Positions 1-64,000 of a DNA stretch of 64,000 nt are shown here, one piece after another; the first letter of the stretch is position 1, and each line of letters begins with the position of its first letter. Origin of the DNA: Oscillospiraceae bacterium (GTDB lineage Bacteria > Bacillota > Clostridia > Oscillospirales > SIG627); contig SVTV01000001.1 of NCBI GenBank assembly GCA_015063605.1, forward strand, positions 62,001 through 126,000, written 5' to 3'. Under the pieces are notes generated by a model. The model was not told the origin of the DNA. It saw only the letters and a list, made by a program, of their open reading frames with translations, and did no database searches. The position numbers were made by a program, and so were the translations under genes.

Positions 1-1
1 T

Positions 2-2464
2 CTCGGTAAGATAATGGGACGTATCTGGGAGACGAGCATCGTAAGATCCTATCTTTTTGCTTACGATGCGGTATTCGATGCATACAAGACCATGTCCGAG
101 GAGGCAAAAAGCTTCTTGAAGACAGCGTCTCAGGGAAAGCGTGATACATACAAAAAGCTTATGTGCCATGTGGAGCAGGGACTTTTTATGGAGATATTTC
201 CTGCTGTAAGAGACTGGGTCATTCACGGAAACCAGGGAATGCATCAGTATACTCTTGCCACAGCGGCGGTTGTGCTGGATCATGAAACTCTTTCGGAGGA
301 ATGGCTTGACTACATATTCGCAACCTCCTCGGGAGCAAGAGGAAATCTTGACGGAGTATTTATAAATTCCGTTGACAGAGACGGATACGGAAACGAATCC
401 GCTCCCGGCTACAACAGACTCTGGGTAAACAACTTTATGGGTATAGCGGGACTTCTGAACGGATATAAGGTAGGAGGAGACGGTGCAAGCTATGACCTTT
501 TCCAAAACGTAAGGTTTAAGAAGATGCTTTACGCCTTTGTTGATCTTATAATCTCCGATAAGTTTACACCTTCCATCGGTGATACGGGTCAGACGGGATA
601 TACGCCCATACAGGTCACTTTGAGCAATCTTGTTACGGCATATCTTGCTTATGACGATCCTTATCTTGCTCAGGTAATATATCTTATCAACGGTAATACG
701 ACAGAAGGACTTTCTGTCGGCATTCTCGACGGCGATGCCGAGAAATTGGCTGAAAAAATCGAAAATGTGGTCAAGGAAAAGGGTACGATAAGAATAGACT
801 CCGTAAACCTTACGGGATACGGCTACGCCTGTGTCAAGGGCTTTGACGATGCCGAACCGGAAGAGGGCAAGGCTGTAAATCCCGAAACGGCAGTATTTAT
901 GTATTACGGCAGAAACAGCGGCCACGGTCATAAGGATACTCTCAATCTCGGTCTCTTTGCCTTTGATGTTGATCTTATGCCCGATCTCGGATATCCCGAG
1001 TTTGCCGATTCGAGAGATATGCACAGAAGATATTTCGTTATAAATACGATCTCCCACAATACGGTAATGGTAAATGACTCCAACCCCGGATCTCAGGTGG
1101 TCGGTAATCCCGTGCTTTTCGACGACAGCGATTTCGTAAAGGTCATTTCCGCAAGCTCCGAGGCGTATTCAAATGTAAACGAATACAAGAGAACGACGGC
1201 TACGGTAAAATATGATGACGGTATGTATTATCTTGTGGATTTCTTCAGTGTCAAGGGCGGCAACAAGCATACATACATCCTTCACGGTGCGGAAAGCTCC
1301 GAGGTCAATGCATCGGGAATTGATCTGATACAGCAGAACGGCGGTACTCTTCTCAGCCCCTACGGTGTATACGGCGTTCCCAATGAGGACCCGGGATATC
1401 AGTGGTTTACCAATGTGAGAAGGGCGGAAAACGTAACGGGTGATTTTACCGTGGATTGGTCTATAGTCGATACGTACGGTTATGCCACAGCCGATGATAT
1501 TCATCTGAAGGTGCATATGCTGGGCGAGCTTGACAAGGTCGCTCTTGCCGACGGCGTGCCTCCCACGAATAAGCCCGGAAATCCCGAAAAGCTTACATAT
1601 ATGTTTGCAGACAGAATAAACGAAAACGGCTCACAGCTTGAAAGCATGTTCAATTCCGTAATAGAGCCCTACAGCAAGACTCCCATAGTAGCCTCGGCTT
1701 CTCAGGTTCCCGTTTACGAAAAGGGTAAAGACACACCCGTAAAGGGCGAGGATGTAAAGGCTGTCAAGGTCGTACTTGAAAACGGCAGAACGGATATCAT
1801 CGCATACTGCTCCAAGAATAACGGCAAGGTATACAATGTAGACGGTGTATTCGACTTCAGCGGATCACTCGTTGTCCATTCAACTATCGGTGACGAAACG
1901 GTAACGTATACAAACGATGCCTACATCAACGAGGGAACGAAGGCAGACAGAAGAGTAACCGGAACAGTAGAGGATTTCACAAAAGAGCTTACCGATAAAA
2001 ACTACATCACAGTATCATTCCTCAGCGGAGAGCTTAGTCCCGAAGAGCTTGCGGGCGAGTATATCTACATAAACAGATACGAATCAGCTATCTTCAATGC
2101 GTGCTATAAGATAATATCCGCAGAGAAGAGAGATGACGGAAAATTCGATCTCTTCATAGGCGACGTATCTCCCGTTGAAACACGTTCTCTTTCATCTCAG
2201 ACAAAGAACGGATACACATATTCGATAGTTAAAAAGCAGAATTTCTATATTCCTCTCACAAATACAGAGGGTGATCCCGAAAAGCTTTACGGCGCTGTAT
2301 ATGAGGGTGACGAAAGCACAGGCGGTACGGGAGAAGGTCCTCAGACTCCCGATGATGCAGGCGGTTCTGTTATATGGATAATAGTAGTAGCCGCAGTCGT
2401 CCTTGCAGCGGCGGGTGCCGTTGTTGGAGTGACGGGAGCGAAAAAGAAGCAGGATAAGAAATAA
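2..2464 (+). CDS. Heparinase II/III-type polysaccharide lyase, membrane-anchored (5' partial)
   Basis: Frame is open from base 2; the first codons (LGKI) align with GKIL in the two downstream paralogues, so about 270 N-terminal residues lie outside the window and the ATG at 14 is not the start. Seen: end of the alpha/alpha toroid (GNQGMHQYTLA, VDRDGYGNESAPGYN), then the beta-sandwich module with GRNSGHGHKDTLNLG and TISHNTV, where heparinase II/III enzymes carry substrate-binding and catalytic residues. The C-terminus has one membrane helix followed by KKKQDKK, so the protein is probably displayed on the cell surface. Compared with its two neighbours it lacks an inserted ~130-residue beta domain and a ~110-residue cadherin-like domain. 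The exact glycan substrate is unknown; uronic-acid polymers are the family norm. Confidence 0.88.
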   Translation, partial: LGKIMGRIWETSIVRSYLFAYDAVFDAYKTMSEEAKSFLKTASQGKRDTYKKLMCHVEQGLFMEIFPAVRDWVIHGNQGMHQYTLATAAVVLDHETLSEEWLDYIFATSSGARGNLDGVFINSVDRDGYGNESAPGYNRLWVNNFMGIAGLLNGYKVGGDGASYDLFQNVRFKKMLYAFVDLIISDKFTPSIGDTGQTGYTPIQVTLSNLVTAYLAYDDPYLAQVIYLINGNTTEGLSVGILDGDAEKLAEKIENVVKEKGTIRIDSVNLTGYGYACVKGFDDAEPEEGKAVNPETAVFMYYGRNSGHGHKDTLNLGLFAFDVDLMPDLGYPEFADSRDMHRRYFVINTISHNTVMVNDSNPGSQVVGNPVLFDDSDFVKVISASSEAYSNVNEYKRTTATVKYDDGMYYLVDFFSVKGGNKHTYILHGAESSEVNASGIDLIQQNGGTLLSPYGVYGVPNEDPGYQWFTNVRRAENVTGDFTVDWSIVDTYGYATADDIHLKVHMLGELDKVALADGVPPTNKPGNPEKLTYMFADRINENGSQLESMFNSVIEPYSKTPIVASASQVPVYEKGKDTPVKGEDVKAVKVVLENGRTDIIAYCSKNNGKVYNVDGVFDFSGSLVVHSTIGDETVTYTNDAYINEGTKADRRVTGTVEDFTKELTDKNYITVSFLSGELSPEELAGEYIYINRYESAIFNACYKIISAEKRDDGKFDLFIGDVSPVETRSLSSQTKNGYTYSIVKKQNFYIPLTNTEGDPEKLYGAVYEGDESTGGTGEGPQTPDDAGGSVIWIIVVAAVVLAAAGAVVGVTGAKKKQDKK

Positions 2465-2493
2465 GACATTAAAGATAAAACAGGAGGATACCG

Positions 2494-5400
2494 ATGAAGA
2501 CCGCTATGAGGATAACGGCGTTTATCATATGCATCGTCATGGTGTTGGGAATGGTGCTTCCCTATATCATAGCTTCCGCTGCAGAGGAGGAGCCTCTCAA
2601 GAAGAGGGCAACTTACTTCACGGAAGAAAAGATAGCCAATGCCCGTGAGAATATCACAAAATATACTTGGGCTTCCACCGAAAAGAGCAATTATCTTTCC
2701 GTGGCAAACCTTTACCTGAAAAAGGGATACGATTTTATATGGTACAGCCTCGCTTCTCATAGCCTGCCCCGCTCTTATGCGGTAAATCAGGATGCGGGAT
2801 GCTTGAATTGCGGCAAGAAGATCGATGAATTCGGAAATTACCCCTATAAGCACGATCCTCTTACCGAACCGTGGAAGATCACCTGTCCCTCCTGCGGGAT
2901 GAAATTTCCCACAAATGATTTTGAAGCCTTTTATAACAGCGCCCTTGACGAAAACGGAAATTTCGTTCTTGAAAAGGGTGACAAGAGCCTTTTGAAAAAC
3001 ACTCTTTACCCCGATAAGGGTGAAAACTGGGGTGTTGACAACGGCTGGGGCTACAAGCATACCGACGGAAAGAAGTATACCTTCGTGGCTCATTACAATC
3101 ACGAGGTCAATTTCCGTATTGAATTCATAAGAGCGATAGATGCATTGTACTATTCGTACCTTTACACGGGCGAGCAGAAGTACGCCGATGCGGCTATCGT
3201 GTATCTCGACAGGATAGCATCGATATATCCCGATATGGATACATCCAATCAGACCGTGGCAAACGGATTCCTTCACAGTGACGGAGGAAGCGGAAAGGGA
3301 AAGATACTCGGAAGCATATGGGAAACGGGTCTTGTGGATCATTACATTTATGCTTACGATGCACTTTTTACAGCGTATCCCAATATGTCCTCCGAGGCAA
3401 AGGATTTTCTGAAGAAGGTGTCGGGCGGTGAAAGGGATACATACAAGAAGCTTATGATCCACGTTGAAAACGGAATATTGAAGCAGGTCTTCCCCGCATT
3501 CAAAAAGGGTCAGATACGAGGAAACATGGGTATGCATCAGCAGACCCTTGCACTTGCCGCAGTCGTTCTTGACGATAAGACACTGTCCAAGCAGTGGCTC
3601 GACCACGATTTCAAGATGGGCAACGACAATTCCGTAGGCGGTAATATTCTCGGAGTATTCGTCAATCTCGTTGACAGAGACGGATACGGCTATGAAGCCG
3701 CACCCGGATACAACAACGGATGGCTTTCCGATTTTTTGGGTATAGCGGAACTTCTCAAGGGCTACAGAATAGGCGGTGACGGAGAAAGCTTCGACCTTTA
3801 CGAAAATGTAAAGTTCAAGAAGATGATATATTCCTTCATCGACCTTACCATAAGCAATAAATTTACTCCCAGCATCGGAGACTCGGGCAAAACGGGTTAT
3901 TCGGGCTTGAGTGTAAATATAGACAATCTCATAAAGGGATATCTGCAGTATGGCGATCCTTATCTTGCTCAGGCGATATATCTTGTAAACAAGGAGACTA
4001 CAGAGGGTCTGAAGACGGGTATATTCGATAAAGATCCCGAATCCTTGGGAGAAAGGATCGACGCGGTCGTAAAGGAGAAGGGAACGATAAAGGTAGATTC
4101 CGTAAACCTTACGGGATACGGCTATGCCTGCGTCAAGGGCTTTTCCGATAACGATCCGGGGGGAGAAGCGGTGTCTTACCCCAAAAGCGCAGTGTACGAT
4201 TTCGCTTCCCTTGAGGTGCTTAACGGAACGGTAATGACGGGAGTGGTAAAGAATGACGGATACGTTTCCTTTACTCCCGACGAGGTGCATAATGCCGCAT
4301 CCTTCTGCTTCTATCTCGATAATATACGCTCGGTATACGAGATTACCTTCAAGGCAGTAGGTACGGGAAATGACAGCAAAGCTGCCGTATACATAGACGG
4401 CAAATGTATTCAGGATTCCGTATCCTTCAAGGAGAATGAGGGAAAGGAATTTACCGTATTCATAAAGAGGACGTTGGAATTGTCAAAGGGCTTCCACATG
4501 GTGACCTTTGACAGTCTTACGGGCGATGAGATACGTCTTGTTTCCATGTCCGTAAGGAGAAGTGCAAATTCATCATCGGAGGGCAGTATCGTCGATCACA
4601 ACAAGGAGACAGCCGTATATATGTATTACGGCAAGAGCACTGCTCACGGTCATTTTGACAATCTGAATCTTGCCTTGTATTCCTACGATGTGGATATGAT
4701 GCCCGATCTGGGATACCCCGAATTTACGGATGCCTACGATATGCACAGGAGATATCTTGTAGATCATACCATATCTCACAATACCGTAATGGTTGACAAC
4801 AGGGCTCAGGGCGATGTCAATGTGGCGATCCCCGTGCTTTACGATTCAAGCGATCTTGTAAAGCTTATTTCCGTTGAATCTCCCAAGGTTTATCCGGGAC
4901 TCAAGGATTACAGAAGAACCACGGCGGCTATCAAATGCGGGGACGGAGAGTATTACCTTGCGGACTTCTTCACCGTAAAGGGCGGAAGCAATCATAAATA
5001 TATCCTTCACGGTGCGGAAAGCAGCTCCGTGGACACTGCGGGCATTACGCTGAAGGCGCAGGAGGGCGGTACTCTTCTCAATGAGAAGGGTGAGTACGGC
5101 AAGCCCAATGACGCAAGCGGTATGCAGTGGTTCAGAAACGTAAAGCGTGGCGAGAATCCCGAAAACGGCTTTACCGTTGATTGGTCTGTTGTGGACACAT
5201 GGGGATATGCTACGGCACAGAACATACATCTCAAGGTGACGCTTCTCGGTGATTATGACAAAGCGACTCTTGCGGATGCAACGCCTCCTTCAAATAAACC
5301 GGGAAATCCCGAAGCTCTGACGTATCTTTTCGTTGAACGTGAGGGAAAGGATCTTGCCTCTATGTTCAATTCCGTTATAGAGCCTTATGCGGGCGAATCA

Positions 5401-6537
5401 AAGATAAGCTCGGTTTGTGAGGTTCCCGTATATGAAAAGGGTGGCAAGACCGATGTGACGAGCGAGTATTTGAAGGCTTGCAAGGTGGAGCTTGTAAACG
5501 GACGTGTGGATTATATCGTTTACAACGGCGGTGATACAAATAAGATGTATACAGTAGCCGATGTATTCGATTTTACGGGAAGCTTTGCCGTATATACGGT
5601 AAACGGTGAGAATACGGTTATATATACAAACGATGCGTATGTTAACGGCAAGGAAGACAATGTACGCGGAATAACGGGTAAGGTCACCGATTTCACAAAG
5701 GAGCTTACCGATAAAAACTATATAACAGTCTCTCTGAATAAGGACATAGATCCCGAAAAGCTTGCGGGGCAGTATGTTTACATAGATAAATACTTTGAGG
5801 CATCATATAACGGATGCTTTGAGATAGTATCGGCTGAAAAGCTTTCCGACGGAAAGTATTCTCTTTACATAGGAGATGTAACTCTTGCGGAAGCATTTGC
5901 ATCCTCATCCGATGTAAACGGCGGATACAAGTATTCCATAGCGGTAAATGCAGGTCTTTATATCCCCTTTGCGTACACGGCGGGAGATGCTGACAGCCTT
6001 TTCAAAGTCAAGGCGGAGAAAGTGTTCAGCACACTTACCTTATCCCACAGCATGAAGAAGGACTCGGCAAAGGGTGATTACGTGGGAACAATATTCCCCG
6101 TTTACGAAAATGTCAGAGCATCAAAGGATATGAAGCCTTATTCTCTCAAGATCGTTTCGGACTTCAAGGACGGAAAGCTCTTTGAATTGCGTGACGGAAA
6201 CAAGCTTTATCTTGCACTTGATCCGGGAGAAAGGGCGCTTGGCACGGAATTCGCTGTGAGATTTGAAATAACGGCAGAAGGGGGAGCGGCGGAAAGCTTT
6301 GACATAGGTATACCCATGCTTACCAAGAACGCATCCGATAAGCTTGTTTACCCCTCCTTCTCTCTTGAAAGAACGGCACCCTCCTCGGAGGATGAGGTGT
6401 CGGAGGGAGAAGGCGAGGAGCAGGGAGAAGAGCCCTCGGGAAGTATTACATGGATAATAATTATCGCTGCGGTGCTTGCGGTCATTGCAGGGGCGGCGGT
6501 GTTTGTTATAATAAAGAAAAAAGGAAACAAAGCGTAA
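2494..6537 (+). CDS. Giant heparinase II/III-type lyase, secreted and membrane-anchored
   Basis: 1347 residues. AGGAGG at 2482-2487 precedes the ATG. Signal peptide residues 1-30 (hydrophobic, ends ASAAEE). Residues ~105-145 hold two Cys pairs (CLNCGK and CPSCGMKF), a zinc-ribbon-like insert. Toroid residues ~150-545; heparinase beta-sandwich from ~705 with GKSTAHGHFDNLNLA and TISHNTVMV. An inserted ~145-residue beta domain (about 555-700, CBM-like in pattern) splits lyase halves. A cadherin-like segment (~1175-1290) precedes an acidic linker and a C-terminal membrane helix ending KKKGNKA. It lies 29 bp after the first lyase and 31 bp before the third, so one operon is likely. Family assignment is firm; substrate is not. 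Confidence 0.9.
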   Translation: MKTAMRITAFIICIVMVLGMVLPYIIASAAEEEPLKKRATYFTEEKIANARENITKYTWASTEKSNYLSVANLYLKKGYDFIWYSLASHSLPRSYAVNQDAGCLNCGKKIDEFGNYPYKHDPLTEPWKITCPSCGMKFPTNDFEAFYNSALDENGNFVLEKGDKSLLKNTLYPDKGENWGVDNGWGYKHTDGKKYTFVAHYNHEVNFRIEFIRAIDALYYSYLYTGEQKYADAAIVYLDRIASIYPDMDTSNQTVANGFLHSDGGSGKGKILGSIWETGLVDHYIYAYDALFTAYPNMSSEAKDFLKKVSGGERDTYKKLMIHVENGILKQVFPAFKKGQIRGNMGMHQQTLALAAVVLDDKTLSKQWLDHDFKMGNDNSVGGNILGVFVNLVDRDGYGYEAAPGYNNGWLSDFLGIAELLKGYRIGGDGESFDLYENVKFKKMIYSFIDLTISNKFTPSIGDSGKTGYSGLSVNIDNLIKGYLQYGDPYLAQAIYLVNKETTEGLKTGIFDKDPESLGERIDAVVKEKGTIKVDSVNLTGYGYACVKGFSDNDPGGEAVSYPKSAVYDFASLEVLNGTVMTGVVKNDGYVSFTPDEVHNAASFCFYLDNIRSVYEITFKAVGTGNDSKAAVYIDGKCIQDSVSFKENEGKEFTVFIKRTLELSKGFHMVTFDSLTGDEIRLVSMSVRRSANSSSEGSIVDHNKETAVYMYYGKSTAHGHFDNLNLALYSYDVDMMPDLGYPEFTDAYDMHRRYLVDHTISHNTVMVDNRAQGDVNVAIPVLYDSSDLVKLISVESPKVYPGLKDYRRTTAAIKCGDGEYYLADFFTVKGGSNHKYILHGAESSSVDTAGITLKAQEGGTLLNEKGEYGKPNDASGMQWFRNVKRGENPENGFTVDWSVVDTWGYATAQNIHLKVTLLGDYDKATLADATPPSNKPGNPEALTYLFVEREGKDLASMFNSVIEPYAGESKISSVCEVPVYEKGGKTDVTSEYLKACKVELVNGRVDYIVYNGGDTNKMYTVADVFDFTGSFAVYTVNGENTVIYTNDAYVNGKEDNVRGITGKVTDFTKELTDKNYITVSLNKDIDPEKLAGQYVYIDKYFEASYNGCFEIVSAEKLSDGKYSLYIGDVTLAEAFASSSDVNGGYKYSIAVNAGLYIPFAYTAGDADSLFKVKAEKVFSTLTLSHSMKKDSAKGDYVGTIFPVYENVRASKDMKPYSLKIVSDFKDGKLFELRDGNKLYLALDPGERALGTEFAVRFEITAEGGAAESFDIGIPMLTKNASDKLVYPSFSLERTAPSSEDEVSEGEGEEQGEEPSGSITWIIIIAAVLAVIAGAAVFVIIKKKGNKA

Positions 6538-6568
6538 GGCGGAAACGCTTTGCGGAAAGGAAATTACT

Positions 6569-9500
6569 ATGGCAGTAAGAAGAATAGCGGCGCTTATATT
6601 GGCGGTCGTCATGATAAGTGCTCTCGTTCTTCCGACGGTGACGGTCTTCGGTGCCGATGAGGAGCCTCTTAAGAAGAGAGCCACCGTTTTTACGGAAGAA
6701 AAGATAGCAAATGCCCGTGAAAATATCAAAAAGTATGCATGGGCGTCAGCAGAACTCAATAATTATCTCACTATAGCAAATCAGTATGTGGGCAAGTACG
6801 ATTTTATATGGTACAGCCTTGCTTCTCAGGATCTTCCCCGTTCCTACGGTGTAAATCAGAAGTACGGTTGTCTTAACTGCGGAAAGAAGATAGATGCTTA
6901 CGGAAACTATCCTTATAAGTACGATCCTCTTTCAGAGCCCTGGAAGGTGACGTGTCCCTCCTGCGGAATGAAGTTCCCCACAAACGATTTCGAAAAGTTT
7001 TATGAAAGCGCACTTGATGAAGACGGAAACTTCGATGCAAAGCGCGGTGACAAGCAGTATCTGAAAAATGAGCTCTATCCCGAAAAAGGTGAAAAATGGG
7101 GCGTTGATGACGGCTGGGGATACGTCCACACCGACGGAAAGAAGTATACCTTCATAGCTCATTACAACCATGAAGCTCATTACAGATACAATTTCCAATC
7201 GGCTATCGAAGCTCTTTACATGGCGTATGTATATACGGGACAGCAGAAATATGCCGATACAGCAATAGTATATCTTGACAGAATAGCCCATGTTTATCCC
7301 GACATGGATACATCAAAGCACTATCTTTCCGCAGGCTTCCAGCACAGCGACGGCGGCAGCGGAAAGGGTAAGATATTGGGTAGTATCTGGGATACGAGCA
7401 TTGTAGAGCCTTATCTTGAGGCTTATGATGCGTTGTTCCCCGCATACAAGACCATGTCAAAGGAAGCCATGGACTTTTTGAAGAAAGCATCCAATGGCAA
7501 GCGTACCACATACAAGCAGCTTATGGTGCACGTTGAAAACGGTCTTGTAAAGGAGATATTCCCCGCCTTTGTAAATAAGCAGATATCAGGTAACCAAGGT
7601 ATGCATCAGCACGCTCTCGCACTGGCGGCAGTCGTTCTTGATGATAAGGAGCTTACCGAAAAGTGGCTCGATTACGACTTTTCTCCCGTAGGCGGCGGGC
7701 TTAATACCGTGTTTGTGAATCTTGTTGACAGAAACGGATACGGAAACGAGGCTGCTCTCGGATATAACAGCGGATGGACATCCAATTTTATCGATATAGC
7801 AAAGCTTCTCAAGGGCTACAAAGCAGGCGGCGACGGAAAGAGCTATGACCTTTATGAAAACGTAAAGTTCAAGAAGATGCTTTATTCCTTCATCGATCTT
7901 GTCATCAGCGACAAATTCAGCCCTACTGTAGGTGATACCGGTAAGACGGGCTACACGGGCGTTGTTGCAAGCAAGGCGATATTCATAGAAGCGTTTCTCG
8001 CCTACGGCGATCCTTATCTTGCTCAGGTAGTATATTTCCTCAACGGAAACAAGACCGATGGGCTTGCAACGGGTATATTTGACAAGGATCCCGAGTCCTT
8101 GGGAGGAACCATAGAAAAGATCGTCAATGAAAAGGGCAGAATAACAATAGACCCCGTAAACCTTACGGGCTACGGATATGCCTGCGTCAAGGGCTTTTCC
8201 GATGATCCGGGTGTGAACGATACGACAGAATATCCGAAAACAAATCAGTATCAGTTCAAGGAGCTTGAGATTCTTAACGGAACGATAATGACGGGAATAA
8301 CAGAGGGCGAGGATTACATTTCCTTTGCTCCAACGGATACTCATAAGGCGGTTACATTCTGCTTCTATCTTGACAATCTCGATGCGGTATACGATATAAG
8401 CTTCAAGGTATACGGTGCGGCAACAGAGAGCGTATACGATATCTATATCGACGGCAGGAGCATTCAGGATGACGTGAAGATCCCCGCAGGAGAGGGCAAG
8501 GAAAACACCTTGTACATCCGAAGAACGATAGCTCTGAACAGAGGCTTCCACCTTATCACCTTCGACAGCAATTCCGACGGTGAAATAAGACTTAAGTCCA
8601 TGAATGCCAACAGAGCGGTGACAAACGTATCCACAAAGGCGGAAAACAATCCCGAGACCACCCTTTATATGTATTACGGAAGAAATACGGGACACGGTCA
8701 TAAGGATACCTTGAATATCGCTCTTTATGCATACGATATCGACCTTATGCCCGACCTCGGATATCCCGAATTTGCGGATTCCACGGATATGCACAGAAGA
8801 TATTTCGTAAGCAATACCGTATCTCACAATACGGTGCTCGTAAACAATACGACTCAGAACAGCATCGTTGTAGGTACTCCCTTACTTTACGATGCAAACG
8901 AACACGTAAGCGTTATTTCCGTTGATGCGACAAATGCTTACAGTGTAAATAAGTACGTAAGAACTACCGCAACCATCAAATACAATGACGGTGAATACTA
9001 TGCGGTGGACTTCTTCACCGTAAAGGGCGGCAACAACCATAAGTATATCCTTCACGGTGCGGAAAGCTCCTCGGTTGATACAAACGGAGTTACATTGACC
9101 GCACAGGACGGCGGTACCCTTCTCAGCGAAAAAGGTACATACGGTACTCCCGATGATTCCTCGGGATTCCAGTGGTTCAGGAATGTCAGAAAAGCAAGCG
9201 ACCCCGAAACGGGCTTCTCCGTTGACTGGTCCATAATCGACACATGGGGCAGAGCTACCGCAAACAATGTACACCTTAAGGTAACTATGCTGGGCGATTA
9301 CGATTCTCTCGCTCTTGCAGACGGTACACCTCCCACCAATAAGCCCGGCAACCCCGAATCCTTGACATATATGTTCGTAGAGCGCAAGGGATCGAACCTT
9401 TCCTCCATGTTCAGCTCCGTTATCGAGCCCTACACAACGGAATCCAAGATAATGAAGATAGAAGAGGTTCCCGTTTACGAAAAGGGAAAGAGCACCGATG

Positions 9501-10576
9501 TTACCAATGAGTTCATCAAGGCTGTCAAGGTCGAGCTTGTAAACGGCAGAACAGACTATATTGCTTATTGCGGTGACGGCTCCGGAAAGACATATTCCGT
9601 AGGCAATGTGTTTGACTTTACGGGAAGCTTTGCCGTTTATACCGTAAACGGCGATGATAACGTTATCTACACAAACGATGCGTATGTAAACGATAACAAG
9701 GAAAAGCCCTCACGTATAACAGGTAAGCTTGAGGACTTCACAAAGGAGCTTTCCACGGAAAACTATCTTACCGTATCTCTTAACGGTAATGTGGATGCAA
9801 AGGATCTTGAAGGAAAGTTCGTTTACATCGACAGACTTTTCAATGCACAGTTCAATGCGTGCTATGAGATAGTCTCCGCAGAGAAGCTTTCCAACGGAAA
9901 ATATTCTCTCTATACAGGCGATGTTACCTATATCGAAGCTTATAAGAGCTCATCCAATCCTGCGGGCGGATACACTTATTCAGTAAAAGAAGGTCAGAAG
10001 CTTTATATCCCCTTTGCAAGTATCGTGGGTGATGCAAATGCTCTTTATGAGACCGAGCCCGTAAATGTATTCAACGGCGTTACATTGTCTCACAATATGA
10101 AGAAAACCATCGTTAAGGGTGACTATATAGGAACTCTCAGACCTGTATTCAAGGATGTGAAGGCGTCCAAGGATATGGTGCCTTATACGATGTCAGTAGT
10201 TTCCGATTATAAGGACGGAAGCATATTCGAGGTCAAGGAGGGAAATAAGCTTTACCTTGCAAAGGATATAGACACATCGGGTGTAGGTAAGGATTATACC
10301 GTCAAGCTTGAGATAATTGCCGAGGGTGGAGAAGCGGAATATCATAATGTGGATATCTCCGTTCTTTCCAAGAGCAATTCCGAAAAGCTCGTATACCCCG
10401 AGTTCTCCCTTGAAAGAACGGCACCCTCCTCCGAGGATGAGGGAACAACAGACGATCCTTCTGTGACAGATCCCGAAAAGGGTGGTGTCAACGTTGTTCT
10501 TATCATTGTTATAGCAGTTGCGGTCATTGCCGTTATAGGCGGTGTCGGTGCGGTCTCCTTGAAGAAAAAGAAATAA
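6569..10576 (+). CDS. Giant heparinase II/III-type lyase, third tandem paralogue
   Basis: 1335 residues; SD GGAAAGGA about 8 nt before the ATG. Same architecture as the preceding gene: signal peptide (ends FGADEE), zinc-ribbon-like CLNCGK/CPSCGMKF pair, alpha/alpha toroid, inserted beta domain (~residues 550-690), heparinase beta-sandwich (GRNTGHGHKDTLNIA, TVSHNTVLV), cadherin-like region, acidic linker (DEGTTDDPS), membrane helix and KKKK tail. Sequence is closely similar along its full length to the neighbour, which points to tandem duplication with later divergence. As last gene of the operon it is followed by an intrinsic terminator. It likely cleaves an acidic polysaccharide outside the cell, with products imported by systems not seen next to it. 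Confidence 0.9.
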   Translation: MAVRRIAALILAVVMISALVLPTVTVFGADEEPLKKRATVFTEEKIANARENIKKYAWASAELNNYLTIANQYVGKYDFIWYSLASQDLPRSYGVNQKYGCLNCGKKIDAYGNYPYKYDPLSEPWKVTCPSCGMKFPTNDFEKFYESALDEDGNFDAKRGDKQYLKNELYPEKGEKWGVDDGWGYVHTDGKKYTFIAHYNHEAHYRYNFQSAIEALYMAYVYTGQQKYADTAIVYLDRIAHVYPDMDTSKHYLSAGFQHSDGGSGKGKILGSIWDTSIVEPYLEAYDALFPAYKTMSKEAMDFLKKASNGKRTTYKQLMVHVENGLVKEIFPAFVNKQISGNQGMHQHALALAAVVLDDKELTEKWLDYDFSPVGGGLNTVFVNLVDRNGYGNEAALGYNSGWTSNFIDIAKLLKGYKAGGDGKSYDLYENVKFKKMLYSFIDLVISDKFSPTVGDTGKTGYTGVVASKAIFIEAFLAYGDPYLAQVVYFLNGNKTDGLATGIFDKDPESLGGTIEKIVNEKGRITIDPVNLTGYGYACVKGFSDDPGVNDTTEYPKTNQYQFKELEILNGTIMTGITEGEDYISFAPTDTHKAVTFCFYLDNLDAVYDISFKVYGAATESVYDIYIDGRSIQDDVKIPAGEGKENTLYIRRTIALNRGFHLITFDSNSDGEIRLKSMNANRAVTNVSTKAENNPETTLYMYYGRNTGHGHKDTLNIALYAYDIDLMPDLGYPEFADSTDMHRRYFVSNTVSHNTVLVNNTTQNSIVVGTPLLYDANEHVSVISVDATNAYSVNKYVRTTATIKYNDGEYYAVDFFTVKGGNNHKYILHGAESSSVDTNGVTLTAQDGGTLLSEKGTYGTPDDSSGFQWFRNVRKASDPETGFSVDWSIIDTWGRATANNVHLKVTMLGDYDSLALADGTPPTNKPGNPESLTYMFVERKGSNLSSMFSSVIEPYTTESKIMKIEEVPVYEKGKSTDVTNEFIKAVKVELVNGRTDYIAYCGDGSGKTYSVGNVFDFTGSFAVYTVNGDDNVIYTNDAYVNDNKEKPSRITGKLEDFTKELSTENYLTVSLNGNVDAKDLEGKFVYIDRLFNAQFNACYEIVSAEKLSNGKYSLYTGDVTYIEAYKSSSNPAGGYTYSVKEGQKLYIPFASIVGDANALYETEPVNVFNGVTLSHNMKKTIVKGDYIGTLRPVFKDVKASKDMVPYTMSVVSDYKDGSIFEVKEGNKLYLAKDIDTSGVGKDYTVKLEIIAEGGEAEYHNVDISVLSKSNSEKLVYPEFSLERTAPSSEDEGTTDDPSVTDPEKGGVNVVLIIVIAVAVIAVIGGVGAVSLKKKK

Positions 10577-10611
10577 GAACGAAAAGCGGATAGATCATAT
10601 CTGAAAAAATG

Positions 10612-10668
10612 AAAAAAGGCTTGCCCGGTGCATTTTTAAGTGCGTGGGGTAAGCCTTTCTGTTTTTTT
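10612..10668 (+). terminator. Intrinsic terminator after the lyase operon
   Basis: Stem AAAGGCTTGCCC (10615-10626) pairs with GGGGTAAGCCTTT (10646-10658, one bulge), followed by CTG and seven T. It closes the three-lyase operon and lies just before the convergent radical SAM gene. Confidence 0.8.
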
Positions 10669-10721
10669 GAATAAAAAGTCTGCCTTAATGCTTCTAACAC
10701 CATAGGCAGATAGTTGTTTTT

Positions 10722-11354
10722 CTAATCCCTTATGATATAGGTAAATTTGTCGAAATTCGTAAGCCCTATACTGCGGAGAAACTTTTCGCTTTTTTCTCTG
10801 TCCTTTTCGGAATTGTATCCGGGAATGAGAGGCAGGCGTATTACGATCTTGTCATCGTGCCCGAGAGCGGCAAGCCTTTTTAAGTTTTCGATCACTTGTG
10901 TGTTGTCATTTCCCGTATACCTGAGGTAGATATCGGGATCTGTATCCTTCACATCCACGAAAAAGGTGCTGATATACGGCAGAAGCTTTTCCGCATTTTC
11001 AAACGGAACATTGAGACACGTTTCCGCACAGAAATTGTAAGTGCTTCCGCATATCTTACAAAATTCCGCTATGAAATCGGAATGAAGGAGAGGCTCTCCT
11101 CCGCCGAAGGTGACGCCTCCGCCCGTTGCGAGGAAATAAAGCTCGTCGATGCGTATCTTTTCGTAAAGCTCCTTCGGTGTCATATGAGTAACCGCCGTTT
11201 TACTGCCGAAGCATTGAGGATTAAGACAGTATCCGCATCTTAAGGGACAGCCGTAAAATCCCGCAAGAGTGGTGACTCCCTTGCCGTCGGTCATGATCCT
11301 GTGACGTACCAATCCCATAACGGGAGCGGTTAGAGTGTGCGTACTCTTATCCAT
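10722..11354 (-). CDS. Radical SAM protein, glycyl-radical-activase type
   Basis: 210 residues. The Fe-S/SAM site is CPLRCGYC (C-x3-C-x2-C) near residue 35, in the GFYGCPLRCGYCLNPQC context of pyruvate formate-lyase activase-like enzymes, followed by GGGVTFGGGEPL (SAM-binding GGE motif). It lacks the extra ferredoxin domain and is shorter than PflA. It starts 9 bp after the stop of the 259-residue Cys-rich protein and is probably co-transcribed. No glycyl radical enzyme gene lies in the window, so the substrate could be the adjacent protein or a distant partner. Enzyme class is clear; reaction is unknown. Confidence 0.85.
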   Translation of the reverse strand: MDKSTHTLTAPVMGLVRHRIMTDGKGVTTLAGFYGCPLRCGYCLNPQCFGSKTAVTHMTPKELYEKIRIDELYFLATGGGVTFGGGEPLLHSDFIAEFCKICGSTYNFCAETCLNVPFENAEKLLPYISTFFVDVKDTDPDIYLRYTGNDNTQVIENLKRLAALGHDDKIVIRLPLIPGYNSEKDREKSEKFLRSIGLTNFDKFTYIIRD

Positions 11355-11362
11355 ATTTCTCT

Positions 11363-12142
11363 TTATTTATCCGAATATACGTTTTCGGAAGCTCCGTCCT
11401 CCTCGACGAAGAGATCCTCAGCTCTTTGTGTTCCTTCGCCGTCTCTGTCGGAGAATACCACCGTGACTGTCAGCTTTTTATCGGGAATACGGTATATGGA
11501 TTTATTGTGGGAGGCGTATTTGTTGGGAAGCCCCCAATTCTCATTCAATTCGTCTCTCGTTCTGCTTATGACATTTGCGGAAAGACAATCATTTACGATG
11601 TTGACGGTGTTAAGAGCGCTTACGTCATTTTCGTCAAATACATAGCTTATCAATCCATCACCGTTTATATCGATGCCCGTTTCAACTTCTTCTGTTATGA
11701 CAGGTATTTTTGATGATGCATCGGGCTCGTATGTTTCGGACGGTAATTCACCCTGTGTCTCAACGTATGTCATGGGAATATCCCCTGCTATCTCAACTAT
11801 ATCGCCGTCAAGCTCCTTTTGATCGTATGGCGAAACGGTCATCGCACCTTGTACATTATTGAAGTATCTTCCGGGATTCAGAAACGATTCTCCCGGATCG
11901 GCGCATCCCGTGGTTGAAAGTGCGATTGAAGCAGTAAGACCGGCTATTGCAACGCTCTTACCCAATTTCCTTCGCTTTTCCAGCTCCCTTTCAAGATAGC
12001 GAAGCTCACTTTCGCACTTGGGGCATGTGCCGAGGCAGTCACCTTTATGACGGCATTCCTCCGTTACAAAGCGGATATCGTTTTCATCCGCAATTCTTTG
12101 ACGTATTTCCTTTAAAATTTTGCAGCGTTCCTTGCCTTTCAT
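11363..12142 (-). CDS. Cys-rich N-domain protein with internal lipoprotein-like signal; radical SAM partner
   Basis: 259 residues. Residues ~18-60: EECRHKGDCLGTCPKCESEL, four closely spaced Cys, likely metal- or Fe-S-binding, then a charged helix. Next comes KRRKLGK followed by a hydrophobic stretch and LSTTGC (~residue 80), which looks like a twin-arginine-type signal ending in a lipobox but placed unusually far in. The remainder is acidic and contains DINGDGL, resembling a dockerin or EF-hand calcium loop, and a C-terminal SmpA/OmlA-like small domain (RDELNENWGLPNKY). SD AAAGGCGG upstream. Paired with the radical SAM gene 9 bp downstream. Function unknown; the N-module may be the enzyme's target or an electron carrier. 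Confidence 0.7.
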   Translation of the reverse strand: MKGKERCKILKEIRQRIADENDIRFVTEECRHKGDCLGTCPKCESELRYLERELEKRRKLGKSVAIAGLTASIALSTTGCADPGESFLNPGRYFNNVQGAMTVSPYDQKELDGDIVEIAGDIPMTYVETQGELPSETYEPDASSKIPVITEEVETGIDINGDGLISYVFDENDVSALNTVNIVNDCLSANVISRTRDELNENWGLPNKYASHNKSIYRIPDKKLTVTVVFSDRDGEGTQRAEDLFVEEDGASENVYSDK

Positions 12143-12265
12143 TAAAGCACCGCCTTTCTGTTGTTCTGTATTAGTTAGACAATGGTAAAGAAGAAAAAGT
12201 TCCCGTAATAGTTTTCAAGTTGAATGTATGTGTTGAATTTTTCGTTAGTTTATGCTATAATTTTT

Positions 12266-12449
12266 ATATCATAATAGCAGTTGGAAAATTGGGCGCGCAG
12301 CCGCACAATTTTGTTAAGCGCATGTATTTGTTCGCACTGTAGTTGTTTGCGCTTATTATATCATAATAGCAGTTGGAAAATTGGGCGCGCAGCCGCACAA
12401 TTTTGTTAAGCGCATGTATTTGTTCGCACTGTAGTTGTTTGCGCTTATT
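12266..12449. repeat. Two perfect tandem copies of a 92-bp hairpin-bearing repeat
   Basis: Period 92: copy 1 at 12266-12357, copy 2 at 12358-12449, and the first bases of a third follow. Each unit contains AAAATTG...CAATTTT as an inverted pair, then GTTAAGCGC and a second GCGC...GCGC pair. The same core (CAATTTTGTTAAGCGC, TTCGCA, CGCTTATTATATCA) recurs in the array at 49911-50315. It occupies the divergent intergenic region 12143-12476. Confidence 0.9.
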
Positions 12450-12482
12450 ATATCACAGTGAAACTTAAAAAGGAAAATGGTA

Positions 12483-14399
12483 ATGGTAATGAAAAACAAG
12501 TATGAATCTTTAAAACCTGTATTAAGTTTTGTGTTGAGCTTATTATTTGTGTTTTGTTTGCTGCAGATTGAGATCGGTGTTCACGTATCGGGTGATTCCT
12601 TGTCCAATGATATCGTTATACTATATACCAATGATGTTCATTCGTATATCGACGGTACATTGAGCTATGATGTCATATCGGGTATAAAGAAAGATTTGGA
12701 GACGAAATATAAATACGTTTTATTGGTGGATGCGGGAGATCATGCACAGGGAACTGCGTACGGATCTATGGATAAGGGAAAGACAGTTGTCAAATTGATG
12801 AATGAGGCAGGTTACGATGCCGCTACTCTCGGTAACCATGAATTTGATTACGGTATGCAGGGCTGTATGGATATCATAAACAGCGCGGAATATGAGTATG
12901 TTTCCTGCAATTTTTATTATAAACAAAATGATGTTCGCGGAGAAAATGTACTTAAAAGCTATAAAATATTCGACTGCGGAAGCGAAAAGGTTGCTTTTGT
13001 GGGAATTATGACACCCGAAACCATTGCAAGTACAACCCCCGCTTATTTTCAAGATGATGAAGGAAATTATATTTACGGTATTTCCGGTGGAGAGGACGGC
13101 GGCGAATTGTATGAAGACATTACCGAGGCGATATCTTCAGCAAAAGCGGACGGTGCTACGAAGGTGATTGCATTGGGACATTTAGGTGTGGATGCATCAT
13201 CAGGGCCATGGACAAGCGAAGCCGTTATAGGTGCGGTCAGCGGACTCAGCGCATTTATTGACGGACATTCCCATACTGTAATTGAGGGAAGAAATATTGC
13301 CGACAAAGGTGGAAAAGGCGTTATTCTTACTCAAACGGGACAGTATTTTGATCGGATAGGAATTATGGTCATTGATTCCGAAACGGGAAATATTAAGACT
13401 GATCTTATAGAGTATGACCCGGAGAAAGGTGAGTTATCATCGGAGCTTTACAACGAAAAGGTTGTTTCTGCCGATACGGTCGTAAAAAAGATAAAGGATG
13501 ATTGGTTGACCGAGATAGATGAACGCTTGGGTGAAGTTATAGGGCAGGCGAAAGTCGTTTTTGATAATTATGACAGCAGCGGAAATAGATTGGTCCGTCT
13601 GGGCGAAACCAACACGGGAGATTTTGCGGCAGACGCTTTGTATTATCTGTTTGATGATATGGGCCTTGATGTGGATGTTGCCGTGATGAACGGCGGCGGT
13701 ATCCGCAACGGTGCCGTAACAGGTGATCTGACATATAAAACATGCAAAGATATACATCCCTTCGGAAATGTGGCTTGCCTTTTGACAGTTTCGGGTCAAC
13801 AGCTTTTGGATGTATTGGAATGGGGCGCCCGTCACATGGGCGAGGGAGAGGATGGAAGTCTTCTTCACGTGTCGGGACTTACATATAAGGTGGATACTTC
13901 TGTTCCGAATACGACGCAAGCCGATGAGATGGATATTTGGAAGGGCGCACCGTTAAAATACCGTGTGTATGATGTTAAGGTATACAATAAAGTAAAGAAT
14001 GAATGGGAAGATCTGCAGCTTGCGGATGAATATAATCTGGCGGGATACAACTATACTCTGAGAGATCTCGGAGGTGGATTTGCTATGCTTGAAGGTGCTG
14101 AAAATGTTCTTGACTATGTTATGGAAGACTATATGGTTTTAGCGAATTACATTAAAAGCTTTGAGCGCGGGGTAATCGATTCAGAAAATTCGCCTCTTCT
14201 TTCAAAGTATCCAAAAATGTTCATCGATTACGGCGATATCAACGGATGCGGCAGGATAATGGAGACCTCCGGAACTGCACAAGCTCCCGACACTTTAGAC
14301 AGAGGTTTTGTTTTGATGTGGTGCGCGATGGTTATTATGAGTACGGCAGGACTGTTTTGTTTGAAGCGGATTTCAGCTAAAACGAACAAGAAGCTATAA
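12483..14399 (+). CDS. Bifunctional UDP-sugar hydrolase/5'-nucleotidase, surface-anchored
   Basis: About 638 residues. ATGs occur at 12477, 12483 and 12489; AGGA at 12471-12474 gives the best spacing (8 nt) to 12483. N-terminal hydrophobic signal, then a calcineurin-like metallophosphatase domain: YTNDVHSYI (DxH), LVDAGDHAQG, TLGNHEFDYG (GNHE) and GHSHTV. C-terminal 5'-nucleotidase domain: GETNTGDFAADAL, NGGGIRNGAVTGD, HPFGNVACLLTVSG. It ends in a membrane helix and KRISAKTNKKL. Likely removes phosphate from external nucleotides or UDP-sugars for salvage. Monocistronic between the repeat array and a strong terminator. Confidence 0.9.
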   Translation: MVMKNKYESLKPVLSFVLSLLFVFCLLQIEIGVHVSGDSLSNDIVILYTNDVHSYIDGTLSYDVISGIKKDLETKYKYVLLVDAGDHAQGTAYGSMDKGKTVVKLMNEAGYDAATLGNHEFDYGMQGCMDIINSAEYEYVSCNFYYKQNDVRGENVLKSYKIFDCGSEKVAFVGIMTPETIASTTPAYFQDDEGNYIYGISGGEDGGELYEDITEAISSAKADGATKVIALGHLGVDASSGPWTSEAVIGAVSGLSAFIDGHSHTVIEGRNIADKGGKGVILTQTGQYFDRIGIMVIDSETGNIKTDLIEYDPEKGELSSELYNEKVVSADTVVKKIKDDWLTEIDERLGEVIGQAKVVFDNYDSSGNRLVRLGETNTGDFAADALYYLFDDMGLDVDVAVMNGGGIRNGAVTGDLTYKTCKDIHPFGNVACLLTVSGQQLLDVLEWGARHMGEGEDGSLLHVSGLTYKVDTSVPNTTQADEMDIWKGAPLKYRVYDVKVYNKVKNEWEDLQLADEYNLAGYNYTLRDLGGGFAMLEGAENVLDYVMEDYMVLANYIKSFERGVIDSENSPLLSKYPKMFIDYGDINGCGRIMETSGTAQAPDTLDRGFVLMWCAMVIMSTAGLFCLKRISAKTNKKL

Positions 14400-14414
14400 G
14401 AATAAAACAAAAAA

Positions 14415-14458
14415 GCGAACGCCGATCTGCCGATATAGGCAGGCGTTCGCATTTTTTA
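14415..14458 (+). terminator. Intrinsic terminator after 5'-nucleotidase
   Basis: Perfect 9-bp stem GCGAACGCC (14415-14423) / GGCGTTCGC (14442-14450) followed by ATTTTTTATTT. A-run on the other side suggests it may also serve the convergent gene. Confidence 0.85.
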
Positions 14459-14470
14459 TTTACGGTTCAA

Positions 14471-16048
14471 TCACACATGCTCCGCGTTCTTTTTCTCAAG
14501 CCAGAGATTGCGTACGTATTCATACGTTTCATCGGGAATATCCGGCTCACCCAATGAGGTGCAGGGAAGGAGCTGATCGCCCGCTACCGAAGGGGTAGTG
14601 CAGGCATTGTCGTTACGGTATGCATCACGCTCCCGTGGGTCTCGGAGATCGGGTACTGCGATCTTGCAATTTCCGTTAAGCACCGATCTGTAGGCGAGTA
14701 TACCGCATATACCCATATTTACCGCCGTGTACACATCTATCGACCATTCGCCGTCGGGACGCCCCAGGATCTTTTCGATAAAGAAGTGAGTGGGATAAAA
14801 GTCGCTTCCGCCGTGTCCCGGATAAAGAGCGGCTGCCTCCTTGGCTATAGTAGGCTCGGGATCGTACTGCATCCATGTTCCTTCGCAGAATTTATCCCCT
14901 TCCTTATACATGTTGAATTTCTTCTGAGGTTCAAGCCTTCCTGTTTCCATCATACCCTTGGAGCAGTAAAGCTCATAATTTATACTTCCCGGCTCACGTT
15001 TGAGACCGCCGTGTATACTTTTCAGAACGGCTCCGTTTTCGAGTGTGACCATTTCTATTCCGGCACCGCCTCCGAGGGAACCGAGCTTTGTCATTTCCTT
15101 GTGAGGAGGCATTTCAAAGCCCACAACGGAAACGGGTCTGAGACCTGTCATGGTGAGAAGCGGACCCAGAGAATGTGTGCAATAGAAGTTTGCGTGCATA
15201 CGGTTTCGCCAATGATCTCTTTCGCCGTACGTTATACGCGGCCATATGGAGGAGCAGTCATGGATGTATTCTCCCTCTCCGTAGGTTACGTATCCCAATT
15301 CTCCCGTTTTATATTTCTGCCACATTTCAAAGGCGTGTCTCATGTAGCAATAGTTTTCTGCATAAGCATATACCTTTCCCGTTTTTTCAACGGTTTCGAT
15401 AAGCTCAACAGCCTGTGCCATCGTTTCACACGGGAGTACCTCAGACAAGACGTGCAGACCCTTATTCATGCATTTTACAGCATAAACTGCGTGTTCGTTG
15501 GCGTAATTTGCCAACACAACCGCATCCATATCGTATTCGATAAACTCGTCGAAGCTTTCAAATACCTCGATCGTCGTACCGCATTCTGCGGCGGTCTTTT
15601 TTGCTTCCTCGAGAAGAGGGACGTACTTGTCGCAGACAGCCACAAGCTGTGCGTCGGGATGCTTAAGCAGGATGTGAATCATTGATCTTCCTCTTGCACC
15701 GCCGAATACACCGATACGCAATTTTTTACTGTTACAATTCATTTCCGATTCCTCCGCATCATTATATTGAGTGATACTTTCAACGGGATCGTCATTCCAA
15801 TCGGGGCAATTGGGATCTCCTTGCTTTTCGGGGAGTCGTTCTCCTCCCAGAAGCTCGTTTATGGAAATGCCGTACAGTGCGGACAGCTCCTTCAATGTTT
15901 CGAGATTGGGCGTTGTGCATCCCATCTCCCAGCGTGATACCGCCTGACGGGTAACATGAAGCCGTTTTGCCAAAGCGTCCTGCGAGATATTCATATCACA
16001 ACGAAGCTTTTTCAATATACTACAGGTTTTGTTTTTGTTATTGTCCAT
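14471..16048 (-). CDS. XRE helix-turn-helix fused to Gfo/Idh/MocA oxidoreductase
   Basis: 525 residues, one uninterrupted frame. Residues 1-70: XRE/Cro DNA-binding domain (SQDALAKRLHVTRQAVSRWE, TLKELSALYGISINELLGG). Residues ~70-105: polar linker. Residues ~108-480: Gfo/Idh/MocA dehydrogenase with Rossmann start RIGVFGGARGRSMI and catalytic-region motif LHVLSEVLPCE, where EKP would be usual (Lys replaced by Val/Leu context). An internal ATG at 15742 (residue ~102) is preceded by GGAGGA at 15755-15750 with 7-nt spacing, so the dehydrogenase could also be made alone. Divergent from the ThuA operon across a palindrome at 16101-16135. Probably a ligand- or NAD-sensing regulator of that operon, or an enzyme that autoregulates. 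Fusion is seen; role is inferred. Confidence 0.85.
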   Translation of the reverse strand: MDNNKNKTCSILKKLRCDMNISQDALAKRLHVTRQAVSRWEMGCTTPNLETLKELSALYGISINELLGGERLPEKQGDPNCPDWNDDPVESITQYNDAEESEMNCNSKKLRIGVFGGARGRSMIHILLKHPDAQLVAVCDKYVPLLEEAKKTAAECGTTIEVFESFDEFIEYDMDAVVLANYANEHAVYAVKCMNKGLHVLSEVLPCETMAQAVELIETVEKTGKVYAYAENYCYMRHAFEMWQKYKTGELGYVTYGEGEYIHDCSSIWPRITYGERDHWRNRMHANFYCTHSLGPLLTMTGLRPVSVVGFEMPPHKEMTKLGSLGGGAGIEMVTLENGAVLKSIHGGLKREPGSINYELYCSKGMMETGRLEPQKKFNMYKEGDKFCEGTWMQYDPEPTIAKEAAALYPGHGGSDFYPTHFFIEKILGRPDGEWSIDVYTAVNMGICGILAYRSVLNGNCKIAVPDLRDPRERDAYRNDNACTTPSVAGDQLLPCTSLGEPDIPDETYEYVRNLWLEKKNAEHV

Positions 16049-16100
16049 GTCGGTTCCTCCGATTCCGTCAATATCTCTTAAATTATACCATCAAAAGCTT

Positions 16101-16135
16101 AACTTGGCAAGCAACGGTTTGTTGCATGTTAAATT
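16101..16135. promoter_or_regulatory. Candidate operator palindrome between divergent genes
   Basis: GCAAC-GGTTT-GTTGC core (16111-16125) extends to 15-nt arms at 16101-16115 and 16121-16135, matching at 11 of 15 positions. It lies between the start of the XRE-dehydrogenase fusion (16048) and the ThuA promoter (-35 at 16160). Position fits an operator of the fused regulator; binding is not shown. Confidence 0.5.
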
Positions 16136-16159
16136 TTTTTGAGAAAATACCGCAAGGTA

Positions 16160-16188
16160 TTGATATTTCACTTCTTTTATGATATATT
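16160..16188 (+). promoter_or_regulatory. Promoter of the ThuA-Gfo/Idh-NamZ operon
   Basis: TTGATA (16160-16165), 17-bp spacer, TATATT (16183-16188). 44 bp upstream of the ThuA start codon at 16232. Confidence 0.6.
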
Positions 16189-16231
16189 GTATATGGATAA
16201 TGGAATTATTGCAACGATGAACGGAGGAAAT

Positions 16232-16891
16232 ATGAAAAAAGCTCTTATATTCAGAGGTGGCTGGGAAGGACATGAGCCCGTACCCGTTTCGGAAAAATTA
16301 GCGGGAATGCTTTTGAGAAACGGGATAAAAGCCGAAATTTTTGACGGTGTGGGATGTCTTGCGGATAAGAACAAGCTCACGGAATATGATCTTATCGTTC
16401 CGTGTATGACGATGGGCAGTATCACGGAAGAATATGTAAACAATGTATCATTTGCCGTTTCACACGGCACGGGAATAGCGGGATGCCACGGAGGAATGTG
16501 TGATGCATTCAGAAATTCCACGGAATGGCAGTTTATGACGGGCGGTCAATGGGTATCGCATCCCGGCGGAGGTTCGGTTGAGTATACTGTCAATATCTGC
16601 CGCGGCTCAAGCCCCATTACGGAAGGAATAGAGGATTTTAAGGTCATATCCGAGCAGTATTACCTTCACATAGACCCGGCGATAGAGGTTCTTGCAACAA
16701 CGAGATTTCCCGCAGCGGACGGTCATCATGCGGTAAATAAGCCCGTTGATATGCCTGTAACCTGGACAAAGCTGTGGGGCGCGGGACGTGTTTATTATTG
16801 CTCTCTCGGTCACAATGCGGATATTTTCGACAAATATCCGTCGGCAGGTGTTCTCATGGAGCGGGGCATGGTATGGGCTGCAAGAAAATAA
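16232..16891 (+). CDS. ThuA-like domain protein
   Basis: 219 residues. The ATG at 16232 is chosen for ACGGAGGAA just upstream and because the family begins with KALIFRGGWEGHEP as here; the reading frame stays open further upstream. ThuA is a glutamine-amidotransferase-like fold; the motif GIAGCHGGMCDAF and late YYCSLGHN are typical. ThuA proteins sit in sugar catabolic clusters (trehalose utilisation in rhizobia) and are thought to act on oxidised (keto) sugars. First gene of an operon with a Gfo/Idh dehydrogenase 52 bp downstream, which supports a sugar redox role. Confidence 0.85.
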   Translation: MKKALIFRGGWEGHEPVPVSEKLAGMLLRNGIKAEIFDGVGCLADKNKLTEYDLIVPCMTMGSITEEYVNNVSFAVSHGTGIAGCHGGMCDAFRNSTEWQFMTGGQWVSHPGGGSVEYTVNICRGSSPITEGIEDFKVISEQYYLHIDPAIEVLATTRFPAADGHHAVNKPVDMPVTWTKLWGAGRVYYCSLGHNADIFDKYPSAGVLMERGMVWAARK

Positions 16892-16943
16892 AATATTTAA
16901 AAGCAAAAAAATAAATAAAACTTATTGAAAAGGAGATAGAATT

Positions 16944-18029
16944 ATGTTGAACGTGGGAATGGTTGGAGTAGGCTGTATAAGCGGTATCTATCTTAAAAAT
17001 ATTTACGGCGTTTTTAAAAACGATATCCGTCTTGTTGCAGTATGCGATCTTATAAAAGAGAGAGCGGAAAAAGCACAAAAGGATTACGGTGTTCCGAAGG
17101 TTTACGATACTATGGAGGAATTGTTTGCCGATCCCGAAATAGATATTGTTCTCAATCTTACCCGCCCTTATCAGCATTATGAGGTTTCGAAGGCGGCACT
17201 TCTTGCGGGAAAGCACGTTTATTCCGAGAAGCCTCTTGGTGCGGATCTTGAAGAAGGAAAGGAGCTTGTTGCCCTTGCCGAAGAAAAAGGACTTGTTATA
17301 GGCGGTGCTCCCGATACGTTTATGGGTGCGGGTATACAGACGAGCAGAAGACTTATCGACAGCGGTGTTATAGGTAAGGTCATCGGCGGAAGATGCGCTA
17401 TGGCAGGTCACGGAATGGAATCTTGGCATCCCGATCCCGATTTCTATTATCAGCGTGGCGGCGGTCCTCTTTTCGATATGGGACCTTATTACATAACGGC
17501 TCTGATAAATCTTATCGGCGGCGTTAAGAGCGTTTACGGATACGGCAGAATTTCCTATCCCACAAGACTTATTACGGCAGAGCCTCATAAGGGTGAAATA
17601 ATTAAAGTGAATACACCTACACATATCGAATCCTTCCTTACATTTGACAGCGGTGTGGTCGTATCGCTTCTTACCTCGTTTGATATATACAGCTCCCGTC
17701 AGACAAATATAGAGATATACGGCACCAAGGGGACTCTGTACGTTCCCGATCCCAATACATTCGGCGGCAAGGTCGTCTTCTTCAATGGAGAAACACAGCA
17801 GAGCGAGGAATATCCTCTTGAATTTGACTATTCCGAAAATTCACGTGCGCTCGGTCTTGCGGATATGGCGAGAGCTATTGAAACGGGAAGTGTATCACGT
17901 ACCACATCAAAGCAGACATTCCACGTGCTTGAGATAATGGCAAGTATTATGAAGAGCGGAGAAACGGGAATGCCTGTTACATTGACTTCACACTTTGAGC
18001 GTGAAGCTCCCATGGACAGTAAAAAATGA
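16944..18029 (+). CDS. Gfo/Idh/MocA family oxidoreductase
   Basis: 361 residues; SD AAAGGAGA upstream. N-terminal Rossmann domain (VGMVGVGCISGIYLKNI), sugar-dehydrogenase motif HVYSEKPLGADL with the family EKP lysine present, and C-terminal substrate domain. NAD(P)-dependent oxidation of a sugar or cyclitol is the family reaction; exact substrate unknown. Its last 4 bases overlap the next gene (ATGA), so the pair is translationally coupled. The C-terminal 58 codons are duplicated as a remnant at 20044-20223. Confidence 0.9.
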   Translation: MLNVGMVGVGCISGIYLKNIYGVFKNDIRLVAVCDLIKERAEKAQKDYGVPKVYDTMEELFADPEIDIVLNLTRPYQHYEVSKAALLAGKHVYSEKPLGADLEEGKELVALAEEKGLVIGGAPDTFMGAGIQTSRRLIDSGVIGKVIGGRCAMAGHGMESWHPDPDFYYQRGGGPLFDMGPYYITALINLIGGVKSVYGYGRISYPTRLITAEPHKGEIIKVNTPTHIESFLTFDSGVVVSLLTSFDIYSSRQTNIEIYGTKGTLYVPDPNTFGGKVVFFNGETQQSEEYPLEFDYSENSRALGLADMARAIETGSVSRTTSKQTFHVLEIMASIMKSGETGMPVTLTSHFEREAPMDSKK

Positions 18030-19210
18030 GCGGATGGAAAAAAGGGGCAGTGACACTTGCCTGCGATGAGCTTCGCCGGAGGATATCGGGAAAAAGAGTC
18101 GCATTGATGATGAACACTACAGCCATTGATAATGAAGGCAGACTTCTCATTGATGTTATCGTCAATGAAAAGTGGGCGGAGGTGATGTTTCTTTTCGGAA
18201 TGGAGCACGGTGTAAGAGGGAACCTTTACGGCGGTGACGGAGAGCTTGACGAGGTCGATGAGAAAACCGGAATAAAGATCGTGAATCTTTATAAGTATAA
18301 GGAACTTCGTCCTCCTGTTGAGTGGATAGAAAAGGTGGATGCCGTTGTGTTTTCGGCTCAGGATGTTGGTGTGAGACATTGGACGTATACGCCGTGGCTC
18401 ATGCTCCTTATAGAATCCTGTGCGAAGGCAAACAGGGAGGTCATAGTTCTTGACAGACCCAATCCCATACGGGGAGATATCGTTGAGGGAGATCTTCCCG
18501 AGGAAAAATTCACCTTGAGACCTGCAGGACTTATCTCCGGTGTGGATTACCCTCTGCGCCACGGAATGACAATAGGCGAGCTTGCGCTGATGTACAACGA
18601 TATGCGTAATGTGGGTGCTGACTTGACCGTTCTGAAAATGCAAGGATGGCGCCGTGATATGTGGTATGACGAAACGGGACTTGTATGGGTTCCGGGAAGC
18701 CCCAATATGCCCGATACGGATACGCCCTTGTTCTTTGCCGCAACTGGACTTATGCAGGCATCGAATTTTTCTCTCGGAATAGGGACTACAACGCCTTTTG
18801 AATACGTGGGCAATACCGATTTTGACGGTGAGCTTCTGGCAAATGAGCTGAATGCACTCTGCCTTCCGGGAATATATTTTGTCCAGAAGTATTATATGGC
18901 GATGACCTACCTTGCTCCGAAGGAGGGCTCGGAGCGTAAGCTTGTTTTGTGCGACGGTGTCTATATGGTGATAAGCGACAGAAACATATGGAGACCCGTG
19001 GAAACACAGCTTTATATAATGGATACGCTGAACCGTCTTTTTCCCGATAAAGTGAATTTCGAGCACAGCAGAAGCTGCCGCTACAGAATGTGCACGGATA
19101 AGATCTGCGATGCTCTCAAGGAAAGAAAAAGCCTTGCTCCCATTATAGAAGAATGGAAGCAGGGCGCGGAAAAATTCAAAAGGATAAGAGAAAAATATTT
19201 GCTGTATTAA
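18026..19210 (+). CDS. namZ: DUF1343 / NamZ-type exo-beta-N-acetylmuramidase-like protein
   Basis: 394 residues. Motifs of the DUF1343 family in order: ALMMNTTAID, FLFGMEHGVRG, VVFSAQDVGVRHWTYTPWL, VLDRPNPIRGDIVEG, LRHGMTIGELA, GSPNMPDTDT. Characterised NamZ releases terminal N-acetylmuramic acid from peptidoglycan fragments. No signal peptide is visible, so action is probably on imported muropeptides. Overlaps the preceding dehydrogenase by 4 bp. In this operon it would supply an amino sugar or its lactyl ether for ThuA and Gfo/Idh enzymes. The family call is firm, the substrate in this organism is inferred. Confidence 0.85.
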   Translation: MSGWKKGAVTLACDELRRRISGKRVALMMNTTAIDNEGRLLIDVIVNEKWAEVMFLFGMEHGVRGNLYGGDGELDEVDEKTGIKIVNLYKYKELRPPVEWIEKVDAVVFSAQDVGVRHWTYTPWLMLLIESCAKANREVIVLDRPNPIRGDIVEGDLPEEKFTLRPAGLISGVDYPLRHGMTIGELALMYNDMRNVGADLTVLKMQGWRRDMWYDETGLVWVPGSPNMPDTDTPLFFAATGLMQASNFSLGIGTTTPFEYVGNTDFDGELLANELNALCLPGIYFVQKYYMAMTYLAPKEGSERKLVLCDGVYMVISDRNIWRPVETQLYIMDTLNRLFPDKVNFEHSRSCRYRMCTDKICDALKERKSLAPIIEEWKQGAEKFKRIREKYLLY

Positions 19211-19215
19211 AGCTT

Positions 19216-19253
19216 TCGGATGCCTTGCATATGTGAGGCATCCGATTTCGTTT
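19216..19253 (+). terminator. Terminator after namZ
   Basis: Perfect 10-bp stem TCGGATGCCT (19216-19225) / AGGCATCCGA (19236-19245), followed by TTTCGTTT. The rest of the 240-bp gap before 19453 is AT-rich with the palindrome and promoter listed next. Confidence 0.7.
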
Positions 19254-19382
19254 AAATGATGAATGTAACATTTAAGCTTGAGATGTGTCGTTTTGACATT
19301 TTTAAGCGACAAATAAAAAATACAGAAACCAATGAGACTTGATACATGAATACATTGCGGAATATAAGAATTTTTAAAAATC

Positions 19383-19433
19383 ATTTCCCAAAAATGAAAA
19401 ACTATTGATTTTGGGAAATAATTATAATATAAT
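19383..19433 (+). promoter_or_regulatory. Promoter overlapped by an 11-bp perfect inverted repeat
   Basis: ATTTCCCAAAA (19383-19393) and TTTTGGGAAAT (19409-19419), 15-nt loop. The right arm overlaps the -35 element TTGATT (19405-19410); -10 TATAAT is at 19428-19433 after 17 bp. Arrangement suggests repressor binding. It drives the gene starting at 19453. Confidence 0.55.
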
Positions 19434-19452
19434 AATATTGCGAGGTGATTTT

Positions 19453-19938
19453 ATGAAAGCTAAAGCACTTTTATCTGCATTTACAGGTTTCTTTTTCGGC
19501 TTGATTACATATTTCTTACTGCAATATTTAGAAATGGATGACGCTCTTTTAATTTCAGGTTTGGGAGGATTTCTAGTCTATATTCTGTTATTTGTATTTC
19601 TTCTTGTTTACGGAAAGATTATGGATAAAAAGTATGCAGAATTTGAAAAAGAGATAACCTCTCCTGTTTTTTATAAAACCAATGGTAATTTTAACTTAGG
19701 AAACGGCAAAGTTAAAAACGGAAATGTATATTTTTGCGAAGCGGGTATCGTTTGTTTATGCCTTGAAGAAAAACCATATACATTGGATGAAATATTATTA
19801 CAAGATGTTGACCGTTATCAATTTGATGATATTCACTTAAACATTTTCACCAAGGACGGAAGACTGTTTGTTATTACCCTTCCAGATGCCAAAAACGTTA
19901 TAAAAACATTAAAAGAAAAAGATTGGATAGAGTTTTAA
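19453..19938 (+). CDS. Small membrane protein with PH/GRAM-like cytoplasmic domain
   Basis: 161 residues; ATG chosen for GAGGTGA upstream. Two membrane helices in residues 1-55 (LLSAFTGFFFGLITYFL; GGFLVYILLFVFLLVYG), then a soluble domain with FYKTNGNFNLGNGKVKNG, VYFCEAGIVCL, HLNIFTKDGRLFVITLP and a final helix, as in bacterial PH-like domains. Function unknown. Base use is more AT-rich than the flanking sugar genes, and it lies between the two copies of the Gfo/Idh 3' end, so it may have arrived with or after that duplication. Confidence 0.7.
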   Translation: MKAKALLSAFTGFFFGLITYFLLQYLEMDDALLISGLGGFLVYILLFVFLLVYGKIMDKKYAEFEKEITSPVFYKTNGNFNLGNGKVKNGNVYFCEAGIVCLCLEEKPYTLDEILLQDVDRYQFDDIHLNIFTKDGRLFVITLPDAKNVIKTLKEKDWIEF

Positions 19939-20043
19939 ATTGAAAAGCGGAGTGATTTCACTCCGCTGTTTCTTTATATCTTCCACTACACTATGTATCG
20001 CTATGCAAAACTTGTCAAAAGGTGTCAATGTTGTCAGCAGAGG

Positions 20044-20223
20044 GTCGGCCTTGCGGATATGGCAAAAGCAATTGAAAACGGCGGCGTATCTCGCACTACA
20101 TCAAAGCAGACCTTCCATGTGCTTGAGATAATGGCAAGCATCATGAAGAGTGCGGAAACGGGAATGCCTGTTGTTTTGACCTCTCATTTCGAGCGTGAGG
20201 CTCCCATGGAAAGCGCAAAATAA
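20044..20223 (+). pseudogene. 3' remnant of a Gfo/Idh/MocA gene
   Basis: Encodes GLADMAKAIENGGVSRTTSK and on to a stop after ESAK, matching the last ~58 residues of the gene at 16944-18029 (bases 17850-18029). Both stretches are exactly 180 bp and align without gaps. No 5' part is present. A decayed second copy or leftover of a tandem duplication. Confidence 0.85.
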
Positions 20224-20236
20224 GCAGTTGTAAAAT

Positions 20237-20281
20237 AAAAAGCTTGCCTCATTTGCTTTTTGCATTTGAAGCAAGCTTTTT
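20237..20281. terminator. Bidirectional terminator
   Basis: AAAAAGCTTGC (20237-20247) / GCAAGCTTTTT (20271-20281), perfect 11-bp stem with A and T runs, between the Gfo/Idh remnant (+) and the AraC gene (-). Confidence 0.8.
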
Positions 20282-20285
20282 ATTT

Positions 20286-21539
20286 TCAAACTCTTTCCTT
20301 TTGCTTTCCCTGTGACCTTCGTGAGCTTTCGCGGTATTCGGTGGGAGTTTCTCCCACGGCTGACTTGAAAGTTTTCGAAAAATACTGTACGTCCATTATA
20401 CCGCAATGAGTAGCAATGGTCTGTATCTGCAGATTTGTGGTGGTGAGAAGATGCTTTGCATATCCCATGCGCTTATCCCGTATATATTCGGAGATCGTTT
20501 TCCCCGTCTCTTTTTTGAATACGGTTGCAAGATATCCGGTGCTTATCATCTGCTTCTCAGCCAAAGTGCGGAGAGATATTTCCGCAGAGATATCGGAGTC
20601 GATTATCATAACGGCTTTTCTTACTATTGGGGAATAATTCTTTGCGGAATGCTTTCTGACTATTCGGCAATATGAGGAGAACATCTCCTTCATGAGCTCG
20701 GGGATACTTTTCAATTCCGATGTCTGCTCAATTTTGGCGGCAAACTCGGATGATGCTCTGTCGATATATATGGGATGGACTCCGCCCTGCTCAGCGGCTT
20801 TTCTGAGGAGGGTGTTCATAATGATGCAGTAATTCTTAGCATTCCTTACGGGATCCTGAAGTCTCTTCTCAAACATCTGTTCATTGAATGCAAAAAGGAA
20901 TGCTTTTTCCATGTGCTGCTGACCGAGAGTTACCGCCTTCATCAATTCGTTTTCCGATGCGTACCGCCTTTCCATCATTTCCATATTGGCAAGCGTCTCG
21001 TCAACGGTTCTTTCTCTGGAAACAGAATAGATTGGAGAAACGGATAAGGTGTGCTCTTCGTTTATATCCGTAATGGTGAATGACGGTGTCCGCCAGATAT
21101 GCTCGCAGAAGGTGTCTATCATGGTGAACAGTCTGTCACCGTCAGAGAGAATGGGAAGAGACGCATAATATTCATTCAGATTTTTTTGAGTACTGGGTGA
21201 AAGGCTGAGCTTTTCTCCTGCTTCAAGAAGCTCGTTTTCATTCAGAGGTGCAGAAAGATACGGCCCGATGAAAAGAAGATTTTTTTCACTTAACAAGGGA
21301 AGTCTCATGAAGATATATTTAAGCTTAAGTGCGTTTGTCAGCCTGTATTTTGTCATATTCTCAATGCTTCCCGCTATTTTGCGTATCGTAAGATCTGGAT
21401 CGGAAGAAATACCCGTTATTGCTATCATCCATGAATCGAACATCGAATCGACTGTATCGTTTGGCGACAGCATGTTGGTTCTTATATGGCATTTGTTTAA
21501 TATTTCGCATAAAAAATTCAATTCGTATTCACTCTTCAT
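20286..21539 (-). CDS. AraC-family transcriptional regulator
   Basis: 417 residues. C-terminal ~100 residues hold the two AraC helix-turn-helix units (SLRTLAEKQMISTGYLATVF; QIQTIATHCGIMDVQYFSKT followed by FKSAVGETPTEYR). The N-terminal ~290 residues form a long helical sensor region without a recognised domain. It diverges from the symporter-GH2 operon (228 bp between starts), so it probably activates that operon in response to the imported glycoside. Confidence 0.88.
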   Translation of the reverse strand: MKSEYELNFLCEILNKCHIRTNMLSPNDTVDSMFDSWMIAITGISSDPDLTIRKIAGSIENMTKYRLTNALKLKYIFMRLPLLSEKNLLFIGPYLSAPLNENELLEAGEKLSLSPSTQKNLNEYYASLPILSDGDRLFTMIDTFCEHIWRTPSFTITDINEEHTLSVSPIYSVSRERTVDETLANMEMMERRYASENELMKAVTLGQQHMEKAFLFAFNEQMFEKRLQDPVRNAKNYCIIMNTLLRKAAEQGGVHPIYIDRASSEFAAKIEQTSELKSIPELMKEMFSSYCRIVRKHSAKNYSPIVRKAVMIIDSDISAEISLRTLAEKQMISTGYLATVFKKETGKTISEYIRDKRMGYAKHLLTTTNLQIQTIATHCGIMDVQYFSKTFKSAVGETPTEYRESSRRSQGKQKERV

Positions 21540-21767
21540 TATACTTACCCGCTTTTATTTCCCGACTTATAAAGGGCTCATTTGTGCTTTGTCTTATTTT
21601 ATTCACATTATATCCTTTTTTTTCGCCTTTTGCAACATTTTTTTGAATAAATATGAAAATAATACAAGAATAAATGAATTTTTTACTATCAGTTTCTTTT
21701 TGAAAGAGTTATAATATACCTTAGCATACAGACTTTTTGTACAAAAACGCAAAAGGAGTAAAGACAA

Positions 21768-23204
21768 ATGAAAAAAGAAAAAATACTTGATGCTTCCGGG
21801 CATCGTAAATTCGGTATACGCGACAGTATAGCGTATGCGGCAGGTGACCTCGGCTGTAACATGAGCTTTGCGCTCAAGGGAACAATGGCGCTTTTCTGGA
21901 CTCAGGTCATGGGTATGAGTGCATGGTACTCCCTTCTTCTCGTAATAGTCCAGTTCTGGGATGCTGTCAATGACCCGCTTATAGGCTCCATGATAGACGC
22001 CGATAAGCATAAGTACAAGAGAAACAAGTTCCTTCAGTACATATTCGTAGGATCTATAGGTCTCATCGTAGGCGGCGCATGCTGCTTCCTTCCTTTCCCG
22101 CAGGCTCCCGTATTTGCTAAGTTCATTATCTTTATAGCAGGATATGTTGTATGGGATGCTTTCTACACCATAGCAAACGTTCCTTACGGCTCTCTTCTCT
22201 CCATTATTTCCGATAAGCCCGCTGACAGAGCTTCTCTCTCCGCATGGCGTTCCGTCGGATCCATGGTAGGAAATATGCTTCCTATGGTCATCCTTCCCTT
22301 CATTATATACAATGAAGACAAATCCCTCAACGGTAATATGGTATTTGTTGCTGCTCTTGTAATGGGCGTACTCGGATTTATCTGCTTCCAGTTTATGATA
22401 AAGAACACGGAGATCCGCGTTGATACCGATACAAAGCTCAATGAGGATGCTCCCAAGTTCAACGTTATTCAGGCTCTCGTAAACTTTGCGAAGAACCGTC
22501 CCGCAGTAGGTGCTACCATCGCAGCTATGGGTATGTTCATCGGTATGCAGGGTGCGGCTACCGCTGTTTCCGTTACATTCCAGATATACTTCAAGAATAC
22601 CGATATATCCGGTATAGTTCAGCTTTTCGCTATGATTCCGATACTCGTCTTCACACCTCTTGCACGTAAGATGGTCGTTAAGTACGGTAAGAAGGAGCTT
22701 TCCGTAGTCGGATCCATATGCTCCATAATCGGCGGTCTCGGTCTCTTTATAATCACTCCCAACAATACAAATCTTGACCTTGTTATATACATTCTCTGCC
22801 AGCTCGTATACAGCCTCGGTCTCGGTATATACTCCACGGTATCCTGGGCTATGATGGGCGATGCTATCGACTACAACGAATGGAAAACGGGTAACCGCGA
22901 AGAAGGCGTTGTATATTCGCTCCATTCTTTCTTCCGTAAGCTTGCTCAGGGTATAGGACCTGCTGTTGCTCTCATTATAATGAAGGGCATGGGCTATGTA
23001 AACAATGCGATAGATCCCGAAACAGGTGCGGAATTTATCGATGTTACAAAGCTTTCCTGGGAATTTGCAGTAGAGCTCCGCGGACTCGTAGCTATCCTCT
23101 TCTTAGCTTCTGCCATAATGCAGTTTGTAGGTCTCGGACTTATATATAATCTCGACAAGAAGACTCTTGAGCGTATGAACAGTGATCTCGGACGCAACGG
23201 CTGA
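21768..23204 (+). CDS. GPH-family (MelB-like) glycoside:cation symporter
   Basis: 478 residues, 12 predicted membrane helices; SD AAAAGGAG. Motifs: IAYAAGDLGCNMSFAL at the N-terminus, FWDAVNDPLIGSMIDADKHK in helix 2 to loop 2 (the GPH cation/sugar signature region), and DAIDYNEWKTGNREEG late. Imports a glycoside or disaccharide with Na+ or H+. Followed by a GH2 glycosidase and preceded by a divergent AraC regulator, which together form a compact utilisation locus. Confidence 0.9.
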   Translation: MKKEKILDASGHRKFGIRDSIAYAAGDLGCNMSFALKGTMALFWTQVMGMSAWYSLLLVIVQFWDAVNDPLIGSMIDADKHKYKRNKFLQYIFVGSIGLIVGGACCFLPFPQAPVFAKFIIFIAGYVVWDAFYTIANVPYGSLLSIISDKPADRASLSAWRSVGSMVGNMLPMVILPFIIYNEDKSLNGNMVFVAALVMGVLGFICFQFMIKNTEIRVDTDTKLNEDAPKFNVIQALVNFAKNRPAVGATIAAMGMFIGMQGAATAVSVTFQIYFKNTDISGIVQLFAMIPILVFTPLARKMVVKYGKKELSVVGSICSIIGGLGLFIITPNNTNLDLVIYILCQLVYSLGLGIYSTVSWAMMGDAIDYNEWKTGNREEGVVYSLHSFFRKLAQGIGPAVALIIMKGMGYVNNAIDPETGAEFIDVTKLSWEFAVELRGLVAILFLASAIMQFVGLGLIYNLDKKTLERMNSDLGRNG

Positions 23205-23251
23205 TAAGTGTTATTCCGAACACAAGAGTTCTTGAACCAATGATTTTTTAT

Positions 23252-23281
23252 GTGCCCGACGGTAATAATATTGTCGGGCAC
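23252..23281 (+). terminator. Intercistronic hairpin between symporter and GH2 genes
   Basis: Perfect 9-bp stem GTGCCCGAC (23252-23260) / GTCGGGCAC (23273-23281), followed only by TTTACAGG. Weak U-run suggests partial termination or an RNA-stabilising stem rather than a full stop. Confidence 0.5.
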
Positions 23282-23315
23282 TTTACAGGTTTTAAAAGAA
23301 AGGAACAGTCAAAAA

Positions 23316-25580
23316 ATGAGAAACATCATCAATATCAATAAAGGCTGGTTATTTGAAAAAAATACCACGGATATAAAAATAAAGGAAGGCATTTCGATAG
23401 ACCTTCCCCATACATGGAATGCCGAAGATGGATTTGACGGCGGAAACGATTATTTCCGAGGTTCATGCCTCTACACAAAAACACTTAACAAGGCTGAGCT
23501 TCCCGCATCCGACCGCTATTACCTTGAGATACGCGGTGCAAACTCCTCCGCAGACGTATATGTCGGTGGTGAGAAGCTTGCTTCACATCACGGCGGTTAC
23601 TCCACATGGCGAGTAGATCTTACGGGAAAGCTTACAGACACAACAGAGCTTGCTATCGTTGTGGACAACTCCGCAAATGAGACAGTTTATCCCCAGATGG
23701 CGGACTTTACATTCTACGGCGGTATTTACAGAGATGTAAATATTATTTGCGTAAGTGAAACACATTTCGATCTTGATTATTACGGCGCTCCCGGTATACA
23801 GATCACTCCCGTTGTAAGGGGAAAGAATGCCGAAGTCGAAGTAAAAGCCTTTGTTAAGGGACTTAAGGAAGGTCAGAAGCTTGTATATACCATATACGAC
23901 AAGGACGAAAATGAGCTTCTCAGAAAAGAGACCATCGAAGCAAGCGCAAGCTTTACAATAGAAAATGCTCATCTCTGGCACGGCAGAAAGGATCCTTATC
24001 TTTACTGCTGTGAGGTAGAAATAGTTGAAAACGGTGAAGTTATAGACAATGTATGCAATAGATTCGGTTGCCGCAGCTTCAAGATAGATCCCAATAACGG
24101 ATTTATCCTTAACGGTGAGGAATATCCTCTCCGCGGCGTATCCCGTCATCAGGACAGATGGGGCGTGGGCAATGCGCTTCTTCCCGAGCATCACGAAGAG
24201 GATATAGACCTTATCATGGAGGTCGGTGCTACGACCATACGTCTTGCACACTATCAGCACGATCAGTATTTCTATGATCTCTGCGATGAAAAGGGTCTTG
24301 TAATATGGGCTGAAATACCCTATATATCCAAGCATTTGCCCGGTGGACGCGAGAACACGATCTCTCAGATGAAGGAGCTTGTTGCTCAGAATTACAACCA
24401 TCCCTCTATCGTTGTATGGGGACTCTCCAACGAGATATCCATAGGCGGCTCCGACGAAGATCTTCTTGAAAACCATCGTATCCTCAACGATCTCGTTCAT
24501 GATATGGACAAGACACGTCTTACCACTATAGCGGCTGTTTCCATGTGCAAGATGGACGATCCCTATCTTCTTATTCCCGACGTGGTTTCCTATAACCATT
24601 ACTTCGGATGGTACGGCGGAGATACGACAATGAACGGTCCTTGGTTCGATAAGTTCCATGAAACACATCCCAATATTCCCATAGGATGCTCCGAATACGG
24701 CTGTGAAGCTCTTAATTGGCATACAAGCGATCCCAAGCAGGGCGACTATACGGAAGAATATCAGGCATATTATCATGAGGAACTTATAAAGCAGCTCTTC
24801 ACAAGAAAATACATGTGGGCGACACACGTATGGAATATGTTCGACTTCGGTGCCGATGCACGTGCAGAGGGCGGCGAAAACGGACAGAACCATAAGGGTC
24901 TTGTAACCATGGACAGAAAGTATAAGAAGGATGCCTTCTATGCATACAAGGCATGGCTCTCCGACGATCCCTTCGTACACCTTTGCGGTAAGAGATATAT
25001 CGACAGAGTTGAGGATGTGACAAAGGTTACCGTTTACTCCAATCTTCCCGAGGTAGAGCTTTTCGTTAACGGCGAAAGCATCGGCAAGAAGACAGCATCT
25101 GACCATTTCTTCTACTTCGATGTTAAGAATGCGGGCGAAAGCACGATAGTTGCCAAAGCGGGCGAATTTACCGATGAAGGTAAGATCCGCAAGGTAAGCG
25201 AAATGAATATGGATTACGTTCTCGTGGAAAAGGGTGCCGTTCTCAATTGGTTCGACATAGATGCACCCGAAGGACGCTTCTCCCTTAACGATACCATAGG
25301 CGATATTACTTCCTGTCTCAAGGGTAAGCTTTGGTTTGCGGGCGTGGGTCTTTCTCTCAAAAAGAAGATGGACGCGAACAAGAAGGATAAGGAAGAGGGC
25401 AAAAAGTCCGGAGGCTTTGATGTGGATCTCAAGGCTGACAGCGGTCTTATGCAGATGATGGGCGGATTTACCGTTCTCAGACTCACAAGCATGATGGGAA
25501 TGATGAATATTTCCTTTACAAAGGAAGAGCTTCTCGCAATGAATAAGGATCTTAACAAGATCAAAAAGCCCAAGAAATAA
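23316..25580 (+). CDS. Glycoside hydrolase family 2 (beta-galactosidase-like), cytoplasmic
   Basis: 754 residues; ATG at 23316 follows AAAGGAA and gives the usual GH2 start (INKGWLF). Order: sugar-binding jelly roll (1-~165; DLPHTWNAEDGFDGG), Ig-like domain (~165-260), TIM barrel (~260-570) with acid/base Glu in VVWGLSNEISIGG and nucleophile Glu in GCSEYGCEALNW. C-terminal helical tail (~665-754) is Lys- and Met-rich (MMGGFTVLRL), a form of the tail many clostridial GH2 enzymes carry. No signal peptide. Hydrolyses the sugar brought in by the upstream symporter; galactoside versus glucuronide is not settled by sequence alone. Confidence 0.88.
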   Translation: MRNIININKGWLFEKNTTDIKIKEGISIDLPHTWNAEDGFDGGNDYFRGSCLYTKTLNKAELPASDRYYLEIRGANSSADVYVGGEKLASHHGGYSTWRVDLTGKLTDTTELAIVVDNSANETVYPQMADFTFYGGIYRDVNIICVSETHFDLDYYGAPGIQITPVVRGKNAEVEVKAFVKGLKEGQKLVYTIYDKDENELLRKETIEASASFTIENAHLWHGRKDPYLYCCEVEIVENGEVIDNVCNRFGCRSFKIDPNNGFILNGEEYPLRGVSRHQDRWGVGNALLPEHHEEDIDLIMEVGATTIRLAHYQHDQYFYDLCDEKGLVIWAEIPYISKHLPGGRENTISQMKELVAQNYNHPSIVVWGLSNEISIGGSDEDLLENHRILNDLVHDMDKTRLTTIAAVSMCKMDDPYLLIPDVVSYNHYFGWYGGDTTMNGPWFDKFHETHPNIPIGCSEYGCEALNWHTSDPKQGDYTEEYQAYYHEELIKQLFTRKYMWATHVWNMFDFGADARAEGGENGQNHKGLVTMDRKYKKDAFYAYKAWLSDDPFVHLCGKRYIDRVEDVTKVTVYSNLPEVELFVNGESIGKKTASDHFFYFDVKNAGESTIVAKAGEFTDEGKIRKVSEMNMDYVLVEKGAVLNWFDIDAPEGRFSLNDTIGDITSCLKGKLWFAGVGLSLKKKMDANKKDKEEGKKSGGFDVDLKADSGLMQMMGGFTVLRLTSMMGMMNISFTKEELLAMNKDLNKIKKPKK

Positions 25581-25622
25581 TTCTTTTCGAAAAATGAATT
25601 GAAAAAAGTAACACTCTCCATT

Positions 25623-25655
25623 GGCGCACTTGCTTCACCGCAGGTGCGCCGATTT
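25623..25655 (+). terminator. Probable terminator after GH2 gene
   Basis: GGCGCAC (25623-25629) / GTGCGCC (25644-25650) stem, followed by GATTTCAC. U-run is poor. Confidence 0.45.
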
Positions 25656-25691
25656 CACTATAATGGTGAAAAAAACTCTCTGAATGTGATA

Positions 25692-25720
25692 TTGAATCTT
25701 TAGTTGTACTGTGATACAAT
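25692..25720 (+). promoter_or_regulatory. Promoter of XRE-family gene
   Basis: TTGAAT (25692-25697), 17 bp, TACAAT (25715-25720); start codon at 25771. Confidence 0.6.
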
Positions 25721-25770
25721 ATAGGCAGAAAGAAGCGCGACTTTCAATTTTTGAAAGAAAGGTATTCCTT

Positions 25771-26856
25771 ATGAAACTGAATATTGGAGAAACAATAAAG
25801 AGATTGCGAAAGGAAAGGGAGATTACGCAAGAAGAATTTGCAGAAATGCTCGGTGTATCTTGTCAATCTGTTTCGCGTTGGGAGAATAATTCCTGCTATC
25901 CGGATATTGAATTAATTCCCATTATTGCCGCATTTTTCGAAATATCGACGGATAAGCTTATGGGTGTTGACGAAGTCGCAGAAAAGAAAGCCGTGGAACG
26001 GTATTTAAAAGATTTTCAAGCATCGATCAGCATTGGCAATATAAATGAGTGTATTCGTATCGCCCGTGCGGGAGTTGCGGAATTTCCCAATAACTATGCT
26101 CTTTTGAACAAGCTGATGTATGCTCTTTTTGCTGAGTGTGATGAAACAGGAAATATCCCCGGCTGGAAAGAAAATATGGAGAAAAACGATGCGGAGATCG
26201 TAGCCCTCGGAGAGCGCATTATGAAATACTGTCCCGATCAGCAGATCAAATTCGAAGCTGTAAACCGCCTCGCGTTTCATCATTGTGAAATGGGAAGGAA
26301 GGATCAAGGAAGAGCAATATATGAAACTTTTCCGCCGATGTACTATTGCAAGGAATGGTCATTGAAATGGGCTCTTGCCGAGGATGAAGAATTACCTCAT
26401 TGGAGAAAGTTTATTCTTCAATCTTATTATGCGTTATCCGATGGACTTTGGCAGTTAGTCGATTTGGTATCTGATGAAGAGGCGGTCACCGTGTGTGAAA
26501 AAATGCATGTCTTAAATCATCTAATTTTTGATAATGATCCCCCGAACGATAGTTGGTGCAACGCAAACCATTATTTTGATTACGCAAAGCGATTGGTTAA
26601 AGTCAATCGTATAGAAGAAGCGATAGAGAAGCTGAATGTTTGTGTAAAATATGCTTATGAGTTTGAAAACCGTCCCGATGAAATCAAAACAACATCACTT
26701 TTGATCGGTGAAAGAACTAAAAAGAAAACTGATTTTGAAACAACAGATTCTCGTCCGCTACACGAAATACTCCGTGATTCTTGGTTAGCGGAAAAGGAAT
26801 TTGATGCTATCAGAGATACGGAAGAATTCAAAGAGATTTTAGAGCAGTTAAAGTGA
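25771..26856 (+). CDS. XRE-family regulator with helical (TPR-like) sensor domain
   Basis: 361 residues; ATG at 25771 follows GAAAGGT. Residues 1-70: XRE helix-turn-helix (ITQEEFAEMLGVSCQSVSRWE; DKLMGVDEV). Residues ~75-361: helical repeats with acidic and aromatic residues (INECIRIARAGVAEFPNNYA), as in a large clostridial family of HTH-TPR proteins whose ligands are unknown. Isolated gene with own promoter and terminator. Confidence 0.85.
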   Translation: MKLNIGETIKRLRKEREITQEEFAEMLGVSCQSVSRWENNSCYPDIELIPIIAAFFEISTDKLMGVDEVAEKKAVERYLKDFQASISIGNINECIRIARAGVAEFPNNYALLNKLMYALFAECDETGNIPGWKENMEKNDAEIVALGERIMKYCPDQQIKFEAVNRLAFHHCEMGRKDQGRAIYETFPPMYYCKEWSLKWALAEDEELPHWRKFILQSYYALSDGLWQLVDLVSDEEAVTVCEKMHVLNHLIFDNDPPNDSWCNANHYFDYAKRLVKVNRIEEAIEKLNVCVKYAYEFENRPDEIKTTSLLIGERTKKKTDFETTDSRPLHEILRDSWLAEKEFDAIRDTEEFKEILEQLK

Positions 26857-26910
26857 TTTTTTAATTAGTTTGAGCATATCGTGCAAAATTGCTCTGCAAT
26901 AAACAAATAA

Positions 26911-26954
26911 TTAACGCCGATAGAATCTATTATTCAGATCTGTCGGCGTTTAAT
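26911..26954. terminator. Terminator between convergent XRE and HAD genes
   Basis: AACGCCGA (26913-26920) / TCGGCGTT (26943-26950) stem flanked by TTA and TAATTT on both sides; probably bidirectional. Confidence 0.7.
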
Positions 26955-26968
26955 TTGAAAAAATGAAT

Positions 26969-27586
26969 TTAACGATCATGTGATATAAGGATTCTCTGTA
27001 GATCTCTCCGGAACAATTCATGATCTCTATTATCATCATTAAATAAAATTGTAGACATTCCCATTTGTTTAGGGACGATCAAATTCTTCTCTGTATTATC
27101 AATAAATACACATTCATTAACGTTTACATTTAACTTATTCAAAGCATGATCAAATATATTGCGGCTCTCTTTGCCTGAATGCACACTTGCTGAAATTGCA
27201 ACAACATCGAAATATTGGTTTAATCCTCTGTAATTAAGAATAGTACTGATTCTGTCATATTTATTGTCCGTTACCATTCCAATAAGATATTTTTCTTTTA
27301 ATTCTTTTACCAGAGCGATCATCCTCTCATCAAGACGAGTTTCTCTGAAAGAATCGAGTAAGATGTCATAATCAACACTTTGTCCCAAAGATTCGCAAAA
27401 TTCTTGCCAAATTTCTTGATGTGTAGTTTCTCCCAATAATAATTGCTTGTTAAACTTGTAGTAATTCGCTTTCACATTGTCCAATGGAATATTACAAGTA
27501 TTCGCAATATAATTTATTGTTGTCGTTGAACCCGTTTTATCTATTGTCAAAACTCCGTCAAAATCAAATAGCACTGCTTTTATCAT
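26969..27586 (-). CDS. HAD-superfamily hydrolase
   Basis: 205 residues. Motif I FDFDGVLTIDK (nucleophile Asp), motif II LIGMVTDNK (Thr), motif III lysine region (SVHSGKESRN), motif IV NECVFIDNTEKNL. Size and helical cap 1 match phosphoglycolate phosphatase-like or beta-phosphoglucomutase-like members. Monocistronic; substrate unknown. Confidence 0.85.
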   Translation of the reverse strand: MIKAVLFDFDGVLTIDKTGSTTTINYIANTCNIPLDNVKANYYKFNKQLLLGETTHQEIWQEFCESLGQSVDYDILLDSFRETRLDERMIALVKELKEKYLIGMVTDNKYDRISTILNYRGLNQYFDVVAISASVHSGKESRNIFDHALNKLNVNVNECVFIDNTEKNLIVPKQMGMSTILFNDDNRDHELFRRDLQRILISHDR

Positions 27587-27675
27587 AATGATATTTCCTA
27601 ATATAATCTTTTATTTATCGTTGCATTTTTCGCGAGTTTCGCCAAAGTGTTACAAAGACATTTTAATGGTGCTTG

Positions 27676-27735
27676 CTCCGTTTTGCCCTCTCTGCCGGCT
27701 GTGCCGCCACTTCTCCGGAAGGGAGAGGCTTTTTT
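27676..27735. repeat. REP-like extragenic hairpin
   Basis: GCCCTCTCTGCC ... GGAAGGGAGAGGC followed by six T. GC-rich imperfect palindrome in an otherwise AT-rich 340-bp gap (27587-27927); resembles short extragenic repeats of gut clostridia. Copy number elsewhere cannot be seen. Confidence 0.4.
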
Positions 27736-27826
27736 AGTTACTTTAATTATAACATAAATCGACAGAGAAAACAATCACTCTGCCGTGATTTTACGCCTGC
27801 TGATTTTCCGCTAAGGGTAACAGGAC

Positions 27827-27848
27827 ATAAGGCAGGAAGTTTTTTATT
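27827..27848. repeat. Left 22-bp direct repeat flanking HipA-like gene
   Basis: Identical over 22 bases to 29120-29141 (core TAAGGCAGGAAGTTTTTT). The right copy is the 3' half of a terminator; here the partner stem half is absent or decayed. Confidence 0.75.
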
Positions 27849-27927
27849 AAATAAACACAAAACAATTGTATTTTCCTTTAAAACATGTTATAATTAAAAA
27901 ACAGAAATGTGAAAAGGAGGAGATAAC

Positions 27928-29091
27928 GTGTTATATACGCTTATGCACCGCGAGGTGAAGGTCATGGAGCTTGAAATGAATGAATATGCTAATATTACCG
28001 CTTTGGGAAAAGTATATGATGCAAAGCATCTTCCCCTCGGAACATACAATAAGATCGGCGTTGACCGTAAAACACTTAATGCATGGTGGATGAATCGCTC
28101 CATACCCGCAAGCCGCCGGGGAATACGGAGCTTTCTCGATGCATTGGAATTGTCAAGTCCCTCGGAGCTGATACAAAAATGCTTCGGGCTGAGCTTATCA
28201 GATCAGTATTGGGTATGCCCTTCGGATATGTCTCTTGATTGGAAAAAAGTCAACTTCTTTGATAACGGCTTTTCCGAGGATATAGGGGATCTGCTGTTTG
28301 GTAAGGGCGGTACTTCGGATTCTATAAGTCTGTTTTCTCCGGATAATACCGCAAACGGAAATCTGAAGAAAAAGTGGAAGATATCGGACGGAAAACGCAT
28401 TCTCATAAAAGGCTCATGTGCGCCGTTTTTCCAAGAAGCGTACAATGAGGTTATATCATCCTTGATCGCCGAAAGACTCGGGATACCTCATGTGACCTAC
28501 GGGCTTATAAATGAGCACGACGAAGCCTGTTGCTTCTGTGAGGACTTTGTTACAGCAAAAACCGATCTTGTTTCAGCGGCTTATGTTATGAAAGCCTTCA
28601 AAAAGAGAAACGATGTGTCGGAGTATGAGTTCTATATTGAGTGCTGTGAAAGCCTCGGTGTAAAGGATGTCCGTTCACAGCTGGAAAAAATGCTTCTTCT
28701 TGATTTCCTTACAGTCAACGAGGACAGACATCTGAATAATTTCGGCATTATAAGAAATGCGGTCACCCTGGAATGGATAGGTACCGCACCGATTTATGAT
28801 TGCGGTAATTCTTTGTGGTTTAACAAAGTCGATTCTCATATAAATGCTTTGGATGACAGCAACATAAAATGTCCTCTCTGGGAGAAGAATCCCACGAAAA
28901 ACCTGGATCTGATAACAGACTTTTCGTGGGTGGATATATCGGCTCTTGACGGAATAGAGAATGATATAAGAATGATCCTTTCGGGCTCCGAATATCTTTC
29001 GGATACACGTGTGGATATATTGTGCAATGCGATACGTACGAGAATAGATATGTTAAGAGATACCATTTCCGAATGGGTAAATAAAAAATGA
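27928..29091 (+). CDS. HipA-like serine/threonine kinase
   Basis: 387 residues. GTG start with AGGAGG at 27916-27921 fits better than any later ATG. N-terminal region holds DRKTLNAWWMNRSIPASRRG, typical of stand-alone clostridial HipA-like proteins. Kinase part: ATP-lid-like FSPDNTANGNLKKKW, RILIKGS (Lys), and the HipA catalytic motif LTVNEDRHLNNFG (Asp/His/Asn), then YDCGNSLWF (metal-binding Asp). E. coli HipA phosphorylates glutamyl-tRNA synthetase; no hipB-type antitoxin gene is adjacent. Flanked by 22-bp direct repeats. Confidence 0.82.
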   Translation: MLYTLMHREVKVMELEMNEYANITALGKVYDAKHLPLGTYNKIGVDRKTLNAWWMNRSIPASRRGIRSFLDALELSSPSELIQKCFGLSLSDQYWVCPSDMSLDWKKVNFFDNGFSEDIGDLLFGKGGTSDSISLFSPDNTANGNLKKKWKISDGKRILIKGSCAPFFQEAYNEVISSLIAERLGIPHVTYGLINEHDEACCFCEDFVTAKTDLVSAAYVMKAFKKRNDVSEYEFYIECCESLGVKDVRSQLEKMLLLDFLTVNEDRHLNNFGIIRNAVTLEWIGTAPIYDCGNSLWFNKVDSHINALDDSNIKCPLWEKNPTKNLDLITDFSWVDISALDGIENDIRMILSGSEYLSDTRVDILCNAIRTRIDMLRDTISEWVNKK

Positions 29092-29093
29092 AA

Positions 29094-29138
29094 TTCCTGC
29101 CTTAAAGCTTTTTGCAAAAATAAGGCAGGAAGTTTTTT
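29094..29138 (+). terminator. Terminator after HipA-like gene
   Basis: Perfect 11-bp stem TTCCTGCCTTA (29094-29104) / TAAGGCAGGAA (29121-29131), then GTTTTTT. Begins 3 bp after the stop codon. Confidence 0.85.
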
Positions 29139-29141
29139 ATT
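29120..29141. repeat. Right 22-bp direct repeat flanking HipA-like gene
   Basis: Exact match to 27827-27848; overlaps the terminator 3' arm and the end of the convergent ilvB gene. Confidence 0.75.
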
Positions 29142-30804
29142 TTCTATTCTTCGTAATAAGCTCGCTCATGCTTCCGTTCGGCGGGAGCATGGGAAGGACT
29201 AATTCGTCCTTGTCGATAACGCAGTCTATAACGTAAGGGCCGTCCGAAGCTGCGGCTTTTGACAGGGCGCTGTCCAATTCCTCCGGAGTTGACACCCTTT
29301 CTCCGTCCGCTCCGAAGGCTTTCGCCAACGCCGTAAAATCGGTTTTTCTGTCAAGGACAGAATTGGAATAATGCTTGTCATAGAAAAAAGTCTGCCACTG
29401 ACGTACCATTCCGAGAACGCCGTTGTTCATGATAACGACCGTTACGGGAACATTGTATGTGACAGCCGTTGCAAGCTCATTGAGGCACATTCCGAAGCTT
29501 CCGTCTCCCGTGATAAGAACGCTTCTTTCTTTCGTTCCGAATGCGGCGCCAATAGCGGCACCGAGACCGTAGCCCATAGTACCCAAGCCGCCGCTTGATG
29601 CGAATCTTCCCGGCGAGCGGAATACAAGGTGCTGAGCCGCCCACATCTGATGCTGTCCCACATCGGTGCATACAGCCGTGTTTTCTCCGAGATGACGGTT
29701 GACGGTAAGTATTGCTCTTCGGGGAGTAAGTCCGTCACGACGATCGAGGTACTTTTCTTCCTCTTTGCGGAAGGAGGCGGCTTTGTCCATCCATTCGGGA
29801 TTTGTTCTTTCGTTTATCAACGGAATAAGCTTCTGAAGGGTAGCCTTTACATCGCCGCGCATACCGCATATTGCCGTCACGTTTTTGTTAAGCTCCGAGC
29901 CGTCCGCATCTATTTGCACGATCTTTGAGTTGATCGCAAATTTAGCTCTGTTTCCAGTGGATCTGTCGCTGAACCGTACGCCGAGAGCGATTATCACATC
30001 GGCATTTTCCATTGTCTTTGATGCGGCAAAGCGTCCGTGCATTCCCTGCATACCGAGGAATCTCGGATGGTCCGTGGGAACGGCGGACAATCCCATCATG
30101 GAACACGCTATCGGGCAATCCAGCTTTTCCGCAAGCACGAGCAGATCGTCTCTTGCGCCCGATGATACGGCGCCTCCTCCGAAGTAAATGAAGGGGCGTT
30201 TTGCTTCATTTATTATTCCGGCGGCTTCCGATATCCGTATATCTTTTGCCGCACGGGGCTCTTCCTTTTCGACAGGGGGCTTGGGCTCATATTCGCATTT
30301 TGCTTGCTGTACATCCTTGGGGATATCTATAAGTACGGGACCCGGTCTTCCCGAGGCTGCAAGTACGAATGCTTCTCTTACGGTATCAGCCAGCTCCTCC
30401 ACTCTTCCCACAAAATAATTGTGCTTTGTTATAGGGAGGGTAATACCCGTTATATCTATCTCCTGAAAGCTGTCTGTTCCTATCTGTGTGGTGGGTACAT
30501 TTCCGCATATGAGCACCATGGGAATGGAGTCGAGATATGCTGTGGCGATTCCGGTGACAAGATTCGTTGCACCGGGTCCCGAGGTGGCGATTACCACACC
30601 CGTTTTTCCCGTTGTTCTTGCGTATCCGTCTGCCGCATGGACAGCACCCTGCTCATGGGAGGTCAGGATATGCTTCATTTCATTTCGATGAGTATAAAGG
30701 CTGTCGTATACACTTAATATTTGTCCTCCGGGATATCCGAAAACAATATCACAGCCTTGCTCCATCAAGGTATTCACAAGTATGTCTGCACCCGAAATAA
30801 ACAT
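29137..30804 (-). CDS. ilvB: Acetolactate synthase large subunit
   Basis: 555 residues. Three TPP-enzyme domains: Pyr domain with catalytic Glu in ILTSHEQGAVHAADGYAR; central FAD/Rossmann-like domain (FIYFGGGAVSSGA, GMQGMHGR); PP domain with GDGSFGMCLNELATAVTYN (GDG-N metal/TPP motif). Condenses two pyruvate to 2-acetolactate, or pyruvate with 2-ketobutyrate, in branched-chain amino acid synthesis. No ilvN, ilvC or leu genes lie beside it, which is unusual. 128 bp separate it from hsdR. Confidence 0.92.
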   Translation of the reverse strand: MFISGADILVNTLMEQGCDIVFGYPGGQILSVYDSLYTHRNEMKHILTSHEQGAVHAADGYARTTGKTGVVIATSGPGATNLVTGIATAYLDSIPMVLICGNVPTTQIGTDSFQEIDITGITLPITKHNYFVGRVEELADTVREAFVLAASGRPGPVLIDIPKDVQQAKCEYEPKPPVEKEEPRAAKDIRISEAAGIINEAKRPFIYFGGGAVSSGARDDLLVLAEKLDCPIACSMMGLSAVPTDHPRFLGMQGMHGRFAASKTMENADVIIALGVRFSDRSTGNRAKFAINSKIVQIDADGSELNKNVTAICGMRGDVKATLQKLIPLINERTNPEWMDKAASFRKEEEKYLDRRDGLTPRRAILTVNRHLGENTAVCTDVGQHQMWAAQHLVFRSPGRFASSGGLGTMGYGLGAAIGAAFGTKERSVLITGDGSFGMCLNELATAVTYNVPVTVVIMNNGVLGMVRQWQTFFYDKHYSNSVLDRKTDFTALAKAFGADGERVSTPEELDSALSKAAASDGPYVIDCVIDKDELVLPMLPPNGSMSELITKNRK

Positions 30805-30932
30805 ATTTTTTCTCCCTTACAAATAATTTTTTCGATCTTGTCACCATAATTATTTTACCATATTGAATGAATGGTGTCAAGAGTACCACGGATATATCCC
30901 TCTTTATACTGCCCTTACTTTAATACAGGTTA

Positions 30933-33900
30933 TCAAACAGCCGCATTTGCATTTATTTTATCTATTATTTTCTTAATATTTAACCAAAGAGATATATCCG
31001 AAAAAATATCAACTATGCTTCCTCTGTCGTTAAAGGGTGATTCTTGAAGGACAGACATATCCTTCATTACTCCGTTGCGAACGATATACTCAACTATTTG
31101 ATTAACAAAATAAATTTGATCCGCATCAAGTCTGACATCATTCAAATATTCTGCAAAAGCCTCTTTGGCAGCCGTCATATCAAGTCCGATGATCTCGCGA
31201 ACGAACTCTCCAAGAGGTTTTTCACCGTATTCTGCTTCATAATCTTTTTTACTGCCAACCTCACTCCAAAGAATGCGCTCAAGCACTTTAACATCTTCTG
31301 CGCTCAAAGGAATGTTGCTCTTCAGCTTTGCTATCGCCGCCTCATCTTGATGTTGACGAATATAGAACTCTGCTTTTGCTTTATAGTTCTTGAGATCATC
31401 GCTTTCAAGATCAGATTCCTTCCACTCTATCGAAAGGATCTCATCATCAAAATTTGTATGATACGTTACATTGACGATTGGAATATACTTCAACAAACCA
31501 CGAAGCTTCTCTCTGATATACTCAAATTCATTTATTCCCGCCTTATCCAAATAATCTGTATGCAATATCTTCTCTATAAGCTCCGACTGTGCCATAATTT
31601 CGGGAATATTAGCTACACCGGCAATGCCGCTGACCTTTTTATAAAGATCTGTACGCGCACGGGAATACTTCTTGCCGGCAAGGTATGCAAGCTCAATGCC
31701 ATACATCAAAGCGTCAAAACGAACGGCAGATGCCTCATCCCCGTCGGGCATAATCAACGGAGCAAGTTCTTCTGCAATGAGCAGAGTATCCTCATAAGTG
31801 AGCGAATTGTAATTATCGTGATCGGCATACTGCTCAACATACCGCAAGTGCTGTCGAACAGCAAAGCTTTCTTTGTTAAGCTCACGCACCTTGCGAACCA
31901 TATCATCGACCAAAGATTTACGAAACGGAATAAGCTCGTTCGTCTGATATTCAATATCCTGCAATTTATAAGCTATCTGAGCCTTTAAATTAAAGACAGC
32001 ACCTTGAAGAGCAATTTGACATGACGCAGGGCGGCCGCTATTCATGCGGAAGAACTCAAAGTTTCCGCAAAAATCGAAAATATAAAACTTTTCTTTGTCT
32101 TTACCATCCATAAGCCCGTCGCAGCGACGAGTTCCGCGCCCTATCATCTGCCAGAACTTTGCCTTGCTCATAACCTTCTTAAAGAACACAAGGTTCAGCA
32201 CCTCGGGAACGTCGATACCCGTATCAAGCATATCCACAGATATAGCTATCTGCGGAAGTTTCTTAGGATCGGAAAACTCATCTATCGCACTTTGGGCATA
32301 TGTCATATAGTTGTCGATCACCTTGGTATATCCGGGAAGATTTGGGAATTCCTTACCGAATATATCGTGTATTTTCTCGGCGTGAGAGTGATTCTTTGCA
32401 AAGATGATCGTCTTCCCGAGCTTTTCTCCATAGTCAATACGAAGTCCGTTAAACATGAGGATATGAAGCACCTGACGGATAGTATCATCGTTAAAAACCC
32501 ATTCGTTCATTGCCGAAGAAGCAATATTTTCCGGCAACTCTCCGTTTTCATCCTCAAAGGTGTTCTCATAGGCTTCTTTGTCGGCTTCGGAAAGATCATC
32601 ATATACGATTCCTTCTTCAATAAATTTCAGTTTGGTTTCTACCGACATGAAATCCACCAGATATCCGTCGGAAACGGCTTGGCTGAGTTCATAACCATAA
32701 GTGGGAACGCGGTTTTCAAGCTCAAAAATCTCATAAGTATTCTTATCGATCTCATCCTTTGGTGTCGCTGTAAGACCAATCAAAGCAGCATCGAAATAAT
32801 CAAAAATATCCTTGTACTTATTGTAAATGGAACGGTGCGCCTCGTCCACAATGATGAGATCGAAATGTCCCACGGTAAAGAGCTTCTTATCATTCTCATC
32901 CTTGACCGTGTCAATGCAGTTCATCATAGTTTGATAAGTCGAAAATACGCAACGGGAATCAAAGTTTTCTTTGTCCTCGCAGAGATTGGTTACAGAGAGA
33001 TCGGGAAGCATATTCACAAAGGCACGCTTCGCCTGTGTAACGAGCGAATTGCGATCTGCAAGGAAGAGAATATTTTTCACCCATCCGTGATCGAGCAATA
33101 CCTTGCAAAGGGCAATGACCGTTCTTGTCTTGCCCGAACCCGTAGCCATAACAAGAAGAGTCTTGCGGCGGTTTTTTTTATCAAGAGCCTCGCACACCGC
33201 CTTGATAGCTCCCTCCTGATAGTAACGTCCGGCAATTGCTTTATCAACCGTTACGTTTTTAAGGCTTTTCTTCATCGAGTGAAGATTGAACAGCCTTTCA
33301 AGATCACGCTTGGAATATATGGAAGACACCTTGCGCTCGGGATAATACTTATCGTTCCAAATTCGCGTATCAAAACCGTTTGAAAGAAAAATGATGGGCC
33401 GGCGTCCGTATTTCTGCTCCAACAGGTCAGCGTAAAGCTTTGCCTGCTGTCTGCCGACCGCAACATCCTTGCAGGTTCGCTTCGCTTCAACGACCGCCAA
33501 AGGCTTGCCGTCATCACCAAAAAGAACGTAATCGGCATACCCCACCTCACTCTTGTTGGGCATTCCGGAAAGTTCAACTTCGTTCAACCAATCTTTGCCC
33601 TCTACCCAGCCGGCATCTTCAAGCATATAGTCAATATATATCTTTCTTGTCTTGTGTTCCGAAAGTTCAAGAGGCTTCGGCACGTAAGTCTGCTGTTGCT
33701 CTGCACGGCGTGCGGTCAACTCGTCCTTGAGAGCCTTGTTTTCCTCGATCAGCTTTGCTATATCAATTTCGGCTTCGGGCACATTAAAAGGTGCCTTTTC
33801 TACATTGAGTGTAAGCAAGGATTTGTCAAACTGCCGTTCTTCTCGTTGCAAACCATAGCAATGAGAAACAAAATCAAGGTAAATAAAGAGATTCTCAAGG

Positions 33901-34229
33901 CATAATTCAGCCTGCTCCTTTGAGACCTTTTTGCCGTTGTGCGCCGCATTGTTGCCAAGTTTACGAATGAATTCCATGCGGCGCCAAATGTCAGCCCCGA
34001 CGATGTCACGGAATTCTTCACCGTTCATCAAGCTGACAAGATTGTCCTGATAGGGCATGACGAGATCACGGTCAACGGAATACATCCATTTGACCGCAAA
34101 TTCCATCGCCCTGCGGCAGTTCAGTACGCAAGCGTCTGCGTCGGTATGTAATATTTTCTCCGCCGAAATTGCAACGTCCGCAAAGGCGGCAAAGTCGGGG
34201 GTAGTTTTTAGGAAATCAAAGTTGGTCAT
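30933..34229 (-). CDS. hsdR: Type I restriction endonuclease subunit R
   Basis: 1098 residues from the ATG at 34229 (MTNFDFLK), which matches the DUF4145 start and has AGGAGA upstream; an in-frame ATG at 34250 would add 7 residues. Order: DUF4145 (1-~130), PD-(D/E)xK nuclease (YVLFGDDGKPLAVVEAKRT, ~230), SF2 translocase with Walker A VMATGSGKTRT, DEAHRS and LTATP, helicase C-domain (MIGRGTRRCDG) and an EcoEI-type C-terminal domain. Cuts DNA lacking host methylation in complex with HsdM and HsdS. Overlaps the DUF2806 gene by 14 bp. Confidence 0.93.
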   Translation of the reverse strand: MTNFDFLKTTPDFAAFADVAISAEKILHTDADACVLNCRRAMEFAVKWMYSVDRDLVMPYQDNLVSLMNGEEFRDIVGADIWRRMEFIRKLGNNAAHNGKKVSKEQAELCLENLFIYLDFVSHCYGLQREERQFDKSLLTLNVEKAPFNVPEAEIDIAKLIEENKALKDELTARRAEQQQTYVPKPLELSEHKTRKIYIDYMLEDAGWVEGKDWLNEVELSGMPNKSEVGYADYVLFGDDGKPLAVVEAKRTCKDVAVGRQQAKLYADLLEQKYGRRPIIFLSNGFDTRIWNDKYYPERKVSSIYSKRDLERLFNLHSMKKSLKNVTVDKAIAGRYYQEGAIKAVCEALDKKNRRKTLLVMATGSGKTRTVIALCKVLLDHGWVKNILFLADRNSLVTQAKRAFVNMLPDLSVTNLCEDKENFDSRCVFSTYQTMMNCIDTVKDENDKKLFTVGHFDLIIVDEAHRSIYNKYKDIFDYFDAALIGLTATPKDEIDKNTYEIFELENRVPTYGYELSQAVSDGYLVDFMSVETKLKFIEEGIVYDDLSEADKEAYENTFEDENGELPENIASSAMNEWVFNDDTIRQVLHILMFNGLRIDYGEKLGKTIIFAKNHSHAEKIHDIFGKEFPNLPGYTKVIDNYMTYAQSAIDEFSDPKKLPQIAISVDMLDTGIDVPEVLNLVFFKKVMSKAKFWQMIGRGTRRCDGLMDGKDKEKFYIFDFCGNFEFFRMNSGRPASCQIALQGAVFNLKAQIAYKLQDIEYQTNELIPFRKSLVDDMVRKVRELNKESFAVRQHLRYVEQYADHDNYNSLTYEDTLLIAEELAPLIMPDGDEASAVRFDALMYGIELAYLAGKKYSRARTDLYKKVSGIAGVANIPEIMAQSELIEKILHTDYLDKAGINEFEYIREKLRGLLKYIPIVNVTYHTNFDDEILSIEWKESDLESDDLKNYKAKAEFYIRQHQDEAAIAKLKSNIPLSAEDVKVLERILWSEVGSKKDYEAEYGEKPLGEFVREIIGLDMTAAKEAFAEYLNDVRLDADQIYFVNQIVEYIVRNGVMKDMSVLQESPFNDRGSIVDIFSDISLWLNIKKIIDKINANAAV

Positions 34230-35235
34230 TTGATTGTTCTTTCTCCTCATCTTTTCGAGGTGGGAATTCTCTTAAAGCCAATGTATTATAGCGTATATTC
34301 TCACCATCATACGTGTGTATTTGGTGTAATGTTATAGAAACATTCCCCTTATTATTTTTTTCAATTTCTTCAGCGAAATCACACAAATAACTTTCATTTG
34401 AATCACACTCTAAAATTGAATACAATTCTTTCCCTGCCTGTGTTAATCCAAATATTCCAATCGAAATCTTAGTTGGTCTTTCGCTCGTACCTTTTAATAA
34501 CAAAAGTTTCGATTTTGAAAATATCGCTACCGAATCATTAATAGATATCTTAGGATTATAGGATACCATTCCATCTGAATTGATAAGCCCACATTCATCT
34601 AGACAAAGTATAGCATCGTAAGATATTTCATACCTTCTTAATATTTCGGTTTCACAAGTCAAAAATAAATTACTATGCATTCTTGTAGCAAGCGTTGCAA
34701 CTTTTTCAAACAGTTCTGCTTCATGTTTCGATAAGTTTTTTAAAGTTTCCAAAGTCCTCAAAGAATACGATTTAGGCTGCTTGATTTCGCCTGCTAATAC
34801 TTTGCCCCAAAGTTGCTGTAAATCTTCATCCGAAACATCTGCAACGGAATCAAAAAATCTATTTACCCATCCCTGATCGATAGGTTCTTCAGAACATTGT
34901 TCTTCCTTTTCCAATAACTCATAAGCATTATCAATAACACTTTCGATATTATGCTGCTTGATTGTTTCTTGAAGTACCAAACGAGTTCCTGCACGCTGCA
35001 TAAGTCGATTGAAATCTTCCGAATTTATTGCAACACCATTCTGATCGTACACAATTGGCATATCGGCAGCCTTTCGCATAGCTTCTCCAATGACATTGAT
35101 TTCGTATGCCGTAGCATCTGCCATTTTTCGTTTGTGTCGTGGTTCGTACACTGTTCCTATTGCTCCACCGACCATATCCAACAATTTCATAGTTGGTTCT
35201 ACTAATGCTTTTGCAACTTCTAATGCTTCTCCCAT
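34216..35235 (-). CDS. DUF2806 protein inside the type I R-M operon
   Basis: 339 residues. Starts with an amphipathic stretch ending LLDMVGGAIGTVYEPRHKRK, then helices and the DUF2806 (TIGR03899-like) core QGWVNRFFDSVADVSDEDLQ with LWGKVLAGEIKQP following. C-terminal half is alpha/beta with no known domain. Overlaps hsdR and follows the 62-residue gene by 9 bp, so it is co-translated with restriction genes. DUF2806 proteins are found beside defence genes; the role is unknown. Lower GC than hsdM/hsdR. Confidence 0.75.
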   Translation of the reverse strand: MGEALEVAKALVEPTMKLLDMVGGAIGTVYEPRHKRKMADATAYEINVIGEAMRKAADMPIVYDQNGVAINSEDFNRLMQRAGTRLVLQETIKQHNIESVIDNAYELLEKEEQCSEEPIDQGWVNRFFDSVADVSDEDLQQLWGKVLAGEIKQPKSYSLRTLETLKNLSKHEAELFEKVATLATRMHSNLFLTCETEILRRYEISYDAILCLDECGLINSDGMVSYNPKISINDSVAIFSKSKLLLLKGTSERPTKISIGIFGLTQAGKELYSILECDSNESYLCDFAEEIEKNNKGNVSITLHQIHTYDGENIRYNTLALREFPPRKDEEKEQSNDQL

Positions 35236-35244
35236 AATATCACC

Positions 35245-35433
35245 TCACCCAATTTTTTGCATAACTTGGTAAAACGTCTCAACAGCTTTAGCTCCAAAGA
35301 CGTCATTGATCAAATTCCATTGTTGTTCGTAAGAAAGCTCGTTAAAAGATTTCAGAGCTTCTATCAAATCTTGTTTTGCTTTTTCATATTTGTTTGTGGA
35401 TTCCGGTTTTAAAGCAATTTTGTAATTATTCAT
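35245..35433 (-). CDS. Small 62-residue protein in the R-M operon
   Basis: ATG at 35433 preceded by AGGGGTGA; begins MNNYKIALKPES and ends TFYQVMQKIG. Charged, helical, no membrane segment or known domain. Lies between hsdS (89 bp) and the DUF2806 gene (9 bp). Could be an antirestriction control or partner protein; no function assigned. Confidence 0.65.
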   Translation of the reverse strand: MNNYKIALKPESTNKYEKAKQDLIEALKSFNELSYEQQWNLINDVFGAKAVETFYQVMQKIG

Positions 35434-35522
35434 AAAATCACCCCTTTCGTACACATTCTATCACAAACACTTTAAGGGATGATACCCACCCAGGGGCAGT
35501 TTTTTTAAAAAAATTTATTTTT

Positions 35523-36677
35523 TTATCCGAAATATTTCTGCATCAATGCTTTTTTGAGAGTTTCAAGCTTTTCAAGGCTTTGCTGAATTGACAATTTTGA
35601 TTTGTCGGTCTGTTCGACGAAGGTTACAAACTGATTCTGTTTATCAAAGGACGGCAATGGTATCTTAAATTGCTTGACATCTTTCACATTCACATGCGCC
35701 ACAGTTGAAGCATTATTTTTCTCAGTTGCCTGTCTATAAACATCATCCGATATTACTGCATACAGCAAATATTCAGATGTACATTGGGAATAATCAGGTC
35801 GTAACAGCATTACTCTTTGACCCAGGCAAAAATTATATCCCTCAGGCAAAATTGCTGCGTTTCCAAATGTACCTTCGCGTCCATATACAATATCGCCCGC
35901 TTCTGGTTTTAGTCTCGCTATTCTTTCCTCATATTCTTCGTCAGACACATATCGCATTGTTTCCCATGCAATGTACCCTTTTTTTATCTCAGCAGTTCTG
36001 ATTGCTGGATTTTTCAGCTCACCCTCGTATTTAGGAGTTGTATGTGGACAATCAACAATAGCCGTACATAACTCTTCTACTGTTTTTATAGGTGATTCCC
36101 CATCCCCAAACAGTTCGATAAATCGGGATTTGGCAAGCTCATCCAATTTTGAAAGTTGCTGTTTTCGAAGAAAAATCAAGTTGCTAACTTTATCAAGGCT
36201 ATCAACAATACACTGCTGTTCTTCTAAAGGGATATCAGGAATTATAAAATCACCAATATCTTTCAGTGACAAGTTTAATTGTGCTACACCCTGCTTTTTC
36301 TTTTCCGCTTGTTCAAGTATCACTGAAGATTGCAATATGTATAAAAGAAATGAGTAATTTATAGCGCCTTGCGGTATTCGTATAATCGCAAGTGCTTGAT
36401 TTGTATTGGCAGGAAGAATATCCTTTGTTACGATTGCAGTTCTGCCAATAGCCCCAGCGATTGAAAATAAAATGTCTTTCTCTTGTAATTGTGATCTTTT
36501 GAGCTTTTCGTGACATTCATCACTTATATGGTCGAACTTTTCGCAAATGAAATTGCCGTTTTCATCAACGCTCTCAATTTTTACAAAGTTTATCCCCTCA
36601 TCTTGAAAGGCAAATCCAATTGATGTAGGTGTGGTGCCTTTTGTTATTACTGTTGCAATATCACCCAATCTCGCCAT
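35523..36677 (-). CDS. hsdS: Type I restriction-modification specificity subunit S
   Basis: 384 residues. Two target-recognition domains: first ~1-170 (ARLGDIATVITKGTTP; ending IPLEEQQCIVDSLDKV) and second ~195-375 (FKIPLPSFDKQNQFVTFVEQ), each followed by a conserved helix (LRKQQLSKLDELAKS; SLEKLETLKKALMQ). ATG overlaps the hsdM stop as TGATG. Sets the bipartite DNA target. Distinctly AT-rich TRDs, as usual for transferred HsdS modules. Confidence 0.92.
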   Translation of the reverse strand: MARLGDIATVITKGTTPTSIGFAFQDEGINFVKIESVDENGNFICEKFDHISDECHEKLKRSQLQEKDILFSIAGAIGRTAIVTKDILPANTNQALAIIRIPQGAINYSFLLYILQSSVILEQAEKKKQGVAQLNLSLKDIGDFIIPDIPLEEQQCIVDSLDKVSNLIFLRKQQLSKLDELAKSRFIELFGDGESPIKTVEELCTAIVDCPHTTPKYEGELKNPAIRTAEIKKGYIAWETMRYVSDEEYEERIARLKPEAGDIVYGREGTFGNAAILPEGYNFCLGQRVMLLRPDYSQCTSEYLLYAVISDDVYRQATEKNNASTVAHVNVKDVKQFKIPLPSFDKQNQFVTFVEQTDKSKLSIQQSLEKLETLKKALMQKYFG

Positions 36678-38173
36678 CACAGCATCTCCTCCAACTCCGC
36701 AAGCCCCTTTGTGATCTCCATTTCCAGCTCATGAAGTTCTGCCAAAATCTGCGTGGTGGGTGCGTATTCTACAGGCTTATATTCGGTCTTTTTGTACTTG
36801 TTGATGGAGAGGTCGTAATAGTTGCCTACAATCTCATCCTTGGATACGAAGAAGGACTTTTCGGTGCGTGCGCGGTCGCTTTCCTTTTCAAGATCACGGA
36901 AGCGTGCGATAATATCGGGAATATCATTTTCCGTGATGGGTGTACGCTTATCATCAAGGCTGAAGCCATCAGCCTGCATATCATAAAACCACACCTTATC
37001 CGTGCCGCCATGTCCCGTCTTCGTGAAGATCAGAATTCCCGTGGAAACACCCGCATAGGGTTTAAACACGCCGGAGGGCATGGAGATCACCGCTTCAAGG
37101 CGGTTTTCCTCTATCAGTGCCTTGCGGATCGCCTTATGTGTCGTGGACGAGCCGAACAACACACCGTCGGGAACGATGCACGCACATCTGCCACCCACGC
37201 GAAGCATACGAAGAAAGAGAGCCAGGAAAAGAAGCTCTGTCTTTTTTGTCTTACACGCCTTAAGAAGGTCTGCAGAAACTGTATCCGAATCCAAGCTTCC
37301 CTTAAAAGGAGGGTTCGCAAGGATCAGCGAATATTTATCTTTATCGGGATTCTGATCGGATAAGCTGTCACGATATTCAATGAAAGGATTGTCCACGCCG
37401 TGCGTCATCATGTTCATCGCACCGATACGCAGCATAGTCCTGTCCATATCGTAGCCATGGAACATTCCGTTCATATAGTGCGCCTTCTTATGCTTGTTGA
37501 AGAATATTTCTTCCTTGCGCTTTTCCTTAAGATATTCCCCCGCAGCAACGAGGAATCCTGAAGTACCGCAAGCAGGATCGCAAATGATCTCATCCGCCTT
37601 GGGATCCATCAGTTCCACCATCATGCGAATGATATGACGAGGGGTACGGAACTGACCGTTCAGACCCGATTGCGAAATCTTGGAAAGAAGGTACTCATAA
37701 ACGTCACCGCGGATGTCGCTGTTCTTGATCTGAGCCATCTGTGCGTAGATATCATCAAGAATGGTTACAACTTTATCGAGAAGCAAAGGTGTGGGGATCT
37801 TGAAGATAGCATCACCCATATACTTGGAGTATGCGCTTTCTTTATCATCGTGAAGCCCTTTTATAAAAGGAAACACCCATTCCTGAACTGTAGAATACAT
37901 TTTACCCGCAGGAAAGTCGTGGAACACCGACCATTTAAGCTGTTTTCCGTCGATTTCACGGTCGCCGACTTTCACCTTATCGGCAAAAATGCTCTTATTA
38001 GCAAGTCCAAGCACCACCGCCTCCTTCGCACGAAGATTATCCGAATCATCAAGATCGCGTATGAACATAAGATAGGTTATTTGTTCTATAACATCAAGCG
38101 GATTGACAAGTCCGCCTGCCGCAAATACATCCCAAAGTCCGTCAATTCTGTTTTTGAGTTCACCTGTAATCAT
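36677..38173 (-). CDS. hsdM: Type I restriction-modification methyltransferase subunit M
   Basis: About 498 residues from ATG 38173 (MITGELKNRID, the usual HsdM start, with GGAGA 6 nt upstream); an ATG at 38185 is possible. SAM motif CDPACGTSGFLVAAGEY and catalytic LILANPPFKGS (NPPF) identify an N6-adenine methylase. N-terminal HsdM_N helical bundle present (DVIEQITYLMFIRDLDD). First gene of the operon hsdM-hsdS-62aa-DUF2806-hsdR. Confidence 0.94.
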   Translation of the reverse strand: MITGELKNRIDGLWDVFAAGGLVNPLDVIEQITYLMFIRDLDDSDNLRAKEAVVLGLANKSIFADKVKVGDREIDGKQLKWSVFHDFPAGKMYSTVQEWVFPFIKGLHDDKESAYSKYMGDAIFKIPTPLLLDKVVTILDDIYAQMAQIKNSDIRGDVYEYLLSKISQSGLNGQFRTPRHIIRMMVELMDPKADEIICDPACGTSGFLVAAGEYLKEKRKEEIFFNKHKKAHYMNGMFHGYDMDRTMLRIGAMNMMTHGVDNPFIEYRDSLSDQNPDKDKYSLILANPPFKGSLDSDTVSADLLKACKTKKTELLFLALFLRMLRVGGRCACIVPDGVLFGSSTTHKAIRKALIEENRLEAVISMPSGVFKPYAGVSTGILIFTKTGHGGTDKVWFYDMQADGFSLDDKRTPITENDIPDIIARFRDLEKESDRARTEKSFFVSKDEIVGNYYDLSINKYKKTEYKPVEYAPTTQILAELHELEMEITKGLAELEEML

Positions 38174-38243
38174 ACCATTCTCCATTTTTCGATTATATCA
38201 ATCGTTCTTTTCTCAACACATATGTTTTACTTCTCAACAGTTC

Positions 38244-38792
38244 TCACTCCCCCCACAATTCTCTTTTGCCTGTTGAGACTGCCGAGGCGCCGTGGGAAAG
38301 CGCCTTGAAGACCTCTTCCTTATGCTCGATAAGTCCGCCCGCAATAATGGGGATGCGGACATTCCTCTTGATCTTCTCGATGGATTTATACGCTATTCCG
38401 GGCATTATCTCCACCATGGATGCCCGTGATGCTCTGATCGTTTCCAGCGCCGTTTCCACAGAGCGGGAGTCGATCATAAAGAATCTCTGGACGGAATCTA
38501 TACCGCAATCGTGAGCCGCCGAAATGATATTGGCTCTTGTGCTGATTATGCCGTCAATGCCCTTTGTGGCAAGGAATTTTACACCCGGGGCATCGTTGCT
38601 TATGCCCTGAATAAAATCCATATGCACGAAAATAAGCTTCCCCGCATCGTGTCCCTTTTTCAGAACGCTGTCAATGGTCATGATGCCGGAGCTTAAAAGG
38701 AATATTGTCTGTACATCGTATTTCAATGCGGCTTCAAGATCCTCGTCGCTTCTCACCGCTGCAATTATGGGATAATTATCAAAATCAAGCAT
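38244..38792 (-). CDS. glpP: Glycerol-3-phosphate-responsive antiterminator GlpP
   Basis: 182 residues, full length for the family. Motifs: PIIAAVRSDEDLEAAL, TIFLLSSGIMTID, FVHMDFIQGIS, MPGIAYKSIEKI, PIIAGGLIEHKEEV and ALSHGASAVSTGKRELWG. GlpP binds glycerol-3-phosphate and the leader mRNA of glp genes to prevent termination. It diverges from the glycerol-3-phosphate dehydrogenase operon, whose leader carries a terminator hairpin at 39018-39064. Confidence 0.92.
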   Translation of the reverse strand: MLDFDNYPIIAAVRSDEDLEAALKYDVQTIFLLSSGIMTIDSVLKKGHDAGKLIFVHMDFIQGISNDAPGVKFLATKGIDGIISTRANIISAAHDCGIDSVQRFFMIDSRSVETALETIRASRASMVEIMPGIAYKSIEKIKRNVRIPIIAGGLIEHKEEVFKALSHGASAVSTGKRELWGE

Positions 38793-38944
38793 TATGGCTG
38801 CCCTTTCTTTTATACTTCAAATATATTATATATTCTCCGTTTACAAATGTCAATACCCGTCGAAAATGTTAAAAAGATAACAATGATCGTTTTCCGCTCT
38901 GATCCGCTTTCTCCTCATTTTTCACAGTTTTTCATGTGACTATC

Positions 38945-38973
38945 TTGACAAAGTTTCATTTTGGTGGTATACT
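38945..38973 (+). promoter_or_regulatory. Strong promoter of the glp operon
   Basis: Consensus TTGACA (38945-38950), 17-bp spacer, TATACT (38968-38973). Predicted start of transcription near 38980 leaves a leader of about 110 nt. Confidence 0.8.
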
Positions 38974-39017
38974 TTTATACATAAAGAATATGTGCAAAGA
39001 GATTGTGAGATGCGCCG

Positions 39018-39064
39018 AAGCACGGGAACCCGTTTCCCGTCCTTTGTCGTGTCTTTTTTCTTTT
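39018..39064 (+). promoter_or_regulatory. Leader terminator, probable GlpP target
   Basis: ACGGGAA (39022-39028) / TTCCCGT (39034-39040) inner stem, outer CACG/CGTG, followed by CTTTTTTCTTTT. Sits between the promoter and the start codon at 39092, as in the B. subtilis glpD leader controlled by GlpP. Antitermination is inferred from the neighbouring glpP. Confidence 0.6.
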
Positions 39065-39091
39065 AAAATACGATCAAGGATGTCTTGTGAA

Positions 39092-40522
39092 ATGTTTGAT
39101 ATAACTGTTATAGGTGCGGGGGTAGTGGGCGGTCTTATCGCCGAAGCTCTTGCCAAATACGACAAAAAAATATGTATACTCGAAAAGGCTCACGATGTGG
39201 CAATGGGTGCCACCAGGGCGAACAGCGCCATAGTTCATGCGGGCTTCGATGCCAAGGAAGGCAGCTTGAAGGCTAAAATGAACGTGAGAGGCTCAGAGCT
39301 TATGGAGGGCGTTTGCCGCCGTCTCGGTGTGAAATTCATAAACAATGAGGCTCTCGTTGTGGGCTTTGAAAATGAAAGAGCCGAGGTGGAGGCTCTTTAC
39401 GAAAGAGGACTCAGAAACGGAGTTCGCGGCTTAAGCGTAATTGAGAGAGATGAGATGCTTACAATCGAGCCGAATCTCAACCCGAAGCTTTCCTGCGCAC
39501 TTCTTGCAAAAACGAGCGCCATCATCTGCCCTTACGAGCTTTGCCTTGCCGCTGTGGGAAATGCAATGGACAACGGTGTTGTCCTTACTCTTGATTATGA
39601 GGTAACATCCATCGAAAAGAAGGGTGAAAAATACGTTATAAGATCGGCGGACGGCAGAGAAACGGAAACGAGATACATCATCAATTCTGCGGGACTTTTC
39701 TCCGATGAGATAGCAAAAATGACGGGTGACGGCGATTTCAAGGTAAATCCCCGCCGCGGCGAATATATGGTCCTTGATAAGGAATGCGGTAATTTCACAA
39801 AGAGGACCATATTCCACACACCCACAAAGATGGGAAAGGGCATACTCGTTTCTCCCACGGTGGACGGCAATCTTCTTGTAGGCCCCACATCGGTTGATAT
39901 TGAGGATAAATCGGACAATTCCACCACAGCGGAGGGCTTCGCACAGCTTTTCTCGGGAGCGGCGGACAATGTTTCGAACATCCCCTTCAATAAGGTCATC
40001 ACCTCCTTCTGCGGACTCCGTGCCACGGGCAATACGGGTGACTTTATTATCAAGGAGCGTGACGGTGTTATAACATTGGGCGGTATCGAATCCCCCGGTC
40101 TTACATCCTCCCCCGCGATTGCGGAATATATTGAGAAGATGCTTTCCGATATGGGTGCATTGGGCGAAAAGAAGGAAGGCTTCATTTCCGAGCGTAAGCC
40201 CGCTCACTATTTCAGAGAGCTTTCCATGGAGGAGAAAAACGAGATCATCAAAAAGGATCCCGCATACGGCCGTATCGTATGCCGATGCGAGAGCATCACC
40301 GAGGGTGAGATCGTGGAGGCGCTGACGGTAAATCCTCCCGCAAGGGATGTTGACGGCGTAAAGAGAAGAACGAGAAGCGGTATGGGAAGATGTCAGGGTG
40401 GCTTTTGCTCTCCCACCGTTATAGCTCTTATAGCAAGGGAGCATGACATTCCCTTCGAAAGCGTTACGAAATTCGGAAAAGGCTCCGTTATCAACTACAG
40501 AAGAACAAAGGGGGATGAATGA
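39092..40522 (+). CDS. glpA: Anaerobic glycerol-3-phosphate dehydrogenase-like FAD oxidoreductase (GlpA-type)
   Basis: 476 residues; ATG at 39092 chosen because ITVIGAGVVGGLIAEAL (FAD-binding GxGxxG) should lie near the N-terminus; AAGGA is 11 nt upstream. DAO fold with GATRANSAIVHAGFD. C-terminal BFD-type [2Fe-2S] domain: RIVCRCESITEGEIVEA and RSGMGRCQGGFCSP. Oxidises glycerol-3-phosphate to dihydroxyacetone phosphate in this clostridial gene set. Followed one base later by the next enzyme. Confidence 0.88.
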   Translation: MFDITVIGAGVVGGLIAEALAKYDKKICILEKAHDVAMGATRANSAIVHAGFDAKEGSLKAKMNVRGSELMEGVCRRLGVKFINNEALVVGFENERAEVEALYERGLRNGVRGLSVIERDEMLTIEPNLNPKLSCALLAKTSAIICPYELCLAAVGNAMDNGVVLTLDYEVTSIEKKGEKYVIRSADGRETETRYIINSAGLFSDEIAKMTGDGDFKVNPRRGEYMVLDKECGNFTKRTIFHTPTKMGKGILVSPTVDGNLLVGPTSVDIEDKSDNSTTAEGFAQLFSGAADNVSNIPFNKVITSFCGLRATGNTGDFIIKERDGVITLGGIESPGLTSSPAIAEYIEKMLSDMGALGEKKEGFISERKPAHYFRELSMEEKNEIIKKDPAYGRIVCRCESITEGEIVEALTVNPPARDVDGVKRRTRSGMGRCQGGFCSPTVIALIAREHDIPFESVTKFGKGSVINYRRTKGDE

Positions 40523-40523
40523 T

Positions 40524-41786
40524 ATGACGTTAAAAGCGGATCTTGTTATTATCGGAGGCGGCCCTGCGGGAATGGCTGCCGCTGTTTCCGCATACGATGC
40601 GGGAATAAGGGATATCATCATCCTTGAACGTGACAAAAGTCTCGGAGGTATCCTCCGCCAGTGCATCCATAACGGCTTCGGTCTTCACCGATTCAAGGAG
40701 GAGCTTACAGGTCCCGAATACGCTTACCGTTATGAAATGCTGGTAAGAGAAAGAAATATCCCCTTCAAGCTCAATACCATGGTTCTTGACATAACTCCCG
40801 ACAAGGTGGTTACTGCCATGAACGGCGAGGACGGACTTTTCAATATCGAAGCAAAGGCGATAATCCTTGCAATGGGATGCCGTGAAAGATCAAAGGGTGC
40901 TTTGAATATAGCGGGATACCGTCCCTCCGGCATATTCACAGCCGGTACGGCGCAAAAATTTGTAAACATAGACGGCTATATGCCGGGAAACGAGATCGTT
41001 ATATTGGGCTCCGGTGATATCGGTCTTATAATGGCGAGAAGAATGACTCTTGAGGGCGCAAAGGTAAAGGCGGTCTGCGAGCTTATGCCTTATTCGGGCG
41101 GTCTTGCAAGAAATATTGAACAATGTCTCAACGATTTTGATATTCCTCTTTATCTTTCCCATACGGTGGTGGAGATCCACGGCAAGGAAAGACTTACGGG
41201 AGTCACCATCGCAAAAGTAGACGAAAAGCGCAAGCCCATTCCCGAAACGAAGCAGTATATAGAATGTGACACTCTCCTTCTTTCCGTGGGACTTCTTCCC
41301 GAAAACGAGCTTACAAAGAGTGCGGGTATCGCCCTTGACAGAATAACGGGCGGTGCGGTAGTGGATCAGGACAGACAGACCGAGATAGAAGGCGTTTACG
41401 CCTGCGGAAACGTTCTCCATGTTCACGATCTTGTGGATTACGCCTGCGAGGAGGCTGAAACGGCGGGTAAGGCGGCGGCTGACTACATTCTCGGAAAGAA
41501 AAAGAATGAATTAAGCATCCGGCTTGTTACCGACGGAAGGATAAGATATACCGTTCCGCAGAAGATCACATCTGCGGAGGATGTTACCGTTTACTTCCGT
41601 GTGGCTGATGTTTACAGAGATATTTTCGTCGTTGTCCGTGACGGTGACAAGGTGTTATTAAGCAAGAAAAAGGAAAAAGCCGCTCCCGGAGAAATGGAAG
41701 CGGTCAAGCTGAAGGCGGATATTCTGAAAGGTCTTGACGGAAAGACTCTTTCCTTTTCAATAGAGCCTCTGAGTGAAAACAGATAA
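40524..41786 (+). CDS. FAD-dependent NAD(P)-disulfide-reductase-like protein of the glp operon
   Basis: 420 residues. Starts at 40524 after AAGGGGG. FAD motif LVIIGGGPAGMAAAVSAYDAG, then GMGCRERSK-type region, second nucleotide-binding motif IVILGSGDIGLIMARRM, and GVYACGNVLHVHDLVD near the C-terminus. Pairs with the GlpA-type gene and DUF1667 gene in many clostridia as electron-transfer subunit for glycerol-3-phosphate oxidation. Confidence 0.85.
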   Translation: MTLKADLVIIGGGPAGMAAAVSAYDAGIRDIIILERDKSLGGILRQCIHNGFGLHRFKEELTGPEYAYRYEMLVRERNIPFKLNTMVLDITPDKVVTAMNGEDGLFNIEAKAIILAMGCRERSKGALNIAGYRPSGIFTAGTAQKFVNIDGYMPGNEIVILGSGDIGLIMARRMTLEGAKVKAVCELMPYSGGLARNIEQCLNDFDIPLYLSHTVVEIHGKERLTGVTIAKVDEKRKPIPETKQYIECDTLLLSVGLLPENELTKSAGIALDRITGGAVVDQDRQTEIEGVYACGNVLHVHDLVDYACEEAETAGKAAADYILGKKKNELSIRLVTDGRIRYTVPQKITSAEDVTVYFRVADVYRDIFVVVRDGDKVLLSKKKEKAAPGEMEAVKLKADILKGLDGKTLSFSIEPLSENR

Positions 41787-41874
41787 AGTCCGTGTTATAG
41801 CAATGTGACACGGTCATGACGGAGAGGGTAAACGTTCTGCCCTCTCAGAAATCAGTACGAAAGGATATTCAAAA

Positions 41875-42228
41875 ATGATCCGTGAATTGACATGTATAGT
41901 CTGCCCCAAGGGCTGTGCTCTCAAGGTAGAGCTTGAGGGCAAAAGGGTAATAAAGGTGGAGGGACACACCTGCAAAAGAGGTATCACATACGCCGAAAGC
42001 GAATGCACCGCTCCCATGCGTACTCTTACCACCACAGCTCCCGTATCGGGAGGCGGTATAGTTCCCGTAAAGACGAATAAGCCTGTACCGAAGGAGCTTC
42101 TCTTCGCCTGCATGACAGAGGTAAACAAGCTGAGAGTCTCTCCCGACGGTAAGATCGGCGACATTGCGGCGGAAAACATCCTCGGCACAGGCGCCGACAT
42201 CGTTCTTACAAGAAACGTAAAGATATAA
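41875..42228 (+). CDS. DUF1667 small Cys-rich protein
   Basis: 117 residues. N-terminal CIVCPKGCALKVE with HTCKRG forms a four-Cys site (probable Fe-S or zinc), as in the N-terminus of molybdopterin enzymes; rest is DUF1667. SD GAAAGGAT. Third member of the glp oxidation set; likely an electron carrier between the two flavoproteins and an acceptor. Confidence 0.85.
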   Translation: MIRELTCIVCPKGCALKVELEGKRVIKVEGHTCKRGITYAESECTAPMRTLTTTAPVSGGGIVPVKTNKPVPKELLFACMTEVNKLRVSPDGKIGDIAAENILGTGADIVLTRNVKI

Positions 42229-42285
42229 AAGACAATTATCGGGGCTGTCTCAAATTGACTTTTTAGAAAGTCCCATTGTGATAAT

Positions 42286-43395
42286 TCAACTGAAATATAC
42301 GGTATATTCCTTTAGTTTATCCGAAACGTCATAGCCTTCGCATTCACCTGCGTTTCTTATATAAAATACAACTCTGTCCTCATATACCTCAAATACAAGG
42401 TATTGCGCCAATGTGGGAGTTGCCGTACCCGGATGGTACTCCTTTTCCTTTTTTCCTCCGAAGCCCGTAAGTCCGTCATCCTTGAAATAACGTCTTGCAA
42501 AGGGACGGAGTCCGCCCATATGCACGAGGGAATAAGCGTAATCCTTTCCCCTTGAATCGGTTTGATTTAAATTGCTTCCCAACGGGGCACCGTTTTCATC
42601 AATATGCAGTACAGCTCCCGATGAGTGATCTCTGTAGCAAGCCTTTTCGCCGTGAACGTGGCCGTAAAGGTAAAATGCATTTCGGTGTCCCTTGAACATT
42701 TCGTAAAACAGGGAGGTGTTTCCGTTTATCATAGTCTCCTTCAACGTACCGTCATTGTAATAATATATTGCAGATAAGTGACCTATGACAAATACCGGAT
42801 TCGTTCCGCGGGGGTCGACTTCATCAAGCTTATTTTTCACCCATAGCATGGTCTTATCGTTGTAATAACCCTCATGGGAATCAAATGCGGTGTCGGGGTC
42901 TATGTTTATGCCGATAAAGTCGATTCCGTTTACTGTATAATGAAATGCTCCGAGATAATATTCACGGGGCTTTTTTTCGCAGGTGAGGACGAGACGTTCG
43001 CTATCGGGAAGTGTTCCGAAGGATGCATCCATCAGATCGTAAAAGGCGGTAGTGTTGTACGGCTCGTTTTCCTCCGTTCCGATGTCGCCCAGGATCATAT
43101 CGTTGTTTCCCGTAACGTAAAGCACCTTGCCGTCTGCGGTGCATTCGGAAACGCATCGGTGGAGCTTCTTTTTGATATCGAGAAAATTCTTCTTGGGAAG
43201 GGCACAGGACTTATTCCAATAGGGATAGTCGGATACGTTGTCACCGCCCACAATGGCTATATCGGTACAGCCGAATTCCTCCGAGGCAAGCCTTACCGCC
43301 TTGACGAGAGAGGCTCTGAGCGTCGTGGGGTAGTCAAGCATTGATTGCTGATTGTGTATATCGGTAAAGCCGAAGCCTGTCAGTATTTTTTTCAT
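42286..43395 (-). CDS. Calcineurin-like metallophosphoesterase
   Basis: 369 residues from ATG 43395 (AAAGGAAT upstream). Metal motifs in order: GFTDIHNQQ (DxH), AIVGGDNVSDYP (GD), VTGNNDMIL (GNND for GNHE), VFIGHLSAIY (H), YLYGHVHGEKA (GHxH). Ends within 57 bp of the convergent DUF1667 gene. Substrate unknown; no signal peptide. Confidence 0.88.
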   Translation of the reverse strand: MKKILTGFGFTDIHNQQSMLDYPTTLRASLVKAVRLASEEFGCTDIAIVGGDNVSDYPYWNKSCALPKKNFLDIKKKLHRCVSECTADGKVLYVTGNNDMILGDIGTEENEPYNTTAFYDLMDASFGTLPDSERLVLTCEKKPREYYLGAFHYTVNGIDFIGINIDPDTAFDSHEGYYNDKTMLWVKNKLDEVDPRGTNPVFVIGHLSAIYYYNDGTLKETMINGNTSLFYEMFKGHRNAFYLYGHVHGEKACYRDHSSGAVLHIDENGAPLGSNLNQTDSRGKDYAYSLVHMGGLRPFARRYFKDDGLTGFGGKKEKEYHPGTATPTLAQYLVFEVYEDRVVFYIRNAGECEGYDVSDKLKEYTVYFS

Positions 43396-43618
43396 CACAA
43401 TTATTCCTTTACGTGGTTATTGCAGAATTACTTCATGATGATAACATAAATAACGATCACTGTCAAGATTTTCGGTTTTACTGTACCCGAAAATCTTGAA
43501 AAGTTATCTTATTATTTGTAAATTTCCTCTCTCCGCCCCCTTCCTTCAATAAATATCATTGAAAACTGATTTTATTTATGCTATAATAGGCACAACAAAT
43601 AAGCAATCGGAAATCACC

Positions 43619-44467
43619 ATGAACTACATTTATCTCATCCTCATCATTTTAGCTGTATCTTTTCAGAACATCGTACAAAAACCGTATACGCAGAAAACGG
43701 AAGGAAAAGGCGTTTTCACCTTTACGCTTATGTCAAGCCTTGCGGCTCTTTTATTCTTTATCATCACATCCAAAGGGCTGAAATTCGACAGCGGAATATT
43801 ATTATATTCGTTCTTTTTTGCGTTGTCATACATGACCTGCTCGGTTTCGCTTGTAGCGGCAATAGGAAGCGGTTCTCTTTCGTTGACGACACTTATAAAT
43901 TCATACTCCCTGATGCTTCCCACTCTTTACGGCCTTATTTTCCTTAAAGACGCAATAAAACCGGGACTCATCCCCGGAATAATCCTTCTTGCTATATCTC
44001 TTTTCTTGACGAACAAAAAAGGAAGCGACAAAAAATTCTCCGTAAAGTGGCTCATATACGTATCTCTCGCCTTTGTGGGAAACGGTATGTGCACCATCGT
44101 TCAGAAAAGCCAGCAGCTTGCCTTTGACGGTGCATATAAAAACGAATTTATGATAGCGGCATTATCAATGGTCGTAATTCTTCTTATCCCGGTCGTATTG
44201 AAGAAAGAGGGCAAAAACGCTCTTTCACTTATCAAAGCCGGCTGGAAATGGGCGCTTCCCTGCGGACTTGCAAACGGTCTTACAAATATGCTTGTAATGG
44301 TATTGTCGGGCATTATGGCAGCATCGCTGATGTTTCCTCTCATTTCCGCGGGCGGACTTATAATCACATATCTCGTGTCGAAGTTTTTCTACAAGGAATA
44401 CCTTACAAAGCTTCAGACAGCGGGAATGTTTGTAGGGCTTGCATCCGTTATTCTTCTTAACCTTTGA
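43619..44467 (+). CDS. EamA/DMT-family transporter
   Basis: 282 residues; ten predicted membrane helices from two EamA-like halves. ATG at 43619 gives a first helix YIYLILIILAVSFQNIV. C-terminal part with MFPLISAGGLIITYLVSKF resembles small multidrug/drug-metabolite exporters. Lies 53 bp upstream of an uncharacterised TIM-barrel protein, so transported compound and that enzyme's product could be linked. Confidence 0.82.
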   Translation: MNYIYLILIILAVSFQNIVQKPYTQKTEGKGVFTFTLMSSLAALLFFIITSKGLKFDSGILLYSFFFALSYMTCSVSLVAAIGSGSLSLTTLINSYSLMLPTLYGLIFLKDAIKPGLIPGIILLAISLFLTNKKGSDKKFSVKWLIYVSLAFVGNGMCTIVQKSQQLAFDGAYKNEFMIAALSMVVILLIPVVLKKEGKNALSLIKAGWKWALPCGLANGLTNMLVMVLSGIMAASLMFPLISAGGLIITYLVSKFFYKEYLTKLQTAGMFVGLASVILLNL

Positions 44468-44520
44468 GCACTTATTAAATATTTCAATAAAAGATCCGAT
44501 CACAGAAAGGGACCAACACC

Positions 44521-46392
44521 ATGTACAAAATATCAGTACCCGTTATGAATATCAATGTAAAGAGAAACGGCAGAGAAAAGCTTGTAACGGAGCTTAAAAG
44601 ACTTGATGCAGAGCGTGTATTCCTGGCTCTCGATACATATGAGCTTGACGAAGAAAAGCGCAGACACATTATCGAAGAATTACAAGACAACTGCGAATAT
44701 CTTAAAGCGGAAGGCTTTGAGGTCGGTGCGTGGATCTGGACATTCTGGATAAGAGGAAATACAAGCTTCAGATGCATGCGTGCCATTGACGGCACTGAAA
44801 TAAGTGAATTCATGTGTCCCACAGATGAAAAATTCGTTGAATTTTCTACCGAATATATGAAAGATATTGCAAGAACGGGCGTTGACATCATCATGTTCGA
44901 TGACGATTTCCGCTACGGCTTTTTGAGCGGAAATATGCCTGCTTGCCTCTGTGACGAGCATATAAGACATATAAACGAAATGACAGATTCCTCCCTTACA
45001 CGCGAGGAGATATACGATCACATCATAAACGGCAAGCCCAATAAATACCGCGATGCTTACCTTAAAGCAAACGGCGATGCCTTCAGAAGCTTTGCCTGTG
45101 CCGCAAGAAAAGCCGTAAACGAGGTAGACCCGAAGATACGAATGGGCTCTTGTGCCTGCATGTCCTCATGGGATGTTGACGGAACGGATGCCGCAGAGCT
45201 TGCAAGGATCCTGGCAGGAGATACGAAGCCTTTCGTGCGTCTCATCGGCGCACCCTATTGGGCTGTCAATAAGAGCTTCGGAAACTCTCTTCAGGATGTC
45301 ATCGAGCTTGAAAGAATGGAAAGCACCTGGACAAAGTCAGATGATATAGAGATATTCTCCGAAGGCGATGCATACCCCAGACCGAGAATAAATTGTCCCG
45401 CAAGCTATGTAGAAGGCTTCGACACAGCACTCAGAGCCGCAGGATGCACAGACGGAATATTGAAATACGGTATAGATTACTGGTCAAATGCCGATTATGA
45501 AACGGGATACGCAAGACGCCACGAACGCAACCGCAAGCTGTACGGCGAAATAGAAGAAATGTTCGGCAACAAAAAAAGCTGCGGCATTCGTGTTTATGAA
45601 TCCATGAAGAAGATAAGCTCCATGGTAAATCCCACCGCCGTAAACAGCTCCGTAAATATTCAGAATCTCTTTTTCCCGATAGCGTCACGCCTTCTTGCAT
45701 ATAATACGATCCCCACTACCTACGAGGGTGACGGCGTCTGCGGTATAGTGTTCGACGAAAACGCAAGACATATACCTCTCGATATTGCAAAAAGGGGTCT
45801 TATCCTGGATATTTCCGCGGCTGAAATACTTGCAGAGCGCGGAATAGACGTTGGTATAGAAAAAATCGGCAGCGCTGTCGGCGGAAACTGCGAATATTTC
45901 CCCTATAACGGAAATAATCTCCTTACATACGGCACGGCTGTTTACGATACCGTTCTTAAGGAAGGCGCAGAGGTATTGAGCTATGTGGAAACACATTTGG
46001 GAAATACACCCGCCTCCTTCAGATACGAAAATGCAGAGGGCTCACGCTTCTTTATTCTTAACATGAATTCTCGCGGCGGTCTTACCAACCTTATGATGCA
46101 TTACGAAAGAAGCCGTCAGCTGGCTGAGCAGGCAAAATGGATCTCCGGAAACAAGCTTCCCGCCTATGTATACGGAAATCCCGCCCTCTATATGCAGTGC
46201 AAGAAAAACGATTCCGCCATGGCGGTAGGTCTGTGGAATTTCTTTGACGATACGGTCATGGATGGGGAAGTCAAGCTTGACAAAGCTTATTCGTCAATAA
46301 GGTTTGTCAACTGCAGCGGCAGACTTGAAGGAGATACGGTGTATCTTGATGACATAACCCCCTTCGCCTTTGCGGGATTTGAGGTGAAATAA
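44521..46392 (+). CDS. Uncharacterised TIM-barrel protein, glycosidase-like
   Basis: 623 residues; SD AGAAAGGG. N-terminal ~330 residues read as a (beta/alpha)8 barrel: AWIWTFWIRGN, GVDIIMFDDDFRYGF, VDPKIRMGSCAC, DIEIFSEGDAYPRPR (Asp/Glu candidates for catalysis). A middle domain (~375-460) resembles the trimerisation/amidotransferase-like domain of GH42-type enzymes, and the end is a small beta-sandwich. No signal peptide. I cannot place it in a named GH family; a glycosidase role is inferred from architecture. Confidence 0.6.
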   Translation: MYKISVPVMNINVKRNGREKLVTELKRLDAERVFLALDTYELDEEKRRHIIEELQDNCEYLKAEGFEVGAWIWTFWIRGNTSFRCMRAIDGTEISEFMCPTDEKFVEFSTEYMKDIARTGVDIIMFDDDFRYGFLSGNMPACLCDEHIRHINEMTDSSLTREEIYDHIINGKPNKYRDAYLKANGDAFRSFACAARKAVNEVDPKIRMGSCACMSSWDVDGTDAAELARILAGDTKPFVRLIGAPYWAVNKSFGNSLQDVIELERMESTWTKSDDIEIFSEGDAYPRPRINCPASYVEGFDTALRAAGCTDGILKYGIDYWSNADYETGYARRHERNRKLYGEIEEMFGNKKSCGIRVYESMKKISSMVNPTAVNSSVNIQNLFFPIASRLLAYNTIPTTYEGDGVCGIVFDENARHIPLDIAKRGLILDISAAEILAERGIDVGIEKIGSAVGGNCEYFPYNGNNLLTYGTAVYDTVLKEGAEVLSYVETHLGNTPASFRYENAEGSRFFILNMNSRGGLTNLMMHYERSRQLAEQAKWISGNKLPAYVYGNPALYMQCKKNDSAMAVGLWNFFDDTVMDGEVKLDKAYSSIRFVNCSGRLEGDTVYLDDITPFAFAGFEVK

Positions 46393-46403
46393 AGTATAAA
46401 ACG

Positions 46404-46445
46404 GCGCACCGAATGTATCACAAAGCATTGCGGTGCGCTTTTCTT
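46404..46445 (+). terminator. Terminator after TIM-barrel gene
   Basis: Perfect 8-bp stem GCGCACCG (46404-46411) / CGGTGCGC (46431-46438), then TTTTCTT. Confidence 0.8.
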
Positions 46446-46534
46446 ATTATCAAATTGCGGCTATAATATCACAAAAAACAAACCCTCTTGCCCAATGTCA
46501 TTAACTTAAGCATGATCCGAGAAGAACGGACATC

Positions 46535-46571
46535 CCCCGCCAAACTCATATGAGAATGGCGGGGTGACTTT
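46535..46571 (+). terminator. Second, orphan terminator-like hairpin
   Basis: CCCCGCCA (46535-46542) / TGGCGGGG (46557-46564), then TGACTTTTTGTTT. T-run is on the + strand although the preceding gene already has a terminator; may close a short unrecognised transcript from the TATAAT near 46460, or be an extragenic repeat. Confidence 0.5.
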
Positions 46572-46589
46572 TTGTTTCAGCAAAACTGC

Positions 46590-49500
46590 TTATTTCTTAT
46601 TTTCGTCCATCAGCTTCTTTGCACGTTCGATGTATTCCTTGAATTTTTCTTCATTCCTTACCGAGTCGAACCATTCCCAACCGTGCGGTGCGGTCATGCC
46701 GTAGTACATGAGACTGCAGTCGTCCTCAAAGAGATGGTCATACGAAACCGCCTCTTTCGTTCCGTCGGGGAGAGTAATGACAGACTTACCCTTGATAACC
46801 TTGATACCGCCGTAGATCAGCGGATCTCCGACTTCCATTTCCGTACCATCGGGGATACTGTCCCATTTCGGATAGGCTTCAAATGCTTTTTCCAGCCATT
46901 CGTAACCCTCTTCCTTCTTGCCGCATCCGAACAATGCGCAAGCGGTACGGAAGCTTGTGCTTGCATAAAGTCCGAGCCATGCTTCCGGAACAGCACCGTC
47001 ACCGAGTCCCTCCATGATATGCAGACGGTATTTGTTCCACGCTACCGCTTTTTCCTGCGCTGCCAAGTATCGGGACGGACGACCGAAGAAATGACAAAGA
47101 AGGTGGAAGTTGTTCACATCGTGGCGTAGGCGGCTTTCGACCCTCTTGCCGGCATTCCAAAGCTGATCTTCGATGACTTCTGCCTGAATCATACTGTACT
47201 GTGTTATCGGCGGCGGAAGCTCGCGGATACCTGTCGCATCCTTGAAGATCACGATATGTCCCGTATCGTCCTGCACATAGGTATACTCCACCGCACCCAC
47301 AAAGCCGTCCGTCAGACCAATAGCGTCATATCGGCGAACCAATCCGTCCGCCATGGGCATATATCCATCGCCCGTACCTTCGTAGGCGGTCAACTCATAT
47401 ACAGCGGTTTTTATGCCGCCGCAGTATTCGTTTTCCGTGCGGACAATGCCTACACCTTCAGCAAAATAATAGACCTTTCTGCCGCCGCGGTATGCCAAAC
47501 CGTACTTCATGCCGTCAATGTCCATCGACAGCTTCAGACAGTTTTCAAACGTTCCTGCTTTCGTAGTGATCGTGCCGCCATCATCGCAGGTGATCTTCGT
47601 TCTGACAGCGTCGCCGTAGTAATCGTATTCCACGATTGGCGACGCACCGATGCGCCAATCATCCGACCAAATACAGTTTGCCGCATCCTGCAGAACACCG
47701 TAAATGTCGTTGTACAACAGCGGCGTATCCGCATCACCGGATCCACTCATACATTTCCATTCAAACGACCAGCGATGATTGCGCATCGTTGTCAGCCTGC
47801 CGTTTTTCTGATTGACAAGCAGCTTTTCAAAGAAATTCCAGTGCCCTGTTGCTGTATGATCGGGATTGAATGCAGGATCTGTTTCCATAATCCGACGAAC
47901 TACAGACGCCGCAGCTTTTGTGTGCGCTTTTTCCGTAGGTGTTTTCGCAAGCTCCTCTGCACGCAGAACAGCATGGGAAACATCGCAGATCTTCTCGCGT
48001 CCATTTTCTTCTTTATAATACTCATTCCGGATTTGCTGTATCATATCAAGCCAGCTATCCTCATCATATCGGAATCGCTCTGCGAAATCTCTCGATGCAA
48101 GTATCACCGTCTCATCATCCGCATGGGTAACGGTGATCACAAGCTCGGAGATCAGAATATCGTGGTTGTAGGTGTCCGCGTATTCCCATGTATTGCCTGC
48201 CGCCAACGGAAGCAGTCCTTTTCCGCTGACGATTTTATAGGACTTCAAAAGCCGCACATCGGTCAGATCGTCCACTGTGCGCTCGTATTTGACAATGCCC
48301 ACACCGGATTTGTACCATACCTTGTTGACACAGTAACCGCTGTATTCAGCAAACAGACTTGTAATCCAAAGCTGGCAGTCATCAAAAACGCCGCAGGGAG
48401 TCTCCACTGTCTCACGATCAGCGGCAAAGGTCAGCGTTGTGCCGTCAGTGCCTATCTTGGTTTCACCGACCGCCATCGTTTCATCGAAGAGCCAGCCGTC
48501 ACAGCGGGAGATATTGTGGAAAAGATTGGACAGTTCTCTGTCAAGAGAGTTCATGTAGCCCTCGCCGTACTGCTCCTGTTTCCAGTATCGCAGACTTCCG
48601 TTGATCCTGTGCAGTTCATCAACGGTATTATTATTCAAAAAACGCTCTTTGTTCTTGTCTTTGTATCCGGAAGCCATTTTGTTCTGCACTTCTCTTGCGT
48701 ACAGTACAAGCGCGTAGTATCTGTCCGCCGGTGTGAGAAGCGACTGAACCTTATCAAACGCCGCATAGCCGTTCTCAGTCTGTCCGTCGCTGAAATACTG
48801 ATGTCCCAGCCAGAACCACTCTCTTGCCAGCGTGTGAACAAGTCCCGCTTCTTCCAACATGGGGATCTGCTTGTCACGGATAAATTCAATCTTCGCACTG
48901 CCCCAGACCTTGCTGTCCTCGCGTGTGACTATGAATTCCATCACATCATCGTTCTTTCCTTGCAAAGCCGCTTCGCGGATCCTTGCAAACAAGGCATCAT
49001 TTTTATCACCGGGCAGCCACCACCAGCCGCACATGAGTACATCTGCCAGCGCGTGATATTTGCTATCCGATTTCGGAAGCTCTTCCACATCCCGCAGTAC
49101 ATCCTTGTATACGGTTTCAAAGCCGCTTTTGTCGTTCTTAAGCTGCCACAGCTTGAGTTCTTCCACTTTTTTCATGACTCTCTGTACCAGCGTATCATAG
49201 TATGTTTCATTCATTGCACAAAGCTCCTTTCTGATTCGCTTTCTGCCGTCATGGAGCTGCCGCTTGACGGTTCCCTCGGAAATCCGCATTCTGTCTGCAA
49301 TTTCCGCAATGGAAAGTCCGTCGAAGTAGTGCATACGGATGATGCATCCCACCTTTTCGGGCAGCTTTCCGATACTTTTATGCAGTTCTTCTTTTTCCTC
49401 GGACAATGCATACAGCTCGGCGGGATTTGAGCGGGGATCTTCGGTTATCTCGGTGTTTTCCACCAGCTCAAAGTCGATGAAGTCGCGATATCGTGTGACC

Positions 49501-49760
49501 ATGTTCAGCGCACAGTTTTTCGCAATTCTGCACACCCATGCGCAGAATTTGTTCGGCTGCTGCAATGTGTTCAGCTTCATCCACGCCGTAACAAAAGCAT
49601 CCTGTGCCGCATCCTCTGCCATAAATCGGCTACGAGTGATCTGCACCGCCGATGCGATAACGGCGTTCTGATAACGGATCACCAGTTTTTCAAAGGCAGA
49701 CTGATCTCCCGCCAGCGTCAGCATGACGAGCGTATCATCGGTATAATTTTGATTTTGCAA
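46590..49760 (-). CDS. ECF sigma factor with ~880-residue C-terminal extension
   Basis: 1056 residues from TTG at 49760, chosen because GGAGG (49772-49768) is 7 nt upstream; a GTG at 49826 is possible but has no SD. Sigma region 2 (~15-80: DQSAFEKLVIRYQNAVIAS, EDAAQDAFVTAWMKL) and region 4 (~125-185: IRMHYFDGLSIAEIADRM, ISEGTVKRQL). The extension has helical repeats (~190-430) and two related ~130-residue beta units (about 430-560 and 700-830) sharing GVFDDC/GTFENC, GVGIVKYERT/GVGIVRTENEY and a following L-P/M-G repeat. No membrane helix. Probably a one-component sigma regulator with a built-in sensor; ligand unknown. Confidence 0.85.
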   Translation of the reverse strand: MQNQNYTDDTLVMLTLAGDQSAFEKLVIRYQNAVIASAVQITRSRFMAEDAAQDAFVTAWMKLNTLQQPNKFCAWVCRIAKNCALNMVTRYRDFIDFELVENTEITEDPRSNPAELYALSEEKEELHKSIGKLPEKVGCIIRMHYFDGLSIAEIADRMRISEGTVKRQLHDGRKRIRKELCAMNETYYDTLVQRVMKKVEELKLWQLKNDKSGFETVYKDVLRDVEELPKSDSKYHALADVLMCGWWWLPGDKNDALFARIREAALQGKNDDVMEFIVTREDSKVWGSAKIEFIRDKQIPMLEEAGLVHTLAREWFWLGHQYFSDGQTENGYAAFDKVQSLLTPADRYYALVLYAREVQNKMASGYKDKNKERFLNNNTVDELHRINGSLRYWKQEQYGEGYMNSLDRELSNLFHNISRCDGWLFDETMAVGETKIGTDGTTLTFAADRETVETPCGVFDDCQLWITSLFAEYSGYCVNKVWYKSGVGIVKYERTVDDLTDVRLLKSYKIVSGKGLLPLAAGNTWEYADTYNHDILISELVITVTHADDETVILASRDFAERFRYDEDSWLDMIQQIRNEYYKEENGREKICDVSHAVLRAEELAKTPTEKAHTKAAASVVRRIMETDPAFNPDHTATGHWNFFEKLLVNQKNGRLTTMRNHRWSFEWKCMSGSGDADTPLLYNDIYGVLQDAANCIWSDDWRIGASPIVEYDYYGDAVRTKITCDDGGTITTKAGTFENCLKLSMDIDGMKYGLAYRGGRKVYYFAEGVGIVRTENEYCGGIKTAVYELTAYEGTGDGYMPMADGLVRRYDAIGLTDGFVGAVEYTYVQDDTGHIVIFKDATGIRELPPPITQYSMIQAEVIEDQLWNAGKRVESRLRHDVNNFHLLCHFFGRPSRYLAAQEKAVAWNKYRLHIMEGLGDGAVPEAWLGLYASTSFRTACALFGCGKKEEGYEWLEKAFEAYPKWDSIPDGTEMEVGDPLIYGGIKVIKGKSVITLPDGTKEAVSYDHLFEDDCSLMYYGMTAPHGWEWFDSVRNEEKFKEYIERAKKLMDENKK

Positions 49761-49910
49761 TATGCATCCTCCTTTCGCAATCGCATGAAAATTTTCATCT
49801 TTCGTAAGCGCTTGTCTTATAGACACAAATCAGAAAAAAAGGTTGTGTGGATTTCGGAAAAAGTTGAAAAAAATTTTCGGAGCTTTAATATCATACCATC
49901 CTGTCGCGGG

Positions 49911-50315
49911 GGCGCGCGTGGTTGTGTTCGCAGTGTACTCACACGCGCAGGAACTCTTTCCATCACTTCGAAAATTGAGTGCAGTGCACTCAATTTTGTT
50001 AAGCGCGTGATTGTGTTCGCAGTGTACTCACACGCGCAGGAACTCTTTCCATCACTTCGAAAATTGAGTGCAGTGCACTCAATTTTGTTAAGCGCGTGAT
50101 TGTGTTCGCACTGTACTCACACGCGCCGAAGCTTTTTCCTCACTTCGAAAATTGGGTGCGAAGCACACAATTTTGTTAAGCGCGTGTTTGTGTTCGCAGT
50201 GCAGTTGTACGCGCCGAAGCTTTTTCCATCACTTCGAAAATTGAGTGCAATGCACTCAATTTTGTTAAGCGCGTGTTTGTGTTCGCAGTGCAGTTGTACG
50301 CGCTTATTATATCAC
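49911..50315. repeat. 4.5 tandem copies of an 88-89-bp hairpin repeat
   Basis: GTGTTCGC recurs at 49924, 50013, 50102, 50190 and 50279 (periods 89, 89, 88, 89). Each unit has a hairpin such as AAAATTGAGTGC (49971-49982) / GCACTCAATTTT (49986-49997), then GTTAAGCGCG, then a GCGCGTG...CACGCGC pair. The last unit ends CGCTTATTATATCAC, as in the array at 12266-12449. Fills most of the 680-bp gap between the sigma-factor gene and the T-box promoter. Confidence 0.92.
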
Positions 50316-50403
50316 ATTCATTCGTTGTTTACAATATCAAAATCAAAAATATTTTCCGCATTCCGCACTTTCGTTTTTTTTTGAAAAAAATTAAAATTCG
50401 CTA

Positions 50404-50432
50404 TTGACAAACACTTTCTCTTGTGCTATAAT
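50404..50432 (+). promoter_or_regulatory. Promoter of T-box transcript
   Basis: TTGACA (50404-50409), 17 bp, TATAAT (50427-50432): full consensus. Confidence 0.85.
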
Positions 50433-50438
50433 ATGGCA

Positions 50439-50742
50439 CATATTAGCAAAGGCTATGACGAAGACGGTCAGAATGTTGCTTCTTCAGAGAGTCGGCGGGT
50501 GGTGTGAGCCGATGACGTGATATTCAATAAGACCCATCGCTTCCGAGCTTGAAACCGAACGTGGCAGGATCCATATTACCTGCACAAGTAGACTTTCACG
50601 TATGCCGCGTAAAGGCAAAGGATCTGTCAGGATCCGTAAAGAGGCGTTTTTTTCAAAAGCGCAATTTGAGTGGTACCGCGGAACAGATATTTTTCCGTCT
50701 CAAAGCAAAGGATGTATTCCTGCTTTGAGACTTTTTTATTTT
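50439..50742 (+). ncRNA. T-box riboswitch leader
   Basis: Stem I landmarks: TGACGAAGA near 50455, AGAGAG (50486-50491), GGTGTGAGCC distal loop, AAGTAGAC after the specifier region. T-box sequence GAGTGGTACCGCGG at 50668-50681. Terminator GTCTCAAAGCA (50697-50707) / TGCTTTGAGAC (50721-50731) with TTTTTT. The specifier lies within TGCACA just before AAGTAG; CAC (His), ACA (Thr) or GCA (Ala) are possible. The UGGU of the T-box pairs with an A73 tRNA, which argues against His. Controls the downstream acyl-CoA ligase fusion. Confidence 0.9.
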
Positions 50743-50864
50743 CTGTCCCTTTTCTCAAAAGAGAAGTTGCGCATCATCAGCCGAAGTCTTTGCCATATTT
50801 TTTTAAATTTGTACCCGCATCCGAGGATCGGATCCTGAATGCGGAAGAAAGGAACAATTACAAA

Positions 50865-53162
50865 ATGGAAAACAAATTAAGAGAAATTGCAGAAAGAATC
50901 AAAGCACTTCGTGAGATCATGGGATATTCGGAATCCTACATGGCAGAACGCACCGGAGTAACGGAAGAAGAATATAAGACGATCGAATCGGGCTCCTCCG
51001 ATTTCAGCTTTACTTTTATACATAAGTGCGCACAAACATTCGGCGTAGACGCAACAGATATTCTCAAAGGCTCCAGCCCCACTCTTTCATCATTCAGCGT
51101 TACAAAAGCAGGCGAAGGCTTGCCCATCGTCCGCCGTAAAGGCTTCAACTACAACAATCTGGCTCCCCTTTTCAAGAATAAGGTTGCAGAGCCCTTCGTG
51201 GTAACGAGCGTATACCATCCCGAGCAGAAGGATATGCCCATAAAGCTGGGTACTCACGAGGGTCAGGAATTTGACTATATCCTTGAAGGAAAGCTCAAGG
51301 TTCAGATCGACGATCATGTTGAAGTGCTTGAGCCCGGCGATTCCGTATACTATAACAGCGGAACACCTCACGGTATGGTAGCATGGGAGGGCGATTGTAA
51401 ATTTATCGCCGTTGTTATCGATGCTGCGGGAAATGCGTATGACTACAGCGCACCCACTATGGAAAAACAGCCCGCAGATTCAGAAGCTCTTTCCACAGGT
51501 GCAGTTTGGGAAAATTTCATCACCACTACTCTCGATGAAAACGGTGTTCTCAACAGCATCAAATTCAAAAACGAGGATAAATTCAATTTCGGTTTCGATT
51601 GCGTTGACGCTATCGCAAACAAAAATCCCGGTAAGCTTGCTATGCTTCACCTTTCCGCAGATAAGACTGAACGCCGCTTTACATTTGGCGACATGAAGCG
51701 TCTTTCCGCGAAGGCGGCAAATTACTTCGAATCTCTCGGAATCAAGAAGGGCGACCGTGTTCTTGTTGTTCTCAAGCGTCATTGGCAGTTCTGGGTGACC
51801 ATTACCGCTCTTCATAAGATGGGTGCCATCATCATCCCCGCTACAAATCTGCTTGTAGAGCACGACTTTGAGTACCGCTTCAATGCGGCAGGCGTTTCCG
51901 CCGTCATCTGCACAGCCGACGGAGATGTAGCTCACCAGGCAGACCTGGGCGCCACTCACTGCGATACGCTCAAAACAAAGATCCTTTGCTGTCCCGGCGA
52001 AAAAAGACAGATGGAAGGCTGGGTAGACTTCGACGGCATGGAAAGCTGCTCCGACGTTTACGAACGCAGAGAAGATACCGCTTGCGGCGATGATCCCATC
52101 CTCATGTTCTTTACATCGGGTACAACAGGCTATCCCAAGATAGCAACTCACAGCTGCAAATACGCTCTCGGTCACTTTATCACCGCCAAGTATTGGCATA
52201 ATGTAGATCCCGACGGAATCCATTTCACCATCTCCGATACGGGTTGGGGTAAGGCTCTTTGGGGTAAGTATTACGGTCAGTGGCTCTGCGAAGCGGCTGT
52301 TTTCACATACGACTTCAACAAGTTTGATGCAAACGATATCCTTCCTCTCTTTGCAAAGTATAATATCACTACATTCTGTGCACCTCCCACAATGTACAGA
52401 TTCTTCATAAAGGAAGATCTTTCACGCTTCGACCTTTCAAGCCTGAAATATTCCAACACCGCAGGCGAGGCTCTCAATCCCGAGGTATGGCAGCAATGGT
52501 TCAAGGCTACAGGTCTTTCACTTATGGAAGGCTTCGGTCAGACGGAAACAACTCTTGCATTGGCTAATCTCGTCGGTATGACTCCCAAGCCCGGTTCAAT
52601 GGGCAAGCCCAGTCCTCTTTACGATGTTCAGATCCTCAATGCGGACGGCACAAAGTGCGCCGTCGGTGAAACGGGCGAGATCTGCATCCGTACAGCAGAG
52701 CACGTTCCCTGCGGAATCTTCCTCGGATATTATAATAATGAAGAGAAGACAAAAGAAGCATGGCATGACGGATATTACCATACGGGCGATACAGCTTGGA
52801 TGGATGAGGACGGCTATTATTGGTATGTGGGCAGAACCGATGACCTTATCAAGTCATCCGGCTACCGTATCGGACCGTTTGAGATCGAATCCGTTATCAT
52901 GGAGCTTCCTTACGTTCTTGAATGTGCGGTCACGGGTGTTCCCGATCCCATCCGCGGTCAGGTAGTCAAAGCCACCATCGTTCTTGTCAAGAACAAGGAG
53001 GGCAACGACGAGCTGAAGAAGGAGATCCAGAACTATGTAAAGACTCACACCGCTCCTTACAAGTACCCCAGAGTGGTTGAATTCGTTACAGAGCTTCCCA
53101 AGACTATCTCCGGCAAGATCAGACGTGTTGAGATCCGCGCAAACGACGGAGATAAGAAATAA
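50865..53162 (+). CDS. XRE-cupin-AMP-forming acyl-CoA ligase fusion
   Basis: 765 residues; ATG at 50865 follows AAAGGAA. Residues 1-70: XRE helix-turn-helix (AERTGVTEEEYKTIESG). Residues ~85-190: cupin (GTHEGQEFDYILEGKLKV; LEPGDSVYYNSGTPHGM). Residues ~210-765: ANL ligase with P-loop MFFTSGTTGYPK, MEGFGQTETT, YYHTGDTAWMDEDGYYW, VGRTDDLIKSSGYRIGP and the C-terminal catalytic Lys in KTISGKIRR. Forms an acyl-CoA through acyl-AMP; acetyl-CoA synthetase and medium-chain or aryl ligases are alternatives. Sole gene under the T-box, so expression rises when one amino acid is scarce. Confidence 0.9.
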   Translation: MENKLREIAERIKALREIMGYSESYMAERTGVTEEEYKTIESGSSDFSFTFIHKCAQTFGVDATDILKGSSPTLSSFSVTKAGEGLPIVRRKGFNYNNLAPLFKNKVAEPFVVTSVYHPEQKDMPIKLGTHEGQEFDYILEGKLKVQIDDHVEVLEPGDSVYYNSGTPHGMVAWEGDCKFIAVVIDAAGNAYDYSAPTMEKQPADSEALSTGAVWENFITTTLDENGVLNSIKFKNEDKFNFGFDCVDAIANKNPGKLAMLHLSADKTERRFTFGDMKRLSAKAANYFESLGIKKGDRVLVVLKRHWQFWVTITALHKMGAIIIPATNLLVEHDFEYRFNAAGVSAVICTADGDVAHQADLGATHCDTLKTKILCCPGEKRQMEGWVDFDGMESCSDVYERREDTACGDDPILMFFTSGTTGYPKIATHSCKYALGHFITAKYWHNVDPDGIHFTISDTGWGKALWGKYYGQWLCEAAVFTYDFNKFDANDILPLFAKYNITTFCAPPTMYRFFIKEDLSRFDLSSLKYSNTAGEALNPEVWQQWFKATGLSLMEGFGQTETTLALANLVGMTPKPGSMGKPSPLYDVQILNADGTKCAVGETGEICIRTAEHVPCGIFLGYYNNEEKTKEAWHDGYYHTGDTAWMDEDGYYWYVGRTDDLIKSSGYRIGPFEIESVIMELPYVLECAVTGVPDPIRGQVVKATIVLVKNKEGNDELKKEIQNYVKTHTAPYKYPRVVEFVTELPKTISGKIRRVEIRANDGDKK

Positions 53163-53187
53163 GATAAATAATATCACGGAATAACAT

Positions 53188-53235
53188 CAGAGCTTATCTT
53201 TGAGCCTAACGGCACGGGATAAGCTCTGTTTTTTT
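53188..53235 (+). terminator. Terminator after acyl-CoA ligase gene
   Basis: CAGAGCTTATC (53188-53198) / GATAAGCTCTG (53218-53228) followed by seven T. Confidence 0.88.
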
Positions 53236-53382
53236 GTAAAACTATCGATTTAATGAATTTTTTCGGGTTTGCAGGATTTGTTTTCGAAAAATATTGACTT
53301 GAATCGTTAAACGGCGTTTAAGGGGGTGAAATTTGAATTTTTTCAAAAATACCCCCGTAAACTTGACTTTTGGAAAGAACAG

Positions 53383-53569
53383 CCCCTGCCTTTGAAGGGG
53401 CAGGGGTGTATAAGAAAACCCTCGGCATTGCTCCGAGGGTTGGTAAACAATGTTTCTGTGCCGCACATTGTGAAGCGTGTTTGCATAAACAATATTTCTG
53501 TGCCGTATATTGTGAAACGTGCTTGTATAAACTGTGTTAAAGCGGTACACCGTAAAACCGTTCAAATGC
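53383..53569. repeat. Extragenic block: two GC hairpins plus three degenerate 42-bp repeats
   Basis: Hairpin CCCCTGCC/GGCAGGGG (53383-53406), hairpin AACCCTCGG/CCGAGGGTT (53417-53441), then 42-bp units beginning TAAAC at 53444, 53486 and 53528, the third diverged. The 53236-53902 gap holds no convincing gene besides this block, the gene remnant and a promoter. The minus strand is open across the repeats but that frame only mirrors the repeat. Confidence 0.7.
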
Positions 53570-53716
53570 ATTATACACCAAAGTTGAGTGTTTTTCAATA
53601 CTTTATTATTCAAAATAAAATGTTTTTTGGCGATTGCTGTTTTTGAGATTTTATGCTCGGTTTTATTATATGCAGGTTTCGGAAAAATGATTCTCTCTTT
53701 TTAGGTTTCAAGAAAA

Positions 53717-53776
53717 ATGTACGGAACAGTTCCGGATAAACCAAGCGGTAAGAATCAAAAATATATACGTGCATAG
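53717..53776 (+). pseudogene. 3' remnant of an AlbA_2/HATPase gene
   Basis: Encodes GTVPDKPSGKNQKYIRA and stop, the C-terminus of the gene at 53903-55303. Bases 53724-53784 match 55251-55311 at 59 of 61 positions, including 8 bases past the stop. An upstream copy that has lost nearly all its sequence. Confidence 0.85.
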
Positions 53777-53834
53777 GATCTATGAGTTATAAAACTAATC
53801 TTAACTCAATAAAAAAATAAAATATCAAAAAAAC

Positions 53835-53863
53835 TTGACAAGATGGTTAAAATAGTGTATAGT
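53835..53863 (+). promoter_or_regulatory. Promoter of AlbA_2 gene
   Basis: TTGACA (53835-53840), 17 bp, TATAGT (53858-53863); start codon at 53903 after AAAAGGA. Confidence 0.75.
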
Positions 53864-53902
53864 TGGAATACGGAGAAAAGAGTTTGATGGGGAAAAGGAT
53901 TT

Positions 53903-55303
53903 ATGATAGATAGATGGATTGCAGAAGCAACAGAATGTGATTTTAAGGTTGCTTTAGAAGTTAAGAAACCGAAGAGCTGGTTGAAAACCGTCAGTGCTTT
54001 TGCTAACGGTATTGGCGGAACATTGTTTTTTGGCGTTGATGATAACAGAAATATTGTCGGTCTTTCAGATGTTCAGACTGATGCGGAAATAATCAGCAGA
54101 TTGATCAAGGAACGCATTACTCCTTTGCCGGAATTTGTGTTAACTCCCATGCAAGAGCAAGGGAAAGGATTACTTTCATTAACTGTATACTCAGGTTCGT
54201 CTACACCATATTTTTATAAAGCAGATGGTGTAACCGAAGCTTATGCTCGTATCGGCAATGAAAGTGTAGCTGCGCCGGATTATATGCTACGTGAACTTAT
54301 ATTGAAAGGGACGAATCGTACATTTGATTCTTTAATTACAGATAGCAGAAAAGCGGATTACAGCTTTACTTTACTTGAAGCAACATATTTAGAAAGAACA
54401 AAACTGCATTTCGAATCTACCGACTATGTTTCTTTCGGACTTTCCGACAAAGAGGGATATTTAACAAATGCAGGTCGCTTATTATCTGATCAGTATATCG
54501 TATATAATTCGAGAATCTTCTGTACGCGTTGGAACGGACTTGACAAGGGTTCCGTTTTTGACGATGCTGTGGATGACAAGGAATATGAGGGGAATTTAAT
54601 TTATTTGCTTAGAAGCGGAACAGAGTTTGTTCGTAATAACTCTAAGGTGCGTTTTGAAAAGAAAGAACAATATAGAGTTGATAAACCGGATTATTCCGAA
54701 CGAGCAATTACAGAAGCACTTGTGAATGCTCTTATTCATAGAGATTATTTGGTTATGGGTAGTGAAATTCATATTGATATTTATGATGATCGTTTGGAAA
54801 TTCATTCTCCCGGCGGTATGTATCGCGGTAAACCAATTCAGGAGTGCGGCTTGGATGAAATCGATTCCGTACGCCGTAATCCGGTGCTTGCTGATTTGTT
54901 TCATCGTATGAAATTTATGGAACGTCGTGGAAGCGGTATAAAAAAGATCCTGTATGAAACGGCAAAATTGCCCGGTTATGCGGAAGAAATGAAACCTGTG
55001 TTTCATTCAACACAATCATCTTTTTCTGTAACTCTGATGAATGTCAATTATTCAGCTCGGTTACAAAGTGACCAAGATAGTGACCGAGATAGTGACCAAG
55101 ATAGTGACCAAGATGTGACTAAAAAGATTTTAGATTTTTGTAGCATGGCACGAAGTAAACGAGAAATTTGTGAATATCTTGGATTTAATAATCTTACCTA
55201 TTTTACGCGCACATATTTGAATCCTTTACTTGAAGAAAAAGTTTTGCTCAGAACAGTTCCGGATAAACCAAGCAGTAAGAATCAAAAATATATACGTGCA
55301 TAG
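53903..55303 (+). CDS. AlbA_2 (Schlafen-like) domain regulator with HATPase-like domain
   Basis: 466 residues. AlbA_2/divergent AAA-4 domain (~5-125: TECDFKVALEVKKPKSWLKT; FANGIGGTLFFGVDD). HATPase_c_4 region (~265-370: ERAITEALVNALIHRDYL; EIHSPGGM; NPVLADLFHRMKFMERRGSG). A linker of DSDQDSDRDSDQDSDQD encoded by 12-bp tandem repeats (55068-55115) joins a C-terminal winged-helix-like domain (REICEYLGFNNLTYFTRTY). Family members act as DNA-binding regulators and some as anti-phage factors. Own promoter; remnant copy just upstream. Confidence 0.85.
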   Translation: MIDRWIAEATECDFKVALEVKKPKSWLKTVSAFANGIGGTLFFGVDDNRNIVGLSDVQTDAEIISRLIKERITPLPEFVLTPMQEQGKGLLSLTVYSGSSTPYFYKADGVTEAYARIGNESVAAPDYMLRELILKGTNRTFDSLITDSRKADYSFTLLEATYLERTKLHFESTDYVSFGLSDKEGYLTNAGRLLSDQYIVYNSRIFCTRWNGLDKGSVFDDAVDDKEYEGNLIYLLRSGTEFVRNNSKVRFEKKEQYRVDKPDYSERAITEALVNALIHRDYLVMGSEIHIDIYDDRLEIHSPGGMYRGKPIQECGLDEIDSVRRNPVLADLFHRMKFMERRGSGIKKILYETAKLPGYAEEMKPVFHSTQSSFSVTLMNVNYSARLQSDQDSDRDSDQDSDQDVTKKILDFCSMARSKREICEYLGFNNLTYFTRTYLNPLLEEKVLLRTVPDKPSSKNQKYIRA

Positions 55304-55320
55304 GATTTATGCAGTAATAT

Positions 55321-55343
55321 CCCCTGCCTTTGCGAGGCAGGGG
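55321..55343 (+). terminator. Hairpin after AlbA_2 gene
   Basis: CCCCTGCCT (55321-55329) / AGGCAGGGG (55335-55343). Weak U-run. Almost the same stem as the hairpin at 53383-53406, which suggests duplication of gene plus terminator. The rest of 55344-55570 shows nothing clear. Confidence 0.55.
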
Positions 55344-55570
55344 GAGTTTGTATTCGTGGTTCTCGGTGTTTTATTCGCATAGTATCTATTGAAACTATCT
55401 ATTGTTTTTCGAGTTTACAAATATCAATACCTTCTATCAATTTGCTGTAGATTATTGCCTTTATAAGAGTAATTTCTTTTTAAACTCAAATAACGGTCAC
55501 ATTACCGAATACTATTAGATGTCAAAAGGCGTTTCGATTTTCGCTCCGTTATTCCAAATGATGCAGAGGC

Positions 55571-56389
55571 TTATAATTTTGATATTATATTTATATAACG
55601 CATTTTGTATTTTAGTATATACAGAGTTATTCCGAACAAAATATTTGATATACCGTACAAAGAAAGTGTTAAAACACCTAAAGTTCCCTTGATAATACAA
55701 AACCATATGACAAATTCTGATATTTCATTGTAAGAAGCAATACTTTTTTCAAGGTTGTTCTCAATGCAGGTTATGGTTTCTACGAAAAATTTGTATGCAC
55801 ATGTTGTAGCCGGAAAACACACGATCATTAAAAAGAACAGCGGTATTACAGCTATTCCCATTCCTCTTGATATTAGCTCGCCAAAAAAGAAAAATAACAT
55901 TCCTTCAACTATATAGGAAATTATTATTTGAACTTTTACCACTACGTTAATGAGCTTTACTCCTATTGATGGTAAAGGAGCTTGATCTGTATCAAAAGAT
56001 GGAATAATAGTCATCCAAAATCCTATGGATATTAATACATTAGGTAGATCGATAATTACAGTGAAAATTAAATTGATCAAATCTCCTACTTTAATAAATG
56101 AATTCGTTAAATTTATTGTTTTAAATAAGCTGAAAAGGGCTTCACCAAAAATAGCACCTTCTATGTAACATAATAGGCTGTTTCCATATATGCGAAAGAA
56201 GATAGAAAGAATAATGGAAATAGAGAATACAACGCTACATACCAATACCAATCGTGATTGTAAAAACTTTTTTTGTTCTGCGCAACAGAATTTTTCGTGC
56301 GTTGATTCAGATGATACGGTTGGTGTTCCGCTGAGATCGGTACAACTGTCGCTTTTGATAATAGTGTTATCACAATTATTACAAAACAT
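55571..56389 (-). CDS. Membrane protein with degenerate N-terminal zinc ribbon
   Basis: 272 residues from ATG 56389 (GGAG at 8 nt); frame is open further up but MFCNNCDN matches its paralogue. First pair CNNC is kept; the second pair of the ribbon reads CTDLS, so one Cys is lost. A long central region has five or six membrane helices. Overall similar to the gene at 57183-58067. Last gene of a four-gene minus-strand cluster. Function unknown. Confidence 0.7.
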   Translation of the reverse strand: MFCNNCDNTIIKSDSCTDLSGTPTVSSESTHEKFCCAEQKKFLQSRLVLVCSVVFSISIILSIFFRIYGNSLLCYIEGAIFGEALFSLFKTINLTNSFIKVGDLINLIFTVIIDLPNVLISIGFWMTIIPSFDTDQAPLPSIGVKLINVVVKVQIIISYIVEGMLFFFFGELISRGMGIAVIPLFFLMIVCFPATTCAYKFFVETITCIENNLEKSIASYNEISEFVIWFCIIKGTLGVLTLSLYGISNILFGITLYILKYKMRYINIISKL

Positions 56390-56435
56390 TATATACTCCT
56401 TGATTATGTTAGTGATGTGAGAAAAGTTGATTGCT

Positions 56436-56837
56436 TCAATTAAATATAGAAAACAATACAGAAAGAAATGAGAACGCAAACTTAATAATTACAATAATTA
56501 TCTTGAACATGATTATATGTAAGTGGATTATAAAAGACGCCATAACTAATTTTTTTAATAATCCCCAAAAACTGCGATCTATTTCACATAGTACTTCCTC
56601 AATCTTATTGAACTTTTCTATATCACCGCTTATACTAATTATGATGGATGCTCCGGGTAAAATAAATAACAACGAAGGTGCAAAGCCAAAAACAACTCTT
56701 ATGATATAGTTAATTATGGAAACATCTACTCCGAATTGTTTACCGTTGTAGTACGCGACAAGAATAAACAATATTAGACCGTATATGACTAATATATTTC
56801 CAATAATACGAAGAAGTGTGTGCTTAATATCAGTCAT
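56436..56837 (-). CDS. Small membrane protein
   Basis: About 133 residues from MTDIKHTLLRIIGN (ATG 56837); an ATG 17 codons upstream lacks better SD. Two to four hydrophobic segments (GNILVIYGLILFILVAYY; FGFAPSLLFILPGASIII; IIHLHIIMFKIIIVIIKF). No recognised domain. Four bases separate its start from the end of the upstream gene. Confidence 0.6.
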   Translation of the reverse strand: MTDIKHTLLRIIGNILVIYGLILFILVAYYNGKQFGVDVSIINYIIRVVFGFAPSLLFILPGASIIISISGDIEKFNKIEEVLCEIDRSFWGLLKKLVMASFIIHLHIIMFKIIIVIIKFAFSFLSVLFSIFN

Positions 56838-56841
56838 CTCT

Positions 56842-57168
56842 CTACCTACTTCTGAAATAAGCACAATATTTATGGTCTGGATCATCAATTTCTATTCCAT
56901 TATGCTTAGTGGTTGTACATTCGTTGGCCACAAGCCAAATACAATTGGAACAACAAATTTCAGATCCATATTTTCGTTTTACATTTTCAATTTCTTGGTA
57001 AAATGAAAGCCGGCTTGGTTTTTCTAAATAGGAAAAAAACCTTGAAAACAAAAATATAAATAAAACTATCCCTATAATTGCGAATAATATATCATCAATT
57101 TTTTCTCCCAATGCAGTCGAAGAGATGTCTGTTAATTTAAGCCATATATTAATTATCGCACGAGTCAT
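56842..57168 (-). CDS. Membrane protein with Cys-rich tail
   Basis: 108 residues; SD AAAGGAT. One membrane helix (ILFAIIGIVLFIFLFSRFF) then a soluble tail with ICCSNCIWLV, ECTTT and KYCAYFR: five Cys that could bind metal. 14 bp downstream of the zinc-ribbon gene. Unknown function. Confidence 0.65.
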   Translation of the reverse strand: MTRAIINIWLKLTDISSTALGEKIDDILFAIIGIVLFIFLFSRFFSYLEKPSRLSFYQEIENVKRKYGSEICCSNCIWLVANECTTTKHNGIEIDDPDHKYCAYFRSR

Positions 57169-57182
57169 TATTTTTTATCCTT

Positions 57183-58067
57183 TCATATCTGGGATTCATT
57201 GTCGGAGACGTTTTCAGGGTTGGTTACCATTTTATATGCAGTGAAATCTATAATTTTCAGTTCTTCTCTGAATTTATATAAAACGATACCCAATAGAATG
57301 CTACTTGCTCCCGTTAAAATATTTCCGAATAACCCGAATGTTCCTGTCACAAAGAAATATATTATGACGAAAGTGGAAATGTCTCTATGGCTGCTAAGAC
57401 CGCCTTCTATTGCGTGTTGTATAGAACCGAGAGTTTTCCCAAAACTTTTACAAATTGCAATAGTTATAGGTAATACTGCTAAAACTAAAATGAATTCTAC
57501 AGCCAAAAGAACACCCTGATATTCTATAGCAGGTTTGAGTATTATTATGATCAATAAAACTTCGAGAATAAAAACACCAACCATTTTTAGCGCAAATATA
57601 ACGCTAATCAGCGAAATACCACCTTTAGTGACAAATGGTTTGTCCGTATTTAAAGCTGAGATAACGGTTATCCATAATCCGATACAAATTAAGGCATTCG
57701 GCAGGTCTGAAAGTATTGTTGTAATAAGAGAATTGTCTATTCCCAAAAAGTAGTCCAGCATACTTACAGCACTTGTAATGTCTCTTAAAATATCGCCGAA
57801 AATACTGTACATAAAGTAATATAAAAAGCTTCCGGAAAGTATATTTCCGAATAATCCGTCTAAGCGTGATTCCAGAAAAGGACTTACAACGGCAAGCGAA
57901 AAAATTATAGCGGTTGCTATAAGTAAAGGGGATTTCGCAAATTTTTTGACTCTTAAATCAACATAGCTTTCTACAGTTCCCATGGTATTAGACTTAACAG
58001 GAGTTCCGCATATTGAACAATAACTTCCATCTTCGGCAATCGCGTTGCCGCATTTACTACAAAACAT
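57183..58067 (-). CDS. Zinc-ribbon membrane protein
   Basis: 294 residues; SD AAGGAGC. N-terminal zinc ribbon MFCSKCGNAIAEDGSYCSIC with intact C-x2-C pairs, a linker, then about six membrane helices (SPLLIATAIIFSLAVVSP; FVIIYFFVTGTFGLFG). First gene of the cluster with its own promoter at 58118-58146. Paralogue of 55571-56389. Function unknown. Confidence 0.75.
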   Translation of the reverse strand: MFCSKCGNAIAEDGSYCSICGTPVKSNTMGTVESYVDLRVKKFAKSPLLIATAIIFSLAVVSPFLESRLDGLFGNILSGSFLYYFMYSIFGDILRDITSAVSMLDYFLGIDNSLITTILSDLPNALICIGLWITVISALNTDKPFVTKGGISLISVIFALKMVGVFILEVLLIIIILKPAIEYQGVLLAVEFILVLAVLPITIAICKSFGKTLGSIQHAIEGGLSSHRDISTFVIIYFFVTGTFGLFGNILTGASSILLGIVLYKFREELKIIDFTAYKMVTNPENVSDNESQI

Positions 58068-58117
58068 TTTATGCTCCTTATTTTTGATTGTATTTCTTTA
58101 AAAAAGATTTTGTGTTT

Positions 58118-58146
58118 GTTATAATACTATCCCAATTTATTGTTAA
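58118..58146 (-). promoter_or_regulatory. Promoter of zinc-ribbon membrane cluster
   Basis: Minus strand TTAACA (58146-58141), 17 bp, TATAAC (58123-58118). Shows the cluster can be transcribed apart from the NERD gene. Confidence 0.55.
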
Positions 58147-58204
58147 CGTTATTATGGATGAAAATGTTTAAGTTTTTCCAATCACATAAGCATATAGGTA
58201 TAAA

Positions 58205-59191
58205 CTATGCCGAAAGAATCGAAACGATATTTTTTATATCATCAGATGACAATAGATGTGTTCCTTGAGAACATATGTGATTTCTCATTTTATCTATCTC
58301 ATCTGCTCCGTAAATTGGTATATTACTATCGCTTCTATCACTTATTTGCATGTTCGCCTCGTTATTAATGAATAAAACACATCCACTTACCCAGGTACGA
58401 ATATGCCTGTCCTGCAAAATGTTAGATAAACACCAAATATGAGTACCTATTTGTTTCACGGGATTATAGAATTCTTTTGCTACACGTGTGTTGCCATAAA
58501 TAATATAATTATTGTAATCAGAAGAGTGTTTAAATTGTAACAAGTTTTTATCAGATGCATTCCCGACAATAATTCCTTTATGGTTTTTCACCTCTACTAT
58601 AAATACGCCTGTTGGACCAACAACAATGATATCTGTTTCACTATGTTTCTCGCCGTAAGATAGTTCACAGTTTGTGAAAATATGATACGTGTCCGGCAAC
58701 ACTTTAAAAATCGTTAATGCGGATTCTTCTCCTTCCATACCTGCTTTTAGTATGTCTATTTCATCTTTATGCATATATTCAGAATTGTCTCCTGGATAAT
58801 ACTCTCGCTTGTCAAATATTGAAATAATAACGTATATAGCCGCTGCGATCGGAATAGCACGACTAAAAATAAATTTCCAAAAACCGAAGATTGGAATACA
58901 CCTACAAATGAGGAATAAAGGAAACATTATTATTGCATATCTTTTGCGCTCGCTTTGCGGAACATGATCATACAGATAGTCTAAATCAGTAAACAATAAG
59001 AGAATATGATCTGTAGATATAATCAATGAAATGATTGTAATTACTCCACCAATAATAAGGTATTTAATCAGAACTCTTATGTTGTGGTGGAATACTTGCT
59101 CTTTCTTGTATTTAAGTTCAATTCTTGCTTTTTCCTCTAATAGACGGATTTTTTCTTGCAGGCTGTTTTGTCCATGGTGGATTATTGCCAT
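58205..59191 (-). CDS. NERD-domain (nuclease-related) membrane protein
   Basis: 328 residues from ATG 59191, preceded by AAAGGAGGT (59207-59199). N-terminal coiled segment (SLQEKIRLLEEKARIELKYK), membrane helices (IKYLIIGGVITIISLII; IIMFPLFLICRCIPIFGFW; AIPIAAAIYVIISIF), then a NERD domain (~150-260: GMEGEESALTIFKVLP; ETDIIVVGPTGVFIVEVKNH) with Asp, Glu and Lys spaced as in PD-(D/E)xK nucleases. Likely a membrane-tethered nuclease or DNA-binding factor. Its SD abuts a recombination site, and its main promoter appears to be invertible. Confidence 0.85.
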   Translation of the reverse strand: MAIIHHGQNSLQEKIRLLEEKARIELKYKKEQVFHHNIRVLIKYLIIGGVITIISLIISTDHILLLFTDLDYLYDHVPQSERKRYAIIMFPLFLICRCIPIFGFWKFIFSRAIPIAAAIYVIISIFDKREYYPGDNSEYMHKDEIDILKAGMEGEESALTIFKVLPDTYHIFTNCELSYGEKHSETDIIVVGPTGVFIVEVKNHKGIIVGNASDKNLLQFKHSSDYNNYIIYGNTRVAKEFYNPVKQIGTHIWCLSNILQDRHIRTWVSGCVLFINNEANMQISDRSDSNIPIYGADEIDKMRNHICSQGTHLLSSDDIKNIVSILSA

Positions 59192-59207
59192 GAACTGTAC
59201 CTCCTTT

Positions 59208-59365
59208 TTCAAATAGTGTACTTTTTGACAAAAGCCTCTCGAAGCAATAAATGGCGGATTTTTTCTTTTTTTGTCAACTTTTTTATTCAAAAGGGGTTGA
59301 ATTTACAATGGAATAATGCTATAATTAGATGTGTAAAGCAACTGTCAAAAAGTACACCTTTTGAC
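59208..59365. other. Candidate invertible promoter (inverton) with hix-like sites
   Basis: Left site 59208-59229 and right site 59344-59365 are 22 bp each and in inverted orientation; a 15-bp perfect core GTGTACTTTTTGACA is at 59216-59230, its complement at 59343-59357. Each reads as two imperfect 10-bp half sites around GT (for example GTCAAAAGGT-GT-ACTTTTTGAC). The ~114 bp between carry a strong + promoter. The left site touches the SD of the NERD gene and the right site follows the recombinase stop codon by 2 bp. Recombination itself is inferred. Confidence 0.75.
59297..59325 (+). promoter_or_regulatory. Promoter inside the invertible segment (points away from NERD gene)
   Basis: TTGAAT (59297-59302), 17 bp, TATAAT (59320-59325). 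In this orientation the transcript starts near 59332 and meets the hairpin GTCAAAA...TTTTGAC of the right site followed by TATTTTTTT (59344-59377), a terminator-like end. After inversion -35/-10 would map to 59276-59271/59253-59248 on the minus strand, reading into the NERD gene. Confidence 0.75.
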
Positions 59366-59367
59366 GG

Positions 59368-59994
<627 letters not shown>

Positions 59995-60012
59995 TTATCC
60001 TTTCTTATTTAT

Positions 60013-60048
60013 AAAAAATGCTCCCGCAGGGAAGTCCTCTGCGAGAGC
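60013..60048 (-). terminator. Terminator of portal gene
   Basis: Minus strand: GCTCTCGCAG / CTGCGGGAGC (60048-60020, one mismatch) then ATTTTTT. Separates the portal gene from the recombinase gene. Confidence 0.75.
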
Positions 60049-60054
60049 GTACTT

Positions 60055-61671
60055 TTAATTCATATTATCGGCGGTATCGTGTGCGTTTTCGCCCGTGATA
60101 GAGCTTTCCTTTGACGTGTGCTCTCTTACTTCCCTTAAAAGCTTTTCCTTCTCGGGAATAAGACCTGCGGGAAGGCGTTCAAGATATTGCTCAAAGCTTA
60201 TCATACCGCTTTTCAGAAGATTGTCAAGAGTGCTTACGGCGGCAAGCTCGCTCCAATAGGAGGAAGCGCCCACATCTACACGGCAGTCGAAAATAAGGCG
60301 TCTCATGAGAGCATTATCGAGTGTGTCACTCTTGAGATCGCTGTCATTGCCGTTTCTGTAAAGCAGCATTCGTGCGCCGTCGTAATAGTTCATTATGAAT
60401 TCAAGCCATACCATACCGAGATGCGCCGCCGCATCGTAAAGAGCACGCTTCTGTGTTTCAAGAGGAATATTTGATGCCTGCCTCAATGCGATTATTGCGG
60501 AGGTGTTTTCGGGGGCGACGTTGCCGAGTGCGGCGTCGGTAGCTCCCATAAGCTCCTTTGTTACGGAAAGCGTCATGGATATCACATCGAGAAATCCCGA
60601 TTGCATTGTACCCGGATCGATACGCAGTACCGCATTTTCGGGCGGCCCGTTTACCGCTATCGCTTCGCCGACACCGTTAGTCCATTCGTCAATGAGGTTT
60701 TCATTGTACATTACCTTGGAGAATGACACATCTGTCATGTGCTTCATGACCATGGCGAAGGCTTTGTTTATATATATCTGATTTTCTGTAAGCCCCGTAG
60801 CCGCTGCCTGACCGTGGTAGGAGTTCTTTACGGGCTCCCAATTCATAAGGGTGACGGGATAAAGGGTAAGTCCCGTGTCTACCTCGGGACAGATCATTCC
60901 CGCTCTGACGCTTTTTCTGTAATGCACAGTTCCGTTTTTCTTGTAAAGCTTGATTATATATGTGCATTTTGTTCCCTTGAGCTCTTCGCTTGAAAGCTCG
61001 CCCGCTTCATCAAGGTTATCGTCATCGGGAGTGATGGCAGTTATCACCTCTCTTGAAGCTCCGTTTTCTCTTGCCTCACGGCGGAGTCTTGTCACAAGCT
61101 CTCTGCCCGAAAGCAAAATGTATGGCTGTTCCTCCGTATCGTTGGAGTTTACATCGCCGAAAAATACATTTGCACCGTCATAAAGCGTGGTAACGAAATC
61201 TCCCGAAAAGCCCTGACAAGTTCTTTTTGAAGGGTCCCAATATGTATAAAGGAAGCAATCTCCCGTTATGGCGGCATCGAAAATGCCTTTTGTGAAAAGG
61301 GCGCTTATCTTGTCCTTTTCAAATCTGTAATTGATGTAGTCCGAAAGAAGCTTGCAGGTCTTGTCCGTCTTTTCCTTGTCTGACAATGTTCCCATGGCGT
61401 AAAGCCCCTCCGCACTGTATTTTACGGAGATCTTCTGAGACATTATGGTGGAGACAAAATAGTTGATGACTCTTTTGAATACGTTGAATACGGGGGTGGG
61501 AAGGTCTGCCGATTCCACGCCGTACCATTGATCGCCTCTGTAAAAGCGTTCGTTTTTCTTGGCGTTTTCGTAGTACCCTATGGTGCGGTTATATTCCTTC
61601 CCCGCCTCGTAAAGCTCAAAATCCTCGCTCGTTTCCTTCTTTCTTCTGCGTTCGTCTGTGTGTTCTGTCAT
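60055..61671 (-). CDS. Orphan phage portal-like protein
   Basis: 538 residues from ATG 61671 with GAAAGGAAAT upstream (open frame extends 45 codons more without SD). Portal features: NERFYRGDQWYG, VFNVFKRVINYFVSTIMSQK, GQAAATGLTENQIYINKAF, MTLSVTKELMGATDAALGN, ASNIPLETQKRALYDAA, long alpha region and a polar tail. In phages it forms the dodecameric DNA gate. No terminase, capsid or tail genes are next to it; only the serine recombinase, so it is a phage remnant or a domesticated gene. Confidence 0.82.
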   Translation of the reverse strand: MTEHTDERRRKKETSEDFELYEAGKEYNRTIGYYENAKKNERFYRGDQWYGVESADLPTPVFNVFKRVINYFVSTIMSQKISVKYSAEGLYAMGTLSDKEKTDKTCKLLSDYINYRFEKDKISALFTKGIFDAAITGDCFLYTYWDPSKRTCQGFSGDFVTTLYDGANVFFGDVNSNDTEEQPYILLSGRELVTRLRREARENGASREVITAITPDDDNLDEAGELSSEELKGTKCTYIIKLYKKNGTVHYRKSVRAGMICPEVDTGLTLYPVTLMNWEPVKNSYHGQAAATGLTENQIYINKAFAMVMKHMTDVSFSKVMYNENLIDEWTNGVGEAIAVNGPPENAVLRIDPGTMQSGFLDVISMTLSVTKELMGATDAALGNVAPENTSAIIALRQASNIPLETQKRALYDAAAHLGMVWLEFIMNYYDGARMLLYRNGNDSDLKSDTLDNALMRRLIFDCRVDVGASSYWSELAAVSTLDNLLKSGMISFEQYLERLPAGLIPEKEKLLREVREHTSKESSITGENAHDTADNMN

Positions 61672-61862
61672 TTTTTGATATTTCCTTTCTCTCAAACTTC
61701 GTGTCTGAAAATTGATTTTCAGCCTCCGGTCTTTCCCGGTTCTCATGACGGATTTTATCACGGACAATGACTGACATTCAATGTCATAAAGTGCTTTGAG
61801 GGACAATTATTGAAAAATGGGAAATACAAATGCAAAATGAACGGTTTTCTTAAATTTTTTTC

Positions 61863-61891
61863 TTGACAAACCAATGATTTTATATTATCAT
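61863..61891 (+). promoter_or_regulatory. Promoter of M55 peptidase operon
   Basis: TTGACA (61863-61868), 17 bp, TATCAT (61886-61891); first start codon at 61952. The 61672-61862 stretch shows nothing else. Confidence 0.7.
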
Positions 61892-61951
61892 TAGCGTATG
61901 GGCATTCAGCGCATATGCGCTTGTGCAAAAAAGATGAAGGTAAGAAAAAAT

Positions 61952-62764
61952 ATGCGTATATACATAGTGACAGATATGGAAGGTTCTGCGGGAATAATCA
62001 ATTTTGCCGATTGGGTAACAGCCCGCGGAAAATATTACGAACAGGGCAAGATCTTTCTTACGGAAGAAATAAACGCATGCATCAGAGGATTTTGCGATGC
62101 ATGCGATGAAAAAGGCGAAAAGGTTGAGGAAATATTGGTGGTTGACGGCCACGGAGAAGGCGGCATAAATACAGAGCTTCTTGATTCCCGTGCAAGTCTT
62201 GCGAGTAATTGGCCCAGACCTCCTTATCCTTTCAGCGCCGATTCAAGATTTGATGTTGCGGCGAATATAGGACAGCACGCCAAGGCGGGAAGTGAATATT
62301 CACACATAACTCATACAGGATGGTTCAATGTTCTCGATATGAAGATAAACGGTATCTCCGTAGGCGAATACGGATGTACGGTATTCACCGCGGGAGAATT
62401 GGGCGTTCCCATGATATATGCTTCCGGTGAAAGAGCGTTTTGCAAGGAAGCGGCGGAGCTTACACCTTGGACTGTTACCACAGAGGTCAAGAGAGGCGTT
62501 ATGCCCGGCAAAGGCGACGAATGTACAACGGAGCAGTATATGAACAGAAATCTCGGTGCGGTTCATCTTTCGCCCATAAGAGCAAGGGAACTTATATACG
62601 AGGATTCAAAACGTGCAATGGAAATGTATCTTGAAGACAAAGCACAGTTTGAGGCGTATAAATTGGATGCTCCCTACAAATTGGAAAAATGGGACAGAAA
62701 CGGAAGCTGTCTGAAGCTTGAAAGTGATGTCTCGGTAACGGATCTTCTTAATAAGCAGTATTAA
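61952..62764 (+). CDS. M55 family D-aminopeptidase (DppA-like), first of three
   Basis: 270 residues from ATG 61952 (GAAGGTAA 9 nt upstream; matches the start of its paralogues). Zinc ligands and active-site motifs of DppA: VTDMEGSAGI (Asp, Glu), VDGHGEGGIN (His), GQHAKAGSEYSHITHTGW (His ligand and nucleophilic His), TAGELGVP (Glu). Cytoplasmic decamer in B. subtilis, cleaving D-Ala-D-Ala and similar D-peptides. Probably processes D-amino-acid peptides from cell walls. Confidence 0.9.
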   Translation: MRIYIVTDMEGSAGIINFADWVTARGKYYEQGKIFLTEEINACIRGFCDACDEKGEKVEEILVVDGHGEGGINTELLDSRASLASNWPRPPYPFSADSRFDVAANIGQHAKAGSEYSHITHTGWFNVLDMKINGISVGEYGCTVFTAGELGVPMIYASGERAFCKEAAELTPWTVTTEVKRGVMPGKGDECTTEQYMNRNLGAVHLSPIRARELIYEDSKRAMEMYLEDKAQFEAYKLDAPYKLEKWDRNGSCLKLESDVSVTDLLNKQY

Positions 62765-62801
62765 CAGTGAAATGTAAATTTATTATACGGAGGGTATAAA
62801 A

Positions 62802-63620
62802 ATGCGTATATACATAATGACAGATATGGAAGGCTCGGCGGGGATCATCAATTTTACCGATTGGGTCGAAAGAGAAGGAAAATATTATGAAACGGGCAAA
62901 AAGCTTGTTACGGAGGAGGTAAATGCCTGCATCAGAGGCTTTTACGATGCATGTGAGGAAAAGGGAGTGGAGATAGAAAACCTTCTCGTTTCCGACGGTC
63001 ACGGTGCGGGCGGTATCAACCACCTTGTGCTTGACGAGCGTGCCGATTACGTAAGAGGCTGGTCTGTGCCCGCTTATCCTCTTCATCTTGACAGAGGCTT
63101 TGATGTCGTTGCCGTTGTTGGACAGCATGCTATGGCGGGAACGGAATATGCGCATCTTGCCCATACTCAGAGCTTTTCTTATAAATGTGCTAAATTCAAC
63201 GGTATAGAATGCGGCGAATACGGTAATACGGTTCTCACGGCAGGTGAATTGGGCATTCCCGTAATATACGCCTCCGGCGACAGAGCTTTCACAAAGGAAG
63301 CGGCGGCTCTTACTCCCTGGACCGTTACTACCGAGGTAAAATACGGCGTTATCCCCGGAAAGGGTGACGAATGCGGCCCCGAGGCTTACGGCAAGAGAAA
63401 TCTCGGCGCGGTACATCTTTCCCCCGAAAGAGCAAGAGAGCTTATATATGAAGATGCAAAGAGAGCCATGACAATGTATATAGAAAATAAGGAAGCCTTC
63501 AAGGCGTACGAGCTCGATCCTCCCATCGTCAATGAGAGATGGTTTCGAACGGATGACGGAAAGGATATATACGTTAAGAAGGAAAGCAATATAAGCGTTG
63601 CCGATGTTCTCAATAAGTGA
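62802..63620 (+). CDS. M55 family D-aminopeptidase, second of three
   Basis: 272 residues; SD ACGGAGGG. Same motifs: MTDMEGSAGIINFTDWV, SDGHGAGGIN, GQHAMAGTEYAHLAHTQ, TAGELGIP. About two-thirds identical by eye to the preceding gene; 37 bp between them. Same operon. Confidence 0.92.
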   Translation: MRIYIMTDMEGSAGIINFTDWVEREGKYYETGKKLVTEEVNACIRGFYDACEEKGVEIENLLVSDGHGAGGINHLVLDERADYVRGWSVPAYPLHLDRGFDVVAVVGQHAMAGTEYAHLAHTQSFSYKCAKFNGIECGEYGNTVLTAGELGIPVIYASGDRAFTKEAAALTPWTVTTEVKYGVIPGKGDECGPEAYGKRNLGAVHLSPERARELIYEDAKRAMTMYIENKEAFKAYELDPPIVNERWFRTDDGKDIYVKKESNISVADVLNK

Positions 63621-63629
63621 TAATACGAT

Positions 63630-64000
63630 ATGAAAGTATATATAATGACCGATATTGAAGGTGCTGCGGGCGTTCTCGACTTTGTAAATTGGGCGCAGGC
63701 AGACGGAAAATATCACGAGGAAGCAAAAATGCTTCTCACCGAGGAGGTAAATGCGGCAATAGACGGCTTCTGTGCCGCAGGTGCCGATACGATCTTTGTA
63801 TGTGACGGTCACGGCCCCGGAGGAATAGACGTATCAAGACTTGATAAGAGAGCGTATTATTCGAGAGGATGGCACGGTGCACGTCCCTTCGGTCTTTCCG
63901 ATATGGATTTTGACTGTATGGCATTTGTGGGACAGCACGCAATGGCAGGCACTCCCTTTTCCCATCTTGCCCATACAGAAAATACACGCACCTTGTATTT
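63630..64000 (+). CDS. M55 family D-aminopeptidase, third of three (3' partial)
   Basis: Begins at ATG 63630, 9 bp after the previous stop, and runs out of the window. MTDIEGAAGVLDFVNWAQAD, CDGHGPGGID, GQHAMAGTPFSHLAHTEN: all ligands so far are kept. More diverged than the first two, which suggests a different peptide preference. Confidence 0.9.
   Translation, partial: MKVYIMTDIEGAAGVLDFVNWAQADGKYHEEAKMLLTEEVNAAIDGFCAAGADTIFVCDGHGPGGIDVSRLDKRAYYSRGWHGARPFGLSDMDFDCMAFVGQHAMAGTPFSHLAHTENTRTLY

Follow-up and report, generated by a model that had tools for sequence, protein, structure and literature searches.

In the window (the whole 64,000-nucleotide stretch of DNA that was analysed), genes for a small serine recombinase and for a NERD-domain membrane protein lie one behind the other on the minus strand, separated by a short intergenic cassette that is bounded by inverted repeats and contains a promoter (Table 1). 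The NERD domain (PF08378) scored 69.8 bits against a cut-off of 22.1, and the gene's ATG, at position 59191, lies 17 nt beyond the left repeat and is preceded by the Shine-Dalgarno sequence GGAGG at 59200-59204. Behind it on the same strand, positions 55571-58067 encode two zinc-ribbon-like multi-membrane-span proteins and two small membrane ORFs, none of which matched a Pfam family above cut-off. A pattern search of the minus strand found no terminator-like site between the NERD gene and the zinc-ribbon gene listed in Table 1, which possibly shares its operon. The surroundings also include a protein of the Schlafen AlbA_2 / HATPase_c_4 type on the plus strand (53903-55303), with weak PADLOC matches to argonaute-associated models, and three similar tandem ORFs on the plus strand (61898-64000) whose translations look by eye like D-aminopeptidases of the DppA/M55 type. 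Directly upstream of the recombinase gene on the minus strand is a lone phage portal gene (60055-61806; P22-type portal, phrog_156), perhaps a prophage remnant.

Table 1. Features of the window locus and of the sister cassettes found in the same genome
Feature	Position	Strand	Remarks
Zinc-ribbon multi-membrane-span protein behind the NERD gene	57183..58067	-	same strand as the NERD gene
NERD-domain membrane protein, presumed switch target	58205..59191	-	328 aa; PF08378 3.6e-19; hydrophobic segments by eye
Left (target-side) recombination site	59208..59229	.	TCAAATA-GTGTAC-TTTTTGACA; outer arm without terminator
Putative invertible segment	59230..59343	.	114 bp; homologous to the interiors of C42, C48 and C56 in the same genome
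Strong sigma-70-type promoter TTGAAT-17-TATAAT	59297..59325	+	TTGAAT at 59297, TATAAT at 59325; position conserved in relatives
Possible second, weaker promoter TTGACA-16-AATTAT	59321..59348	-	TTGACA at 59348, AATTAT at 59321; -35 inside right site
Terminator-like hairpin from right site, then T-run	59340..59377	+	hairpin 59340-59369; folding and pattern
Right (recombinase-side) recombination site	59344..59365	.	inverted copy; stem of the OFF-state terminator
Small serine recombinase, presumed invertase	59368..59985	-	205 aa; PF00239 1.6e-29; phrog_125 DNA invertase 1.7e-51
Sister cassette, C56	C56:26329-26493		likely target: YspA-type SLOG gene, ~400 nt from cassette
Sister cassette, C42	C42:2300-2465		likely target: 90-aa ORF, then WG-repeat lipoprotein
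Sister cassette, C48	C48:57585-57749		likely target: SPFH-zinc-ribbon / membrane / TIR-RCC1 operon

Sites, promoters and recombinase of the window locus

The two 22-bp sites are inverted relative to each other and share a perfect 15-bp core, GTGTACTTTTTGACA, which surrounds a non-palindromic GT within GTNNAC, and their arms (59209-59230/59343-59364; 22 nt) are 91% complementary. The 14-mer core occurs at these two places only in the 64-kb window, where 0.24 occurrences were expected, and after shuffling of 690-bp regions from relatives the best inverted pair of 18-mers matched at only 12-14 of 18 positions. The locus has the form of an inverton, with inverted repeats inside the 10-40 nt range around an intergenic promoter and a target gene that starts shortly past one site on the strand that the flipped promoter would read.

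With the NERD gene behind it, the strong promoter is directed at the recombinase gene's 3' end, an orientation designated OFF. On the transcript leaving in this direction, the right site forms a hairpin followed by a T-run (-12.5 kcal/mol, z -2.5) that is terminator-like by pattern as well; this T-run is complementary to an A-run at the recombinase gene's 3' end and may partly reflect lysine codons of the recombinase C-terminus. Folding of the left site read outward gave no terminator-like structure. The site pair with its coordinates and GT centre, the plus-strand promoter pointing away from the NERD gene, the hairpin built by the right site and the recombinase stop codon 2 bp from that site had all been described in an initial annotation and were confirmed at base level, while the coordinates bear out its estimate that a flip would start transcription ~50 nt upstream of the NERD start codon. 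Its statement that the minus strand has only poor promoters was too strong, as TTGACA-16-AATTAT is a 10/12 promoter match that faces the NERD gene in the OFF state. At the recombinase-side end of 7 of 30 OFF loci among the relatives described below, the recombination site doubles as the -35 element of such a second, target-facing promoter-like sequence.

The recombinase translation contains the motifs IRVSSTDQN and SIDRLGRN within a resolvase domain of the serine-nucleophile type. Comparison with solved structures gave 106 bits for Sin (2r0q), 77 for gamma-delta resolvase and ~64 for the DNA-invertase chains 4m6f/3uj3, so that by these scores the protein is not closer to Hin/Gin than to resolvases and the earlier label 'Hin-like' is imprecise; its best phage family is nevertheless the PHROG named DNA invertase (phrog_125). 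Plasmid relatives showed ~53% identity, and plasmid and phage records held no relative with at least 60% identity. The genome, which is 96% complete, contains only one recombinase of this kind.

Homologous cassettes in this genome and in relatives

Pattern searching of the genome identified three further site pairs with the same spacing, at C42, C48 and C56. All four cassettes are homologous (61–69% identity) and have promoter position and orientation in common, with the promoter facing away from the likely target in 4/4 cases; the genome's further near-matches to the site (e.g. at C34 and C31) were single and had no partner. The gene on the other side of the C48 cassette is divergent and may represent a second target. 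At C56 (L011:9100-9540), the gap between cassette and SLOG gene holds the 5' end of that gene in a second, truncated copy, together with other sequence, as if this target had been displaced from its cassette. One recombinase combined with several homologous cassettes elsewhere in the genome is the arrangement of an Mpi-type system and is also found in G006. The window recombinase is thus a likely master invertase for the four cassettes, and the earlier view of an enzyme dedicated to one switch is unsupported, given three further cassettes and a single recombinase. It is important to note that the genus is represented by this genome only and that comparisons are therefore between species.

Recombinase relatives are common in Clostridia, with the best 80 loci in GTDB contigs and further relatives in 72 of the 394 genomes sampled from the order. 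A confident inverted pair was present at 78 distinct loci among the 165 examined; no inverted repeat was seen at 35 of the 165, and 43 of the 121 others fell outside the count of confident, distinct pairs. The recombinase-cassette arrangement is accordingly not shown to be kept by every recombinase relative. In the 78 distinct relatives where this order recurs, the inverted pair mostly lies no more than 30 bp from the recombinase stop codon, and the gap is 100–150 bp in most cases. Where neighbouring genes were also inspected, in a subset of loci, the next gene downstream usually runs collinear and starts a short way past the second site. At 72% of the 78 loci a strong promoter lies immediately inside one of the sites, in comparison to 3% of shuffled interiors. 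Terminator-like structures on the outward transcript occurred on the recombinase side at 34/74 loci and on the target side at 1/74. Multiple cassettes recur as well, with four located away from the single recombinase of G006 and four in G482. At L316:2803-3201 (G022 C6), a fragment resembling the C-terminal part of the recombinase was observed behind the cassette, between switch and target.

Genes found behind the module in relatives form a diverse assortment in which enzymes and secreted or surface proteins are frequent; it includes BspA-type LRR, SLH, VWA pilin-tip, collagen-like and InlB-repeat surface proteins, glycosyltransferases, AMP-binding and FkbH enzymes and lipases, as well as some defence-like genes (restriction, methyltransferase, type IIG and other PADLOC-like genes). 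Three of the four G006 cassettes stand before LRR surface proteins. This diversity of targets argues for a general phase-variation module. An SPFH-zinc-ribbon protein was observed behind the switch in two unrelated genomes (L013:10175-14811 and L039:7119-12164, the latter as at C48), and at L013 genes for a membrane protein and for a TIR-RCC1 protein follow it. NERD domains occur widely in the order (221/394 genomes), and inspection by eye of the places listed gave only one close pair with a recombinase, in G431, where NERD lies upstream of the recombinase. As far as the places listed show, NERD does not appear to be a recurrent target.

Promoter orientation and its interpretation

Serine recombinases with a 2-bp overlap require matching central dinucleotides. 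The central dinucleotide of GTNNAC was the same at both sites in 73/73 loci, with six dinucleotide types across loci, an agreement somewhat inflated by the choice of similar pairs; the outer columns mismatch in up to half of the loci. A further sign of recombination came from L048 and L056, in related species, whose recombinase genes are collinear with 74% DNA identity and whose cassettes align better when one is inverted (134/184 positions identical, 73%) than in direct orientation (103/183, 56%), the promoter facing the target at one locus and the recombinase at the other. A search for same-locus pairs in opposite orientations across every locus retrieved, 80 recombinase loci of viral contigs among them, gave no other pair. 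L088 and L125 were rejected as a further pair, since their short inverted match lies outside the cassette and maps onto itself, and the ON-oriented locus L118 had no relative in its genus that matched across the whole locus. The comparison of relatives gives good support to the central proposal of the initial annotation, that of a promoter which can be inverted by a serine invertase encoded next to it and which at present points away from its target.

The distribution of orientations was strongly skewed. The promoter pointed away from the target (OFF) at 51 of the 56 loci with a strong promoter and toward it (ON) at 5/56 (L048, L079, L087, L118 and L128), for which the probability under a fair coin is ~1e-10 if loci are taken as independent. 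Cassettes without an adjacent recombinase all faced away in this genome (three), in G006 (four) and in G482 (three), with L320 and perhaps L317 as counter-examples among recombinase-free cassettes. Given this skew, switching may be rare or may have been lost in some strains; a cost of the ON state, a bias of the enzyme and induction are candidate reasons for OFF dominance. Many invertons were likewise nearly fixed in one orientation according to the hCom2 survey (PMC11892184).

We consider it highly probable, on the strength of comparative sequence analysis, that this segment functions as a promoter inverton and that the small serine recombinase next to it carries out the inversion. The enzyme would pair the inverted sites, cut at the central GT, rotate and rejoin the ends, and so flip the segment. 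When OFF, the promoter would fire toward the recombinase 3' end and its transcript would likely be halted within ~50 nt by the right-site hairpin and T-run. When ON, the flipped promoter would read into the left site, where the altered outer arm makes no terminator, and transcription would begin ~50 nt before the NERD start codon and possibly continue through the membrane-protein genes behind. The same enzyme probably flips the C48, C42 and C56 cassettes too, forming a small master-invertase regulon. The sequences document the sites, the promoter, the enzyme, the homology of the cassettes, their conservation and the orientation counts; inversion in this strain, action of the enzyme in trans and expression that follows orientation are what we infer.

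Alternatively, the promoter may be fixed, producing a terminated RNA of ~45 nt or interfering with the recombinase gene from its 3' end while the sites are bound for some other purpose. The orientation of 51/56 relatives toward the recombinase and the short, hairpin-ended form of such an RNA agree with this reading, but it leaves unexplained the second site, the matched dinucleotides, the ON relatives, the inverted pair L048/L056 and the cassettes that lack an adjacent recombinase, and we regard it as very improbable. Just as improbable is a non-autonomous, MITE-like mobile element moved by the recombinase with the inverted sites as its ends: four homologous cassettes in unlinked places, and four or more in G006 and G482, would fit such an element, but each cassette lies directly before a gene, its orientation is fixed, its promoter is conserved and its terminator is confined to one side. 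A switch between strong and weak expression deserves more weight, although it too is unlikely; here two opposed promoters with overlapping -10 elements would give the target weak or strong expression depending on orientation. The minus-strand promoter-like sequence of the window locus is in keeping with this, as are the 7/30 OFF relatives having a -10 of at least 5/6 correctly spaced from the site's own -35, in comparison to 3% of shuffles and 1/35 at the cassette's other end. Against it, the window -10 matches at only 4/6, and a TATAATA -10 yields TATTAT on the opposite strand by itself, so that the second promoter may be a by-product of the symmetric -10. It may otherwise be a source of basal expression: with a promoter-like match of this kind pointing at the target, the OFF state may be one of low expression and not of silence.

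The remaining alternatives concern what the inverton serves. NERD, TIR and SLOG domains are known from bacterial immune systems. Their presence among the targets in this genome is suggestive of stress or immunity and could be interpreted as phage-defence bet-hedging, in which a phase-variable immune regulon is ON in few cells, and the defence-like targets of some relatives are consistent with this. However, only the NERD domain among switch-controlled proteins here matched PADLOC, to PglW, weakly and in part (about residues 19-156 against a model of 1403 positions); no switch-controlled protein of this genome gave a full-length match, the SPFH, TIR-RCC1, WG-repeat and SLOG proteins had no PADLOC match at 0.001, and in many relatives surface proteins or enzymes stand behind the switch. 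The phage-defence role put forward in the initial annotation is therefore unsupported, and we hold it to be rather unlikely. A broader proposal, that widespread Clostridial master serine invertases keep unlinked promoters coordinately OFF, with site-built terminators as insulation and ON reached rarely or on cue, and that NERD, SPFH/TIR and SLOG here form a coordinated stress or immune regulon, is speculative and appears doubtful as a whole.

Relation to known systems

The promoter inverton favoured here is a known mechanism, as the invertible promoter, Hin and Mpi are already described. A search of the open literature, with supplements and the founding inverton paper outside it, returned no description of a GTNNAC-cored serine family in Clostridia, and searches there for NERD with an invertible promoter, for the site letters and for Firmicutes invertons gave no matching description. 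The site-derived terminator, the collinear recombinase-switch-target layout and the strong OFF bias were not found described in that literature. The 160-bp signature of GTNNAC-cored inverted sites, promoter and one-sided terminator is tied to one recombinase group, and phase-variable genes should therefore be predictable from sequence in uncultured gut and rumen Clostridia. The OFF bias, which extends to cassettes far from the recombinase, raises the question of whether ON is rare, costly or induced.

Hin uses a Fis-bound recombinational enhancer. The Hin/Gin systems (PMC3798978) share with the present one a small serine recombinase, two inverted sites and a 2-bp central overlap, but the recombinase here is nearer Sin and the segment is only ~114 bp. 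Sin and beta-type recombinases of Gram-positive plasmids, of which Sin is the best solved relative, act on plasmid res/six sites with accessory subsites, whereas here two short sites surround a promoter; beta recombinase has been reported to catalyse both resolution and inversion (in references cited by PMC8493755). The msa promoter of Lactiplantibacillus plantarum resembles the present locus as an invertible promoter region in which the native, low-expression orientation predominates in wild type, and its inversion removes a stem-loop and raises expression (PMC8493755); unlike here, that work describes a single locus and identifies no recombinase. Groups 139 and 145 among the Clostridial invertons of the hCom2 survey are likewise promoter or gene invertons of gut Clostridia with a recombinase close by; they are linked there to tyrosine recombinases (PMC11892184).

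In Bacteroides fragilis the master invertase Mpi acts on 13 invertible regions (PMC4747536), and as in that system one serine recombinase is presumed here to invert several unlinked promoter segments that set downstream genes ON or OFF. This likeness is one of arrangement, and action of the enzyme in trans is presumed here. In contrast to Mpi, the present system belongs to Clostridia, its recombinase, switch and target are collinear, the recombinase-side site forms a terminator and the targets are other than capsule genes.
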